The translations under genes and the position numbers were made by a program. Source: Chromatiales bacterium (lineage in GTDB: Bacteria > Pseudomonadota > Gammaproteobacteria > Thiohalomonadales > Thiohalomonadaceae). From it: DNA of 53,253 nucleotides. Shown here piece after piece: positions 1 to 53,253 of this stretch. The DNA lies in NCBI GenBank assembly GCA_003251535.1, contig QKFD01000051.1:1-53253 (forward strand), written 5' to 3'. Numbering within the stretch: the stretch's first letter is position 1; each line of letters starts with the position of its first letter. Below the pieces are notes generated by a model. The model made no database searches. It worked only from the letters and a program-made list of their open reading frames with translations, and was not told the origin of the DNA.

Positions 1-87
1 AGCAACGGAATCGGCAGGAAATGCGACCCGCTCGCGGATCTCCACCGGGGCCGTGCGGTGGTTGAGACCTAGAGCTATCAAGGACAT
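1..87 (-). CDS. hemA: Glutamyl-tRNA reductase, N-terminal fragment (cut by window edge)
   Basis: Reading the minus strand from the ATG at 87-85 gives 29 residues running off the window: MSLIALGLNHRTAPVEIRER and then VAFPADSVA. This is the characteristic start of HemA, which reduces glutamyl-tRNA to glutamate-1-semialdehyde, the first committed step of tetrapyrrole synthesis in most bacteria. The LGLNHRTAPV segment lies in the glutamate-binding N-terminal domain; the catalytic Cys lies beyond the window. The gene is divergent from the TPR lipoprotein and lolB, the arrangement known from many gammaproteobacteria, which supports the call. The fragment is complete only at its 5' end. Confidence 0.9.
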   Translation of the reverse strand, partial: MSLIALGLNHRTAPVEIRERVAFPADSVA

Positions 88-257
88 ACGTTCTCTGGAG
101 CGGGTAGAGGCTAATCCCGATAATTCTGCGGGATGGCCATATGAGTTATCAAGGGGCTATATCCCTTTCATCACGGTAAACCGCCCAGAAGTCCGGTATC
201 ATGTGGGGTCCGCCGCAGCGCGAGCTGTGGGCGGAGTCCCGGAGAGACGACCTTCCC
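88..257. promoter_or_regulatory. Divergent intergenic region hemA / TPR lipoprotein
   Basis: These 170 bp must hold the promoters of both divergent transcripts. A TATCAT hexamer at 197-202 is a possible -10 element for the rightward genes, but no convincing -35 precedes it. A GGAGAG ribosome-binding site at 241-246 precedes the ATG at 258. No operator was recognised. Confidence 0.4.
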
Positions 258-1973
258 ATGAAGATTTTTCCGTACATTGCACTTATTTCCACTGGCCTCC
301 TCATCGGAGGCTGTTCCAGTGTGGCACCCGTTGAGGAGCAGGCACCAGCAACGGTGACCGTACAGCCGGATCTGCCCGATGTGCCACTGACGGCCGATCT
401 GCTCTACGGCATTCTGCTGGCCGAGGTCGCAGGACAGCGCGGCGATCTCTCCACCTCGGCCCTCAGCTATCTGCGGGTAGCTGAGGAGACCCATGACCCG
501 CGGGTGGCGCGACGGGCGGCCCAGATCGCCCTGTTTGGACGCAATGCCGGCCTGGCATTGGCGGCCAGTCGCATCTGGGTTGATGCGGCGCCCAAAGATG
601 TAGAGGCGCGCCAGACCCTGGCGGCGCTCCTCATCCGCAACGGCAACTCGGCCGAGGCGCTGATCCACCTCAAGGCGCTGTTAGCCGAATCCCCGCAGCA
701 GGGGGAGCAGAGTTTTCTGACCATCGCCCGCCTGCTCGCCTCCGAGAAGGACCACGAGCGGGCGCTGGAGCTGATGCGCTCCCTGGTGGATGGCACCCCA
801 GGCAATATCGATGCCCTCTACGCCTACGCCTTCCTGGCGGCCCAGCTGGGGGCGGCCGACGAGGCGCTTAGCTCCTTGGAGCAGGTGCTGCAAGCGCGGC
901 CGGACTATGTGCCGGCGCTGGTGTTGAGGGCCGGGGTCCTCAGCCAACAGGGGCAGAAGGATGAGGCGCTGGCCAGCTACCAACAGGCGCTGGAGATCTC
1001 GCCGGATGACACCAATCTACGGCTTGCCTATGCCCGGGAGTTGGTCGCCGCCAGCCGCCTGGAGGAGGCGCGGGAGCAGTTCCACCGGCTCTCGGAACAG
1101 CTGCCCACCAACACCGATGTGATCTACGCCGAAGGGTTGTTGGCCGCTGAGGCGGGGGATTTTGATGAGGCGACCGAGCGCTTCGAGCAGCTCATCCACC
1201 TGGAGCAGCGGGTTGATGAGGCGGCCTTTAACCTGGGCCAGCTGGAGGAGAAGCGGGGTGACAACGCCAAGGCGATGGAGTGGTACGCCACCATCAACAG
1301 TGGTTCCCACCTGCTGGAGGCGCGCTATCGCTATGCCCTGCTGCTGGGTGAGCGAGATGGCTGGGATGCGGCCTTGTCCTATCTGCGCGGCCAGGAGGGG
1401 GAGGATAAGGAGCAACGGCTCCAGCTGATCATGATGGAGGGGGATCTACTGCGCCACGCCAAGCGCTACGGAGATGCCTTGGCGCTCTACGACACCGCCC
1501 TGGAGGGGGAGTTTGCCGGTAATCCCGACATGCTCTACTCCCGCGCCATGATCGGTGAGCGGCTTGATCGGCTCGATATCCTGGAGCGGGACCTGCGGGC
1601 GGTCCTCTTCGCCGACCCGGACAACGCCAACGCCCTGAATGCCCTTGGTTATACCCTGGCCGATCGCACCGATCGCATCGATGAGGCGCAGGGCTACATC
1701 GCCCGCGCTTTGGAGCAGAAGCCGGAGGACCCGGCAGTGCTCGATAGCATGGGCTGGGTGCTCTACAAGCAGGGGCGCTACGAGGACGCGGTGCAGTATC
1801 TGCGGCGGGCCTTGGCCAAGCAGCATGACGGAGAGATCGCCGGGCATCTGGGAGCGGTTCTCTGGCGGATGGGTGAGCGCGAGGAGGCGCGGAAGGTATG
1901 GGACGATGCGTTGGAGAAGGAGCCGCAACACGAGCTGCTACAGGCCATCATCGAGCGAGTCACGGCGCCGTAA
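258..1973 (+). CDS. TPR-repeat outer-membrane lipoprotein
   Basis: A 571-residue protein. I start it at the ATG at 258 because a Shine-Dalgarno-like GGAGAG lies just upstream and the product then opens with a lipoprotein signal (hydrophobic run ending IGGC, Cys at residue 19). The mature protein is almost entirely tetratricopeptide repeats, visible as recurring patterns such as LRAGVLSQQGQKDEALASYQ with Ala/Gly at helix-packing positions and PDD-type turns. Such proteins scaffold protein complexes in the cell envelope. It sits directly before lolB, overlapping it by one base (TAATG), so the two are translationally coupled. This TPR-lolB-ispE order is common in Pseudomonas and related groups. 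The partner is unknown. Confidence 0.9.
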   Translation: MKIFPYIALISTGLLIGGCSSVAPVEEQAPATVTVQPDLPDVPLTADLLYGILLAEVAGQRGDLSTSALSYLRVAEETHDPRVARRAAQIALFGRNAGLALAASRIWVDAAPKDVEARQTLAALLIRNGNSAEALIHLKALLAESPQQGEQSFLTIARLLASEKDHERALELMRSLVDGTPGNIDALYAYAFLAAQLGAADEALSSLEQVLQARPDYVPALVLRAGVLSQQGQKDEALASYQQALEISPDDTNLRLAYARELVAASRLEEAREQFHRLSEQLPTNTDVIYAEGLLAAEAGDFDEATERFEQLIHLEQRVDEAAFNLGQLEEKRGDNAKAMEWYATINSGSHLLEARYRYALLLGERDGWDAALSYLRGQEGEDKEQRLQLIMMEGDLLRHAKRYGDALALYDTALEGEFAGNPDMLYSRAMIGERLDRLDILERDLRAVLFADPDNANALNALGYTLADRTDRIDEAQGYIARALEQKPEDPAVLDSMGWVLYKQGRYEDAVQYLRRALAKQHDGEIAGHLGAVLWRMGEREEARKVWDDALEKEPQHELLQAIIERVTAP

Positions 1974-2599
1974 TGAGGGGTGTCCTGCTCCCTGTCATGG
2001 TGACGCTGCTGCTGTTGGGGGGCTGTGCGGGGACACCGTTCAGCCCTCTCAGTCAGCCTGAGGCGGCCTACGAGGATCGTGAAGAGGCGCTGCTCTATCT
2101 CAATAACTGGATCATGGCCGGCCGCCTCTCGGTGCAGCGGGAGGAGGAGGGGTGGCACGCCAACTTCACCTGGAAAAACGCCAAGGACCACTTCGATATG
2201 CGCATCCATGGCCCCGCTGGCAGCGGCTCGGCCAAGGTCTATGGCTCCGGTCCCTATGTGGTCATGCACACCCCTGACGGGCGGGTCTATACCGCCACCG
2301 AAGGGAATGATGTCGTGGAGCAGGAGTTTGGCTTCAAGGTGCCGGTGAGGCAGATGGGGTTTTGGGCCCGTGGTATCCCCTATCCCTACAGCCGCTCGGA
2401 GCGGGTGGTCAATGAGGCCGGCCTGCTCCAGGGGCTCACGCAGGATGGCTGGAAGGTGGAGTTCTTGGAGTATGAGCCGCAGGCCGAGCCAGGCACGCAA
2501 GGGGCTCCGCTGGTCCTGCCCACCCGCTTGGTGGCGACCAACGAACAGGGCTCGACGACCCGGGTGAAGGTGATCATCGACTCGTGGCAACTGCCATAG
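1973..2599 (+). CDS. lolB: Outer-membrane lipoprotein receptor LolB
   Basis: LolB accepts lipoproteins from the periplasmic carrier LolA and inserts them into the outer membrane. The chosen ATG at 1973 overlaps the stop of the TPR gene and gives a 208-residue precursor with a lipobox ending LGGC (Cys at 18), close to the family length. The body shows LolB features: the WIMAGRLSVQREEEGW strand near the start of the mature protein and a Trp/Pro-rich FWARGIPYP segment in the second half. An upstream in-frame start at 1898 would destroy the signal peptide and is rejected. The position between hemA and ispE matches the classic gammaproteobacterial hemA-lolB-ispE-prs neighbourhood. Confidence 0.96.
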   Translation: MRGVLLPVMVTLLLLGGCAGTPFSPLSQPEAAYEDREEALLYLNNWIMAGRLSVQREEEGWHANFTWKNAKDHFDMRIHGPAGSGSAKVYGSGPYVVMHTPDGRVYTATEGNDVVEQEFGFKVPVRQMGFWARGIPYPYSRSERVVNEAGLLQGLTQDGWKVEFLEYEPQAEPGTQGAPLVLPTRLVATNEQGSTTRVKVIIDSWQLP

Positions 2600-3477
2600 C
2601 GCTCTCTGACGGCGGCGAGGGGTGGCCCGCACCCGCCAAGCTCAACCGCTTCCTGCACATCGTCGGGCGGCGGGCGGATGGCTATCACCTGTTGCAGACG
2701 CTATTTCAGTTTGTCGATTACGGCGATCTGCTCCACTTTGTGCCGCGCGCTGATGGTGAGGTGCGGCTCGCCCAGCCCCTGCCCGGGGTTGCGGAGGGGC
2801 AGGACCTGACGGTACGCGCCGCCCAGCTCCTGCGCCAGACGGTGGGCGGTGCGCTACCCGGGGTGACCATCCATGTCGATAAGCGGCTCCCCATGGGGGG
2901 AGGGCTTGGCGGGGGAAGCTCCGATGCCGCCACTACCCTGGTGGCGCTGGATCGGCTCTGGGGATTGGCGCTTGGGGAGGAGCGATTGGCTGAATTGGGG
3001 CTCAGTCTCGGCGCCGATGTGCCGGTGTTTGTCCGTGGTCGTGCCGCTTGGGCCGAGGGGATAGGGGAGTTACTGACCCCAGTTGAGCTGCCAGAGCCTT
3101 GGTTTTTGGTGGTGATCCCCGCGGTGGCGGTGGCCACTGCCGAACTCTTCCGCGATCCTGAATTGACACGCAATTGTCCTCCCATCAAAATACGCGACTT
3201 TCTCGCGGGGGTTGGCGGCAACGTCTTTGAGGCGGTGGTCCGACGCCGCTACCCCGCGGTGGGTGATGCCCTCGACTGGCTCGGTAGTTTCGGGCCCGCA
3301 CGCATGACTGGTACCGGCGCCTGTGTCTTCGCCCCCTTTGCTACAGAGGGGGCGGCACGGGAGCTGCTGAAGCAGTTACCAGTCGGCTGGCGAGGGTTTG
3401 TTGCCCACGGACTAAACCGTTCGCCGCTGCTCGATCGCCTGGCTGGCTGTCAGGGATGGGGGCAGCGGGTCGGGTGA
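2584..3477 (+). CDS. ispE: 4-diphosphocytidyl-2-C-methyl-D-erythritol kinase
   Basis: IspE phosphorylates CDP-methylerythritol in the MEP route to isopentenyl diphosphate. The 297-residue product is a GHMP kinase: PAKLN with the conserved Lys at 19, the glycine-rich ATP loop [14 protein letters not shown] at about 103-116, the conserved Asp in LGADVPVFV at about 145, and a C-terminal [10 protein letters not shown] motif. The start is a GTG at 2584, so the gene overlaps the end of lolB by 16 bases and is probably translated from the same message. Length is normal for the family. Nothing appears missing from the active site. Confidence 0.96.
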
Positions 3478-3503
3478 GCGGATCTCACAACCTGTTTTTC
3501 TCT

Positions 3504-3578
3504 TGGGGCGTCGCCAAGCGGTAAGGCACCGGGTTTTGATCCCGGCATTCCCAGGTTCGAATCCTGGCGCCCCAGCCA
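3504..3578 (+). tRNA. tRNA-Gln (anticodon UUG)
   Basis: A full cloverleaf can be drawn. The acceptor stem TGGGGCG pairs with CGCCCCA, the D arm is GCC..GGC, the anticodon stem CCGGG/CCCGG encloses loop TTTTGAT with anticodon TTG at 3536-3538, and the T arm is CCAGG/CCTGG with loop TTCGAAT. The discriminator G and an encoded CCA end follow. It lies 26 bp after ispE and 47 bp before prs on the same strand, the conserved gammaproteobacterial placement, so it is probably processed from the ispE-prs transcript. Confidence 0.98.
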
Positions 3579-3625
3579 TTTCTATCGTGGAGCGGATCCG
3601 TTCCGGCGCTTACCTCGGGGGAATC

Positions 3626-4582
3626 ATGTTGGCTGAGATGATGGTGTTTGCGGGCAACTCCAACCCGCATCTCGCGCAGGATATTGCCGCCTATCTCAGT
3701 ATGCCGCTCGGCAAGGCCGTGGTGGGGCGCTTCAGTGATGGTGAGGTGATGGTGGAGATCTTGGAGAACGTGCGCGGTAAGCACGTCTTCATTGTCCAAC
3801 CTACCTGCGCCCCCACCAACGATAACCTGATGGAGCTGCTGGTGATGACCGATGCGATGCGGCGTGCTTCTGCCGGTCGTGTGACGGCGGTCATGCCCTA
3901 TTTCGGCTACGCCCGCCAGGATCGCCGCCCCCGCTCTGCCCGGGTCCCCATCACCGCCAAGGTGGTGGCCAACATGCTGCAAGTGGTGGGCGTCAACCGG
4001 CTGCTGACGGTCGATCTCCATGCCGATCAGATCCAAGGCTTCTTCGATATCCCGGTAGACAACGTCTACGCCTCCCCGATCTTGCTGGGCGATATCTGGC
4101 GCGATAAAGGCAAGGACCCCTCCATTATGGTGGTCTCGCCCGATGTGGGCGGGGTGGTGCGGGCCCGGGCGCTGGCCAAGCGGCTTGATGATGCCGACCT
4201 CGCCATCATCGATAAACGCCGGCCGCGGGCCAATGTCTCTCAGGTGATGCACATCATCGGGGATGTCGAGGATCGCACCTGCATCTTGGTGGATGACCTG
4301 GTGGATACCGCAGGCACCCTCTGCAAGGCGGCCGATGCCCTCAAGGATCATGGTGCTGCCAAGGTGAAGGCCTACGTGACCCACCCAGTGCTCTCCGGTC
4401 GGGCGGTGGAGAATATCGAGAATTCACTGCTGGACGAGCTGGTGGTGACCGACACCATTCCGCTCCATGCCGCTGCCCGCGCCTGCCCCAAGATTCGGCA
4501 GGTGAGCATCGCCGCCATGCTGGGGGAGACGATGCGGCGCATCAATAATGAGGAGTCGGTCAGCTCCCTCTACATGGATTGA
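3626..4582 (+). CDS. prs: Ribose-phosphate pyrophosphokinase
   Basis: Prs makes PRPP from ribose 5-phosphate and ATP, feeding purine, pyrimidine, NAD, His and Trp synthesis. The ATG at 3626 follows a CGGGGGAA ribosome-binding site and gives 318 residues, close to the E. coli enzyme. Visible signatures are GRFSDGEV near the N-terminus, [13 protein letters not shown]-like [13 protein letters not shown], the flexible loop [15 protein letters not shown], the metal-binding [14 protein letters not shown], and the PRPP-binding loop [12 protein letters not shown]. In-frame codons upstream of 3626 run through the tRNA gene, so the longer reading is wrong. Cotranscription with tRNA-Gln is likely; a terminator-like hairpin follows before rplY. 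Confidence 0.98.
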
Positions 4583-4659
4583 GGTCGAGCGACTGTTGTG
4601 CCTCGCCGGTGGCATGGTTGCCACCGACAACCGAATCGGGGTGTTGGCCCCGTATGAGC

Positions 4660-4713
4660 GTTGCCCTGGTCGCGGGGCGACGGTACGGGCCGCCGTGAGG
4701 TGGCCCGTTTTCT
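4660..4713 (+). terminator. Tandem hairpins, second with U-tract, between prs and rplY
   Basis: The first hairpin is GTTGCCC (4660-4666) with GGGCGAC (4675-4681), including one G-U pair. The second is ACGGGCC (4685-4691) with GGCCCGT (4702-4708), followed by TTTTCTTT. The second is a good intrinsic terminator. Because rplY starts only about 25 bases later on the same strand, it could also act as an attenuator in the rplY leader. Confidence 0.7.
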
Positions 4714-4737
4714 TTCCAGTCATGGAGCATAGTGTCA

Positions 4738-5361
4738 ATGTCTAACGTCGATTTCGTTTTGAATGCCGAGACCCGTAACGACCTGGGGAAAGGTGCGAGC
4801 CGCCGCCTGCGTCGTCAGGGTAAGGTGCCTGGTGTGATCTATGGCGCCCATCAGGATGCCGTCTCCATCACCGTGGATCACAACGATCTGTGGAAGCACC
4901 TCCAGCATGAGGCGTTCTACTCCCACATCCTCACCATCAATATCGATGGTAAGGCGGAGCAGGCGGTGCTCAAGGATCTGCAACGCCACCCCGCCAAGGC
5001 GTTGGTGATGCACCTCGATCTCCTGCGGGTCTCCGCTTCCGAGAAGCTCCGGATGAATGTGCCGCTCCACTTCACCGGTGGCGATGTGGCGCCTGGGGTC
5101 AAGGTGAATGGCGGTCTGGTGACCCACAACGTCAATGAGGTTGAGGTGCTCTGCCTGCCGCAGGATCTGCCGGAGTTCATCACTGTGGATCTCTCCGGCC
5201 TTGAACTGGGCCATGCTATCCACCTCTCCCAGCTCCAGCTGCCGGCCGGTGTTGAGCTGGTAGAGCTCTCCCATGGCAATGTGCAGGATCACGACTTTGC
5301 CGTGGCGGCCGTGGTCAGTACTCGGGCCAGCAGCGCCGAGGGTGGCGAGGCAGCCGAGTAA
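4738..5361 (+). CDS. rplY: 50S ribosomal protein L25 (long, Ctc/TL5 form)
   Basis: L25 binds 5S rRNA in the large subunit. The 207-residue product is the long form: an N-terminal 5S-binding beta domain (ETRNDLGKGASRRLRRQGKV.. to about residue 92) followed by the extra C-terminal beta domain of the general-stress Ctc/TL5 type, unlike the 94-residue E. coli protein. I start at the ATG at 4738, ten bases after GGAG; an in-frame GTG at 4732 is too close to that site. pth follows 25 bases after the stop, so the two form a unit, as in Pseudomonas. Expression may be controlled by the hairpins just upstream. Confidence 0.97.
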   Translation: MSNVDFVLNAETRNDLGKGASRRLRRQGKVPGVIYGAHQDAVSITVDHNDLWKHLQHEAFYSHILTINIDGKAEQAVLKDLQRHPAKALVMHLDLLRVSASEKLRMNVPLHFTGGDVAPGVKVNGGLVTHNVNEVEVLCLPQDLPEFITVDLSGLELGHAIHLSQLQLPAGVELVELSHGNVQDHDFAVAAVVSTRASSAEGGEAAE

Positions 5362-5386
5362 GCCATAGCTGTTACCGGAGCCGGCG

Positions 5387-5974
5387 ATGTCCGCTGCTGC
5401 TATCTCTCTGTTGGTGGGCCTGGGTAATCCAGGCGCCGAGTATGAGCAGACGCGGCACAACGCCGGTTTCTGGTTTATCGATGCGGTGGCCCATGCCTGT
5501 GGCGCCCATCTGCGCAGTGACCATAAATTCCATGGGGAGTTGGCCAAGGTCTCGCTGCATGGTCATGAGGTGTGGCTGCTAAAGCCGCAGACCTTCATGA
5601 ACCGCAGCGGCCAGTCGGTGGCTGCCCTCGCCCGCTTCTATAAAATCCCCCTCGACGCCATCTTAGTGGCGCACGACGAGCTGGATCTCCCGCCCGGTGG
5701 TCTCAAGTTGAAACGCGGAGGAGGCCATGCCGGCCACAACGGTCTGCGGGATATTCATGCCCAACTCGGGGCCGATTTCCACCGGCTGCGGCTTGGCATT
5801 GGTCACCCTGGCCAGGCTACCCAGGTGGTGGGTTATGTCCTGGGACGACCACCTGCCAGTGAACGGACCCTGATCGAAGAGTCCATTGCCGAGGCGGTGG
5901 CCGCCCTGCCCCTGCTGCTCAGCGGTGAGATGCAGAAGGCGATGAATCAGCTCCACTCCGGCCGCAAGGGCTAA
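5387..5974 (+). CDS. pth: Peptidyl-tRNA hydrolase
   Basis: Pth releases peptides from prematurely dropped peptidyl-tRNA so that the tRNA can be recycled. The 195-residue reading has the family signature at its start, [20 protein letters not shown], with Asn at 14 and the catalytic His at 24, the second motif [20 protein letters not shown] with the catalytic Asp near 97, and GHNGLRDI. Length is typical. It lies 25 bp after rplY with a weak CCGGAG site. In many relatives ychF comes next; here a nucleotidyltransferase-like gene follows instead, so the conserved block ends here. Confidence 0.97.
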
Positions 5975-6052
5975 GGCCCATCCGCTTTTGCTTGTCCCCG
6001 CTCGGGGGCCTCGGTATGTTCGTCACTCCCATTTTGTCTGGAGCTTTGGCGT

Positions 6053-6880
6053 ATGACGGACCGATCTCTCTCCGCTCCCCAGGTTGAGGTGGCTGAGCAC
6101 CCCATTGAACCGCTGGTGCGCGACAGGATCCTGGCCACCCTGACAGAGATCGAACAGACCCATGCCGTGCGTATCCTATTGGCTTGCGAGTCGGGGAGCC
6201 GGGGCTGGGGGTTTGCTTCACCGGATAGTGATTATGACGTCCGCTTTCTCTACACCCAGCGCCTTGAATGGTATCTACAGGTCCTCCCGCAACGGGATGT
6301 GATCGAGCTGCCGATAGACAGCGTGTATGACGTCAATGGGTGGGAGCTGCGCAAGGCCTTAGGGCTGCTGGCCAAGGGTAACGCGACCCTGGTGGAGTGG
6401 CTCGACTCACCGGTGATCTATCGTGCCGATCCCATCTTCCTCGCCGCCATCCGCGAGTTGGCCCAGCGGACTCACCACCCCGCACGCTCGTTTCACCACT
6501 ATCTGCATATGGCACGCGGCAATTTCCGGGAGTACCTGCGGGGGGAGTCGGTACGCCTGAAAAAGTATCTCTATGTCCTGCGCCCGACCTTGGGCGCTAT
6601 CTGGATCGAGCGGCAGTTGGGGCCGGTGCCGATGCGTTTTCAGAGCCTGGTGGATGGGGTGATCGAGGATGCACCACTGCGGGAGGAGATCGCCGCGCTC
6701 CTGGCCATCAAGCGCCGTGCCGGGGAGAAGAAAATGGGCGCCCCTTGTCCAGGGATCAACACCTTTCTGGAGCGGGAGCTGGCGCGACTCTCCAGTGTGC
6801 AGCCACCCGCAGAGCGATCGGTCGAGATGGCCCCTTTCGATCAACTACTGCGGGAGACACTCCTCTCCGCTGAGCGCTGA
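6053..6880 (+). CDS. Predicted nucleotidyltransferase (COG3541-type)
   Basis: A 275-residue soluble protein with a nucleotidyltransferase core: ACESGSRGWGFASPDSDYDV near residues 43-62 fits the G-S-x(n)-D-x-D metal-binding pattern of the Pol-beta-like fold, with GS followed by the SDYDV acid pair. The rest (LPIDSVYDVNGWELRK, LLAKGNATLVEWLDSPVIY) matches the conserved hypothetical family COG3541, some members of which occur in phage or RNA-repair contexts. The substrate is unknown. A TGGAG site precedes the ATG at 6053, 78 bp after pth. It converges on the diguanylate cyclase gene with only 11 bp between stops. I am confident of the family, not of the reaction. Confidence 0.8.
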   Translation: MTDRSLSAPQVEVAEHPIEPLVRDRILATLTEIEQTHAVRILLACESGSRGWGFASPDSDYDVRFLYTQRLEWYLQVLPQRDVIELPIDSVYDVNGWELRKALGLLAKGNATLVEWLDSPVIYRADPIFLAAIRELAQRTHHPARSFHHYLHMARGNFREYLRGESVRLKKYLYVLRPTLGAIWIERQLGPVPMRFQSLVDGVIEDAPLREEIAALLAIKRRAGEKKMGAPCPGINTFLERELARLSSVQPPAERSVEMAPFDQLLRETLLSAER

Positions 6881-6891
6881 CCCCACGCCTA

Positions 6892-8754
6892 TCAATAGTT
6901 TTGCTCGTCCTGCCACATCTCCGTGGCGAAGTGGACCACTCGGTTGCGGCCGCTCTCTTTGGCGCGGTAGAGCGCGACATCAGCAAATTTGACCGCCTGC
7001 CAGAAGGTCTCTGAGTCGGTGGGGAAGTCGGCAATGCCGACGGAAACGGTCTTCTGTAGGGTGGCACCGGGGAGCTGGACTTTGGTCTGCTCCACCGCCG
7101 TGCGCAGCTTCTCCGCCACCTGATCGCCCGCATTCTCCACGGCATCCAGGCAGATCACCATAAACTCCTCGCCACCGTAGCGGATCACCATGTCAGAGGC
7201 GCGCACGGTCTGCCGCAGGGTCTTGGCGACGGCCTTGAGGACGCTGTCGCCGGCGTCGTGGCCATAGGTATCGTTCACCTTCTTAAAGAAATCAACATCC
7301 ACCATCAGGATGGAGACTACCGATTTGCGCCGGTGCACCGAGGCGACAAGGGTCTCCACATACTCCTCCAGAAAGCGGCGGTTGTGCAGGCCGGTCATGG
7401 GGTCGCGCAGGGTCGATTCGCGCAGGGTATCCATCAGCCGCTTTGCCTCCAGTACCGGTGCCGCCTCGCGCAGGTAGATCTGGATAAATGGCACCAGCGT
7501 CGCCATCTGCTCCCGCTCGGTCTGCGGGAACACCAGCTGGACGACACTACCGACACTGCCCGATTGCAGCACCGGCAGACAGATGTGGGTCAGAGACTCC
7601 TCCCCACTCGGTTCAAAGGAGTTGCAGATCTGGGGTGTCTCGGCCCCATCGATGACATGGCCCGTGCGCTTGGCACGGCAGGCATCGGCGCGCACCAAGA
7701 TCTGCGGGCTGCACCAGCGGCAGTTCTCCTGCGGCTCCGCATCCACCACCACCGGGGTAATGCGATTCTTGCTGGCGGCCACCTCATAGAGCGAGAAGCG
7801 CTCGATGTTGAACTCTTCCCGGATGACCCGGGCCAGGCGGCAGTAGACCTCCCGTTTGGTCTCATCCTCTTCGATGGACTGTTTGAAGTGGGCCGCCTCG
7901 ATGAGTCCACCCACCATCTCTATGGTGTGGACCAGCTGGTTGGTGTGGCCGCTGGGTGGGGTCCAGCGGATGAGCTGGGCCACTTGGTGACTGATCTTGC
8001 CTAACCCCTCGCGGAGGTGGGCGGTGAGCTGATTAAAGCGATCGGCGATCTCGCCCACCTCATCGTTGGTGTGGCGCTCAATGCGGCTATCAAAATTGCC
8101 CTCCAGTGCTGCCGCCACCGCCTCTCTCACCTCGCCGGCGGTACGTGATAGGGGTCGCGTCAGGCGGCGCAGGAAGAGCACGGAGATAAGGGAGAAGATG
8201 CCGATGACCAGCGCCATGGTGGCCACTGTGAGCAGGGCCGTCTCCTTGAGATGGCTCATCGACATGGTGAGGGTCACGGCCCCCAATACGGTGCCTACGG
8301 GCACGGTGTGGCAAGAGACGCAGTTCGGGTCGCCTCGACTCTCGGCGATGAACGGAATGGTGGCACGGAAGGTGGGTTCGCTGGTCTCATCCACTAGGTT
8401 GAAGTAGGGGCGGCCACTCTGGAGTACCTCCTGTTCGATGCTGTCGTGGAGCGCCTCCTGTTTTAATCCGCCACCAAACTGCGCGGCTACCTCTGGTCCG
8501 CGCACCACCCGTGCCGAGAGCAGATCCTGCACATCGGCCAGGCGGTTGAGAAAACTCTCACGGCGCGAGATGGTGCCCGCCACCATCGACTCGGTGAGAT
8601 GGACCCGCACGATCTCGGCGGCGGTGCGGGTGTGGGCCTCTGCCGAGATCAAAGAGAACTGTCGAAAAGAGAACAGGCTGACGGCGATCAACACCACCAA
8701 CATGGAGGTGGCCATGATGGCGGAGAAGAGCGTGGTCTTGGTGTTGAGCTGCAC
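6892..8754 (-). CDS. Heme-binding-motif sensor diguanylate cyclase (GGDEF)
   Basis: Makes c-di-GMP from two GTP. With a GTG start at 8754 (preceded by GGGGG) the protein is 620 residues: TM1 at about 8-30, a periplasmic domain carrying CVSCH at about 145-149 (a CxxCH c-type heme attachment motif), TM2 at about 173-196, HAMP, a GAF-like cytoplasmic domain with four Cys (about 345, 348, 359, 377), and a C-terminal GGDEF domain with intact GGEEF (527-531) and an RASD inhibitory site five residues upstream. The heme would let it sense redox state or a gas ligand; this is inferred from the motif. A longer in-frame reading to 8946 adds a low-complexity Pro-rich stretch before the first TM and is unlikely. 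Confidence 0.88.
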   Translation of the reverse strand: MQLNTKTTLFSAIMATSMLVVLIAVSLFSFRQFSLISAEAHTRTAAEIVRVHLTESMVAGTISRRESFLNRLADVQDLLSARVVRGPEVAAQFGGGLKQEALHDSIEQEVLQSGRPYFNLVDETSEPTFRATIPFIAESRGDPNCVSCHTVPVGTVLGAVTLTMSMSHLKETALLTVATMALVIGIFSLISVLFLRRLTRPLSRTAGEVREAVAAALEGNFDSRIERHTNDEVGEIADRFNQLTAHLREGLGKISHQVAQLIRWTPPSGHTNQLVHTIEMVGGLIEAAHFKQSIEEDETKREVYCRLARVIREEFNIERFSLYEVAASKNRITPVVVDAEPQENCRWCSPQILVRADACRAKRTGHVIDGAETPQICNSFEPSGEESLTHICLPVLQSGSVGSVVQLVFPQTEREQMATLVPFIQIYLREAAPVLEAKRLMDTLRESTLRDPMTGLHNRRFLEEYVETLVASVHRRKSVVSILMVDVDFFKKVNDTYGHDAGDSVLKAVAKTLRQTVRASDMVIRYGGEEFMVICLDAVENAGDQVAEKLRTAVEQTKVQLPGATLQKTVSVGIADFPTDSETFWQAVKFADVALYRAKESGRNRVVHFATEMWQDEQNY

Positions 8755-9332
8755 GGTATACGACCCCCAGGTGTGGGCGTCACCGGCCCCGTTGGGGCGG
8801 GGCGCCTCATTGTTATCCACCCTGGGGGCGCATCGATGGAGCCGGCCAGGGATCACCAAATGAGGTGCGTGGTGATCGGGCGTCCAGGGCGGTTGGTTAT
8901 CTACCCTGCCGCAGCCGACGGCAGGGGGCGGGGCAGCTTTGGCCATTACCTTGCACTTGTCAAGCTAGGGTAGATATCGATTCGGCGGCAGGGGAGGGTT
9001 GGGCGGTAGAAAAGATCGATCGGGTAGGGAAAACCCCACCTAGAGTCCGGTAAACTTATCCGTTTTCACCCGGAGGGATTGCCATGGCCTGGGCCAATAC
9101 CCTTGCGGATGGAGTCTAATGAGTCGCGCCACTAGCGGGGCAGCGGGGGCAGTACAAGAGAATTGGTTCGCAATTTGGCGTGGAAAATCTTGAAAAAATG
9201 TGGCCTGATTCGCATAACAAACTGGCGCGAAGCAGGAGATTGGACTACGGGCCTTCTCCCCGGCAGGAAAAACCTATAGATTCTGTCGGGAATGTCGGGC
9301 GCCCTTTAGTAGGTGAATCAGGAATCGTACCT
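8755..9332. other. Intergenic region ahead of the GTPase operon
   Basis: About 580 bp between divergent genes. The left part is a Pro-rich, doubtful N-terminal extension of the cyclase frame. The right part must hold the promoter of the GTPase/roadblock operon. The only coding sign is a mini-frame at 9084-9119, ATG GCC TGG..., eleven codons with a good GGAGG site at 9072-9076. I could not identify a known riboswitch or operator. Confidence 0.35.
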
Positions 9333-10274
9333 ATGCCCTCAACTGTTTCCATATCGGCCATTGGCCTTACGCACCAGGAGAATACCGTTCTGGGCGTAGC
9401 GGTGAACCTGCTCTCCGCCTTTGAGGTTGCCGTTCATCTGTTGCCGGCTGGTGATGCGGGCGGTCATATTGCCGTGGTCAACTCGGAGAGCGACGCTGGT
9501 CGCCACTATGTCCCTGCGCCCTTCCAGAAACAGCTGGTTTTGGCGGAGCGGGAGGGGCGCGGTGACAATCGCCAGTATCTGTTGAAACCGATTCGGGTAC
9601 AGGCGCTGAAAGACGCGCTGCTGGAACTCATCGCCGCCGCCGCGCCAGCGGCCAATGACAGACCGGCAGCGGCAAAACAAGCGAGGGGGACACCCCTCTT
9701 CTACTCCCTGGTGGATGCCATAATTGAACACCGCTTGGTGCGCCTGAAGGGGAGTGGGATCCAGTTGATGGTGCATGGCCCCTCCCGCAGCCTCTACGCC
9801 CAAGCGGCAGTGGCTGACCTAGTGACACTGATTGAAGGGGGGGGAGGGGTGCAGGCCGACACCTTGGGTGAGGCCGATTTTATGCAGGCGTGCCGCGGGG
9901 CGCGGGAGGTCAAACTCCAGGACCTGCTCTGGACGGCCGCTCGTCACGGGGGCGTCGGCGAGCTACGGCCGGGCCACTCGCTGGAGCAGCGGGTGCGTCT
10001 CACCCTCTGGCCACGCTTTGCGCCGCGCGATAGCAAACCGGAGTACCTGCGCCTCTCCGCCGCCCTGACCGCCCAGCCGATGACCCTGCAACAGGCAGCG
10101 GATCGGTGCGCTGCCCCACTGCCGTTGGTACTGGATTTCTTCAACGCCGCCCTCGCCCTTGGTATTGTCGAGGTGAGCGCGGCGCCGGTGGCGCCGCCGC
10201 CAGCGCCCAAAAAGCCCAGCGGCCAGCGTGCAGGTCTGCTGGCGATGATCGCCCGGCGCTTAGCCTTCAGATGA
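9333..10274 (+). CDS. Degenerate receiver-like protein of GTPase/roadblock operon
   Basis: A 313-residue protein, first gene of a four-gene operon. I start at the ATG at 9333 (GGAA site upstream) where the composition becomes protein-like. Residues about 1-110 look like a receiver fold that has lost the usual phospho-Asp pattern: a hydrophobic strand, LLPAGDAGGHIAVVNSESDA, and a late YLLKPIRVQALKDALLELI resembling the KP-x-x helix that ends receiver domains. The middle is unassigned. The C-terminal part (AALTAQPMTLQQAADRCAAP and the following LPLVLDFFNAALALGIVEV) reads like a small winged-helix. It ends 13 bp before the GTPase gene. I infer a scaffold or effector for the GTPase, not a DNA-binding regulator with certainty. 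Confidence 0.7.
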   Translation: MPSTVSISAIGLTHQENTVLGVAVNLLSAFEVAVHLLPAGDAGGHIAVVNSESDAGRHYVPAPFQKQLVLAEREGRGDNRQYLLKPIRVQALKDALLELIAAAAPAANDRPAAAKQARGTPLFYSLVDAIIEHRLVRLKGSGIQLMVHGPSRSLYAQAAVADLVTLIEGGGGVQADTLGEADFMQACRGAREVKLQDLLWTAARHGGVGELRPGHSLEQRVRLTLWPRFAPRDSKPEYLRLSAALTAQPMTLQQAADRCAAPLPLVLDFFNAALALGIVEVSAAPVAPPPAPKKPSGQRAGLLAMIARRLAFR

Positions 10275-10287
10275 CGGAGAGAGAACC

Positions 10288-10824
10288 TTGCAGTCCCTAG
10301 GCAATAAGCTGATATTCGCAGGTCCAGTGGGGGTAGGGAAGACCACCGCCATCTCCGCCTTGAGCGAGATCCCGCCGGTCTGCACCGATGTGGCGGCTAC
10401 CGATGAGACCCTTGCCCGCAAGGCGACCACTACGGTGGCGATGGACTATGGCTTCATGACCCTGGAAGATGGTAGCCAGATTCATCTGTATGGCACGCCA
10501 GGCCAAGATCGTTTCGACTTTATGTGGGAGATCCTGACCCGGGGAGGGCTTGGCTTGGTACTGTTGGTGGACGCCACCAGCAGTGATCCAGCGGCTGATC
10601 TGGAGCGCTATCTCGACGCCTTCGGCGACTTTATCCGCTCTGCCGGCGCCGTGATTGGCATCACCCGCTCTGATCTTGCCAATCAGGATGTCTACAGTGC
10701 TATTCAACAACGGCTTCGGCAGCGCGATCAGCCACTGCCGGTATTTGAAATTGACGCGCGCAGGCCCGAGGAGGTGCGACTCCTCATCGAGGCCCTGCTC
10801 GCCGTGCTTGCGACGGGAGAGTAG
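10288..10824 (+). CDS. MglA/COG2229-type small Ras-like GTPase
   Basis: A 178-residue GTPase with P-loop GPVGVGKT (12-19), a switch-I-like TTTVAMDYG (about 47-55), switch II YGTPGQDRF (about 68-76) and a G4-position ITRSD (about 125-129) in place of canonical NKxD. This atypical G4 is common in the bacterial COG2229 family related to MglA, which controls polarity and surface motility in some bacteria. The start is a TTG at 10288 with a strong GGAGAGAGAA site at 10276. Two roadblock/LC7 genes follow; such proteins are known regulators (MglB-type) of these GTPases. A role in cell polarity or pilus control is inferred from the family. Confidence 0.88.
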   Translation: MQSLGNKLIFAGPVGVGKTTAISALSEIPPVCTDVAATDETLARKATTTVAMDYGFMTLEDGSQIHLYGTPGQDRFDFMWEILTRGGLGLVLLVDATSSDPAADLERYLDAFGDFIRSAGAVIGITRSDLANQDVYSAIQQRLRQRDQPLPVFEIDARRPEEVRLLIEALLAVLATGE

Positions 10825-10826
10825 AC

Positions 10827-11288
10827 GTGGATCTCGCATCCGATATTTCGGCCTTGGTGAAGAAGATCGAGGCGCGCGACGGCAGTGCCATTAGCGAAAG
10901 TTTCCGTACCGGTCTCACTGCGGTGCTGCAAGAGCTGGTGGACGGCTCTGAAGACCTGACGGGGGCGCTACTCAATAGCGCCGATGGCCATGCCTGGGCG
11001 GAGGTCCTGCCCTCCGGGTTTGATAAGCGTCGCTTTGCCGCCATGAGTTCGGCCTTGTTGGCGCTCTCCGACACCACGGTGCGGGAGGCGCGGAAGGGGC
11101 AGACCACCAACGTCATCCTTGAGGGTTCAGAGGGAAATATCTACCTCATGCATGCCGGGAGTAATATGAGCCTCACCGTCTTTACCGGGGTGAAACCCAA
11201 CCTCGGTATGACCCTTGCGCAGACTCGCCGGGCAGCAGAGCGGGTCTCCTCCCTGGCCCGCGAAATGGCGGCCCAACTAGCGGGTTGA
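10827..11288 (+). CDS. Roadblock/LC7-domain protein (MglB-like)
   Basis: A 153-residue protein starting at a GTG two bases after the GTPase stop, so translation is coupled. It shows the roadblock/LC7 pattern: a helix (FRTGLTAVLQELVDGSEDLTG), a strand ALLNSADGHAWAE, a long helix RFAAMSSALLALSDTTVREA, strands NVILEGSEGNIYLMHAG and SLTVFTGVKPNLGM, and a closing helix. Members of this family dimerise and act as GTPase-activating or scaffolding partners for MglA-type GTPases; the adjacent gene is the obvious client. No membrane segment or signal peptide is present, so it is cytoplasmic. Confidence 0.87.
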   Translation: MDLASDISALVKKIEARDGSAISESFRTGLTAVLQELVDGSEDLTGALLNSADGHAWAEVLPSGFDKRRFAAMSSALLALSDTTVREARKGQTTNVILEGSEGNIYLMHAGSNMSLTVFTGVKPNLGMTLAQTRRAAERVSSLAREMAAQLAG

Positions 11289-11346
11289 GTCCGCTCCAAG
11301 TCGCGGAATTTCGACAAAATAAACAACCTAAAAAGAGGAATCAGAC

Positions 11347-11751
11347 ATGAGCCTGAATGATGTATGCAGTGAGGTCGTCAACAGCGTCGATGGTGGTCTC
11401 GGCCTTGCTGTGGTGGACCTCTCCACCGGCCTGTTGCTGGGGGTGGCGCACAATGTCCCGTATTTCACCCAGAGCTATCTGGATGCGGTCGCCGCTGCCG
11501 CAGTGGATATGTTCCGTGGTAAGGGGGTGCTTGGGGTGGAGAAGATGCTCTCCCAGCAGCGTGGTACCGCGGTCTCCAATTCCATCAAGGAGATCCAGAT
11601 GAGCACCGAGCGCACCTACCACTTCATGTCAGTCGTACCGGGCAAGCCGGACGCCTTGGCCGTGCTCATCACCTCCACCAAGGCCAATCTGGGCATGGGG
11701 TGGGTGGCACTGCGTAAGGCGCTGCCTGCCATCGCCCCTCACTGCCCATAA
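11347..11751 (+). CDS. Second roadblock-fold protein of the GTPase operon
   Basis: A 134-residue protein 58 bp after the first roadblock gene, with a good AAAGAGGAA site before the ATG at 11347. The order of elements (EVVNSVDGGLGLAVVDLSTG, LLLGVAH, helix YLDAVAAAAVDMF, strand TERTYHFMSVVPG, LAVLITSTKANLGMGWVALR) repeats the roadblock/LC7 fold, including the KxNLGM-like end that the first paralogue also has. Having two different roadblock proteins beside one GTPase suggests a heteromeric regulator or a split between activation and scaffolding. This is an inference; no biochemical role can be read from the sequence. Confidence 0.8.
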   Translation: MSLNDVCSEVVNSVDGGLGLAVVDLSTGLLLGVAHNVPYFTQSYLDAVAAAAVDMFRGKGVLGVEKMLSQQRGTAVSNSIKEIQMSTERTYHFMSVVPGKPDALAVLITSTKANLGMGWVALRKALPAIAPHCP

Positions 11752-11763
11752 GGCGCAGCGGCC

Positions 11764-11791
11764 AGGAGGGGAACGGGAAGGTTCTCCTCCT
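11764..11791 (+). terminator. Hairpin after the GTPase/roadblock operon
   Basis: AGGAGGGGAA (11764-11773) pairs with TTCTCCTCCT (11782-11791) with one G-U pair and an 8-base loop, 13 bp after the last stop codon. No U-tract follows, so termination strength is uncertain. Confidence 0.45.
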
Positions 11792-11942
11792 CTCGCCGGC
11801 CGCCTCTGCTACACCATCCTGTCGTCCCTTCTCCTCGATTCGCTCTAGGGCAGGTCGCCCAGTGGCCCTGTCTGGCTCGATAACCTAGCGCTTTCGCGTA
11901 CACTTCCCAGGACAAAAGATTGGCTGTCCTCGGAGGGACCCC

Positions 11943-12092
11943 ATGACGATTTCCATCTCGTTGCACTCCCTGCAACCGCTGTTGGCCGTGGCGGCAGGTA
12001 TCTTGATCCTGCTGGTGCCACGGTTTCTCAACTACATCGTGGCCATCTATCTTATTGTGATTGGTGTGTTGGGGATTGTCCGGTTTAGCTAG
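11943..12092 (+). CDS. DUF3096-like 49-residue membrane protein
   Basis: A small gene with a strong GGAGG site seven bases before the ATG at 11943. The product begins MTISISLHSLQPLLAVAAG, continues with a hydrophobic stretch containing VPRFLNYIVAIYLIVIGVLG, and ends IVRFS. This pattern (two short hydrophobic segments separated by PRFLNY) is that of the DUF3096 family of tiny inner-membrane proteins of unknown function. It is separated from the roadblock gene by a hairpin and about 190 bp, so it is probably transcribed on its own or with the following lipoprotein. Confidence 0.82.
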   Translation: MTISISLHSLQPLLAVAAGILILLVPRFLNYIVAIYLIVIGVLGIVRFS

Positions 12093-12141
12093 GACGGCCG
12101 GGCTGTTGGGTCCATATCGAGAGGCATGGAGGTGCTGGGTT

Positions 12142-12351
12142 ATGAGAAGCGGGTGGTTGGTGATGGGGGTGGTGTTGGCGGTGCTGGCCGGCTGTGGTGG
12201 GGGCGAGCCAGAGGGGGGGCAGGCGGCAGCGGCACCGCAGGCGGCGCCCAAACGCCCAGAGAATGCCGTAACGCGCTACACCGATGAGGTCAATGCGGTC
12301 TATGACACTGCCCGTGAGAGCCGCGAACAGCAGGAGCAGCTCACCCGCTAG
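12142..12351 (+). CDS. Small lipoprotein, unknown function
   Basis: A 69-residue lipoprotein starting at the ATG at 12142, ten bases after GGAGG. The signal MRSGWLVMGVVLAVLAGC ends in a lipobox (LAGC, Cys 18); the mature part starts GGGEPEGG, is rich in Ala/Pro/Gln, and then has a charged helix (DEVNAVYDTARESREQQEQL) that may form a coiled coil. An in-frame ATG at 12061 would bury the signal and is rejected. I do not recognise a family. It lies 49 bp after the DUF3096-like gene on the same strand. Confidence 0.72.
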   Translation: MRSGWLVMGVVLAVLAGCGGGEPEGGQAAAAPQAAPKRPENAVTRYTDEVNAVYDTARESREQQEQLTR

Positions 12352-12418
12352 CGGGTGGGAGGGGTTGGTCCGGCAGAGGCGTTAGCCGGACCCACCTACG
12401 GTCTGCTGCCGTTGTAGA

Positions 12419-12805
12419 CTAGCGCTCTTCACCCGGCGGCGGCGGTGGGCGCATCCGCACCGCCTGGCTGAAGGCATCAAAACGGGCGACCTGCTCGGGA
12501 TCCAAGATGGTGGCCAATCGCTTCAGGGTCTCCTGGTGTATGGTGTCCATCTGCTCGCGTTGCTCGCCCTGCATCTGCCGGGCGCGGGCGCGCTGCTCCT
12601 CCAAGATACGGCGGGTCGGTGCCTTCTGATCCTGTCGCAACTTCAGCGCCTGGGCCAGGCGTTCAAATTTTTCATCTCCCTGTTGCTGGCCGGCATGATG
12701 GTTTCTGTTACCACCGCCCTTGCCGTCAGAAGGCGGCTCCATGGGGGCCGCCAAGGCGCTGGTGGTGGCCAGCAGTAGTCCGAATACAATCGCTTTGTGC
12801 ACCAT
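12419..12805 (-). CDS. Spy/CpxP-like periplasmic protein
   Basis: A 128-residue secreted protein: signal MVHKAIVFGLLLATTSALAA, then a helical, Gln/Arg/Met-rich body with LKLRQDQKAPTRRILEEQRA, an LTxxQ-like stretch, and a Pro-rich C-terminus (MRPPPPPGEER). This matches the Spy/CpxP class of periplasmic chaperones and stress sensors. The gene is divergent from baeS-like and baeR-like genes; in E. coli spy is a target of BaeSR and CpxRA, so regulation by the neighbouring pair is likely. The 193 bp between them should hold the operator. The fold assignment is moderate because the repeats are weak. Confidence 0.75.
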   Translation of the reverse strand: MVHKAIVFGLLLATTSALAAPMEPPSDGKGGGNRNHHAGQQQGDEKFERLAQALKLRQDQKAPTRRILEEQRARARQMQGEQREQMDTIHQETLKRLATILDPEQVARFDAFSQAVRMRPPPPPGEER

Positions 12806-12998
12806 GGCGCATCTCCTCTGTTTGCATAAGGCGTGGCGTCGGGTGGTCTCTGCGTAGAGGGTGTGGGTTCTCTACCGAGGGGCCGCCCCGCTACCTGGAG
12901 AGAGAGCCTACGGCGCCAGATCGCAATAATCGTGTAGAAACCGAGGAACCCACCCCCTGCCGCTACCGCCCCCATCGGGGGAGCGATAACCTTGCACC

Positions 12999-14471
12999 AT
13001 GCGTATCTCCCTACTCACCAGGCTGTTTCTGCTCCTGCTGGCCGCCATGAGCGTCGTGCTACTGCTGATGGTGTCGCTGCTGCGTGTGAGCCTTGATCGC
13101 GGTTTCGTTGACTACCTGAACTCCCTGGAGTTGGAGCAGTTGACGGGTACCGTAACGCGGTTGGAGGCGTTCTATGCCGGTGCCGGCAGCTTCGAGCCGT
13201 TGCGCCACAATTCGCAGATATGGGTCGAGTTGACCCGGGATCCGTTGGGGTCGCTGTGGGGCTATGGGGGGCCGTCTATGCCACCCCAGCCACCTCCCCC
13301 TGTCAGGCGTGGTGGCCCAGCGGCGCCGCCACCGCCACCGCTACCCCCTCCCCGCGAGAACGGTGGGGCGTCCCGTAATCCTCTCCAGATCGGTCCGCGC
13401 CTCACCCTATTTGACGCCGATCACCAGCGGATTTTTGGGCGCGGTGAGGCGTCCGATGAGCTGCAACTGACCCCCCTTACTCACGCGGGTAACACCGTTG
13501 GCTGGTTGGGCCTGCGGCCGCTGCGGATCCCGACGGAGGGGCCTGGGGAGCGCTTTTTACGGCGCCAGAGGCTCAATCTGTGGTTTATCGCGGGGGCCAT
13601 GGTGCTACTGGCGGCCCTCGGCTCTCTGTTATTGGCCCGTAGACTAGTGACCCCTGTGCGGGCCTTGGCCAAGGGGGCGCGTACCCTCGCTGCGGGCGAT
13701 CTCTCCTCCCGGGTGGCGGTGGATGGGAGCGATGAGTTGACCCAGTTAGCGGCCGATTTCAACCATCTGGCCGCGACCTTAGAGGCCAATGAGCAGGCGC
13801 GTCGGCGTTGGGTGGCCGACATCTCTCACGAGCTACGGACCCCAGTGGCGGTGTTGCGGGGAGAGATCGAGGCGCTCCAAGATCGGGTGCGCAAGCTCGA
13901 TCACTACGCCCTCGACTCCCTCCATGCCGAGACCAGTCGCTTGGGGCAGCTGGTGGAAGATCTCTATCAGCTCGCCCTGTCAGATCTGGGGGCACTCAGT
14001 TATCAGATGAGCCCGGTCGATCCGGCGGAGCTGCTACACGAAACGCTGGCCACCTTTGGTCACCGTTTCGAGACGGTGGGTCTGACCTTGGATGGTAGTG
14101 CGATCAGCGAGGTGGGGGAGGTGATGGCCGACAGCGCGCGGTTGCGCCAGCTGTTTGGCAATCTGTTGGAGAATAGCGCCCGCTACACCGACAGTGGCGG
14201 ACGGCTAGCGGTGCGCACCGGCCGCGTGGCAGGCCGAGTCACCATCGATTTTGAGGATAGCGCCCCGGGGGTCGCCCCGGAACTCCTACCCAAGCTGTTC
14301 GAGCGCCTATGGCGTGGCGAATCCTCGCGCAGTCGTGCCAGCGGGGGTGCCGGTTTGGGTCTGGCCATTGCCGCTGAGATTGTGCGTGCCCACCACGGCA
14401 CCATCGAAGGGCTGCCGTCACCCTTGGGGGGGCTTCGGGTGCGGGTGACCCTACCCGCAGTGGCGGGCTGA
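12999..14471 (+). CDS. baeS: BaeS-like envelope-stress sensor histidine kinase
   Basis: A 490-residue kinase with TM1 at about 8-30, a periplasmic loop, TM2 at about 195-214, HAMP (214-266), a HisKA dimerisation domain with the phospho-acceptor His 277 in ADISHELRTPVAV, and a HATPase domain with an N box (NLLENSARYTD) and G box (GGAGLGLAIA). The N-terminus (SLDRGFVDYLN) resembles BaeS, and the next gene is a clear BaeR. The periplasmic loop is unusual: residues about 94-118 are a Pro-rich run (PPQPPPPV..., PPPPPLPPP) that may be flexible or bind a partner. A GGGGAG site precedes the ATG at 12999. Confidence 0.83.
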   Translation: MRISLLTRLFLLLLAAMSVVLLLMVSLLRVSLDRGFVDYLNSLELEQLTGTVTRLEAFYAGAGSFEPLRHNSQIWVELTRDPLGSLWGYGGPSMPPQPPPPVRRGGPAAPPPPPLPPPRENGGASRNPLQIGPRLTLFDADHQRIFGRGEASDELQLTPLTHAGNTVGWLGLRPLRIPTEGPGERFLRRQRLNLWFIAGAMVLLAALGSLLLARRLVTPVRALAKGARTLAAGDLSSRVAVDGSDELTQLAADFNHLAATLEANEQARRRWVADISHELRTPVAVLRGEIEALQDRVRKLDHYALDSLHAETSRLGQLVEDLYQLALSDLGALSYQMSPVDPAELLHETLATFGHRFETVGLTLDGSAISEVGEVMADSARLRQLFGNLLENSARYTDSGGRLAVRTGRVAGRVTIDFEDSAPGVAPELLPKLFERLWRGESSRSRASGGAGLGLAIAAEIVRAHHGTIEGLPSPLGGLRVRVTLPAVAG

Positions 14472-14515
14472 ATGAGGGGCGCGGGGCATCGACCAATTTG
14501 TTAGAGGGGAGCACC

Positions 14516-15190
14516 ATGACGACGAGCCAACCACTGATCGGCGTGATTGAAGACGAGCCAAAATTGGCGGCCTTGATGCACGACTATCTACTCCAGGCGG
14601 GCTACCAGGCCCACGCCATCCACGACGGGGCGGCCGCCGTGGCGTGGATTAAGGAGGCGCAGCCGACCCTACTGCTGCTGGATATCATGCTGCCGGGCAA
14701 GGATGGGCTCGCCATCCTCAAAGAGGTGCGCACCTTCTCCACTCTGCCGGTGATTATGGTGACGGCGCGGGTGGAGGAGATCGATCGGCTGTTGGGGCTT
14801 GAGCTAGGGGCCGATGACTACATCTGCAAACCGTTTAGCCCGCGCGAGGTGGTGGCGCGGGTCAAGGCGGTGCTCCGCCGCCTCAATCCAGACCCTGCCG
14901 TCGCCCAGCGGTTGCAGCTGGACTCTGACCGGTTTGAGGCCAGCTTGGATGGCCATCTGTTGCCGCTGACCCGCACCGAGTTTCAGCTCTTGCTACGGCT
15001 CTCCAGCCACCCTGGCCACGTCTACTCCCGCGATAAGCTGCTGGATACCCTTTATGACGACCACCGCGTGGTCTCTACCCGGACGGTAGATAGCCATGTG
15101 AAGAATCTCCGCCGCAAACTGACGGAGGCAGTGTCAGGGTGTGATCCGGTGAAGTCGATCTATGGCGTCGGTTATAAGTGGGAGCTGTAG
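14516..15190 (+). CDS. baeR: BaeR-like OmpR-family response regulator
   Basis: A 224-residue regulator: receiver domain with the acidic pair in VIEDEPKL, phospho-Asp at about 56 (LLLLDIMLPGKDGL) and the conserved Lys in ICKPFSPREV, then an OmpR-type winged helix ending HVKNLRRKL and YGVGYKWEL. The segment RVEEIDRLLGLELGADDYIC is very close to E. coli BaeR. I start at the ATG at 14516 because GAGGGGA lies just upstream; an in-frame TTG at 14498 lacks a site. It lies 44 bp after the kinase. Its probable target is the divergent Spy-like gene. Confidence 0.88.
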   Translation: MTTSQPLIGVIEDEPKLAALMHDYLLQAGYQAHAIHDGAAAVAWIKEAQPTLLLLDIMLPGKDGLAILKEVRTFSTLPVIMVTARVEEIDRLLGLELGADDYICKPFSPREVVARVKAVLRRLNPDPAVAQRLQLDSDRFEASLDGHLLPLTRTEFQLLLRLSSHPGHVYSRDKLLDTLYDDHRVVSTRTVDSHVKNLRRKLTEAVSGCDPVKSIYGVGYKWEL

Positions 15191-15206
15191 TCGAGTGCCC
15201 ACCCCA

Positions 15207-17258
15207 TCAGTGGGTAGCGGGTGGTGCGATATCGTCGGTCGCGGCTGAGGAGGAAGAGGAGGGAAGGAGTCCGGCATGGTCGGTGAAGCGTTGAGCCAGC
15301 TCCTGTAGCAGCTTTTCCGGGGTGAAGGGTTTGGCAATGAAGCCATCCATGCCGGCATTGCGGCATGCCTGCCGCTCCTCCAGCAGGACATCGGCGGTGA
15401 CGGCAATAATGGGGATATGGCTGCGCTCCATATCGGCCATGCGGCGGATGTGGAGGGTGGCCTCAATGCCGTCCAGCTCCGGCATATGGATATCCATCAG
15501 GATGACATCAAACAGCTGCTGCTCGACCGCCGTGACCGCCTCGCGGCCATCGCCGGCCTCCACCAGCTGGCAGCCGCGCCCAGCCAGGAGCTGTACAATG
15601 ACGCGGCGGTTGATGCGGTTGTCGTCCACCACCAGCACCCGTAGGTCCTGCAAGGTGGTGTGGCGCCAGCGGCGGCCGGGGACCGCTGCAACGGGGGCCG
15701 TCGTCACCTCCAAGGGGACCCGAAAACTGAAACGGCTACCTCGGGCTGGGGCTGATTTGAGGGTGATCTCGCCGCCCATGGCGGTGACCAGCCGGCGGCA
15801 GATGGCAAGCCCCAGGCCGCTGCCCCCATACTGCCGACGGATGCTGCCATCTATTTGGCTGAAAGGTTCAAACAGGCGGTTGTGCTGGCGTACATCGATA
15901 CCAACACCGGTATCGATAACGCTGATGGTGAGCCAGTGGCCATCGATCTCCTCTGAATCCCCAACCTCAATCCGCACGCTACCGCTATCGGTAAACTTGA
16001 TGGCGTTGCTCACCAGGTTGATCAGGATCTGGCGTAACCGAGTGGCATCCCCCATCAGCCAGGGGGGGGTGTCGGGTGCTACCGCGGTGATGAGCGAGAG
16101 CCCCTTCTCCGCGGCACGGGGGGTCATGAGCTGTTGGATACCGCCGATGAGCTGACGTAGTGCCAGCGGGGCCCGCTCCAGCTTTAACTTGCCGGCCTCG
16201 ATGTGGGACATGTCAAGCACGTCATCGAGGATCGCCAGCAGGGTCTGGCTGGAGGAGATGATTACCTCCAGCTGCTCGCGTTGATCCATCTCTAAGGGGG
16301 TCTCCTGGAGCAGATAGGCCATACCGATCACCCCATTCATAGGGGTGCGGATCTCATGGCTCATCATGGCCAGAAAATCGCTCTTGGCCCGACTCTCTCG
16401 CTCTGCCAACGCCTGGGCCGCTACGGCATCGGCAGTGCGTCGCAGCACCTCGCTCTCTAGCCGTTCGGCGTGGTTGCGGAGGGCCCGATCCCGCTCTGCT
16501 AGGGCGATCATCATGTGGTTGTAGGCGTCGGCTATCTCGCGGATCTCCCGCGCCCCCTCCAGCGGAGCGGCGGAGTAGCTGGCACCGGAGTGGACCTCGC
16601 GCATGTTACTGGCGAGATCAGTGAGCGGCTGCGAGAGGGTCCGGAGGGCGCCCCGCAACGCCCCCACCATCAGGGTGCTCAATAGTACGGTCCAGATCGC
16701 CGCGGTGAGCAGGACATCACGTTGGACCTCGTGCAGGGTCTCCTTGGACATCTGCACCATCGCCCAACCGATGGATTCGGAAGGTGGGTGAGCCGCGTCA
16801 ATAAGCGGGTTCCATGGGTTGACGCCACCATTGGCGCCTGTGTCAACACGGGCAGCGAAATACCAATCGCTATTGCTCTCCGCAACTAGCAAAAACTGGG
16901 GCAGTGGTGGCCCAGAGAGGGCTGGGAGGGCGGCATCAAGAGGGGAGAGGAGCAGGCTCCGGCCGTCGTTGCGGTAGAGGCCGACGGCATGGATCCCAGG
17001 GAAGCGTAGGGCTCGACGTACCGCCTCCTTGCCATTCTCGCTGCTGTCATAGAGCAGCGCCAGGCGGCTCTCATCAGCCAGCAATCGCACGACCTGCTGC
17101 CCCTGGCCGATCAGGGTCCGGGCGGTGCGATCCTCTAGCACCAGCACAATCATCGAGGAGATGGCGATCGCCAAGGTGATGAGGGCAAGGGTGGTGAGGG
17201 CCGTCAGTCGGGCCCTGAAAGAGAATGCTGGATGGGGGGAGCGGATCTTGGCCTTCAT
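15207..17258 (-). CDS. Hybrid sensor histidine kinase with receiver
   Basis: About 683 residues when started at the ATG at 17258. Order: TM1 near 20-42, a periplasmic region of about 130 residues, TM2, a HAMP-like linker, a coiled coil ([20 protein letters not shown]), HisKA with His near 301 ([15 protein letters not shown]), HATPase ([24 protein letters not shown]), and a C-terminal receiver with Asp near 589 ([13 protein letters not shown]) and Lys in [10 protein letters not shown]. Such BarA/TorS-like hybrids pass phosphate to an Hpt protein, which is not encoded nearby. An earlier GTG at 17279 is possible; the longest reading (17399) is not protein-like at its start. The ligand is unknown. 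Confidence 0.87.
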
Positions 17259-17436
17259 GCCGTGGATTTCAGTGGTGACCTCTTCCCGATGGTCGGATCC
17301 TTGGGGGCCATAGGTGTACAGACACGGGGTGGGCGGGGTGGCAAAAGTTGCGAATATACTGATTGTTACACCCCCTGGATGGGGGAACAACTCTGCCACT
17401 ATCAGTCATTTTGAGATCATACGTGGCGCGAGCGCT

Positions 17437-18234
17437 TCAATCAGCGGTTGCCGGCTCCAACCAGAGGGCGCGAAGCCGGTTGCACGCGGCGCTATCAAGT
17501 CCGATCGCACTCAAATAGCCTGTGCTGGAGCCCGCCTCCTGGGCCATGCGGTTAAATGCCAACTCCAGGTATTCGGCGCGCGGCTCTACCAGTAGCTGTA
17601 ACTGCTCCGAACGTAGTCGGAAGAGCGAAAGGAGGCGCAACATTGGGGTGTGACGTCGGATCAGGCCCTGGAGATAGGGGCCACTGAGCAGGTAGTCGGC
17701 CACGATCTCCTCCCTCCCCACCCCCAGGGCCAGCTGGAGGAGGGCCACCACCAGCCCGGTGCGATCTTTGCCCGCAGTGCAGTGGATCAGCAGTGGGTAG
17801 CGGTTGGCATCGCTGAGCAGTGCAAATATCTGCCGGAACTGTGCCTGCTGTTGGGCGATGTAGCCCTGATACTGCTGACGCATAAATTGATCGTACTGGG
17901 TGGCGCACAAGCGGCCGCGCAGGAGGGCGCGGCGGAGGGGGGCCTCATCGCCCTCGGCGGTGGCCAAGGGCAGTCGATGTACCTGGGGTGGCTGGGCGTT
18001 GGGTAGCCGACTCGGGCGGGAGCGCTGCTCCGCCTCACCGCGCAGGTCAATGATGGTGCGTAGCCCCAACTCTCCAAGGCGCGCTTGATCGCGCCGGGAG
18101 AGGGTATTGAGGTGGTCGGAGCGGTAGCCCAGTCCACGCCGCAGACGCGCCCCTTCAGGGGTGGCAATACCGCCGATCTCGCGGAAGTTATAGGCACCTT
18201 CGAAGGGTAGGTGACGCCCTGGATCGGCCGTCAC
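17437..18234 (-). CDS. Tyrosine-protein phosphatase (Y_phosphatase3 type)
   Basis: A 265-residue cysteine phosphatase: NFREIGGIATPEG near the N-terminus, TIIDLRGEAEQ in the middle, and the catalytic P-loop HCTAGKDRTG with Cys 152 and Arg 158 (CX5R). This is the PF13350 pattern, whose members remove phosphate from tyrosine or sometimes other substrates. The start is a GTG at 18234 that overlaps the TGA of the citramalate synthase gene (GTGA), so it is translationally coupled to cimA although no functional link is obvious. No signal peptide. Confidence 0.88.
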   Translation of the reverse strand: MTADPGRHLPFEGAYNFREIGGIATPEGARLRRGLGYRSDHLNTLSRRDQARLGELGLRTIIDLRGEAEQRSRPSRLPNAQPPQVHRLPLATAEGDEAPLRRALLRGRLCATQYDQFMRQQYQGYIAQQQAQFRQIFALLSDANRYPLLIHCTAGKDRTGLVVALLQLALGVGREEIVADYLLSGPYLQGLIRRHTPMLRLLSLFRLRSEQLQLLVEPRAEYLELAFNRMAQEAGSSTGYLSAIGLDSAACNRLRALWLEPATAD

Positions 18235-19808
18235 GCGCCACCGGCCCCCTCATGGGCGAGGCGGAGCAGGGCGTACTCCAGGGCCTCGGAGAGGGCCCGC
18301 CAACTGGCGTCGATGACATTGGTGCTGGCACCCACGGTGGTCCAACTCTCGCTACCGCTTTGGAAGTCGATCAATACCCGAGTCCCGGCCGCGGTGCCGT
18401 TGGCGCTGTCGAGGATGCGTACTTTGTAGTCCGATAGGCGCACGGTGCGTAGGACTGGGTAGGCCCCCACCAGTGCCTCTTGTAGGGCGGAGGCGAGGGC
18501 GTTGACCGGGCCGTTGCCCTCGGCAGCGGTGAAGCGTACCTGATCGCCCAACTGCACCTTGACCGTCGCCTCTGAGACCAGGCCGCGGCCGTGCCGCCGT
18601 TCAGTGAGGACCAGATAGTCGATCAGCTCGAATGGGCGGCGGTAGTCGCTCTGGAGCCGATGGAGCATCAGTTCAACACTCGCCTCTGCGGCTTCGAAGG
18701 TAAAACCCTCATGCTCCAGTTGCTTGATGTGGTTCAGGACTCGGTGGGCCGCCTCGCTATCGAGTTCAATGCCCAGCTCCTTGGCCTGAAACAGGATATT
18801 GCCGCGCCCAGATAGCTCTGAGACCACCGAACGCATCTCGTTACCCACCAGCGCCGGATCAATGTGCTGGTAGGTATCGGGATTTTTGAGGATCGCGGCA
18901 ACATGGATCCCCCCCTTGTGGGCGAAGGCACTATGACCGACGTAGGGGTGGTGATCGTCGTGCCGCAGATTGGCCACCTCGGCGACAAAACGGGAGAGGT
19001 GGGTCAACTCCCCCAGCTGCTCTGGGGGGACCGCCTCATGTCCCATCTTGAGCTGAAGGTTGGGGAGGATGGTGACTAGATCGGCATTGCCTACCCGCTC
19101 ACCATAGCCATTGATAGTGCCCTGGACCATGGTGGCGCCACCGCGTACGGCGGAGATGGAGTTGGCGACCCCACAGCCGGTATCGTTGTGGCAGTGAACG
19201 CCAATGGGGGTCCGGCAGTGGCTGGCAATGGTGCGGGTGATCTCCTCCACCTCCCACGGCAACTGACCACCATTGGTCTCGCACAGCACCAACCAGTCGG
19301 CGCCACCGCGCTCTGCCGCCTCTAGGGTGGCGAGGGCATACTCCGGGTGGGCACGAAAGCCATCGTAGAAGTGCTCGGCATCGAATAGCACCTCACGCCC
19401 TTGCCCCTTCATGTAGGCGATGCTCTCCTCAATCATCCGCAGGTTCTCCTCCAGCGTGGCGCCGAGGACCTGGGTGACGTGGAAATCCCAACTCTTGCCT
19501 ACCAGGGTGACGGCCGGGGTGTTGGCAGCCAACAGGGCGGTTAGATTGGGATCGCTTGGGCAGTCGTTGCCCCGCCGGCGCGTGCTACCGAAGGCCGCTA
19601 GGCGTGCGCCCCCCAGGTTCATACGCCCGGCACGGGCGAAGAACTCGGCGTCCTTTGGGTTCGAGCCGGGCCAGCCCCCTTCGATGTATTGGATGCCAAA
19701 TTCGCCAAGGCGGCGGGCGATAGTCAGTTTATCTTCGACGGAGAGGGAGAGATCCTCTCGTTGGCTACCATCACGCAGGGTAGTGTCGTAGAGAAAAATC
19801 CGGGACAT
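18231..19808 (-). CDS. cimA: (R)-citramalate synthase
   Basis: CimA condenses pyruvate and acetyl-CoA to citramalate, giving a threonine-independent route to 2-oxobutyrate and isoleucine. The 525-residue product has the DRE-TIM metallolyase start YDTTLRDGSQREDLSLSV, IEGGWPGSNPKDAEFF (typical of citramalate rather than isopropylmalate synthases), the metal-site HCHNDTGCGVANS, GTINGYGERVGN, and a C-terminal allosteric LeuA dimer region (about 400-525). The G-W-P-G-S-N signature and length fit the TIGR00977-type CimA. It has its own ATG at 19808. The phosphatase gene overlaps its stop by four bases. Confidence 0.94.
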   Translation of the reverse strand: MSRIFLYDTTLRDGSQREDLSLSVEDKLTIARRLGEFGIQYIEGGWPGSNPKDAEFFARAGRMNLGGARLAAFGSTRRRGNDCPSDPNLTALLAANTPAVTLVGKSWDFHVTQVLGATLEENLRMIEESIAYMKGQGREVLFDAEHFYDGFRAHPEYALATLEAAERGGADWLVLCETNGGQLPWEVEEITRTIASHCRTPIGVHCHNDTGCGVANSISAVRGGATMVQGTINGYGERVGNADLVTILPNLQLKMGHEAVPPEQLGELTHLSRFVAEVANLRHDDHHPYVGHSAFAHKGGIHVAAILKNPDTYQHIDPALVGNEMRSVVSELSGRGNILFQAKELGIELDSEAAHRVLNHIKQLEHEGFTFEAAEASVELMLHRLQSDYRRPFELIDYLVLTERRHGRGLVSEATVKVQLGDQVRFTAAEGNGPVNALASALQEALVGAYPVLRTVRLSDYKVRILDSANGTAAGTRVLIDFQSGSESWTTVGASTNVIDASWRALSEALEYALLRLAHEGAGGA

Positions 19809-19880
19809 GGGCTAGGCGTAGTCGGAGGGGTGAGGGGAGATTATCCATGGATGGGGGGGCGGTGGGTAGGGCAATGCAGC

Positions 19881-19912
19881 ACAGGCCATCCCCATCATTG
19901 GGGATGGCCTGT
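19881..19912 (-). terminator. Strong hairpin after riboflavin synthase gene
   Basis: A perfect 13-bp inverted repeat, ACAGGCCATCCCC (19881-19893) with GGGGATGGCCTGT (19900-19912) and loop ATCATT, lies 9 bp beyond the ribE stop on the minus strand. No U-tract follows in that direction; CCCTTTTA follows on the plus side. Probably a terminator, possibly separating ribE from cimA. Confidence 0.6.
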
Positions 19913-19921
19913 GTCGCCCTT

Positions 19922-20542
19922 TTAGTGGGTGGGGCGAGGGGTTTGGGCCAGCACCCGCTCTACGGTATCGACAATGGCCTGGGTTTGCGGATCCACCTCA
20001 ATGTTGATGCGATCCCCGGGGCGGCGGGTGCCGATATTGGTGCGTGCCAGGGTCTCGGGGATCAGATTGACGCAGAATCGATCCCCCTCTAGTTCGCCAA
20101 TGGTGAGGCTGATGCCATCGACCCCCACGTAGCCCTTGGTGAATAGATAACGGCGGACGCTTGAATCGACCTGAAGCCAGAGACGGTAGTTGTTCTCGCT
20201 CTCCACCACCTCGGTGACCTGTGCGGTGGCCATGATGTGACCCGACATGGCATGGCCACCGATCTCATCACCAAAGCGGGCGGCGCGCTCCACGTTGACC
20301 CGCTCCCCTGGTGTGACTTCACCCAGATTGGTCAGGCGCAGGGTCTCCCCCATGAGATCGAAGGTGGCCAGCTCGCCTTCGATGCGGGTAACGGTCAGGC
20401 AGCAGCCGTTGTGGGCCACGGAGGCACCCGGCTGCAAACCGGGCAGGAGTGCCGCGGGTAGGCGGATGGTGTGGGTGCTAAAGGCCTCTTTGCGATCGAT
20501 GGCCACTACCTCGGCGGTGCCTTGGATGATACCGGTAAACAT
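19922..20542 (-). CDS. ribE: Riboflavin synthase, alpha subunit
   Basis: Converts two molecules of 6,7-dimethyl-8-ribityllumazine to riboflavin. The 206-residue product consists of two tandem lumazine-binding barrels: barrel 1 starts MFTGIIQGTAEVV and contains SVAHNGCCLTV; barrel 2 includes GGHAMSGHIMATA and VDGISLTIGEL. The N-terminal MFTGII and the GHxMSGH motif are diagnostic. Length is typical. It lies upstream of cimA on the same strand, apart from other rib genes, and 40 bp after the rhodanese gene. Confidence 0.95.
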   Translation of the reverse strand: MFTGIIQGTAEVVAIDRKEAFSTHTIRLPAALLPGLQPGASVAHNGCCLTVTRIEGELATFDLMGETLRLTNLGEVTPGERVNVERAARFGDEIGGHAMSGHIMATAQVTEVVESENNYRLWLQVDSSVRRYLFTKGYVGVDGISLTIGELEGDRFCVNLIPETLARTNIGTRRPGDRINIEVDPQTQAIVDTVERVLAQTPRPTH

Positions 20543-20581
20543 GGTTGTCTCGCCGCTGCTGTTAGAGGTTAAGGGGACCGG

Positions 20582-21226
20582 TTAGCGCTGAGGGCGTACC
20601 GTTGTCAGGCCGAGGCTGGTCCAGTCCTGCATCCCGCCGCGGTACCACTTCAGTTTCTCCGCCGGATAACCTAGTTCTAGCAGCGCATCGATGGTGTGGC
20701 GCGATTGACCACACCAGAGGCCGTTGCAGAACAGGATCAGGGTCTTGGCCTGGCTGAAGTCCCACTGGTAGTTGGTGCGACGGGCGCCAAACCAGCTCTC
20801 AACCCGCTCGGCAATCTGCCGCTGGGAGACCCCGCGCTCGGTGGATAGGCGGGTCCAGGGGATATTGACCGAACCGGGGATAGTGCCACGGACCGCCCAA
20901 TCGGGGGTGCGTGAGTCAACCAGCATGAGATCCGTCTCCCCCTCACCGAGGCGGCGGAGTAGATCTAGCACCTCCAGCTCGGCCACTGTCTCCACCCCAG
21001 GGGCGGCCCGGGCCGGCTGTACGCAGAAGGGGGGACAGGTGCGGGCCGTCTGGGAGTAGACGGGATTGATGCGGTGACTCGGTTCTTGGTTGCGGCGTAT
21101 CACTACGCGCTGGCCGTCGTGCATCACCGGCAGCTCCAGCAGGTCCTGGGTGATACGAACCGGCTGTGGCTCGGCCAGCAGCGGAGGGGTAAAGAGGAGG
21201 GATAGCAGTAGTAGATAGCGCAACAT
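20582..21226 (-). CDS. Periplasmic rhodanese-domain protein
   Basis: A 214-residue secreted protein started at the ATG at 21226 (GGAGA site upstream), giving the signal peptide MLRYLLLLSLLFTPPLLA. The mature part has a rhodanese fold: VDSRTPDWAVRGTIPGSVNI, the active-site loop FCNGLWCGQSRHTIDALL with a Cys in the catalytic position, and KWYRGGMQDWTSLGL, a typical end. A second Cys pair (TCPPFCV) sits earlier in the chain. Such proteins carry persulfide sulfur; a role in periplasmic sulfur handling is inferred. The longer in-frame start at 21367 would place 47 extra residues before the signal and is rejected. Confidence 0.87.
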   Translation of the reverse strand: MLRYLLLLSLLFTPPLLAEPQPVRITQDLLELPVMHDGQRVVIRRNQEPSHRINPVYSQTARTCPPFCVQPARAAPGVETVAELEVLDLLRRLGEGETDLMLVDSRTPDWAVRGTIPGSVNIPWTRLSTERGVSQRQIAERVESWFGARRTNYQWDFSQAKTLILFCNGLWCGQSRHTIDALLELGYPAEKLKWYRGGMQDWTSLGLTTVRPQR

Positions 21227-21308
21227 GGTATGGGTCTCCGCATCGCGGGTGAAAACGTATCTCTTCGCCGTGCGCGAATGGTGCCGGGACCTCACCAGGA
21301 GACGGTGA

Positions 21309-23483
21309 TCAGCTCGAACTGACCACGCGGTTGCGGCCGCCATCTTTGGCGGCATATAGGGCGTCATCCGCCTTCTTGATTAGGTCATCCAGGTGTTCGG
21401 CACCGCCATCGGGGAGGGCGCTGAGTCCAATGGAGATGGTGATGCGCTGCTCGCCCATAACGGCTACTTGGAGGGCGGCGATCGCCTTGCGCAACTTCTC
21501 CGCTGTGGCGATGGCATCGGCGCGACCGGTGTGGGGCAGCATCACGATAAACTCCTCACCACCGTAGCGGCCGATGAGATCGGTACTGCGCAGGCTCCCC
21601 TTCAGCGCACGGGCAACGCCAACCAGCACCAGATCACCCACCTGGTGGCCAAAGCCGTCGTTGATGCGTTTAAAGTGGTCCACATCGAGCATCAGCACTG
21701 CCAATTCGTGGCCATGGCGCTGGGCCTTTTGGAACTCATGCTCCATGCGCTCAGTGACATGGGTGCGGTTCCAGACGCCCGTGAGGCCATCGGTGATCGA
21801 GAGCTGCTCCACCTGCTCATGGGTGAGGGCGTTCTCCAGGACAACGGCGATCTGGGTGGCCATATACTCCAGCAGCGCCATCTCGTTGGTGCGGAAGCCC
21901 CGTAAAGTGCCGAGCAACATCACCCCGAGGACGCGCTCCTGATAGATGATGGGGATCACCACTATCTCCTTCGGTAGCGCATCTGCCAGGCCGAAGTTGA
22001 CGTTGATCTTGCAATCCTCTGGGATGTGCTTGACGTGTACCACCCGTTTCTGGCGAGCCGCCTCCCCTGGCATCCCCTCGCCGAAGCGCAGCAGGTGCAT
22101 AGAGTTGATATCCACCGCATAGGCGACATAGGGGTTGAGGATCCGCTCCTCGCCCTGCATCTCCGTGAGATAGATCACCCCCGACTGGGAGCCGGTCAGC
22201 TCCACCACCTTATTCAGCACCTTGTGCAGCAGCTCTTGCGGTTTGAGGCTGGTGATGAGCAGCGAGGTGAGGGAGTTGAAGCTCTCTACCCGTTCGCTCT
22301 GCTCCTGGATGGCAGCAGCCATGCGGTTAAAGCCGCGGCCTAACTCTTCAAACTCATCTTTAGTCCGGATCTCGGTACGCACCCGCAGTTGCCCTTCGGC
22401 AAACTCGTTCATGGCGCCGATGATGGCCCGAATGGGGGTCATGGTGTCGCGGTGGGCGAGGTAGGCCACCAGCAGCGAGAGCACCACCCCCAGCAGGATG
22501 AAGAGATAGATATTCTGGGTGTTTTTGGCGATTAGCTCCTCAATATTGGTGCTGCGGACACCGATGGAGAGGGCGCCGACGGGGTTGCCCGCCAGGTCAT
22601 AAATGGGTTCGGCGATGATGAAACTGTCGATCTCATTGATGGTGAGACGACCGCGGTAGACCTCCCCCTTGCGGATGAAGTCATTGAGGATCGATGGGGC
22701 AAGCAGGCCCGTTGCCCAGATGTTATTGGGGCGCTCTGAGGCGGAGATGATGCGCGACTCCTGGATCACTGAGCCAAACAGCGCGGCGTCAATGGAGAGG
22801 TAGTCGTGGATGGCGTTGGGCAGCCAGTTGTTGTTATTCATCAAGATGAGGCCCACCAGGGCCCCCACCAGCTCCCCCTTCTCCTGCACTGGCACCACGG
22901 TGACTTGGGCCATCACCTGTGGCTCTAGATTGGAATATTTAAGGGGATTCTCCTCAATGAACAGCTCGTTGGGCAGCAGCTCAGTGGAGGTGACGGTCTC
23001 GTTGAAGGTGTAGGCACGCGCCAGGAGATCATTGAGGAAGATCTGATCACCCCGCTTGCCGTTGCGGCGGGCGACCACCCGCTTCTCCCGATCCAGTGCG
23101 ACCCAGACGTCACCATAGGGGAGTAAGGCGGCATGGCGCTCCAGCAGATGGGACAGGGCGGCTTGGTCACCTCGACTGAGGGCCGCCTTGACCTCGGGGC
23201 TGGCGGCTGACTGGAGTAGGGCGGAGCGGGTGGCGTTGATGCGCTCCTGATAGACCCGCCAGGCCCCTCGCAGGTTGGCCTCCAGGCTGCGCAGGGTCTC
23301 GGCCTCCATGGCCGAACGCAGCGTGCGGTCGGTGATGTGCATCAACCCCAACATCGGGATGAAGACCACCAAGGCGAAGGCGATCAGGGTTTTCCAGCCG
23401 ATAGAGAGGTAGAAACGCTGAGGGCCCCAGACAACGCGATAGGGGGAGTCGCTGCGCCCCGCAGGGCTGTGGTTGGTCTGCAT
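21309..23483 (-). CDS. Membrane diguanylate cyclase (sensor-HAMP-GAF-GGDEF)
   Basis: A 724-residue c-di-GMP synthase. TM1 is at about 31-50; a large periplasmic region (about 51-324, Cache-like, ending YDLAGNPVGALSIGV) follows; TM2 is at about 325-343, HAMP at 343-396, GAF at about 405-550 and GGDEF at about 555-720 with intact GGEEF (641-645) and an RSTD inhibitory site (632-635). The Cache-like sensor suggests binding of a small periplasmic ligand such as a carboxylate or amino acid; this is inferred from architecture only. It is transcribed toward the rhodanese gene with 82 bp between them. The ribosome-binding site before the ATG at 23483 is weak. Confidence 0.9.
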   Translation of the reverse strand: MQTNHSPAGRSDSPYRVVWGPQRFYLSIGWKTLIAFALVVFIPMLGLMHITDRTLRSAMEAETLRSLEANLRGAWRVYQERINATRSALLQSAASPEVKAALSRGDQAALSHLLERHAALLPYGDVWVALDREKRVVARRNGKRGDQIFLNDLLARAYTFNETVTSTELLPNELFIEENPLKYSNLEPQVMAQVTVVPVQEKGELVGALVGLILMNNNNWLPNAIHDYLSIDAALFGSVIQESRIISASERPNNIWATGLLAPSILNDFIRKGEVYRGRLTINEIDSFIIAEPIYDLAGNPVGALSIGVRSTNIEELIAKNTQNIYLFILLGVVLSLLVAYLAHRDTMTPIRAIIGAMNEFAEGQLRVRTEIRTKDEFEELGRGFNRMAAAIQEQSERVESFNSLTSLLITSLKPQELLHKVLNKVVELTGSQSGVIYLTEMQGEERILNPYVAYAVDINSMHLLRFGEGMPGEAARQKRVVHVKHIPEDCKINVNFGLADALPKEIVVIPIIYQERVLGVMLLGTLRGFRTNEMALLEYMATQIAVVLENALTHEQVEQLSITDGLTGVWNRTHVTERMEHEFQKAQRHGHELAVLMLDVDHFKRINDGFGHQVGDLVLVGVARALKGSLRSTDLIGRYGGEEFIVMLPHTGRADAIATAEKLRKAIAALQVAVMGEQRITISIGLSALPDGGAEHLDDLIKKADDALYAAKDGGRNRVVSSS

Positions 23484-23636
23484 CAGCGTGGGGTCGCGCG
23501 CAATAGGGGCATGGTTTGCATGGGAATCGGGCTACTTTGCCCGAAACTGGGCAGGATAAGCAAATAGTTAACAGTGCCCATGGGTGGAAGTGCGGAGTGG
23601 TGAACAGAAATGGCCCATTCATGGGCAATAGTGGTC

Positions 23637-23664
23637 AAAAAAAGACCGCGCCCGAGGACGCGGT
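23637..23664 (-). terminator. Intrinsic terminator
   Basis: Read on the minus strand, ACCGCG (23664-23659) pairs with CGCGGT (23650-23645) around an 8-base loop and is followed by CTTTTTTT (23644-23637). It ends a leftward transcript beginning to the right of 23664 and insulates the diguanylate cyclase gene. Confidence 0.8.
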
Positions 23665-23957
23665 GAACACACCACAGTGTAGAAGGAGGAGGAGATGGGG
23701 ATCATTCGAATCCCGTACTCCACGGCTGCCAGAGAGGGCAAGGGGTGTGCCAGGGCTAAAACCACTTACATACTGTGGATATGGTGGGCCCCATACAGCG
23801 ATAGCCGTGAGAAGTGGCAGGGGGTGACAGATGACTGTCATGTCACATCCTGTCAGCGGGTGAGGGGCCTCAAGGCTCAACGGGAGGGGTTGTAGCGAGA
23901 AGATCTCAGGGGGGTGTGATAGGGCCGTGGATGGGAGCGGTATCAGGATATTTTGAT
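23637..23957 (-). ncRNA. Candidate ~320-nt small RNA (minus strand)
   Basis: Inferred from signals only. On the minus strand TACAAT (23964-23969) with TTAGCA (23989-23994, 19-bp spacer) forms a possible sigma-70 promoter in an AT-rich stretch. About 320 bases downstream lies a textbook intrinsic terminator (hairpin 23645-23664, then T7). No good ORF on that strand has a ribosome-binding site. The spacer is longer than ideal, and the terminator could instead serve read-through from the ribbon-helix-helix gene upstream. Confidence 0.35.
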
Positions 23958-24105
23958 CTCCTTATTGTATGGTAAGGAAATTATTTTGTGCTAACCTTCT
24001 CTCCGTCTCGGGCTCGAATGGGCTACTGGTTGGAGTAGGCAGAGGGTGATCGTACCCCTCTGCTCCCCTCCTTATTGTCGAGAGCCGTGGTGGGATTCTT
24101 GGTGG

Positions 24106-24402
24106 TTACTGCCCTTCGAGGGGCTCCCCATGGGGGCTCAAGGCGACCCGTAGCTGGGCCGTTGTCTGTTCTAGTTGATCGAGTAGGGAGGCCACCGGCG
24201 AGGGGGGGACCGTGGGTTGCTCCGCTTCGAGTGAACCATGGAGTCGATGGAGGATTTCACCATGGAGTGAGCGCTTTTCTGCCCGGGCTGCCGCCTCCAA
24301 CCGGGCGCGTAGCTCTGGAGGGAGACGGAGCGGATAGGGCATATCGCGGGAGGGGGCGGTGCGCTCTGCGGAAGGGCGGGGGGGTCTATTCGATTTATCC
24401 AT
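24106..24402 (-). CDS. Arc-like ribbon-helix-helix protein
   Basis: A 98-residue protein with a central YPLRLPPELRARLEAAARAE.. followed by KRSLHGEILHRL (about residues 22-55), the Arc-type ribbon-helix-helix pattern: a short beta strand, then two helices with a Ser/Asn-type cap. The flanks are Pro/Ser-rich and charged; the C-terminal helix (LLDQLEQTTAQLRVAL) could drive dimerisation. Such proteins repress promoters, often their own, and some are antitoxins, but no toxin gene is adjacent. The ATG at 24402 follows CCGGAGC. It is alone in a sparsely coding region. Confidence 0.75.
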   Translation of the reverse strand: MDKSNRPPRPSAERTAPSRDMPYPLRLPPELRARLEAAARAEKRSLHGEILHRLHGSLEAEQPTVPPSPVASLLDQLEQTTAQLRVALSPHGEPLEGQ

Positions 24403-25623
24403 GGGGGACGGCTCCGGCAGGGAATTGTAAATAATCCAACGAGTCCAATTGACATCATTGGCGTGACGAATGAAAATGCAGTCCTGTGAATCCCTGCACT
24501 GGAGGTGGGGGATGACTGGGAGAGAGGCACCACCGCTGCGTTCGGTGGTGATAGAGCAAACGGAGTCGCGGGCTTGGAGGCATATCGTTTTCCTCTATGT
24601 ATCCCCATGGCTTGCCGCCCATGCGATATCTCCCTGGAACAGGGCAGGCTTCGCGGTGGCAAGGCCCTCCGCCGTGCGGCACCCTATCCTTCATGGTTGG
24701 GTAGCGAATTTCCCCTGATCCGATTCCGTAGTTCCTCTGACGCGCTGGGAGTAATTTAGCTGGATCCCGGGTGAATCACCTCCCTTCAAGGGGGGTCTGA
24801 TGAGGAAGATAAGGGGGAAATTAGAGTCTAAATTTTGATTGTTAAACGATATGGGATGGGGATATTTCAGATAGTGGAGCGTCAACGGGCGTGAGTGGGG
24901 GGAGTCCACTCTCCTCATTAATAGAGGGCTAAGGCGGGCGAGGGGATACCACTCCCACCCAGTGTCATGAGATAGCGACCCCGAATGGGCGGGCATCGGT
25001 GGGTTGGTGAGGGTCACAGGGATCACCATGCCCTTGTGGGCCGAGGCGGGGATGGGATATCTCCCGGGGGAGCGTATTCACCCACTCTATCGCCGCCACA
25101 TGACCGTCATGCTTGGTTGGCGGCGCCAAAGGGCGCACTCCCCATGGGCACCAGGGGACCACTGATAGGGATCGGTGGCAGAGCTGGGGCCAGCGATGTT
25201 CCCGGCGTGCTGAATGGCGAGGCCAACCGTTTGGGGTGTGAGAGACCACCATATTGGTGGGGATCGGATGAGAGGATTTTTGGGGGAGAGAGGGCGATCT
25301 CCTGTGGATAGTGGTCGCGTTGCCTCTGTGGAGGAGGCGGTTGGTGCTGCTGCTGTCCCTCCAGGGAGGCGCGGTATGGTCAGTTTAGGGAGGGCAGGCG
25401 CATGGTGGGCCGCCCTCAAGGCCAGGCTTAGCCGCTTTGACAGGCGCAGGGTGTGGTACGCGGGAGCTGGTACAGATCTCGGCAGTGAGGGTCGCAGTGA
25501 GGGAGGGGTGACATCGCACATTCCCTCTGGGGAGGGGCTTTCTCCCCACCTGTAAGAGGTCTTATCCAGGAGAGTGGTGGTGATGCAGGCCTGCTAGATC
25601 AATGGATAGATGAGGAGAGGGAG
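24403..25623. other. 1.2-kb gap without a supportable gene
   Basis: Several open frames of 80-160 codons cross here on both strands, but none combines a ribosome-binding site, start codon and protein-like composition. Local inverted repeats include CATGAC-C-GTCATG near 25100 and CACCATATTGGTG near 25248. The stretch around 24820-24870 is AT-rich compared with the window. It may be degraded sequence or unrecognised regulatory DNA. Confidence 0.4.
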
Positions 25624-25866
25624 ATGGCACTCGATGAGTTGAAGGGAGACGACTGGATGGTTCGCCAGCAGGTACAACAGGATCTGTTGGTGGCGCGATC
25701 TGTGGTGATGCGTTTGAAGTGTGGACAGTATGGTGAAGGGGATCTAGCGGCCTTCTTGGATTTCATCGTGCGGGCAGTGGAACACGCCGCCGAACTATTC
25801 GCCGAGGATATTGCCTTCCATGAGGGGCAAGGTCTCTACACCCTTCTACCGGAGTCAGGGGGGTAG
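25624..25866 (+). CDS. Small helical acidic protein, unknown
   Basis: An 80-residue protein with a strong GAGGAGAGGGAG site directly before its ATG at 25624. It has no Cys-rich, membrane or signal features. The sequence is mostly helical (MVRQQVQQDLLVARSVVMRL, FLDFIVRAVEHAAELFAEDI) with an acidic surface and a short polar tail ending LLPESGG. I do not recognise a family. It is isolated: nothing convincing lies within 1.2 kb upstream and about 400 bp downstream. The ribosome-binding site and the amphipathic helices are the reasons to accept it. Confidence 0.6.
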   Translation: MALDELKGDDWMVRQQVQQDLLVARSVVMRLKCGQYGEGDLAAFLDFIVRAVEHAAELFAEDIAFHEGQGLYTLLPESGG

Positions 25867-26282
25867 AGGAGGAGATGGAGGTAGCCAGCGCAAGATCCAG
25901 CAGAACCGCTGCTGGCCATACCGTGGTTTCTCTGGATGAGCTAACCAGGATGAGCGGGGTGGGTGAGGTGTTGCCGTGGGGTTAGGGATTGGTTGGGAAC
26001 AGCGCAGCGGTATTTTTGCGGTGTGGCGGGTTGGGGTACCCATCCCCTCGTCTCTAGCCTCCCGCTCGGCTGACTCGGCCGATTGCAACGGGTGGCAAAG
26101 GGGGGTTAAGCGGGGAGTAACCCCCTGGCACGGCTGGCAGCGCGACCGGGCCAGGGCATGGGGTCGGTGGCGGGTGTGTCCCAAGATTAAAAATCCCCTG
26201 GGCAGGGTAATGGGTGCCCTCTCTCCCACTGACCTAGCCAGGTGTTCCCTATCTATCAGTCAGCGTGGTGGTGCGGAGGGCG
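25867..26282. other. Gap with one stable hairpin
   Basis: No supportable gene in about 415 bp. An inverted repeat GGGGGTTA (26101-26108) / TAACCCCC (26118-26125) forms an 8-bp stem without a U-tract. A 163-codon plus-strand frame (25976-26467) runs into the antisense of the next gene and is rejected. Confidence 0.4.
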
Positions 26283-26990
26283 TTAGGCCGAGGTACTGGC
26301 CCCTTTGGTCTTGGATTTTGGGCTGCTGGTGCGGCTCTTGGTGCGGGTGGGGCGCGCCTCGCCCATCTCCCGTTGCCAAGGAACTAGCGTCAAACCGCTT
26401 CCTTGGACCTGGACTCCAAGGATCTCCGACTCTTTCTCCTTGGCCTGGCGGAAGGCGGCATGGCTGACCACTGAGCCATCGAAGATCGCCGCGATCTGGA
26501 TCGGATTGCCACTTGGGTGACTATGGCGGCGGCTGCTCCAGACGATAGCCCCTACATGGGGGGTGACAGGTCCGTGGACCAGTTCGGCCATGGCTTCAGG
26601 ATGTTCATCTAGAAACTCATCCAGAGAACGTTTTCCGATCCCCAACTGTTTCTTTACGGTATTCTGCGCGGCGACATTGAGGGTCTTGGTGCTGAGCAGA
26701 CTGATCTGGGATAGGTCATCTGGCCCGAGACCATGGACCGCGGGGGTCACCACTAAGCGTTGATGAAAGGTCTCCGCGGGGATGTAGCGCAGAAATAGAA
26801 ATATGATCTGGACCCGATTGATTTCAGACGGGCCGTAGTGGAGTAGAACATCTTGCAGTACTAGCCGGCTATCGGCGCGGCCGGAGGTGAGGAGCAGTAG
26901 CGCTCCGGGTGGGGTGCAGTCAAAGCCGCTGGGCAAGACTGGTTGGAGCGCAGTATCCCCATCCAAGTGAAAGGAGCGCAGTACTAGCAT
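26283..26990 (-). CDS. Unrecognised protein with basic disordered tail, divergent from 27104 gene
   Basis: A 235-residue protein with a good AGGGAGAA site before the ATG at 26990. The N-terminal 200 residues look like a folded domain (LLLLTSGRADSRLVLQDVLL, INRVQIIFLFLRYIPAETFH, KKQLGIGKRSLDEFLDEHPE, GNPIQIAAIFDGSVVSHAAF). The last ~25 residues are a Lys/Arg/Ser/Thr-rich tail (RPTRTKSRTSSPKSKTKG). It has no membrane segment or signal peptide. I do not recognise the family. The tail suggests nucleic-acid or partner binding. It shares a 113-bp divergent promoter region with the next gene, which also has basic disordered ends, so the two may work together. Confidence 0.72.
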   Translation of the reverse strand: MLVLRSFHLDGDTALQPVLPSGFDCTPPGALLLLTSGRADSRLVLQDVLLHYGPSEINRVQIIFLFLRYIPAETFHQRLVVTPAVHGLGPDDLSQISLLSTKTLNVAAQNTVKKQLGIGKRSLDEFLDEHPEAMAELVHGPVTPHVGAIVWSSRRHSHPSGNPIQIAAIFDGSVVSHAAFRQAKEKESEILGVQVQGSGLTLVPWQREMGEARPTRTKSRTSSPKSKTKGASTSA

Positions 26991-27103
26991 AAACTTCTCC
27001 CTGGTTGATAATATAGAAATTCCAATCGGCGCGAATATAGCAAGAATGGCCGGGTTTAGGAATCGGGTTTTTGTGACAGAATCGACGGGATGCGAGGAGA
27101 CTC

Positions 27104-28033
27104 ATGAAAAAATTTGCGTTGGCGGCCCACGAGAGCGACGGCGAGAGTAAGCGACGCGAGCCGAGTGGAGAGGCGGGGCAAGAGCGGCGTAAGCGGCGTA
27201 GTAGTATTGTGATTCCGTTTGAGGGGGCCTCCCCTGCGGAGCGTCGAGACTACTTCTACAAGATGGCGGGTGCTGACGCTGATAAGGTCCGTTCCATGTT
27301 TGAAGGGGCCATGCAGCGCATCCCAGAGCGCTCTCTGCGGTTTGGGGCCGAGCCGATGATCGGCGGCGATGTGCGTCGCCTGGCAGGGGTCGCCGGCCAC
27401 CGCACCGAGATGGATACCGCTTGGGTCATGGGGGTCCACCCCTATCAGCGAACCGACTTCCGCAGTGCCACCAAAGTGGAGCTGAAAGAGCCAGATCGAG
27501 CCATCCTCATCCGCTACATCCTCGGTTTTCCCGACCGCGATATCCTGCCCAAGCTACCGGATGCACAGACGACCTACGATAAGGTTGCGGCCATCTGGCC
27601 GCGGATCTTGCCCTACTCACGGGGGGAAGAGCTGAATCCTAAGACCTTTGCCATTCTCTGTGGTTATAACGGCGCCAATGGCTACCGTTGGTTGAGTCGC
27701 AATGGTAAACCGGGTCCCCTCTCCTACCGCGTGTTTTATGTCTTGTGCGATGCCATCGATCACTACGGCGAAAATGGGCTGCGCGACTATCTGAGCGTCC
27801 TAGAGTCGGAGGCCTACTCCCGTTTAGGGGTACCGCTTGAGGTCATCTTCGATGCCGGCGGCTGGTCAGTTGTGGTGTTGGAGCAGTACGTCAAGCAGCT
27901 GGCTGCGGGCGGTAAGCGGCGGCGGCGGCGTACTAGCCGCTCAACCACCTCAGAGGGGGAGGCGGAGGTGGTCTCTACACGGGTAACCTCTCCGCCGGCC
28001 AAGGCCGGTGGGGCGCGTCGGCAGAAGGGGTGA
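27104..28033 (+). CDS. Unrecognised protein with basic tails, divergent from 26990 gene
   Basis: A 309-residue protein starting at the ATG at 27104 behind GAGGAGA. Residues 1-40 are charged and basic (KRREPSGEAGQERRKRRSS); the core (about 45-265) is rich in aromatic residues (YFYKMAGADADKVRSMFEGA, DTAWVMGVHPYQRTDF, FAILCGYNGANGYRWLSRNG, VFYVLCDAIDHYGENGL); the C-terminus is another basic tail (KRRRRRTSRS). The segment ILCGYNGANGYRWLSRNGKP could be a helix-turn-helix-like element but I cannot prove it. No family is recognised. The coding signal is strong (long single frame, clear start). The divergent neighbour has a similar basic end. Confidence 0.78.
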   Translation: MKKFALAAHESDGESKRREPSGEAGQERRKRRSSIVIPFEGASPAERRDYFYKMAGADADKVRSMFEGAMQRIPERSLRFGAEPMIGGDVRRLAGVAGHRTEMDTAWVMGVHPYQRTDFRSATKVELKEPDRAILIRYILGFPDRDILPKLPDAQTTYDKVAAIWPRILPYSRGEELNPKTFAILCGYNGANGYRWLSRNGKPGPLSYRVFYVLCDAIDHYGENGLRDYLSVLESEAYSRLGVPLEVIFDAGGWSVVVLEQYVKQLAAGGKRRRRRTSRSTTSEGEAEVVSTRVTSPPAKAGGARRQKG

Positions 28034-28195
28034 AGAGGGCACCACTGGGGGCCTACTTCTCAAGTGGGCAGACTCCGTAAGACCACCGGTGGGCGGCGGT
28101 GTAGCAGGATGGTGTACTGCTATACCTCGCCCTGGCGGGTGGGCGTGTCGCCTAACAACTGCACAGGTGATCGTGCGGAGCTGCCCACGTTGGGG

Positions 28196-28531
28196 CTAAC
28201 GATCTTGGCAGAGCGAGAGATCTCGGAAAAAGGCGACCACTCGTGGACTCTGTTGGAAGCGCGCCATCAGATCGCCGCTAGTGTGGCTACCGGTATGGGC
28301 GATGAACTCCCGCATGAGGCTAACCTCTTCGCTGTTGTAGTGGTTCTGTGCGAATAGCTCACGGGTACAGGTCGTTGTTTTCTCTTTGAACGCCTGTTCA
28401 TTTTGGGCCTTGACGCCGCTACCATGGGTGCTGGCACTGACCAGCTCGGTAGCCACACGGTCGGCGTCCGCGTCTGCAGCAAGGAGGGGCGAGGAGGCGA
28501 TAAGGCCTGCGACCAGCAGCACGATTCTCAT
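28196..28531 (-). CDS. Exported hypothetical protein
   Basis: A 111-residue protein started at the ATG at 28531, nine bases after AAGGAA. It has a signal peptide (MRIVLLVAGLIASSPLLAAD) and a small mature domain with two Cys (TTCTREL and LSLCQDR) that could form a disulfide in the periplasm. The remainder is helical and charged (VSLMREFIAHTGSHTSGDLM). A longer in-frame start at 28627 precedes the signal with a basic stretch and lacks a ribosome-binding site. No family recognised. Confidence 0.72.
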   Translation of the reverse strand: MRIVLLVAGLIASSPLLAADADADRVATELVSASTHGSGVKAQNEQAFKEKTTTCTRELFAQNHYNSEEVSLMREFIAHTGSHTSGDLMARFQQSPRVVAFFRDLSLCQDR

Positions 28532-28715
28532 TTTTTGATATTCCTTGTTGTTGCTCCGCTTTTGCGGTGAGCGGGATAGTACCGCAAAACCCAGGGGGAG
28601 CTTGCAAGCACTGTCGCGCAACTGCAAAAAATGGTGTAGACCTCACTACGCCACGACCATTTGACCAATGACCGTGATCCGTGGTCGCAGCCGGCCTGTT
28701 CGCCAGCCCGTTGAT

Positions 28716-29336
28716 TTACCCCGGTCGGGGCCAGCGTGGGAGTGTGATCAGGCGGTCGCGGCTGCTGCCACGGCGCTTGATCAGGTGCAGCTCTAGGGCG
28801 TCGGCCTGCGCTCTTAGTACGAGGCGCAAGGCGGCGGGGGAGGGGTGGTGTTGCGCGCTGTGAGGGCGGTAGATCAGCGCCGCCGCCCGGCCCGCCTCGG
28901 CAGCGAGTTGTAACCGCCGCAGGGCGACAAACTCTACCTTTTGTAGCCAGCCGAGGGCCGCCCCACACACCCCGGAGCGTAGCGACTGCTCCAGTGCCCA
29001 GAGCATCTCCCGCTCACTCTTGCACTCCGCTACCACTACATGGGATAGATCCAGGCCCGCCTGGGCCAACGCCGGGGCGTAGGGGATATGGGGCGGGGCG
29101 ATGAAGATGACCCAGCGCCCGCTGCGGGTTAGCCTGGCTAGGCTCGGTAGCAGGAGTGAGAGTTCGCCGATACCGCTGTGGTCGGTGAGCAGTTCGCTGA
29201 CTGCGCCCAAGGGCCAGCCACCCCCTAGTGCGCTATCAAGGGTGGCGTGGCCAGTGGCGAGGGTGGGGTGCGCGGCTGATGGCGGTTGGCCACCACGCCA
29301 GAGATCGGGACGTTGGAGCAGGGTGTCGAGCTGCAT
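28716..29336 (-). CDS. imuA: ImuA-like SOS mutagenesis protein (orphan)
   Basis: A 206-residue RecA/SulA-related protein: LATGHATLDSALGGGWPLGA.. then VSELLTDHSGIGELSLLLP, IFIAPPHIPYAPALAQAGLD, LWALEQSLRSGVCGAALGW and LRRLQLAAEAGRAAALIYRP. These are the conserved blocks of ImuA, which with ImuB and DnaE2 performs damage-induced mutagenesis in many bacteria. The Walker-A region is degenerate, as usual in ImuA. Neither imuB nor dnaE2 follows; the next gene on this strand is an unrelated exported protein. The ribosome-binding site before the ATG at 29336 is weak. SulA-type division inhibitors are distant relatives, so the role is not certain. Confidence 0.8.
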   Translation of the reverse strand: MQLDTLLQRPDLWRGGQPPSAAHPTLATGHATLDSALGGGWPLGAVSELLTDHSGIGELSLLLPSLARLTRSGRWVIFIAPPHIPYAPALAQAGLDLSHVVVAECKSEREMLWALEQSLRSGVCGAALGWLQKVEFVALRRLQLAAEAGRAAALIYRPHSAQHHPSPAALRLVLRAQADALELHLIKRRGSSRDRLITLPRWPRPG

Positions 29337-29501
29337 AGGGGGCTGGTATGTGTTTATGTGTACACTATTCTGCCCGCTGTTTGGTGTTGGATCGAGTCCC
29401 TAAAGTGATAACGCCTCTCCCGCTGCCTCGTTTGCTCACCGCTCAGTCTGGCCTTTAAACCCCCCTCTCGCGGGGTCAGTTGGCCGAAGGGATGGGACGC
29501 C

Positions 29502-30629
29502 TCAACTTAGCAGTCGGTCGAGCAGCGCCTCATAGATGCGCGACAGTGCCTCCAGCTCCTCCACGCCGACCCGTTCATCCACCTTGTGGATGGTGCCACT
29601 GGTGGGCCCTATCTCCAGTACCTGGGCCCCAGTGGGGGCTATGAAGCGACCGTCCGAGGTGCCGCCTGCGGTATTGACGTCGGTCTCCAGGCCGGTTTCG
29701 TTGCGGATGGCCTCCCGTGCCGCGCTCAACAACTCCCCGGTCTCCGTTAGGAAGGGCTCCCCTGATAGCTCCCACTCCAGCTCATAGTCGAGCCCGTGGC
29801 GGTTTAGCACCTCCTCCACCCTCTCCCGTAGCTGGGCCGCAGTGACCTCCGTAGAGAAGCGGAAGTTAAATAGCGCCTCCAGGCGGCCGGGGACCACATT
29901 GGTGGCACCGGTGCCGGCGTTCAGGTTGGAAAACTGGAACGAGGTGGGGGGGAAAAAGGAGTTGCCACGATCCCACTCAATGGTGGTTAGCTCTGCCAAG
30001 GCTGGCGCAAAGCGATGGATAGGATTGATTACCCGATGGGGGTAGGCGATATGGCCCTGTACCCCTTTAACCGCCAAGCGGCCGTTGAGTGAGCCACGCC
30101 GGCCGTTCTTAACCCCGTCGCCCAACTGCTCGACACTGGAGGGCTCGCCCACCAGGCACCAGGTGATCTGTTCGCCGCGCGCTTGGAGCGTCTCCACCAC
30201 CTTGACCGTGCCCTCCACCGCCGGCCCCTCCTCATCCGAGGTGAGCAGGAAGGCGATGGCACCGCGGTGGTCAGGGCGGCGGGCCAGGAACCGCTCGCAG
30301 GCGGTCACCATGGCGGCGATGGAGCCCTTCATGTCGGCGGCACCACGGCCATAGAGCTGCCCTTCATGCACCGTAGGGGTGAAGGGGGGAAAACGCCAGG
30401 CGCTGAGCGGTCCGGTGGGGACGACATCGGTGTGGCCGGCAAAGACAAATAGCGGTTCGGCATCACCGCGGCGGGCCCAGAGGTTGTCTACGGCACCGAA
30501 GCGCATCGGCTCGATACGGAAGCCTAACGCCGCCAACCGCTCCGCCAGCAGGGTTTGGCAGTCGGCATCGGCAGGGGTGATGGAGGGGCGGGCAATGAGC
30601 TCACAGGCCAGGTTGAGGGTAGCGGACAT
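29502..30629 (-). CDS. dapE: Succinyl-diaminopimelate desuccinylase
   Basis: DapE hydrolyses N-succinyl-L,L-diaminopimelate in lysine and meso-DAP synthesis. The protein has the M20 metallopeptidase signature: metal ligand in [27 protein letters not shown] with the bridging Asp, [12 protein letters not shown] with the catalytic Glu, and a C-terminal GTSDGRFIA and [13 protein letters not shown]. Length (375 residues from the ATG at 30629) is normal. A TTG three codons earlier (30638) is the only alternative; neither has a good ribosome-binding site. It is not next to other dap genes here. Confidence 0.95.
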
Positions 30630-30772
30630 GGGGGGCAATTTGAGATGGCATAGCAGGACAGGGGCCCCATTCTAACCCCCTTGCTCGTCAAATTTTTCTA
30701 GCGATGGCCCCGTTGGCGAGGGTTTCTCTACATCGCTGATCCCGCTGGCCGTGCCAAGTGGCTGCAAACCCG

Positions 30773-32323
30773 CTAGGGGGTTGCTAGGGAGCGGACGAGT
30801 GCGCTGTGAGGGTCGGCTTGGCCCATGTCGATAGTCAGGTGCTGCTCCTGTGCGGTCAGTGGTTGCCACTGTGTCAGCTGCCGATCCAGCACGGCGCCAT
30901 CGGCCTCTGAGGCCTCACCCGCCATCGCTTGGCGGGCCGTGACACGGCGGTACAGCTCCTCGGCCGCGGCGTGGCAGTGGAGGATGCGGAATGGGACCCC
31001 CTGCTGACTCGCCAGCTGTTGGAAGGGGGCACGCTGCTCAGCGGTGGCGAAGGTGGCGTCAACGATAACGGGATAGCCGGCGGCAAGCACCTCTGCGGCC
31101 AGTTGCAGGAGCTGGTTGTAGGTGCGTTGGGTGGCCACCGCGGTGTAGATCCCCTCGGCCAAGGTGCTGCCGCTCGCCGCCTCTGGCGCGAGGCCGAAGA
31201 GTCGTTTGCGCTCCACATCCGAGCGCAGACGGATCGCCTGCATCTGGCAAAGGAGCGGTAAGGTGAGGGTGCTCTTGCCAGAGCCTGACGGACCGTGGGT
31301 AATGAGGAGGGCCGGCGACCGCGGCTGGGCGTAACTTGCGGCAAGATCGAGATAGCCGTCACACTGCCTCTCCAGCGACTGCTGCTCGGCCGCAGCGAGA
31401 CCCTCCTGCCCCAGACGGATGGCGCTCACCTTGGCCCGCACCATCGCTCGATAGGCCTGATACCAGGGGAGTAGGGGTAGGCCACGGTAGTCGCCGGTCT
31501 GTTCTAGGTAGCCGTTGATGACCCGTGCCGCTAGATCGGTACGGCCGCGATCGGCCAGGTCCATGGTGAGAAAGGCCAGTTCGCTCATCACGTCGATGTA
31601 GCGTAGCTCGGGGTTGAATTCGATACCGTCAAACGGGACCGGTTCATCCCCGATCAAGGCGATGTTGCCGAGGTGGAGATCGCCATGGCACTCGCGGATC
31701 CGGCCCGCGAGGCGGCGCTGCTCCATGAGGGGTTGCAGGGTGTGGAAGCGCTGCTCAGCCCAGGCCTGTTGTGGCGCTAGGCGTGCGCGCAGGGTGGGTA
31801 GGCGCTCCTCGATCTGCGCAAAGTTTTGTACCACCGGATAGCGCGCCTGGGCCGGGCTGCCGTAGGCGGCGGGGGCCACCGCCGCTTGCTGGTGGAAGTG
31901 GGCCAGGTGGCGCGTCAGGCGGTCAAGGTGGGGGGCGATCTCCTCACCGGCCGCCAGGCGTTCCGCGAGGAGTGAGCCCGCTGGAAAGCGGCGCATCCGG
32001 ACCAGGTAGTCGTGGGCCGGTTCACCGAAACTAGGGTGGTCGGGCGCCCCTGTGATGGCGATGAGGTCGAGGTAGAGATCCGGGGCGGTGCGACGGTTAA
32101 GGCGCAGCTCCTCCTCACCGCAGAGTTGGCGGCGCTGGAGGTTGGCGTAGTTGAGGAAGCCAAGGTCGAGCGCCTTTTTCAACTTGAAGGCGTAGTCGCC
32201 GCAGAGAAACACCCAGGAGATGTGGGTCTCGATGGTCTCCACCGGCGCCGCACCGAGCAGATCGGAGTGGGCCAGGGCGGCAGCTAGCCGTTGCTGTTGC
32301 GCGAGGGTGTAACCGGGCTCCAT
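30773..32323 (-). CDS. Phosphotransferase-like / P-loop kinase fusion
   Basis: A 516-residue two-domain protein. The N-terminal half (about 1-320) is a COG2187-type aminoglycoside-phosphotransferase relative with a Brenner-like catalytic motif CHGDLHLGN (His-Gly-Asp near 213-215) and FDGIEFNPELRYIDV. The C-terminal half (about 335-510) is a P-loop kinase with GPSGSGKST (344-352) and VIVDATFATAEQR. This fusion is widespread in proteobacteria and is usually annotated as a bifunctional phosphotransferase/ATP-binding protein of unknown substrate; it is not evidence for antibiotic resistance. The gene has no close partner here. Confidence 0.87.
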   Translation of the reverse strand: MEPGYTLAQQQRLAAALAHSDLLGAAPVETIETHISWVFLCGDYAFKLKKALDLGFLNYANLQRRQLCGEEELRLNRRTAPDLYLDLIAITGAPDHPSFGEPAHDYLVRMRRFPAGSLLAERLAAGEEIAPHLDRLTRHLAHFHQQAAVAPAAYGSPAQARYPVVQNFAQIEERLPTLRARLAPQQAWAEQRFHTLQPLMEQRRLAGRIRECHGDLHLGNIALIGDEPVPFDGIEFNPELRYIDVMSELAFLTMDLADRGRTDLAARVINGYLEQTGDYRGLPLLPWYQAYRAMVRAKVSAIRLGQEGLAAAEQQSLERQCDGYLDLAASYAQPRSPALLITHGPSGSGKSTLTLPLLCQMQAIRLRSDVERKRLFGLAPEAASGSTLAEGIYTAVATQRTYNQLLQLAAEVLAAGYPVIVDATFATAEQRAPFQQLASQQGVPFRILHCHAAAEELYRRVTARQAMAGEASEADGAVLDRQLTQWQPLTAQEQHLTIDMGQADPHSALVRSLATP

Positions 32324-32463
32324 GGGGCGCTTCCTGTGCTGGCGATGCTACAGCTTGCCTTAGCTGCGGCCGATAGTCTCGTGACAGGGCTGTGATGGCG
32401 CAGCTGTCCGGCCGACTGTGGATTCCAGGATAATAGGATCTTCGATCTAATAGATGATGAACC

Positions 32464-32967
32464 ATGGGCGTCTACTCCCTGGAAAAACTGCTGGCCGAGG
32501 CGCGCAAGTTGGCGGTGGAGTACCGCAAGGCGACCGGCCAACCCCTAGCCATCACCTCTGAGCTGGCCAAGCAGGATGCGGCGCGGCTGCTGGATCTCGA
32601 TCCGGCCCCACCCGCTACCGGTGGCTACGATGCCGTCGGGCGCCATGGTGAGCGGGCCGGCCGCCGCTTTCAGGTGAAGGGGCGTGCCATCCTCGATGAG
32701 GGCCGGGGGGGCCAGCGGATCGGCCAACTGCGGTTGGATCAGCCCTGGGATAGCGTGCTGTTGGTCCTGATGGATGAGGCGTTCGAGCCCACCGAGATCT
32801 GGGAGGCCGAGCGCCCCGCCCTCCTGGCCGCCCTGGCCGAGGGCGGGGAGAGCAAACGGGCCAAGCGGGGTGCCATGTCCGTGGCCCGCTTCAAGGCAAT
32901 CGGCCGTCTGGTGTGGCTCTGTGATGAGGGGGAGATCACCGACGAACTGTGGGAGAACCACCCCTAG
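32464..32967 (+). CDS. Conserved hypothetical protein with possible nuclease-like core
   Basis: A 167-residue protein, starting at the ATG at 32464. An N-terminal helix (SLEKLLAEARKLAVEYRKAT) is followed by ELAKQDAARLLDLDPAP, a GYDAVGRHGERAGRRFQVKG segment, a strand WDSVLLVLMDEAFEPTEIWE and SVARFKAIGRLVWLC. This order recalls a conserved uncharacterised bacterial family. The acidic residue before RFQVKG (E...QVK) could be a PD-(D/E)xK nuclease-like core, but this is weak. No signal or TM segment; probably cytoplasmic. The upstream site is weak. Confidence 0.75.
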   Translation: MGVYSLEKLLAEARKLAVEYRKATGQPLAITSELAKQDAARLLDLDPAPPATGGYDAVGRHGERAGRRFQVKGRAILDEGRGGQRIGQLRLDQPWDSVLLVLMDEAFEPTEIWEAERPALLAALAEGGESKRAKRGAMSVARFKAIGRLVWLCDEGEITDELWENHP

Positions 32968-33004
32968 CTGTCGTGTCTCCCGTGCGGTGACTGTAGTGAG
33001 TGGC

Positions 33005-33039
33005 GGCAAGGGCCATCCCCTCAGGGGGTGGCCCTTGCC
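33005..33039. terminator. Bidirectional hairpin between convergent genes
   Basis: GGCAAGGGCCATCCCC (33005-33020) pairs with GGGGGTGGCCCTTGCC (33024-33039) over 16 bp with one G-U pair and loop TCA. It lies between the stops of the convergent genes at 32967 and 33049 and probably terminates both. No U-tract is visible. Confidence 0.7.
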
Positions 33040-33048
33040 GCTGGCAGG

Positions 33049-34062
33049 TTATTGCTGCACTTGGGCGGTCTGGATAGTGGTAAAGCCGAGGTCGAGCAGG
33101 TGCATGGTGGCCTTGAGCCGTTCACCCTTGTTTTTGGCCCCCATGACCACTGAGATGATGCGGCGCCCATCGCGGGTGGCCGTCGCCACCAGGTTAAAAC
33201 CGGCACCACGGTGGTAACCCGTCTTCAAGCCATCCACCCCCGGAAAGTTATCGAGCAGGCTGTGGTTGGTATTGATCAGCGGGGAGTCGCGGAAGGTCTC
33301 GTCTTGGCTGGAGGTCCACTGCAACACCAGAGGAAAGCGATCCAGCAGCTCCCGCGCCAGCAGCGTCAGATCGTAGGCGCTGGTCTGGTTGGAGTCTTCA
33401 AAGCGGCGGTTTTCCGGGGGCAGGCCATGGGCATTGACGAAGCGGGTGTCGGTCATGCCCAGCTGGGCGGCACGCTCATTCATCAGTCCCACAAATGCCT
33501 GCTGGGATCCCGCCACATACTCTGCTACGGCAAAGGCGGCATCGTTGGCGGAGGTGATCATCACCGCCTTGAGTAGCTGTTCCAGGGTGAACACCTCGCC
33601 CGTCTTGAGGTAGACCTGATGGCCGCCGATACGGGCCGCACGATCGGTCACCTCAATCGTGTCATCGAGGGAGATCGTGCCCAGCTCCACCTGCTCCAGG
33701 GTCAGCAAGGTGACCATCATCTTGACGATGGAGGCGGGATCGGCCGGCTCATGGGCGTGCTCTTCATAGAGCACTGCGCCGTTGCTGGCATCGACCACAA
33801 TCGCGTGGCGATAGGGGGGGCGATCATCCACCTTGCTGGACGACTTTTTGGTCGTCTTCTTGGGCGGGGTTTTGCTGCTTGTGCGGTGTGTCGCCAGGGC
33901 CACCTGGGTCTTTGGGGTCGTGCTCTTGGGGGAGGGGGTGTTTTTCTGTGATGTCTGCTGTGAGGCGGAGGTCGCGGCATCCGCGGCCAGCGGGGTGGCA
34001 AGGCCAGTGGCGAAGGCAACCAATAGACAGAGGAGTAGTCCAGGGAGGGCGGTAATCCGCAT
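33049..34062 (-). CDS. D-alanyl-D-alanine carboxypeptidase (S11 family)
   Basis: A 337-residue secreted penicillin-binding protein that trims peptidoglycan stem peptides. The signal (MRITALPGLLLCLLVAFATG) is followed by a long Ser/Thr/Lys-rich linker (about 30-80, e.g. KTPPKKTTKKSSSK) that probably spans the periplasm. The catalytic motifs are all present: SxxK as SIVK (Ser 111, Lys 114), SAN (171-173) and KTG (280-282). The C-terminal domain 2 of PBP5/6 is absent, so this is a short DacC/PbpG-like form. The lysine-rich linker is the unusual feature. Downstream lies a strong bidirectional hairpin. Confidence 0.92.
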   Translation of the reverse strand: MRITALPGLLLCLLVAFATGLATPLAADAATSASQQTSQKNTPSPKSTTPKTQVALATHRTSSKTPPKKTTKKSSSKVDDRPPYRHAIVVDASNGAVLYEEHAHEPADPASIVKMMVTLLTLEQVELGTISLDDTIEVTDRAARIGGHQVYLKTGEVFTLEQLLKAVMITSANDAAFAVAEYVAGSQQAFVGLMNERAAQLGMTDTRFVNAHGLPPENRRFEDSNQTSAYDLTLLARELLDRFPLVLQWTSSQDETFRDSPLINTNHSLLDNFPGVDGLKTGYHRGAGFNLVATATRDGRRIISVVMGAKNKGERLKATMHLLDLGFTTIQTAQVQQ

Positions 34063-34364
34063 CGAGGTAGTGCACTCCTAGTTGAGGTGTGAAACGGTGG
34101 CCGGGCGCTAATAACAGCGCCCCGAATCCTTGATACTATCCGCTGAGCCGGGGTTGGGGATATGAAAGTTTCGTATTGGTGCCCGGGGCAACGACCCATC
34201 GCTTGCGCCGTTGGCATAGGGCCCGCGCTACCTTGCCTCACCCGCCGGGCGATGGCCTCTCCCCGGTCAGCAAGGGGTAGGGTAACCCTGTTGGCAGAAG
34301 AAGTGAATGAAGTGTTAACCCACTCCATCCGCGTTAGCGGACAGCCGCTGCGAGGTCACCCACT
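34063..34364. other. Divergent region dac / adenine deaminase
   Basis: About 300 bp. A perfect 7-bp hairpin GGGCGCT (34103-34109) / AGCGCCC (34116-34122) with loop AATAAC lies near the carboxypeptidase start. A TACTAT at about 34133 is a possible -10 element. No known riboswitch was recognised ahead of the adenine deaminase. A 79-codon frame at 34162 runs into the deaminase gene out of frame and is rejected. Confidence 0.4.
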
Positions 34365-36014
34365 ATGCGCCACTCTATGCGGGCCAACCTGCTCGATCTG
34401 ATCGCCGAGCGTAGCTACTTCGGTGAGCTGACCATTGACGAGGGGCGGATTGCCGCCATCACCGAATTGGGGGCGGCGCGGCCAGGTGCGCGTTACCTTC
34501 TCCCGGGCTTCATCGATGCCCATGTCCATATCGAGAGTTCACTGTTACCACCGGCCGAGTTTGGTCGTATTGCCGCTCGGCATGGCACTGTGGCGGTGGT
34601 GGCCGATCCCCACGAGGTGGCGAATGTGTTGGGGCTCGATGGGGTGCAGGAGATGCTGGCCAGTGCGCGCCAGTCGCCATTCCATCTCTTTTTTGGCGCG
34701 CCCTCCTGTGTACCGGCCACGCCGTTTGAGAGTGCGGGTGGGGTGTTGCGGGCGCCAGAGATCGCCACGTTACTACAGGAGCCGGAGGTGGTCTGCCTCG
34801 CCGAGATGATGAACTTCCCGGGGGTGCTGGCCGGGGATGGGGAGGTGATGGCCAAACTGGCCGCTGCGCGGGTCGCGGGGGTGGTGGTGGATGGTCACGC
34901 CCCGGGGCTCAGTGGGGAGGCGGCAGGGCGCTATATCGCCGCCGGGATCTCCACCGATCACGAGTGCACCACCCTCGCTGAGGCGCGGGAGAAGGCGCAG
35001 CTGGGGATGTATATCCTCATCCGCGAGGGCTCCGCGGCACGGGACTTCGACACCCTGCTGCCGCTGCTGCGCGACTACCCGGAGCAGGTGATGTTCTGCT
35101 CCGATGATAAGCACCCCGATGACCTGGTGGCGGGCCATATCGATCGCCTGGTGGCGCGGGCGGTGGCCGCCGGTTATCCGCTGTGGCAGGTGCTACGGGC
35201 CGCCTGCCTCAACCCTGTGCGCCACTATCAACTGCCGGTGGGGTTGCTGCGAGAGGGGGATCGGTTCGATGCCATTGCCGTGGACGACCTCTCTACCTTC
35301 CGGGTGGCCGCCACCTGGATCGGTGGGCACCTGGTGGCGGAGGCGGGGCACTCCTCGCTGCCCCATCGACCGGAACAGGGGGACAACCGCTTTGCCGCCC
35401 GCCCCATTACCTTGGCGGACCTCGACGTGGTGGCCGAGGGTGAGAGCGTGCGGGCCATTGTGGTGGCCGACGGCTCCCTAGTGACCCAGGCCCGCCCCAT
35501 GCGGCCGCTGCGCCGGGATGGCCGACTACTGCCCGACCCTGCACAGGATCTGTTACTGGCCTGTGTGCTCAACCGCTACGCACCGGCGGCACCGGCGGTG
35601 GGCTTTGTCCATGGTTTTGGGCTCCGCCACGGTGCCATCGCCTCCAGCGTGGCCCACGACTCCCACAACGTGGTGGCAGTGGGGGTCGATGGGGCGGCAC
35701 TGTGTCGGGCGGTCAATGCGGTGGTGGCGGCACAAGGGGGGCTTGCCGTGGCCGATGACGATGGGGTAGCGCTGTTGGCGCTGCCGTTTGCCGGTCTGAT
35801 GAGCCTGCTGCCAGGGGATGAGGTGGCGAGCCGTTATCAGCAGCTGGATAGCGCCGCTCACGCCCTCGGTTCTCCACTTAGGGCCCCCTTCATGACCCTC
35901 TCTTTCCTCGCCCTGCTGGTGATCCCAGAGTTGAAGCTGAGTGATCGCGGCCTGTTTGATGGTCGGCGTTTCCAGTTTGTCGATCTGGTTCTGTCGGCCC
36001 CCTCCGACGCTTAG
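34365..36014 (+). CDS. ade: Adenine deaminase
   Basis: Deaminates adenine to hypoxanthine in purine salvage. The 549-residue protein is an amidohydrolase-superfamily adenine deaminase of the Ade type: metal ligands in PGFIDAHVHIESSLL, ADPHEVANVLG, VDGHAPGLSG and STDHECTTL, then the C-terminal domain with FVHGFGLRHGAIASSVAHDS and HNVVAVGVDG. The start at 34365 has a GAGG site; an in-frame ATG at 34377 is possible. Length and both domains are normal for the family. It is convergent with the large c-di-GMP protein. Confidence 0.94.
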   Translation: MRHSMRANLLDLIAERSYFGELTIDEGRIAAITELGAARPGARYLLPGFIDAHVHIESSLLPPAEFGRIAARHGTVAVVADPHEVANVLGLDGVQEMLASARQSPFHLFFGAPSCVPATPFESAGGVLRAPEIATLLQEPEVVCLAEMMNFPGVLAGDGEVMAKLAAARVAGVVVDGHAPGLSGEAAGRYIAAGISTDHECTTLAEAREKAQLGMYILIREGSAARDFDTLLPLLRDYPEQVMFCSDDKHPDDLVAGHIDRLVARAVAAGYPLWQVLRAACLNPVRHYQLPVGLLREGDRFDAIAVDDLSTFRVAATWIGGHLVAEAGHSSLPHRPEQGDNRFAARPITLADLDVVAEGESVRAIVVADGSLVTQARPMRPLRRDGRLLPDPAQDLLLACVLNRYAPAAPAVGFVHGFGLRHGAIASSVAHDSHNVVAVGVDGAALCRAVNAVVAAQGGLAVADDDGVALLALPFAGLMSLLPGDEVASRYQQLDSAAHALGSPLRAPFMTLSFLALLVIPELKLSDRGLFDGRRFQFVDLVLSAPSDA

Positions 36015-36036
36015 CCGCCCGGGAAGGGGCCGATGG

Positions 36037-39000
36037 TCAGTGGCGATGGCTCGCCATAGGCTGGCTGAGGTCGCCCCCTAGGGTCTGTTCACGCAGGCGC
36101 TGGCGTAGCCGGCCCAGCTGCGCCAGCACCTGCTCCCGTAGGGTCATCAGCTCACCGATGCGACCCTGCACCTCGTTATCGCGGCCCGCTTGGTGCCAGG
36201 CCACCAGCTCATCTGCCAGGTGGTGGATCTGGTTATGGATGGGTTGCAGTTTGGTGAATTCAGTGAGCTGGCCATAGCGCTGCTGGCCGACAGTGGCGAG
36301 CCAGCGCCCCAGTTCGCAGCTGCTGCGATCTAGCGGTGGCAGCTGTCTGGCACCATCCTGGCCGGTCAGGTGGGCCACCAGCTCATCCACCCAGCGGCGG
36401 TGTTCCAGGGCGGCGGAGAGGATGGGTAGGTCCTGTGGGTCCCAGTCGTGGCTATCGACTTCACGCCATGCCCGCTCGCCACCATAGTTGTGGATCCAGG
36501 CCGGCAGCGCTTGGATCGGCATGGGGCGGGCGATGCCGTAACCCTGCCCCAGTTCACAACCGAGCTGTAGTAGCCGCACACCGTGCTCCACCGTCTCCAC
36601 CCCCTCTGCGATCACGCCGCGATGGAAGGCCTGGGCGAGGCCGATAATCCCCTCGACGATGGCGAGGTCCTCGCCATCCACCAGCAGGTCACGGACAAAC
36701 GACTGGTCAATCTTGAGCAGATCGGCGGGGAGCCGCTTGAGATAGGTGAGCGACGAGTAGCCAGTGCCAAAGTCATCCAGCGCGAAGGCCACCCCAAGAG
36801 TGCGGCACTCGTCGATCACCTTGGAGACTCGATCGATATCGGAGAGGGCGGCGGTCTCCAACACCTCCAGCTCCAACCGCTCTGGTGCCACCTCGGTGTG
36901 GTGGGCCAGCACCTTCCGTAACCACTCGGCGAAATCGACCCGCTGGAGGTGGCTGCCGGAGACATTGACGCTGACCGCCAACTCCACCCCCTGCCGTTGC
37001 AGCATGGTCATGTCCCGCAGCGCCCGCTCCACCACCCACTCGCCAACCCGTATTGCCAGATCGCCGTTCTCCACCAGCGAGAGGAATTCAGAAGGGGGGA
37101 GTAGCCCCCGCTCCGGGTGACGCCAGCGGAGCAGCGCCTCTGCCCCCACCACGGTCCCAAGGCGCATGTTGACCTTGGGCTGGTAGAACAGCTCCAGCTC
37201 GTTTTCAGTCAGGGCGAGATTGAAACGGGCCAGCGCCTGCTGTACGGCAGCGGCCTGGCGATCATGGGAGGGATCGAATAGATAGTGGCGGTTACGGCCG
37301 GCCTGTTTGGCCTGGTACATCGCCTGATCGGCGTGGCGTAACAGGGTGTCGGCATCGGCCTCGTCGATGGGGAAGAGGGTGACGCCGATGCTGGCGGAGA
37401 TCTGGACCCACTCACCGTCGCTGACCTGGTAGGGTTCGGCGATGGTGAAGAGCAGGCGGTCGAGGGCGGTGCGACACTCGCCCGGATCACTCAGCTCATT
37501 GAGCAGTAAAACAAACTCATCGCCCCCCAGCCGCGCCACCGTGTCCCCGTCGCGCAGCATGGTGCGTAGGCGCACCGCTACGGCCACCAGCAGCTCGTCG
37601 CCAATGGCGTGGCCGAGCCGGTCGTTGATCGGCTTGAAGCCATCCAGGTCCAGATAGCAGATGGCCAACAGACGGCCATTGCGGCGACTCTGGGCAAGGG
37701 CGAGGTGCATCCTGTCGGCCAGTAGCAGACGGTTGGGGAGGTGGGTGAGCGGGTCGTAGTGGGCCTGCTCCTCCAGCTGCTGCTCCTGCCGCTTCAGGAT
37801 GGTGATGTCGGAGAAGATGCCCACGTAGTGGGTCACGTTGCCCAGCTGGTTGCGCACGGCGGAGATGGTGAGCCACTCGGCGTAAAGCTCACCATTGCGG
37901 CGTCGGTTCCAGATCTCACCGCGCCAATGGCCGTTGGTTGCGATGGTCTGCCACATGGAGCGGTAGAACGCCCCACCCTGGTGGCCCGACTTGAGGATCC
38001 GTGGGCTCTCTCCCAGCACCTCCTTCCGCGAGAAGCCGGTGACCTCGCAGAACATCGGGTTGACCTCCACGATACGCTGGGCGGCGTCGGTGATGAGGAT
38101 CCCCTCATGGGCATATTGGAATACATCGGCCGCCAGCCGCAGCCGCTCTTGGCTGTGGCGCCGTTCGGTCACATCCATGTTGATGCCGGTGACACGGATC
38201 GCCCGTCCCTCTCCATCCTGCTGGATGAGGCCGTGGCCCTCCACAATGCGCTCTTCACCCGCCTCCGTGAGGATCCGCGTCTCCTCGTGGTAGCTGTTGC
38301 CACTACTGAGGGAGGCCTGAAACAGGGCCATGGCGGCCACCCGGTCATCGGGATGGAGCCGCTGATACCAGTCGGCGAGGTGACCACTAAACGACTGGGG
38401 CGAGAGGCCGAAGATCTCAAACTGGCGTGGATCCCACTGGAGTTGATCGCTGATGGGGTCGTAATCCCACGTGCCGATGTGGGCGGAGTCCGCGGCCAGT
38501 TGGAGCCGCTCGGCCACATCGTGTAGCTCTACCGTCATCTCCTGTGCCCGCCGCTCGACCCGGGTACGCTGGGTGGAGAGCGACCAGATAATAAAGAACA
38601 GTAGTAGATCCACCACGATGCCACCCACCGCAATGAGGGTGGGTTGGGCACTGGCGGTGTCCGCCTCCAGGGCTGCGGTGGCGTGGAAGCGCGCCAGCCA
38701 GGAGCGGCCGGGGAGTTCGATAGGGAGATCTTGATGGTCGCCGGGCAGATCGGCCCAGCTCTCCCACGGTCCAGCGGAGTGGAAGAGCAGGGTATCGCTA
38801 CTCGCCTCGGTACCGTCGAACAGGGCGAAATTGAGTAGTGGCAGGCCAGAGCCCAGGACCCCCTGCAACAGGTCGTGCATACGGAACGGGCTGTAGACAA
38901 ACCCCAATAGGGCGGCCCGTCGCTCCTCCAGCGTGGCGGTGGGGAGCCCAGGCCGGTAGACCGGCAGATACATCAGAAAACCGGGCTGGATATCTTGCTC

Positions 39001-39633
39001 GGTCTCCTGGACCAGGATCACCCGTCCGGACACTGCCGGTCGGCCGCTATCGCGGGCCTGCTCCATGGCGGAGCGGCGCACCGCCTCGGAGAACATGTCA
39101 TAGCCGAAGGCGCGTCGATTACGCCAGTCAAAGGGCTCCAGATAGACGATGGAGCTGTACTGCTCCCGCTCCCCTTTTGGCCGCACTCGATAGTCAGCGA
39201 AGCCCTCTGCCTGCATCTGCTGCTCGTGGGTCGATAACTCATCGGGGGTCAGCATGAGGGCGAGGCCGATCCCTTGGATCCCGGGATAGTAGGTGTCGAT
39301 CCTCAGCGACTCGACATAGCGCTGCCACTCTGCACGGCTCGGGAGCTGGCCCAAGGTCTGGATCAGCCCCACACCGCCGTTCAATACCTGCTCGTACTCC
39401 TGCATTCGGGCCACGATGCGGGAGTGGGCATCCTCCACCTCGTAGTGGAATCGGTCCTCGGCACGTTGGGTGACATAGCGATTAGAGACGTACCAGCCCA
39501 AGGCGGTGATGACCAGGGAGATGGCCAGCACTACCCAGGCGGTCACTTCGTTATGGAAGATCTGGGCGAAGCTTCTGGATGGGGCCGCACCGCCTTGTGC
39601 TGAAACGATGGGATAGGTCACGGAATCAGACAC
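36037..39633 (-). CDS. CHASE-PAS-PAS-GGDEF-EAL protein with CZB-like tail
   Basis: A 1198-residue protein that could both make and degrade c-di-GMP. TM1 is at 32-50; a periplasmic CHASE domain spans about 85-300; TM2 about 335-353; two PAS/PAC domains (about 375-495 and 500-615); GGDEF with intact GGDEF (703-707) and RDGD I-site (694-697); EAL with GAEALLRWRHP (EAL 832-834), DDFGTGYSS (953-961) and AEGVET. The C-terminus (about 1065-1180) matches the chemoreceptor zinc-binding CZB pattern: LEHRRW (His 1078), SSCELGRWL (Cys 1106) and IHNQIHH (His 1133, 1137), a His3Cys set. A zinc-sensing tail on a composite GGDEF-EAL protein is uncommon. All catalytic motifs look intact, so the net activity cannot be decided from sequence. 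Confidence 0.92.
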   Translation of the reverse strand: MSDSVTYPIVSAQGGAAPSRSFAQIFHNEVTAWVVLAISLVITALGWYVSNRYVTQRAEDRFHYEVEDAHSRIVARMQEYEQVLNGGVGLIQTLGQLPSRAEWQRYVESLRIDTYYPGIQGIGLALMLTPDELSTHEQQMQAEGFADYRVRPKGEREQYSSIVYLEPFDWRNRRAFGYDMFSEAVRRSAMEQARDSGRPAVSGRVILVQETEQDIQPGFLMYLPVYRPGLPTATLEERRAALLGFVYSPFRMHDLLQGVLGSGLPLLNFALFDGTEASSDTLLFHSAGPWESWADLPGDHQDLPIELPGRSWLARFHATAALEADTASAQPTLIAVGGIVVDLLLFFIIWSLSTQRTRVERRAQEMTVELHDVAERLQLAADSAHIGTWDYDPISDQLQWDPRQFEIFGLSPQSFSGHLADWYQRLHPDDRVAAMALFQASLSSGNSYHEETRILTEAGEERIVEGHGLIQQDGEGRAIRVTGINMDVTERRHSQERLRLAADVFQYAHEGILITDAAQRIVEVNPMFCEVTGFSRKEVLGESPRILKSGHQGGAFYRSMWQTIATNGHWRGEIWNRRRNGELYAEWLTISAVRNQLGNVTHYVGIFSDITILKRQEQQLEEQAHYDPLTHLPNRLLLADRMHLALAQSRRNGRLLAICYLDLDGFKPINDRLGHAIGDELLVAVAVRLRTMLRDGDTVARLGGDEFVLLLNELSDPGECRTALDRLLFTIAEPYQVSDGEWVQISASIGVTLFPIDEADADTLLRHADQAMYQAKQAGRNRHYLFDPSHDRQAAAVQQALARFNLALTENELELFYQPKVNMRLGTVVGAEALLRWRHPERGLLPPSEFLSLVENGDLAIRVGEWVVERALRDMTMLQRQGVELAVSVNVSGSHLQRVDFAEWLRKVLAHHTEVAPERLELEVLETAALSDIDRVSKVIDECRTLGVAFALDDFGTGYSSLTYLKRLPADLLKIDQSFVRDLLVDGEDLAIVEGIIGLAQAFHRGVIAEGVETVEHGVRLLQLGCELGQGYGIARPMPIQALPAWIHNYGGERAWREVDSHDWDPQDLPILSAALEHRRWVDELVAHLTGQDGARQLPPLDRSSCELGRWLATVGQQRYGQLTEFTKLQPIHNQIHHLADELVAWHQAGRDNEVQGRIGELMTLREQVLAQLGRLRQRLREQTLGGDLSQPMASHRH

Positions 39634-39710
39634 ATAGCCAAGAGGGGAAATGACGAATCTTAAAGATTCTTACCAGGGACCGCCATCACCATTAGACCCC
39701 GGCCCTTGTC

Positions 39711-40478
39711 TCAGCTGCGGACCCCTACACCCCGATGGAGCAGCCAGACGCTGATGCCAAAGAGTAGCGCGATGGTGGCGCTGATGATGGCAAAGGCGCC
39801 CGCTAGGCTGACATCCGAGACACCGAGGAGGCCGTAGCGGAAGGCATTAATCATATAGAGGATAGGATTGAACAGGGAGACCTGTTGCCAAAATGGCGGC
39901 AACATCTCGATGGAGTAGAAGATGCCGCCCAGGTAGGTGAGGGGGGTGAGGATGAAGGTGGGGATGATGGAGATATCATCAAAACTCTTGGCATAGATGG
40001 CGTTGATGAAGCCACCCAGGGAGAAGAGGATGGCGGTCAACAGGACGACCGCGATCACCACCAGCGGCGAGTGGAGCTGAAGGTCAGTGAAGCACATGGC
40101 CACCACTGTGACCGCAGCCCCCACCACCAGACCACGCGCCACACCGCCGACCACGATACCGGTCAAGATCAACCAGTCGGAGATGGGGGCGATCAGCAGC
40201 TCCTCCACATAACGCTGGAATTTGGCGCCGTAAAAGGAGCTGACCACATTGGCGTAGGCGTTGTTGATGATACTCATCAAGATGATGCCCGGCGCGATGT
40301 AGTCCATGTAGCTGTGGCCCTCTACCGGGGCGATCTGACTGCCGATGAGATTGCCGAAGATGATGAAGTAGAGGGTGGTGACCACCATAGGGGGGACCAC
40401 GGTCTGCACCCAGATGCGCATGAAGCGCCGGATCTCTTTGATAACAATGGTCTGGAACGCGATCCACTGGCCACCCAT
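39711..40478 (-). CDS. yadH: ABC-2 type exporter permease (YadH-like)
   Basis: A 255-residue integral membrane protein with six predicted TM segments and the ABC-2 pattern. It is very close to E. coli YadH: RRFMRIWVQTVVPPMVVTTL, YFIIFGNLIGSQIAPV, NAYANVVSSFYGAKFQRYVE and FDDISIIPTFILTPLTYLGG. The GTG at 40484 overlaps the TGA of the ATPase gene, but GGAG sits with better spacing before the ATG two codons later (40478), so I use 40478. The pair forms an export complex; the substrate of YadGH is not established. Confidence 0.92.
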   Translation of the reverse strand: MGGQWIAFQTIVIKEIRRFMRIWVQTVVPPMVVTTLYFIIFGNLIGSQIAPVEGHSYMDYIAPGIILMSIINNAYANVVSSFYGAKFQRYVEELLIAPISDWLILTGIVVGGVARGLVVGAAVTVVAMCFTDLQLHSPLVVIAVVLLTAILFSLGGFINAIYAKSFDDISIIPTFILTPLTYLGGIFYSIEMLPPFWQQVSLFNPILYMINAFRYGLLGVSDVSLAGAFAIISATIALLFGISVWLLHRGVGVRS

Positions 40479-40480
40479 AC

Positions 40481-41401
40481 TCACTCCTGGACCTCCTTCA
40501 CCATGGAGAGGAACAGCTCCTCTAGCCGATTGGATTTATTCCGCAACGAGGTCACTTCAATCCCCAGTTGGCTCAAACTGCTGAACAGGGCGTTGATCCC
40601 CTGTTGGCGCTCCACCTCCACCTCCAGGGTGTGGGGATCGACCAGACGGCAGGGGTAGCCTGTCAGTGTCGGTGGGGTGGTCAAGGCGCTTTGCAGGTCT
40701 AGCACCAGGGTCTCCCGATGTAGTTTGGCCAGCAGCTCCTTCATGCTGGAGTGCTCGACAATCCGACCCTGGTCGATGATGGCGATGTTGCGGCAGAGGC
40801 TCTCCGCCTCCTCCAGGTAGTGGGTGGTGAGGATGATGGTGGTGCCCCGGCTATTCACCTCCCGCAGAAACTGCCACATGGAGCGGCGCAGCTCGATATC
40901 TACGCCAGCGGTGGGCTCATCCAAGATCAGCAGGCAGGGCTCATGCACCAGGGCGCGGGCGATCATCAACCGCCGCTTCATACCGCCGGAGAGGGCGCGG
41001 GCTATGGTGCGACGCTTCTCCCAGAGGCCCAGTTGGCGCAGGTAGCGCTCGGCCCGCTGGCGGGCGACGGGGGGGGTGACCCCATAGTAGCCGGCCTGGT
41101 TGATACAGACCTCTTCCACCGGCTCAAACATGTTGAAGTTGAACTCCTGGGGTACCAGTCCAATGGCGCGCTTGGCGGCCATCGGCTGCTGATCCAGATC
41201 GGCGCCAAACACCCGCACCGTGCCACCACTCTTGTTGACCAGCGAGGTGATGATACCGATGGTGGTGGACTTGCCGGCACCGTTGGGCCCCAGCAGGGCG
41301 AAGAAGTCCCCCTCCTCCACGGTCAGATCGATCCCCTTGAGGGCATCGACCCCATGGCTGTAGGTCTTCTTCAACTGGCTGATTTCCAGGGCGTTGGTCA
41401 T
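40481..41401 (-). CDS. yadG: ABC transporter ATPase (YadG-like)
   Basis: A 306-residue nucleotide-binding subunit for the adjacent YadH-type permease: Walker A GPNGAGKST, Q-loop LVPQEFNFN, signature LSGGMKRRLMIARAL, Walker B LLILDEPTAGVDIE, and the H-switch TTHYLEEAE. It is highly similar to E. coli YadG along its length, including the C-terminal tail (EVERQQGINALFSSLSQLGI) after the ATPase core. It starts at ATG 41401 and its stop overlaps the permease start region, so the two are coupled. Confidence 0.94.
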   Translation of the reverse strand: MTNALEISQLKKTYSHGVDALKGIDLTVEEGDFFALLGPNGAGKSTTIGIITSLVNKSGGTVRVFGADLDQQPMAAKRAIGLVPQEFNFNMFEPVEEVCINQAGYYGVTPPVARQRAERYLRQLGLWEKRRTIARALSGGMKRRLMIARALVHEPCLLILDEPTAGVDIELRRSMWQFLREVNSRGTTIILTTHYLEEAESLCRNIAIIDQGRIVEHSSMKELLAKLHRETLVLDLQSALTTPPTLTGYPCRLVDPHTLEVEVERQQGINALFSSLSQLGIEVTSLRNKSNRLEELFLSMVKEVQE

Positions 41402-41560
41402 CGGAGCGGTTGGGTCTTAGGGCGGTGGGCGCCCATGTTAGCGCGCTCAGGGTGAAGATTAATGTAGTGCGTCGGATGGCACGGCCACTGCGGGAGAGGG
41501 CCGGATACCGCCGCATGGCATGGCACGGGCGGCGGTGGGTAGACGGGGACCTTCAGCGCC

Positions 41561-41848
41561 TCAGCAGCACTCCTCTTCCACCTGCTGCAACATCGCCAAC
41601 GCCTCTTGATCGGCACACTGCTCGAACAGCTCACGGATGTAGTAGACGTTGGAGTGGACCAGGAACAGGTCGTCCCGCGGCGGCCCGTTGCGCCCCTCGC
41701 GGGTGGCGCGGAAGCGCTCCCAGAAGGCGTTGGCGTGGGCGGGGTCACTGCTTAGGGCAAGGACGCGATCCACCACCAGGCGGGCATTTTCATCGCAGTC
41801 GAGGCCTTCAAAGGTGACATAGCGATCACGGGGTTGGGGCTGGGTCAT
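41561..41848 (-). CDS. cowN: N2-fixation sustaining protein CowN
   Basis: A 95-residue protein matching CowN, which lets Mo-nitrogenase keep working when carbon monoxide is present. Signature elements: DRYVTFEGLDCDENARLVVD, NAFWERFRATREGRNG, DDLFLVHSNVYYIRELFEQC and a C-terminal QQVEEECC with the conserved tandem cysteines. Length is normal. The ATG at 41848 has a weak upstream site. No nif genes lie in the window, so its presence implies a nif cluster elsewhere. A search of the upstream ~200 bp for a sigma-54 element gave only mis-spaced GG/GC pairs. Confidence 0.92.
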   Translation of the reverse strand: MTQPQPRDRYVTFEGLDCDENARLVVDRVLALSSDPAHANAFWERFRATREGRNGPPRDDLFLVHSNVYYIRELFEQCADQEALAMLQQVEEECC

Positions 41849-41946
41849 TGTGCTATCCCGACAGAACCTAAACCGGTAACGGTAAGCTCACCGCCCCGGT
41901 AACGCAAGAGCACCCAGCGACTAGGCCCGCAGATCGGGCGGCCATT

Positions 41947-41975
41947 TTGCGCTGTGGCCCAATGCCTCTTATAAT
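41947..41975 (+). promoter_or_regulatory. Sigma-70 promoter for riboswitch-controlled Mn exporter
   Basis: TTGCGC (41947-41952) and a perfect TATAAT (41970-41975) with a 17-bp spacer lie directly upstream of the yybP-ykoY element, placing the transcription start at about 41981. Spacing and position are ideal, and the transcript would begin exactly with the riboswitch. Confidence 0.85.
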
Positions 41976-41979
41976 CGGC

Positions 41980-42091
41980 GCCGCTCTTAGGGGAGTAGTC
42001 GCCCCCGCCGCGGCGGGGGGCGCGCGTCAACACCCTTGGCCGGCAGGCCATGGCGCGTGCGGCAACTGCGCTTGACGAGACCTATGGCACG
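41980..42091 (+). promoter_or_regulatory. yybP-ykoY manganese riboswitch
   Basis: The segment carries the conserved motifs of this class in order: TTAGGGGAGTAG (41988-41999), GTCAACAC (42026-42033) and CGAGACCTATGGC (42076-42088). The class binds Mn2+ and turns on Mn-efflux genes; the next gene is a GDT1/TMEM165-type exporter, which agrees. Its 3' strand TATGGCACG (42083-42091) is also perfectly complementary to CGTGCCATA (42122-42130), which covers the start codon's A. So without Mn the start could be hidden, and with Mn the aptamer would take up that strand and free it. This switch logic is my inference. Confidence 0.88.
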
Positions 42092-42129
42092 TATCCCTAC
42101 TGTCCCGGGGCGGGGGAGGGGCGTGCCAT

Positions 42130-42726
42130 ATGGCCAACGTCCCCGCCCCTGAGATCTCAGCCTTGGAATCCCTACTCGTCTCTACTACCTCCGTTGCCAT
42201 CGCCGAGATCGGTGACAAGACCCAGCTCCTGGCGCTTCTGCTCGCCTGTCGCTTCCGCCGACCGTGGCCCATCATCCTGGGCATCCTGTTCGCTACCTTG
42301 GCCAACCACGCCCTGGCGGCAGGGGTTGGGGTGTGGCTCGCCTCGCTGCTGGGGCCGGAACTCCTGCGGGGGGTCTTGGCGGTGGCATTTATCGCCATGG
42401 GGCTGTGGATCCTGGTCCCCGACAAAGAGGAGGACGCCGCTGCGCAGTACCGTTTTGGCGCCTTCCTTACCACGCTCATCGCCTTCTTCCTGGTGGAGAT
42501 GGGAGATAAGACCCAGGTGGCGACGGTGGTATTGGCGGCCAACTACAGCAATCTCCCACTGGTGGTGCTGGGCACCACGCTCGGCATGTTGGCGGCCAAT
42601 GTACCGGTGGTCCTGGCGGGTGGCATGGCGGCGCAGAAGTTACCGCTCACCCTCATCCGGCGGGTGGCGGCGGCGCTGTTTTTGCTGCTCGGGGGGGCAG
42701 TTGCCCTCGGTTACGGCGGCGCCTAG
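42130..42726 (+). CDS. GDT1/TMEM165 (UPF0016) family manganese exporter
   Basis: A 198-residue inner-membrane protein with two homologous halves, each carrying the family hallmark E-x-G-D-K-T: AIAEIGDKTQLLALLL and FLVEMGDKTQVATVVL. About six TM segments are predicted. Family members export Mn2+ (and in eukaryotes Ca2+/Mn2+). The upstream Mn-sensing riboswitch and perfect sigma-70 promoter strongly support Mn efflux. The ribosome-binding site GGGGGAGGGG (42112-42121) lies in the loop of the hairpin that can hide the start. The start at 42130 agrees with that geometry. Confidence 0.93.
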   Translation: MANVPAPEISALESLLVSTTSVAIAEIGDKTQLLALLLACRFRRPWPIILGILFATLANHALAAGVGVWLASLLGPELLRGVLAVAFIAMGLWILVPDKEEDAAAQYRFGAFLTTLIAFFLVEMGDKTQVATVVLAANYSNLPLVVLGTTLGMLAANVPVVLAGGMAAQKLPLTLIRRVAAALFLLLGGAVALGYGGA

Positions 42727-42792
42727 GCCCCTAGGGATTGTTTCGCGCCAGCGTCGGCACCACTGTCGAAAGAGAGACCTGCGGAGGGGCCC

Positions 42793-43743
42793 ATGGACCC
42801 ACACTGCTATAGCCGGCGTATGCTCAACCCCTACCACGGTCTGGTGCAGGTGGTAGAGATCCCCGGGGCCGATGCGGTGAGCCGGGATGGGCTCCATTGG
42901 ACGCTCTATATCCAGGGTGAGGTGGAGTATGAACGGACCGATGATGGCCGCCTGACCACGGTAGAGACCCCCGATATCAAGTTTGGTAATTGGTCACCGG
43001 AGGAGGGGTTGCAGCGCGCCCCTGTGCGCTTTGTGACCGACTACCAGCGGCTTGATGCCATCGGTTGCACCCTGCTCGAAGTGGTCAAGGGGGCACAATC
43101 TCAGCTCCCTTTCCCGCAGGCCGATCGCTATGAGCTGTGGCTGCTGGATGCCCCCGCGGCCCAACCGCTGGTCCTGATCGACACCGCCTGCGACGACAAC
43201 GAGCTGGCTTTTTCCGCCTCACTGCGCTGGCGCCCCGGCGAGGCCGCTGCGCGGGCACTGGGGGAGGAGATCACCCTCCAGTTGGCTCAACTGGTCAATG
43301 GGGCGGCCGGCCCCTCCCCTCAGGCGCAGTGGTTTGTGCGCAGCGGCACCGGCCACGGTGCTGGCATGGGGGGGATTGGCTTGGCGGAGGCCCTAGTGGG
43401 GCGGGCGCTGCCGCCAGCGGCGTTCCCCGAGCTACTGTTGGCCGATGGATGCTGGTCGATAGCGGCGGAGCAGGCGTTGGTCGCCGCCTATTTGGAGTGG
43501 CAGGCCCCGCAGTTATTGATGCTGCAACGGCTGACAGACGCCACCCGCCGCAGGTTGGAGGAGGGGGCCTGTCGCCGGGCCGCCAGCGCGGTGGCCATCC
43601 ACCACCGCCTCTACCCCAAGGTGGTGGATGAGCCGCGGGTGACTGCCGCCCTAGTGGAGGCGCGGATGCGCCAGGCGTTGCGGCGCGAGGGATCCGCAGT
43701 GGCGGAGGCAGCTACACACCTCTACCCTTACAACAATGAGTAG
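42793..43743 (+). CDS. Conserved hypothetical protein, unknown function
   Basis: A 316-residue soluble protein with a GGAGG site just before the ATG at 42793. An N-terminal beta-rich part (PYHGLVQVVEIPGADAVSRD, WTLYIQGEVEYERTDD) is followed by VRFVTDYQRLDAIGCTLLEV and a Ala/Leu-rich helical C-terminal half (LLLADGCWSIAAEQALVAAY, RRRLEEGACRRAASAV). It has no membrane segment or recognised catalytic motif. I do not recognise the family. It lies 66 bp after the Mn exporter on the same strand and may be cotranscribed with it. Confidence 0.72.
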   Translation: MDPHCYSRRMLNPYHGLVQVVEIPGADAVSRDGLHWTLYIQGEVEYERTDDGRLTTVETPDIKFGNWSPEEGLQRAPVRFVTDYQRLDAIGCTLLEVVKGAQSQLPFPQADRYELWLLDAPAAQPLVLIDTACDDNELAFSASLRWRPGEAAARALGEEITLQLAQLVNGAAGPSPQAQWFVRSGTGHGAGMGGIGLAEALVGRALPPAAFPELLLADGCWSIAAEQALVAAYLEWQAPQLLMLQRLTDATRRRLEEGACRRAASAVAIHHRLYPKVVDEPRVTAALVEARMRQALRREGSAVAEAATHLYPYNNE

Positions 43744-43834
43744 CCACCCGGATCGGGTAGGACAAACACCGACTGTAATCCCGATGGTGAGGGGTTACTA
43801 TGGTGACAGAGAGCTGTGATAGGGGGCATTTGCC

Positions 43835-44038
43835 ATGAACATTGATGCAGGGATCTCCGTGGCGACCATCGCCAATAGCGCCACCCAGGTGGGTGATGCC
43901 GTGGCCATTCCGGTGCTACGCAAGGCGTTGGATGCCCAAGGGCAGGCCGCTATGAGCCTGATCCAGTCGGTGCCGCAACCTACCCCGGTAGATAAGCTGC
44001 CGGAGAACCTTGGCCGCAATCTCAACGTGGTGGCCTGA
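43835..44038 (+). CDS. YjfB-like putative motility protein
   Basis: A 67-residue protein: ISVATIANSATQVGDAVAIP, VLRKALDAQGQAAMSLIQSV and a Pro-rich end (PQPTPVDKLPENLG). This is the YjfB family pattern (PF14070), small proteins associated with motility genes in some bacteria. GGGGG precedes the ATG at 43835. It stands alone between an unknown protein and a small Cys-containing protein; no flagellar or pilus gene is adjacent. Confidence 0.82.
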   Translation: MNIDAGISVATIANSATQVGDAVAIPVLRKALDAQGQAAMSLIQSVPQPTPVDKLPENLGRNLNVVA

Positions 44039-44103
44039 ACCGGGCGCTTTAAGTGAACGCCCACCCCGGCGATGGCCGGTTGAGCGGGCGCTAGGGAGAG
44101 GAT

Positions 44104-44126
44104 GGGGCCAGTGGCCTGCTGGCCCC
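44104..44126 (+). terminator. Hairpin after yjfB-like gene
   Basis: GGGGCCAG (44104-44111) and CTGGCCCC (44119-44126) pair perfectly over 8 bp with loop TGGCCTG. It lies about 65 bp after the YjfB-like stop. No U-tract follows. Confidence 0.55.
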
Positions 44127-44208
44127 GCCGGTGCGGTGTAGCCTTCCCCCTCTTTACCCCGCCTCTGGTACCATTCGCCGCTTCATACGTGTATGCGGAG
44201 CGACATCC

Positions 44209-44517
44209 ATGTCCATGTCCTACGACGAGGTGACAGCCTACGACGAGGCCGCACGGGAGGCGGTCGAACTCGGTAATCGGCTGGCCGAGGATGACCAGCA
44301 GGCCGATTTGTGGGATATCTCCGATGGTCTCCTCTCGGGCGCCATCCACTACTGGCTCTATACCCGCCAACCCTGTGGTGACCCGCGCTGCGAGGATTGT
44401 GGTCCCTTTAGTACCGCCGAAGAGCGGTTGGCGGAGCTGCTGCGGCTAGTGGAGCAGTATGCCCGCGATAGCGACTACTTCCACTCCCCGAATGACGCCA
44501 ACGTCGGCCGGGCGTAA
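44209..44517 (+). CDS. Small Cys-containing hypothetical protein
   Basis: A 102-residue protein started at the ATG at 44209, eight bases after GGAG (44197-44200); a second ATG at 44215 is in frame. The chain is acidic and helical (EAAREAVELGNRLAEDDQQA, LLSGAIHYWLYTR) with a Cys cluster QPCGDPRCEDCGPFST (C-x4-C-x2-C) that could bind a metal, followed by a helix (ERLAELLRLVEQYARDSD). No family recognised. Confidence 0.7.
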   Translation: MSMSYDEVTAYDEAAREAVELGNRLAEDDQQADLWDISDGLLSGAIHYWLYTRQPCGDPRCEDCGPFSTAEERLAELLRLVEQYARDSDYFHSPNDANVGRA

Positions 44518-44697
44518 GCTTGCCAGATCACTGGGTACCCCCATCCAGTCGGCGGGTACCCACCGCTCTATACCATCCCTCCAGGCGAGGTCACCCCAAT
44601 AGCGCAGAACGGTGGTGGCGGGCAGGGCGCTATCTTGCGTACCGCTCCGCCAGCGCTATCGTGCGGATTCTCTCTACCCTCTCTCGACCGGTACCGC

Positions 44698-45315
44698 TCA
44701 CTCCCGCAACCGAAACCAGCCGGTGATGGCCATACGGGAGCGGCGCGCTGGTAGCACCTCATGGTCGTAATCGGCGGTGACAAAGCAGGCCAAGGTACCG
44801 GCCTGGGGAGTGATCTCCACGGTCTCGCCACTTGGCAGAAATAGCCTCAGCTCACCGCCATCTGCCGCCTCCCACCCCTCGTTGAGATAGAGCACCGCTG
44901 TCACGGTGCGTGCCTCACTGCCGTGATGGCGGTCGTTGTGGCGCTGGTAGCGGGTGTTGGGTGGGTAGACCGCCAGATGGCCCTCAAACTCCCATAGACC
45001 GAGGTAGAGCGCCTGGTTGAGGGTCACCCTCAGCTCATCCAAGAGGGCGAGGTAGGGGGCTTGGGCGGGGCTGGGCGAGTGGGGGTCGAGCCACTGGACG
45101 AAATCCCCCCGGATCTCCGGTCTACGCTGTAGGTGGGCTCCGCGGCCCACCCGTGCCTCAGTCAGGTCGCCCTGCTGCCAAGCGGCCGTTGACTCGACAA
45201 TGAGTGCGGCCAACTGGTCAGCCGGTACTAGGTTGGTTACTTGGCACCAGCCGGTAGTGGCCAGGGTGTGGGCGATGGCGAGGAGCGCGGGATTGGCCGC
45301 AATGGGGGCCTGCAT
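44698..45315 (-). CDS. 2-oxoglutarate/Fe(II)-dependent oxygenase (P4H-like)
   Basis: A 205-residue cupin-fold oxygenase. Iron ligands: HxD as RHND (His 126, Asp 128) and the distal His in ADYDHEV (His 185); the 2OG-anchoring Arg in RRSRMAITGWF follows. The core strands VTAVLYLNEGWEAADGGELR and the Pro-rich VYPPNTRYQ before the HxD match prolyl-4-hydroxylase-like proteins. I start at the ATG at 45315 (CAAGGTG site) rather than the GTG at 45327. The substrate, protein or small molecule, is unknown. A hairpin lies just upstream in its leader. Confidence 0.87.
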   Translation of the reverse strand: MQAPIAANPALLAIAHTLATTGWCQVTNLVPADQLAALIVESTAAWQQGDLTEARVGRGAHLQRRPEIRGDFVQWLDPHSPSPAQAPYLALLDELRVTLNQALYLGLWEFEGHLAVYPPNTRYQRHNDRHHGSEARTVTAVLYLNEGWEAADGGELRLFLPSGETVEITPQAGTLACFVTADYDHEVLPARRSRMAITGWFRLRE

Positions 45316-45334
45316 GGGCTTTAGCACCTTGGGG

Positions 45335-45356
45335 AAAGACCCCGTGTGGGTCTTTT
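45335..45356. terminator. Hairpin with T-run in the divergent oxygenase/ppdK region
   Basis: AAAGACCC (45335-45342) and GGGTCTTT (45348-45355) form an 8-bp stem, loop CGTGT, followed on the plus strand by a further T (run TTTT 45353-45356). It lies in the leader of the oxygenase on the minus strand, so it may be an attenuator there or a terminator for an unidentified plus transcript. Confidence 0.5.
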
Positions 45357-45557
45357 CGCAAGGTCGCCGGGGCGCGGAATATTACCGAAAGGTGCCGTCG
45401 ATGTAACGGAAATTTGTGGTGGGAGAGAAATTCCACCCCAGGGGCCTTGCAACCGTTGAACCGGTCGCACCATTGGCGATACCTTCGGGAGCTGCACACC
45501 CGTCACGGACGGGGCCTATAACAAGAACCGAGTCACCACAACGGAGAGATCGTTGCG

Positions 45558-48314
45558 ATGAAGTACGTCTATGCGTTTGAAGAGGGCGATGGCAAGAACA
45601 AACAGCTGCTGGGCGGCAAAGGGGCCAACCTGTGCGAGATGACGCAGATCGGTCTCAATGTTCCCCCCGGTTTTGTGATCACCACCGAGACCTGCCTCAC
45701 CTATCTGGCCGACTCCAGTCACAGCCTGCCACCTGGGGTGTTGGATCAGGTGAAGGAGCATATCGCCCTGCTGGAGAGCAAGACCGGTAAGTGCTTTGGT
45801 GGCGCGGACAACCCACTACTGGTGTCGGTCCGTTCTGGCTCGGCAATGTCGATGCCGGGCATGATGGATACCATCCTCAATCTAGGTCTCAACAGCGCCA
45901 CCTTGGCCGGTCTCATTCAGCAGACGGGCAACGAGCGGTTTGGTTGGGATGCCTACCGCCGCTTTGTTCAGCTGTTCGGCAAGATCGCCCTCGGTGTCAA
46001 GGATGAGCTGTTTGATGAGCACTTCGAGGCGATCAAGCGCAAGGCGGGGGTCAAGGTGGATGTCGGCCTCACCGCCGACCACCTGAAGGAGGCCACTGCC
46101 CGTTTCCTTCAGGTGGTGGAGGAGCAGACCGGCAAGCCGTTCCCCACCGATCCCATGGAGCAGTTGGAGCTGGCCATCAAGGCAGTCTTCAACTCCTGGA
46201 TGGGTAAGCGCGCCATCGACTATCGGCGCGAGTTCCACATCACCCCGGAGATGGCCAACGGCACCGCGGTCAATGTGGTGACCATGGTATTTGGCAACCT
46301 CGGCAACGACTCCGCCACCGGCGTCGCCTTTACCCGTAACCCTGCCACCGGCGAGAACCTGCTATTTGGCGAGTATCTGGTCAACGCCCAGGGTGAGGAT
46401 GTGGTGGCGGGGATCCGTACCCCCAAGCCGATCCTCGATATGCAGGAGGAGATGCCCGATCTCTATCGCCAGCTGGAGGAGCTGCGCAACAAGCTGGAGA
46501 GCCACTACAAAGAGGTCCAGGACTTCGAGTTCACCATCGAGCGCAACACCCTCTACTGCCTCCAGACCCGTAACGGCAAGATGAACGCCCAGGCGATGGT
46601 GCGCAGCTCGGTGGAGATGGCCAACGCCGGGCTGATTGATCGCCCGCGTGCCCTGCTGCGGATCCAGCCGGAGCTGCTGGAACAGCTACTCTTCCCGCGC
46701 ATCGATCCGAGCTACAAGGGGATCCCACTGGCCGAAGGCATCGGCGCCTCACCGGGGGCCGCCAGCGGCAAGATCTACTTTGACGCCGACACCGCCGAGG
46801 CGCGCGGCAAGCTGGGCGAGAAGGTGATCCTGGTGCGTGAGGAGACCAAGCCGGAGGATATCCACGGCTTCTTCGCCTCCCAAGGGATCCTCACCTCCCG
46901 TGGCGGCAAGACCTCCCACGCCGCGGTGGTGGCACGAGGGATGGGCAAACCCTGCGTCACCGGGGCCGAGGGGATCCGCGTGGATGTCCACCAGCGCAAG
47001 GCGGTGCTAGGGGAGAAGGTGCTGCATGAAGGGGACGTGATCACCATCGATGGTGGCAACGGCGCTGTCTACCAGGGCAGCATCCCAACCGTGGAGCCGG
47101 AGTTCTCGGCCGAGCTGTCAACGCTGTTGGCCTGGGCCGATGAGGTGGCCACGCTCAAGGTGATGGCCAATGCCGATACGCCGGCCGACGCCGCCCGCGC
47201 CTCTAAATATGGCGCCATGGGGATCGGTCTGTGCCGTACCGAGCGCATGTTCAACGCCCCCGAGCGGCTACCCATCGTGCTGGAGATGATCCTGGCTGAG
47301 ACGGGCGAAGACCGTCAGGCGGCCCTCGATAAGCTGCTACCGATCCAGCGCAGCGATTTCAAAGAGATCTTCAAGGTGATGGCGCCGCGGCCGGTCACCG
47401 TGCGGTTGTTGGACCCACCGATCCACGAGTTCCTGCCCACTGAGCGGCAGCTCATCGAGGATATCGAGCGTCTCAGGCATCTGCGCCAAGCGGTGCAGGG
47501 GATGGAGACCCTGGCCGACACCCTGCGGGTGATCCAGCCGGAGAAGCTGGCCGGCACCAACCTGGTGCTGCTGAAGGATAGCCACCTGGTTGATGAGATC
47601 CTGACCCGCAAGGAGTTCATGCTGGAGAAGGTGCGGGCGCTACATGAGGTCAATCCGATGCTCGGCCATCGCGGTGTCCGGCTCGGTATCACCCACCCCG
47701 AGATCTATCGGATGCAGATCCGCGCCATTCTGGAGGCGGCAGCGGAGTGCGTGAAGGAGGGGATCGATGTCCATCCCGAGATCATGGTGCCGCAGGTCTG
47801 CACCGCTCAGGAGCTGAATGTGGTGCGCTCCTTCATGGATACCCTGATGCCGTTGGTGGAGCAGGCCTATGGCGTCAAGGTCCCGGTCAAGTTCGGCACT
47901 ATGATCGAGGTGGTGCGGGCCTGTCTGCGGGCCGGTCATCTGGCAGAGGCGGCGGAGTTCTTCTCCTTCGGCACTAACGATCTCACCCAGGCCACCTTCT
48001 CCTTCTCCCGCGAGGATGCGGAGAATAAGTTCCTGCCGATGTACAACGAGAACGGCATCTTGCAGGACAATCCGTTTGAGGTGCTGGATGTAAAGGGGGT
48101 TGGGCGGCTGATGCAGATCGCCGTCGAGTGGGGTCGCAAGAGCCGGGCCGAACTCAAGGTGGGGATCTGTGGTGAGCAGGGGGGCCATCCCGCCTCCATC
48201 CGCTTCTGTCACCATATCGCCCTCTCCTACGTCTCCTGCTCCTCGCCGCGGGTACCGGTGGCACGTCTCGCCGCTGCCCACGCCAAGATGCTTGAGGCCG
48301 ACTACAAGTACTAA
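45558..48314 (+). CDS. ppdK: Pyruvate, phosphate dikinase
   Basis: Interconverts pyruvate + ATP + Pi and PEP + AMP + PPi, a reversible PPi-linked step of glycolysis/gluconeogenesis. The 918-residue chain shows the N-terminal ATP-grasp domain (LLGGKGANLCEMTQIGLNVP, VRSGSAMSMPGMMDTI, FTRNPATGENLLFGEYL), the central phospho-His domain with RGGKTSHAAVVARGMGKP and His 454, and the C-terminal PEP/pyruvate TIM barrel with ICGEQGGHPASIRF (Cys about 871) and SSPRVPVARLAAAHA. Length is slightly above the usual 870-880. The gene is single, with a hairpin terminator after it. Confidence 0.97.
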   Translation: MKYVYAFEEGDGKNKQLLGGKGANLCEMTQIGLNVPPGFVITTETCLTYLADSSHSLPPGVLDQVKEHIALLESKTGKCFGGADNPLLVSVRSGSAMSMPGMMDTILNLGLNSATLAGLIQQTGNERFGWDAYRRFVQLFGKIALGVKDELFDEHFEAIKRKAGVKVDVGLTADHLKEATARFLQVVEEQTGKPFPTDPMEQLELAIKAVFNSWMGKRAIDYRREFHITPEMANGTAVNVVTMVFGNLGNDSATGVAFTRNPATGENLLFGEYLVNAQGEDVVAGIRTPKPILDMQEEMPDLYRQLEELRNKLESHYKEVQDFEFTIERNTLYCLQTRNGKMNAQAMVRSSVEMANAGLIDRPRALLRIQPELLEQLLFPRIDPSYKGIPLAEGIGASPGAASGKIYFDADTAEARGKLGEKVILVREETKPEDIHGFFASQGILTSRGGKTSHAAVVARGMGKPCVTGAEGIRVDVHQRKAVLGEKVLHEGDVITIDGGNGAVYQGSIPTVEPEFSAELSTLLAWADEVATLKVMANADTPADAARASKYGAMGIGLCRTERMFNAPERLPIVLEMILAETGEDRQAALDKLLPIQRSDFKEIFKVMAPRPVTVRLLDPPIHEFLPTERQLIEDIERLRHLRQAVQGMETLADTLRVIQPEKLAGTNLVLLKDSHLVDEILTRKEFMLEKVRALHEVNPMLGHRGVRLGITHPEIYRMQIRAILEAAAECVKEGIDVHPEIMVPQVCTAQELNVVRSFMDTLMPLVEQAYGVKVPVKFGTMIEVVRACLRAGHLAEAAEFFSFGTNDLTQATFSFSREDAENKFLPMYNENGILQDNPFEVLDVKGVGRLMQIAVEWGRKSRAELKVGICGEQGGHPASIRFCHHIALSYVSCSSPRVPVARLAAAHAKMLEADYKY

Positions 48315-48324
48315 CCACCCCCGC

Positions 48325-48350
48325 CGGCACGGTCCTCTTGGGCCGTGCCG
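48325..48350 (+). terminator. Hairpin after ppdK
   Basis: CGGCACGG (48325-48332) and CCGTGCCG (48343-48350) pair perfectly over 8 bp, 10 bp after the ppdK stop. No U-tract follows; a C-rich run does. Confidence 0.65.
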
Positions 48351-48812
48351 CTCCCCCCTCTCCGTAACTTGGAGTCGCTACCCAATGGGGCGATAACGAG
48401 CAATCGCGGGGAACTCTTCTACACTCAAATTGACCTCGGGCAGTTGGGGCTACGTGCATTAGCGCACGCTTAAAACCTTCCTGAGGGGCGCCCGCAGAGT
48501 GAGTCGTTGGGGACCATCCGCTGCATACCACCCGCCTAACTGGGAGAGCACTACGCCTGCGCGGGGGTCTGGCATCTCGTTACCCAACCGTGTGCCGCAA
48601 GGCCCATTCGGGGTGCAATAACACCTTTTTTTTGTGAGTCGTCGGCGGTGGGCCCCATTGGGCTAACCGGGAGCTAGACATTCGTTGTATGCAGGCTGTG
48701 GTAACGGTCCAGATCCCTCTATCCAGCACCGTTGACGCCCCGTGTTCGCCACGCTGGCGCGATAGGTGATTGAGGATGGAGAGCGGATGTAGGGGAGGGT
48801 TGAGGGGGGGGC
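48351..48812. other. Gap after ppdK with T8 element; possible small RNA
   Basis: No supportable protein gene. A GGTG-CAATAA-CACC hairpin followed by T8 (about 48615-48638) looks like a weak-stem terminator, and a hairpin CGTGC-ATTAGC-GCACG lies at about 48453-48468. The plus-strand segment between about 48400 and 48638 could be an RNA gene, but I could not fit it to 6S RNA, tmRNA or RNase P RNA. Confidence 0.35.
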
Positions 48813-50024
48813 ATGGGGGATCTAAGGCATATCGCGGAGCGTTGTCTGCTGCCAACACCGGTGGCTGGCTTGGAGCGCCGCTGTCAGCGTATCGCGCTGT
48901 TGGAGGAGGAGAACCGCCGGCTGACGGAGGCGTTGCACCACTCTGATATGCAGCTGCGAGAGGTGCAGCGGCTGGCGCACATGGGGTATTGGGATTGGGA
49001 TATCGCCATGGATCTCATCACCTGGTCTGCGCAGCTCGATGAGCTGTTGGGGCCAGCGATCGATGGAATGGGCTACACCGCCTTTTTGAACCGTATCCAC
49101 CCTGCCGATCGGACCCGCCTCGCCCAGCGAGTGCAGCGGGCCGTGCGTGGTCGACGCACCCTCAGTGCCGAGTTTCGCGTGCTGACCCTCAGGGGCGAGC
49201 GTGAACGCCATGTCCACTGCGAGGCCACGGTCACCTTCGATAGAGAGGGGCGGCCGCGGCGGATGCACGGTACGGCCCAAGAGATCACTGGGCGCAAGCG
49301 GATTGAAGGACGCTTACGGGAGAGCGCCCGTCGCCTAGGACAGCAGACCGCCCATCTGGAGCGGGTCAACACGGAGTTGCAGCAGTTCATCTATGTCATC
49401 GCCCATGACCTGAAGGCGCCTTTGCGGGCCATCGCCAACCTCTCCGCCTGGTTGGAGGAGGATCTGGGACCGGCCCTCGGGGGACCGCAGCGCCACACCC
49501 TCGATCTGCTCTCTGAGCGGGTCAAACGGATGCACAGCCTGCTTCAGGCGCTGCTCAAATATGCCCAGGCCGGTGGTGAGGTGCAGGTGACTACGGTGGA
49601 TAGTGGGCGGCTGGTGCGAGAGTTGTTGGAGGGGATCGCCGTCCCGGCGGATTTCAACATAGAGATCGCCCCCGACCTACCGCTCCTGGTGACCGATCGC
49701 ATCGGTCTTGGCCAAGTGCTCGCCAATCTCATCGGCAATGCCATCGATCACCATCCTCGCCGCAACGGGCGGGTGCGCATTGGCGCCACCCGTCAGCGCC
49801 ACCACTATCTATTTACCGTCAGCGATGACGGTAAAGGGATCTCGCCGGAGTATCACGAGAAGATCTTCGAGCTGTTTCAAACCCTGGAGCCGCGGGATCG
49901 CGCCGGTCGTCCCGGCATCGGCCTGAGCCTGGTGCGTAAACTGACCCAAGGCATCGGGGGGCGCGTAGAGGTGGAGTCAACCCCCGGCGTGGGGAGTACC
50001 TTCCGAGTCTACTGGCCCAGGTAG
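48813..50024 (+). CDS. Soluble PAS-domain sensor histidine kinase
   Basis: A 403-residue cytoplasmic kinase without TM segments: an N-terminal coiled coil (about 20-50), a PAS_3-type domain (about 55-160, with GYWDWDIAMDLITWSAQLDE), then HisKA with His 198 in VIAHDLKAPLRAIANL and a HATPase domain with ANLIGNAIDHH and RPGIGLSLVRKLTQ. The architecture resembles kinases related to phytochrome output modules. The ligand is unknown. No response regulator gene is adjacent. The ATG at 48813 follows GAGGGGGGGG. It may be silent without its partner regulator, which must lie elsewhere. Confidence 0.88.
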   Translation: MGDLRHIAERCLLPTPVAGLERRCQRIALLEEENRRLTEALHHSDMQLREVQRLAHMGYWDWDIAMDLITWSAQLDELLGPAIDGMGYTAFLNRIHPADRTRLAQRVQRAVRGRRTLSAEFRVLTLRGERERHVHCEATVTFDREGRPRRMHGTAQEITGRKRIEGRLRESARRLGQQTAHLERVNTELQQFIYVIAHDLKAPLRAIANLSAWLEEDLGPALGGPQRHTLDLLSERVKRMHSLLQALLKYAQAGGEVQVTTVDSGRLVRELLEGIAVPADFNIEIAPDLPLLVTDRIGLGQVLANLIGNAIDHHPRRNGRVRIGATRQRHHYLFTVSDDGKGISPEYHEKIFELFQTLEPRDRAGRPGIGLSLVRKLTQGIGGRVEVESTPGVGSTFRVYWPR

Positions 50025-50048
50025 TGGCACGCCGCTGCTGGAGAGGGC

Positions 50049-50513
50049 TCAGCCTTCGCCCAGCAGTTGCCGGTAGCTTTGTGCGCCCCGGGCCAACAGC
50101 TGCTCAACGATACGATCCAAGGCGCCTTGGACGTTGAGCTGTTTTTTGTGTTGTTGCAACCACTCGAATTGGCCGGGGCGCCGTGGGTGAGGAGATACAG
50201 CGTGGCGGCGTGGCGCTCTTTCGCCCACACCCCCGCTAGGGTGAACTGATGGGGATCGCTATCTGGATGGAGTTTCTGGGCACCATAGGCGTGGTCAAAC
50301 GGGGGGTGGCCTTGCGCCATGAGATAGGCGGCCAGCTCAACGTTGTTGTGGACGGCGGCAAAGAACAGTGGGGCGTGATCACAGAGCCACAACTCAGGGA
50401 TTTCATAGCCGCTGTTGAATAACACCATGACCTTGGCAACGTCATTAGCGGCGCCGGCATCCATCAAGCGCTTGTGTTGAGGATCGGCACGCTGGGGGGG
50501 GCCACTTCTTCAT
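50049..50513 (-). pseudogene. Small ankyrin-type protein, reading frame broken twice
   Basis: The open central frame reads ANDVAKVMVLFNSGYEIPEL and HAPLFFAAVHNNVELAAYLM, an ankyrin-repeat pattern (x-PL-x-x-AA...G). The ATG at 50513 has a good GGAGG site and begins MKKWPPPQRADP only if one base is removed from the C8 run (G8 on plus, 50494-50501). Near the other end, adding one base to the C4 run (50175-50178) restores GQFEWLQQHKKQLNVQGALD and a stop at 50049-50051. With both changes the gene is 154 residues. As given, a frame from 50464 to 50009 ends in unlikely sequence. Either two sequencing errors or a pseudogene. Confidence 0.65.
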
Positions 50514-50704
50514 GCACGCCTCGCCTCCATAGGAGGGTGATCGGGGCCAAGCCGGTGGCCTGAGATTGCGGGGGGCTCACCTCATAGGATTTTTCATCCC
50601 CCCGCACTGGCCAAACCCGTTGGATCCGGCCTTTCCCTCTTTTGCGCCTCTCCGCACAGCCCATATTTCTGCTGTTATACAGCCGTCCCCGTGGGGCGCA
50701 GCGG

Positions 50705-51499
50705 CTAGATGAGCGACTGCGGTTCCGGGACGACGCCTGTCACCATCACGATGTTGGTTTGGATGAAGAGGGCCCCCGTCGCCTCCCGTGCCCGCAGGCT
50801 ATCCAACCACACGCGGTGCTCTTGTTCACTCATTTCACCCGCTTGGCGGGCGGTGTCGGCCAGCCACTCGATGGGAGTGCTCTCCAACTGATGGTGGAGT
50901 AGGGCCATCGACTCCACGTTGATCTCCATCAAGCCCGCCTCTCTCGCCAGCCGTAGTAGGCGCCGTCCGGCAAAGCCATTGGGGCGCATCTGGCGGGCAA
51001 AGAAGGCCATCAAGCGGCGCTCCAGGTCGTTGTCGTCACACTCCACTGAGCCCGAGCCCCAATCTGTATCCATGAGTACCACTCGGCCGCCGGGACGGGT
51101 CACTCGGCGCAGCTCTGCCAATACCCAGGGGGCGTCCGCCGGAGGGAGGACCTGGATCAGCCGCTCTGCTCGACTAGCGGCCACGCTATTGTCCGCCAGC
51201 GGCAGCTCCAGCGCCGATCCGCGGTAGAACTCTACCTGTTGCGTCACCCCCTGCGCCGTGGCGTGGCGTTCACCCTCGGCCAACATGGTGGGATCGATAT
51301 CCACCGCCACTACCCGCCCCTCGCGGCCCACCCGGTGGGCCAGCGCTACGGCATCGATCCCTGGGCCACAACCCAGATCCAGCACATGGTCGCCGGGGGT
51401 GATGGCCATGCGGTCGTAGCTCAGCCCCTTCAGGCTGGCCATGCGATCGGCACTGCGTCGGAGGTAGTCAGCGGTGACAAATTGGCTATCGGCGGTCAT
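50705..51499 (-). CDS. SAM-dependent methyltransferase
   Basis: A 264-residue class I methyltransferase. Motif I is VLDLGCGPGIDAVALA, followed by VAVDIDPTMLAEGERHA (motif II acidic) and the motif IV-like FYRGSALELPLADNSV; the C-terminal half is helical with no clear substrate signature. It resembles UbiE/ArsM-like small-molecule methyltransferases, but the substrate cannot be read. I start at the ATG at 51499 (AAGGGTG site), because the in-frame extension to 51571 is a spurious hydrophobic stretch. It is divergent from the MocR gene at 51593, with 93 bp between them. Confidence 0.88.
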   Translation of the reverse strand: MTADSQFVTADYLRRSADRMASLKGLSYDRMAITPGDHVLDLGCGPGIDAVALAHRVGREGRVVAVDIDPTMLAEGERHATAQGVTQQVEFYRGSALELPLADNSVAASRAERLIQVLPPADAPWVLAELRRVTRPGGRVVLMDTDWGSGSVECDDNDLERRLMAFFARQMRPNGFAGRRLLRLAREAGLMEINVESMALLHHQLESTPIEWLADTARQAGEMSEQEHRVWLDSLRAREATGALFIQTNIVMVTGVVPEPQSLI

Positions 51500-51592
51500 G
51501 GCCGGACACCCTTGCGATGGGAGGGGGGGCAACATTAACCTGCATAGCCATACCAATACAGCAACAGACATGGGTTATCCGGGCCATAACAG

Positions 51593-53029
51593 ATGAGCCT
51601 TCCCTCGCCACTGCTCTACCGTCGTTTAGCCGACACCCTGGCAACGGAGATCCGTAGTGGTCTGCGCGCCCCTGGCGAGCGCCTGCCTTCTGTGCGGGCG
51701 CTCTGTGCCGCCCATGGGGTGAGCCTGACCACTGCGGTACAGAGCTACCTGCTGTTGGAGCGGGAGGGGTGGGTGGAGGCGCGTCCGCGGCGTGGCTATT
51801 TTGTGCGGGCGCGACCCCAACCGCGGCAGGAGCCGGAGATCTCCCGTCCGACCATGGTGGCGCGGGAGATCGCAGTGGCCGATCTGGCCCTGAACATCCT
51901 GAAAGAGGCCCATCGTACCGATGTGATCCAGCTGGGGGCCGCCTGGGCCGATCCCCAGCTCTTGCCGCTCAAGCCGCTGCTGCGGGAGCAGGCCCGATGG
52001 GCCCGCCAACAGCCGCAGCTGGCCGGGGTGTACGAGGTGACCGCAGGCCACCCGGCGCTCCGCCACCAGATCGCCCGTCATCTGCGGCGGGCCGGCTGTC
52101 ACTGCGACCCTGACGAGGTAATTATCACCAACGGCTGCATGGAGGCGCTCACCCTCTCCCTGCGCGCCGTGGCCAAAGCGGGGGCGACGATCGCCATTGA
52201 GTCACCCACCTTTTACGGTGTGCTCCAGGCGGTGGAGGCGGCGGGGATGAAGGCGCTGGAGATCCCGACCCATCCACGGCATGGGATCGATCTAGGGGCA
52301 CTGGAGCGGGCCATCAGCCGTCACCGTATCGCCGCTTGTCTGTTGATCCCCAGCTTCAATAATCCCCTCGGCTCCTGCCTACCCGTAGCGCAGCGGGCCC
52401 CTCTGGCAGAGCTGTTGGCCGCGGCGGCGATCCCGCTCATCGAGGACGATGTATTCGGTGATCTCAGCTTTCAGTGGCCGCGGCCGCCGGCGGTGAAGGC
52501 GTTCGACCGCGACGGCAATATCCTGCTCTGTTCATCCTTTTCCAAGACCTTGGGGGCAGGTCTGCGGTTGGGGTATGTGGCGGCCGGTCGCTATGCGGAG
52601 CGGGTGGAGCACGGCAAGCTACTGGCCAATATCGCCACGGCTACCCTGTCACAAGCGACAGTAGCCAGCTATCTCAAAAAGGGTGACTATGAGCGCACCA
52701 TCCAGCACGCCAGCCGCGTCTACCAGCGCCGTAGCGAGCAGTTGCGCCACTGGCTCTCTCGCTATCTCCCGGCCGGCGCCCGCATTACCGAACCGCAAGG
52801 GGGGGTGACGCTCTGGGTGGAGCTGCCGCCGCAGCTGGATGGGGTTGTGGTACATGACGCCGCCTTGGCTGAGGGGCTCTCGGTGACGCCCGGTGTCATC
52901 TTTTCACCCCGCGGGGACTATACCCACCACCTGCGCCTAAGCTACGGCTTAGTCGAAGAGGCGGCGTTGGCGGGGGCCGCCCGTCGGTTGGGCAAGGTGA
53001 CCCAGCGTCTGTTGCGCCGCGGGGTGTGA
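51593..53029 (+). CDS. MocR-type GntR/aminotransferase regulator
   Basis: A 478-residue fusion of an N-terminal GntR winged helix (LYRRLADTLATEIRSGLRAP, GERLPSVRALCAAHGVSLTT, GYFVRARP) with a class I/II aminotransferase domain: VTAGHPALRHQIARHLRRAG, ESPTFYGVLQAVEAAGMKAL, IPSFNNPLGSCLP and the PLP-binding Lys 318 in SSFSKTLGAGLRLGYVAAG. MocR/PdxR-type proteins bind PLP and regulate adjacent metabolic genes, often divergent ones; the divergent methyltransferase at 50705-51499 is therefore a candidate target. A start at 51593 is consistent with the helix alignment. Confidence 0.9.
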   Translation: MSLPSPLLYRRLADTLATEIRSGLRAPGERLPSVRALCAAHGVSLTTAVQSYLLLEREGWVEARPRRGYFVRARPQPRQEPEISRPTMVAREIAVADLALNILKEAHRTDVIQLGAAWADPQLLPLKPLLREQARWARQQPQLAGVYEVTAGHPALRHQIARHLRRAGCHCDPDEVIITNGCMEALTLSLRAVAKAGATIAIESPTFYGVLQAVEAAGMKALEIPTHPRHGIDLGALERAISRHRIAACLLIPSFNNPLGSCLPVAQRAPLAELLAAAAIPLIEDDVFGDLSFQWPRPPAVKAFDRDGNILLCSSFSKTLGAGLRLGYVAAGRYAERVEHGKLLANIATATLSQATVASYLKKGDYERTIQHASRVYQRRSEQLRHWLSRYLPAGARITEPQGGVTLWVELPPQLDGVVVHDAALAEGLSVTPGVIFSPRGDYTHHLRLSYGLVEEAALAGAARRLGKVTQRLLRRGV

Positions 53030-53139
53030 GAGGCGAGGGGAGGGCACAGACGTGGTGTTCGGGACGCCGGCAAACCCGTGCTCTCCCCGCCGCCAACGGA
53101 TTATGGATGTACCTCATGGAGCGCAGGAGAAGGGCCAGT

Positions 53140-53253
53140 ATGTATCTGCTCTATCCCAGTCAACTGGGGGACAGCAAACAACCAGATGAGATCTTTGCAG
53201 AGGAGTTTTATGCGGCGCGTGCCGCCCAACTCCCCTGCGCCCTCTACGCCGAC
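53140..53253 (+). CDS. Unidentified protein, N-terminal fragment (cut by window edge)
   Basis: The last 38 codons of the window form an open frame beginning at the ATG at 53140 behind AGGAGAAGG, starting MYLLYPSQLGDSKQPDEIFA and continuing to the edge. Only the start is visible, so no function is assigned. The following EEFYAARAAQLPCALYAD suggests a soluble protein. Confidence 0.65.
   Translation, partial: MYLLYPSQLGDSKQPDEIFAEEFYAARAAQLPCALYAD

Follow-up and report, generated by a model that had tools for sequence, protein, structure and literature searches.

The locus raises the question of what two adjoining, divergently transcribed genes of no recognised family might do for the genome that carries them. 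The window analysed here is one complete contig of 53,253 bp, taken from an assembly of 4.6 Mb. The two genes, called A and B below (Table 1), are probably an isolated divergent copy of a widespread unnamed plasmid gene pair with a regulatory role, and the more useful discovery is the module itself rather than the window copy.

Table 1. Features of the A/B locus in window coordinates
Feature	Coordinates	Strand	Description	Basis
Gene A	26283..26990	-	235 aa, ATG start; probable divergent member of the unnamed A family	ORF and coding bias
Segment of A aligning with the plasmid A family	26463..26732	-	residues 87-176	hhalign
Divergent intergenic region	26991..27103	.	113 bp; presumed shared promoter/operator	sequence
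Gene B	27104..28033	+	309 aa, ATG start; unnamed B family (plasmid proteins); basic N- and C-terminal tails	
First repeat of B	27353..27544	+	about residues 84-147; HTH-like by family; approximate borders	family alignments and repeat test
Second repeat of B	27545..27769	+	about residues 148-222; HTH-like by family; approximate borders	family alignments and repeat test

A and B are genuine genes. The first-pass annotation had described genes of 235 aa and 309 aa, divergent across 113 bp and both with good ribosome-binding sites; the coordinates and ATG starts were confirmed, with GGGAG ending 6 bases 5' of the ATG of A and GAGGAG ending 4 bases 5' of that of B. Coding scores per codon, for which codon usage was trained on 27 other long window ORFs of our choosing, were +0.13 (A) and +0.15 (B) in the annotated frame and negative in the other five frames for each gene. 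In a control of 300 random 5.1-kb sequences matched for GC content, four had a longest ATG ORF of at least 235 aa and none had one of 309 aa or more. Basic ends had been noted for both proteins; Lys/Arg/Ser-rich tails are indeed present at both ends of B, but in A at the C-terminus only. In the 113-bp gap, a promoter scan found no sigma-70 consensus, and exact inverted repeats (arms of 5-9 bp, loop of 0-11 bp) were absent; 7-bp direct repeats at 27010/27034 and 27051/27064 were not taken as beyond chance.

The view that neither protein belongs to a recognised family was borne out. Nothing above cut-off was obtained for A or B in Pfam or NCBIfam, nor any match at E 1 in PHROGs or PADLOC, and the best sub-threshold family matches (RecA_C for A, E 0.14; a bacteriocin model for B, E 0.084) are at chance level. 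Similarly, when 37 A/B members, the window's included, were compared with Pfam, none exceeded a family cut-off among the matches listed, and none of 9 A/B proteins was above cut-off in NCBIfam.

Relatives of B were found mainly on plasmids. A tblastn search with window B matched two Acidovorax plasmids (E 5e-5) and, at E 4.2e-4, an ORF of the same-family genome G018; in each case the B-like gene diverges from a neighbour encoding 214 or 254 aa. The G018 and Methylibium B proteins, used as queries, matched 36 and 51 plasmid records, respectively, from which 13 and a further 8 were chosen by us and, together with two genome loci, make up the 23 B loci considered below. The first B profile (11 rows) contained neither window B nor two Shewanella proteins and one Alteromonas protein, which were added to the second profile. 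It found window B at E 6.8e-11 among 2475 ORFs and recovered three B proteins outside it at E 2.6e-29, 8.1e-26, and 5.7e-21. With hhalign, window B matched the wider B profile with a probability of 97.2% (E 3.2e-11) in an alignment spanning both repeats. On these profile matches, window B is placed firmly in an unnamed family of plasmid proteins. The B of one Shewanella xiamenensis plasmid (L013 5944-9099) forms the N-terminal part of a 1051-aa protein, which was trimmed to its first 260 residues for the second profile. A Thalassospira plasmid has, besides its B, another weakly matching B-like ORF (L020 1890-3059, minus strand; E 2.1e-5 and 0.0036 by the first and second profiles, respectively).

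Outside plasmids, the first B profile matched 2 of 56 genomes of relatives, 2 of 369 at class level, and 1 of 398 at phylum level, counts that each include the window's own genome and come from overlapping sets, suggesting that B copies are rare in the sampled genomes. A scan of genome contigs with window B returned nothing, and one with a Methylibium-Acidovorax B alignment returned a single locus, in Piscinibacter caeni (L038), whose B is identical to that of Methylibium; this locus duplicates Methylibium L012 and stands outside the 23. Weak B matches in genomes G254, G276, and G327 were dropped, as the B profile gave no confirmation on longer stretches. No relative turned up in viral contigs when these were scanned with the A and B proteins of the window or with the A proteins of G018 and Methylibium, and a partial viral-contig match (L039) to a P. 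aeruginosa A query was unsupported by the A profile.

The B family contains an internal duplication: the two halves of its alignment match each other at P 1.3e-4; the score is 23.0, and 100 column shuffles gave at most 16.5. The Pfam model HTH_31 (PF13560) matched 5 of 19 B members, all below the gathering cut-off of 27 bits (best E 6.8e-5, 23.5 bits), and window B itself had no HTH match in Pfam. Where shown, the best HTH_31 stretch falls in the first repeat in three proteins and in the second in the Bordetella protein, and pG69 B has two such stretches. In addition, there are weak alignments (E 0.08-0.3) of the first repeat with PezA and of the second with the MqsA HTH. Comparisons of the B halves with two annotated plasmid HTH proteins stayed at shuffle level; the R64 HTH protein scored 16.6 with the first half against a best of 16.1 in 100 shuffles, and the remaining three comparisons fell below their best shuffles. 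The natural reading is that B proteins would be tandem Xre-like helix-turn-helix proteins, and DNA binding by B is suggested by this tandem HTH-like core of the family. Nucleic-acid binding by one or both proteins had earlier been proposed from the basic tails; a DNA-binding member is indeed likely, but on the basis of the core of the B family and not of the tails.

The genes that adjoin B on plasmids form a second unnamed family, A. In a phmmer search of 14 proteins, nine other members of the first A profile matched G018 A at E 1.7e-5 or better; the Alteromonas A and two candidates did not. These two candidates (AcavA1 and one from Vogesella), chosen by position, matched no other A protein and were removed. 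The first A profile had 10 rows, with Alteromonas left out until the second. A search with this 10-row profile recovered the gene just 3' of B on another seven plasmids (E 1e-16 to 8e-20) and, more weakly, on an Enterobacter plasmid (E 0.0041). A adjoins B in 18 of the 23 B loci, 9 times divergently as in the window and 9 times in tandem with B first, a count in which the places of Alteromonas (0.067) and Enterobacter (0.0041) are partly circular because their A proteins were weak before inclusion. A thus accompanies B in two arrangements. The other 5 loci have no adjacent A: in Aeromonas it lies elsewhere on the plasmid, and in the whole plasmid records of pF023, Vogesella, and P. koreensis p2, as well as in genome G318, no A was detected at E 0.01.

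With pG69 queries, 57 plasmid records matched B and 40 matched A, and all 40 were among the 57 when compared by eye. Two loci examined later with fixed profiles, in one set of 8 proteins, also carry both genes, namely Salmonella pRSE24 (tandem, A at E 3.9e-30) and PP438435 (divergent, A at E 1.1e-15). The latter is a 209-kb record named 'Dolichospermum phage Dfl-JY45' (L073), which is possibly a plasmid or a phage-plasmid. On pG69, where the pair is tandem, the B and A genes share 14 bp. A and B are partners in a linked two-gene module, and the adjacency in the window, divergent across 113 bp, matches this module, provided that window A is a member. Co-occurrence in the same divergent order, proposed earlier as a check, was found in 9 of the 23 other B loci and in one examined later; homologues do co-occur, and no named family was found for them.

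The hosts of the module are large plasmids, with records from alpha-, beta-, and gammaproteobacteria. The pair, or B, lies near traJ, icmT/traK, DotC/DotD, or DotD/TraH genes on some plasmids and beside DotM/IcmP and TraM-recognition genes at other loci, with DotA/TraY also among the nearby genes. All eight plasmids recovered with the 10-row A profile (the seven above and Enterobacter) have traJ, icmT/traK, or DotD/TraH nearby, and three of them (pG69, pGRT1, and pMPC6-328K) are typed MPF_I. In the fetched stretches of pPALA50, P. mendocina pPME5, and Aeromonas, transfer genes are unannotated beside the pair or B. MOB-suite typing differed between queries: 33 of 36 G018-query records were non-mobilizable, the 51 Methylibium-query records comprised 24 conjugative, 15 non-mobilizable, and 12 mobilizable ones, and 36 of 57 pG69-B records were conjugative. 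Contig C42 of G018 (L008, 243 kb) carries an A/B pair together with ParM-like, coupling-protein-like, and TraU/DotO-like genes, as well as ORFs that we read as pilus and primase genes, and is likely a type IVB plasmid or integrative element. On Methylibium RPME01 (L012 5599-7727), A adjoins the gene of a Y-family DNA polymerase, and umuD is nearby; this polymerase near RPME01 A and the ImuA-type gene near window B (see below) are possibly a coincidence.

On balance, the reading somewhat favoured here is that the window pair is a chromosomal orphan of a plasmid two-protein regulator module, in which B would bind DNA and A would modulate it. The module otherwise appears mainly on large plasmids, many of them with a type IVB (MPF_I, Dot/Icm-like) transfer system. 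B would be a DNA-binding protein acting through its two tandem Xre-like HTH repeats, A would be its dedicated partner, probably acting by binding B in a complex, and on plasmids the pair would most likely control transfer or other backbone genes. The 113-bp gap of the window would be a likely autoregulated operator. We infer this regulatory role, with operator binding by B and modulation by A, from domain type, linkage, and context. Mixed mobility typing and the stretches in which transfer genes are unannotated also leave room for targets outside transfer.

Plasmid backbones have other functions as well, and the pair might serve plasmid maintenance (partition or replication control), supplying DNA-binding or adaptor functions to a segregation module of ParM type. 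A ParM/StbA-type gene is found within a few kb of A or B in G018, both Shewanella plasmids, Alteromonas, Vogesella, and Aeromonas, and many of the G018-query plasmids are, as mentioned, non-mobilizable; however, eight plasmid stretches have traJ, icmT/traK, DotD/TraH, or relaxase-like genes with ParM unannotated, and no ParM-like gene was found among the Pfam-scanned window proteins. Maintenance is considered unlikely.

The surroundings of the window pair bear on whether it is still a working unit. The window encodes lumazine-binding, LeuA-type, M20 peptidase, D-Ala-D-Ala carboxypeptidase, and adenine deaminase-type proteins (Pfam) and a tRNA-Gln; it looks chromosomal, with housekeeping-like flanking genes. 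A manganese riboswitch (yybP-ykoY) is present at 41959-42144 on the plus strand (59.7 bits). The stretch around the pair, described earlier as poor in genes, is sparse but not empty, as it contains small ORFs at 25624-25866 and 28196-28528 and an Arc-type ribbon-helix-helix ORF at 24106-24402 on the minus strand (Pfam Arc, E 4.6e-7; coding score about 0). Beside the pair lies a SulA/RecA-like (ImuA-type) gene (28716-29336, minus strand) with no adjoining polymerase-like or LexA-like ORF; at a relative's locus (L069), the ImuA-type homologue sits, by our reading of the sequence, between LexA-like and ImuB-like ORFs. An ImuA-type gene occurs in 6 of 20 same-family genomes, the window's own included, and ten other window proteins tested against the five other ImuA-type loci gave no match, so that an insertion of the pair is not demonstrable by this comparison. 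No convincing flanking repeat was found at the island borders, and a blastn search of plasmids with the stretch 23600-28700 was negative.

No transfer gene was found near the window pair, and the two type IVB proteins searched for in the source assembly, a DotL/TrbC-like protein and TraU/DotO, were unmatched at E 1e-3. In G018, used as a same-family control, both are present on the contig bearing its A/B pair. With a chromosomal window and these two conserved proteins unmatched, the pair looks like an orphan copy, away from the plasmid machinery that often adjoins it; as the assembly is 95.6% complete in 130 contigs, transfer genes may be absent merely from the assembly. The first-pass annotation had singled the locus out as the window's best candidate for an undescribed system. 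For this copy such a label goes too far, and what stands of it is a linked, uncharacterised two-gene unit, present in the window as a copy of a broad plasmid module with two conjugation proteins unmatched.

The unmatched type IVB proteins would make the window pair either a remnant or a domesticated regulator. Decay to a remnant without present function would fit these missing matches, the gene-poor flanks, and the very divergent sequences; but neither reading frame is broken, both genes show coding bias and have plausible ribosome-binding sites, and decay is judged rather unlikely, slightly more so than maintenance.

For family membership of window A the evidence is weaker than for B. BLASTP with window A gave no match, and hmmsearch gave non-significant scores of -1.4 and -0.2 bits. 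Against an A profile, window A obtained an hhalign score of 23.5, reached by none of 20 other window ORFs (maximum 17.9), none of 114 unrelated ORFs (maximum 18.5; a mechanically called set, 180-300 aa in length, in which some ORFs are not genes), and 0 of 200 and 1 of 800 shuffles. Once two later-found A members were added, the score rose to 30.2 against a 21-row A profile without the window (P 5.9e-4), a value reached by none of 1000 shuffles (maximum 23.4) or of the 114 unrelated ORFs (maximum 18.8). The alignment is colinear over 88 columns, and the hhalign probability was 28.9% at best, after 2.4% and 4.9% in earlier comparisons that aligned an overlapping block. In a leave-one-out comparison of four A members, the Alteromonas protein, which diverges most, was almost as difficult to detect as window A, with a probability of 21.3% (P 0.001), and the other three obtained 92-96%. 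Window A against the phage-record A alone gave a null result (P 0.47, hhalign), and AlphaFold models made with no alignment were too poor for use (mean pLDDT 38.2 for window A and 41.5 for the L038 plasmid A). From the profile-profile result together with its position, window A is very probably a divergent member of the A family. That it is instead unrelated and lies divergent from an orphan B homologue by chance would agree with the non-significant pairwise and HMMER matches, but not with a profile-profile score unmatched by 1000 shuffles and 114 ORFs, which increased as the profile grew, nor with the same divergent position being held by A in 10 other loci; chance is an improbable explanation.

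A toxin-antitoxin unit, with the HTH protein B as antitoxin and A as toxin, is very improbable: a small two-gene module with an HTH-like protein, the 14-bp gene overlap of the tandem pG69 form, and the faint resemblance between the MqsA HTH and the second repeat of B would suit it, but A members have no meaningful toxin-family score (one GnsAB match, E 0.19), 9 of the 18 linked loci are divergent and not a single operon, and three whole plasmid records carry B with A undetected.

Taken as a regulator, the module has a wider interest. For type IVB conjugative plasmids, which disseminate accessory genes across many bacteria, published regulators were found in only a few cases; a module seen on dozens of plasmids is a candidate regulator that can be tested directly. 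The isolated chromosomal copy raises the question of host reuse of plasmid regulators, possibly against plasmids. In a bolder version, which is speculative and probably goes too far, a host chromosome would have captured and kept the plasmid regulator pair, which would act in trans, either by fertility inhibition or as a regulator redirected to host genes, and the A/B module would represent a hitherto undescribed regulatory system for the conjugative plasmids of several classes of Pseudomonadota. If the fertility-inhibition version were true, the pair would repress transfer genes of incoming related plasmids.

Several known systems invite comparison. TraB and TraC are regulators of R64 (IncI1), an MPF_I plasmid in which a NusG-family protein is annotated next to TraC. 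The complete R64 record had no match to A or B at E 0.01, and an identity of B and A with IncI1 TraB and TraC was therefore rejected. A search of the open-access literature on type IVB/IncI1 regulators and pGRT1 found no description of the pair, and six accessions, five for A or B proteins, drawn from the loci of pG69, pGRT1, and Methylibium, appeared in none of the open-access papers searched; since the subscription literature lay mostly outside the search, "undescribed" here refers to the open-access papers searched. The pair is likewise undescribed in the portions seen of PMC6112013, PMC11826091, PMC5424326 (pPT23A family), and PMC10488154 (pPPUT-Tik1-1/pGRT1 group).

On pCTX-M3 (IncM), Orf35 and Orf36 are putative regulators of the type IVB transfer operon, and Orf35 (121 aa) resembles YggA of R64, according to excerpts of PMC6112013. 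Like the proposed A/B pair, they are two putative regulators, but R64, the plasmid of YggA, has no A or B match. MtvT/MtvA of pPAD8, as given in excerpts of PMC11826091, is a two-protein unit reported to repress the dot/icm genes of a Pseudomonas plasmid by DNA binding; its MtvA is described as MazE-like. For Orf35/Orf36 as for MtvTA, the comparison with A/B is one of published descriptions, and both candidates were set aside.

The likeness is direct for annotated but unnamed plasmid proteins. WP_172693390/WP_172693391 of pG69 and WP_009682497/WP_228409401 of pGRT1, hypothetical proteins of MPF_I plasmids, are a B with an adjacent A, as in the window; their genes are tandem, overlapping in the order B-A, and next to icmT and traJ, whereas the window pair is divergent, and B has 177 aa in this type of pair against 309 aa in the window. 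RPME01 (Methylibium), pACP3.1 (Acidovorax), and C42 of G018 share with the window both the divergent arrangement and the basic C-terminal tail of B. Unlike the window pair, these pairs reside on a plasmid or plasmid-like contig with type IVB genes, and in the family alignments their proteins are 20-25% (B) and 13-20% (A) identical to those of the window.
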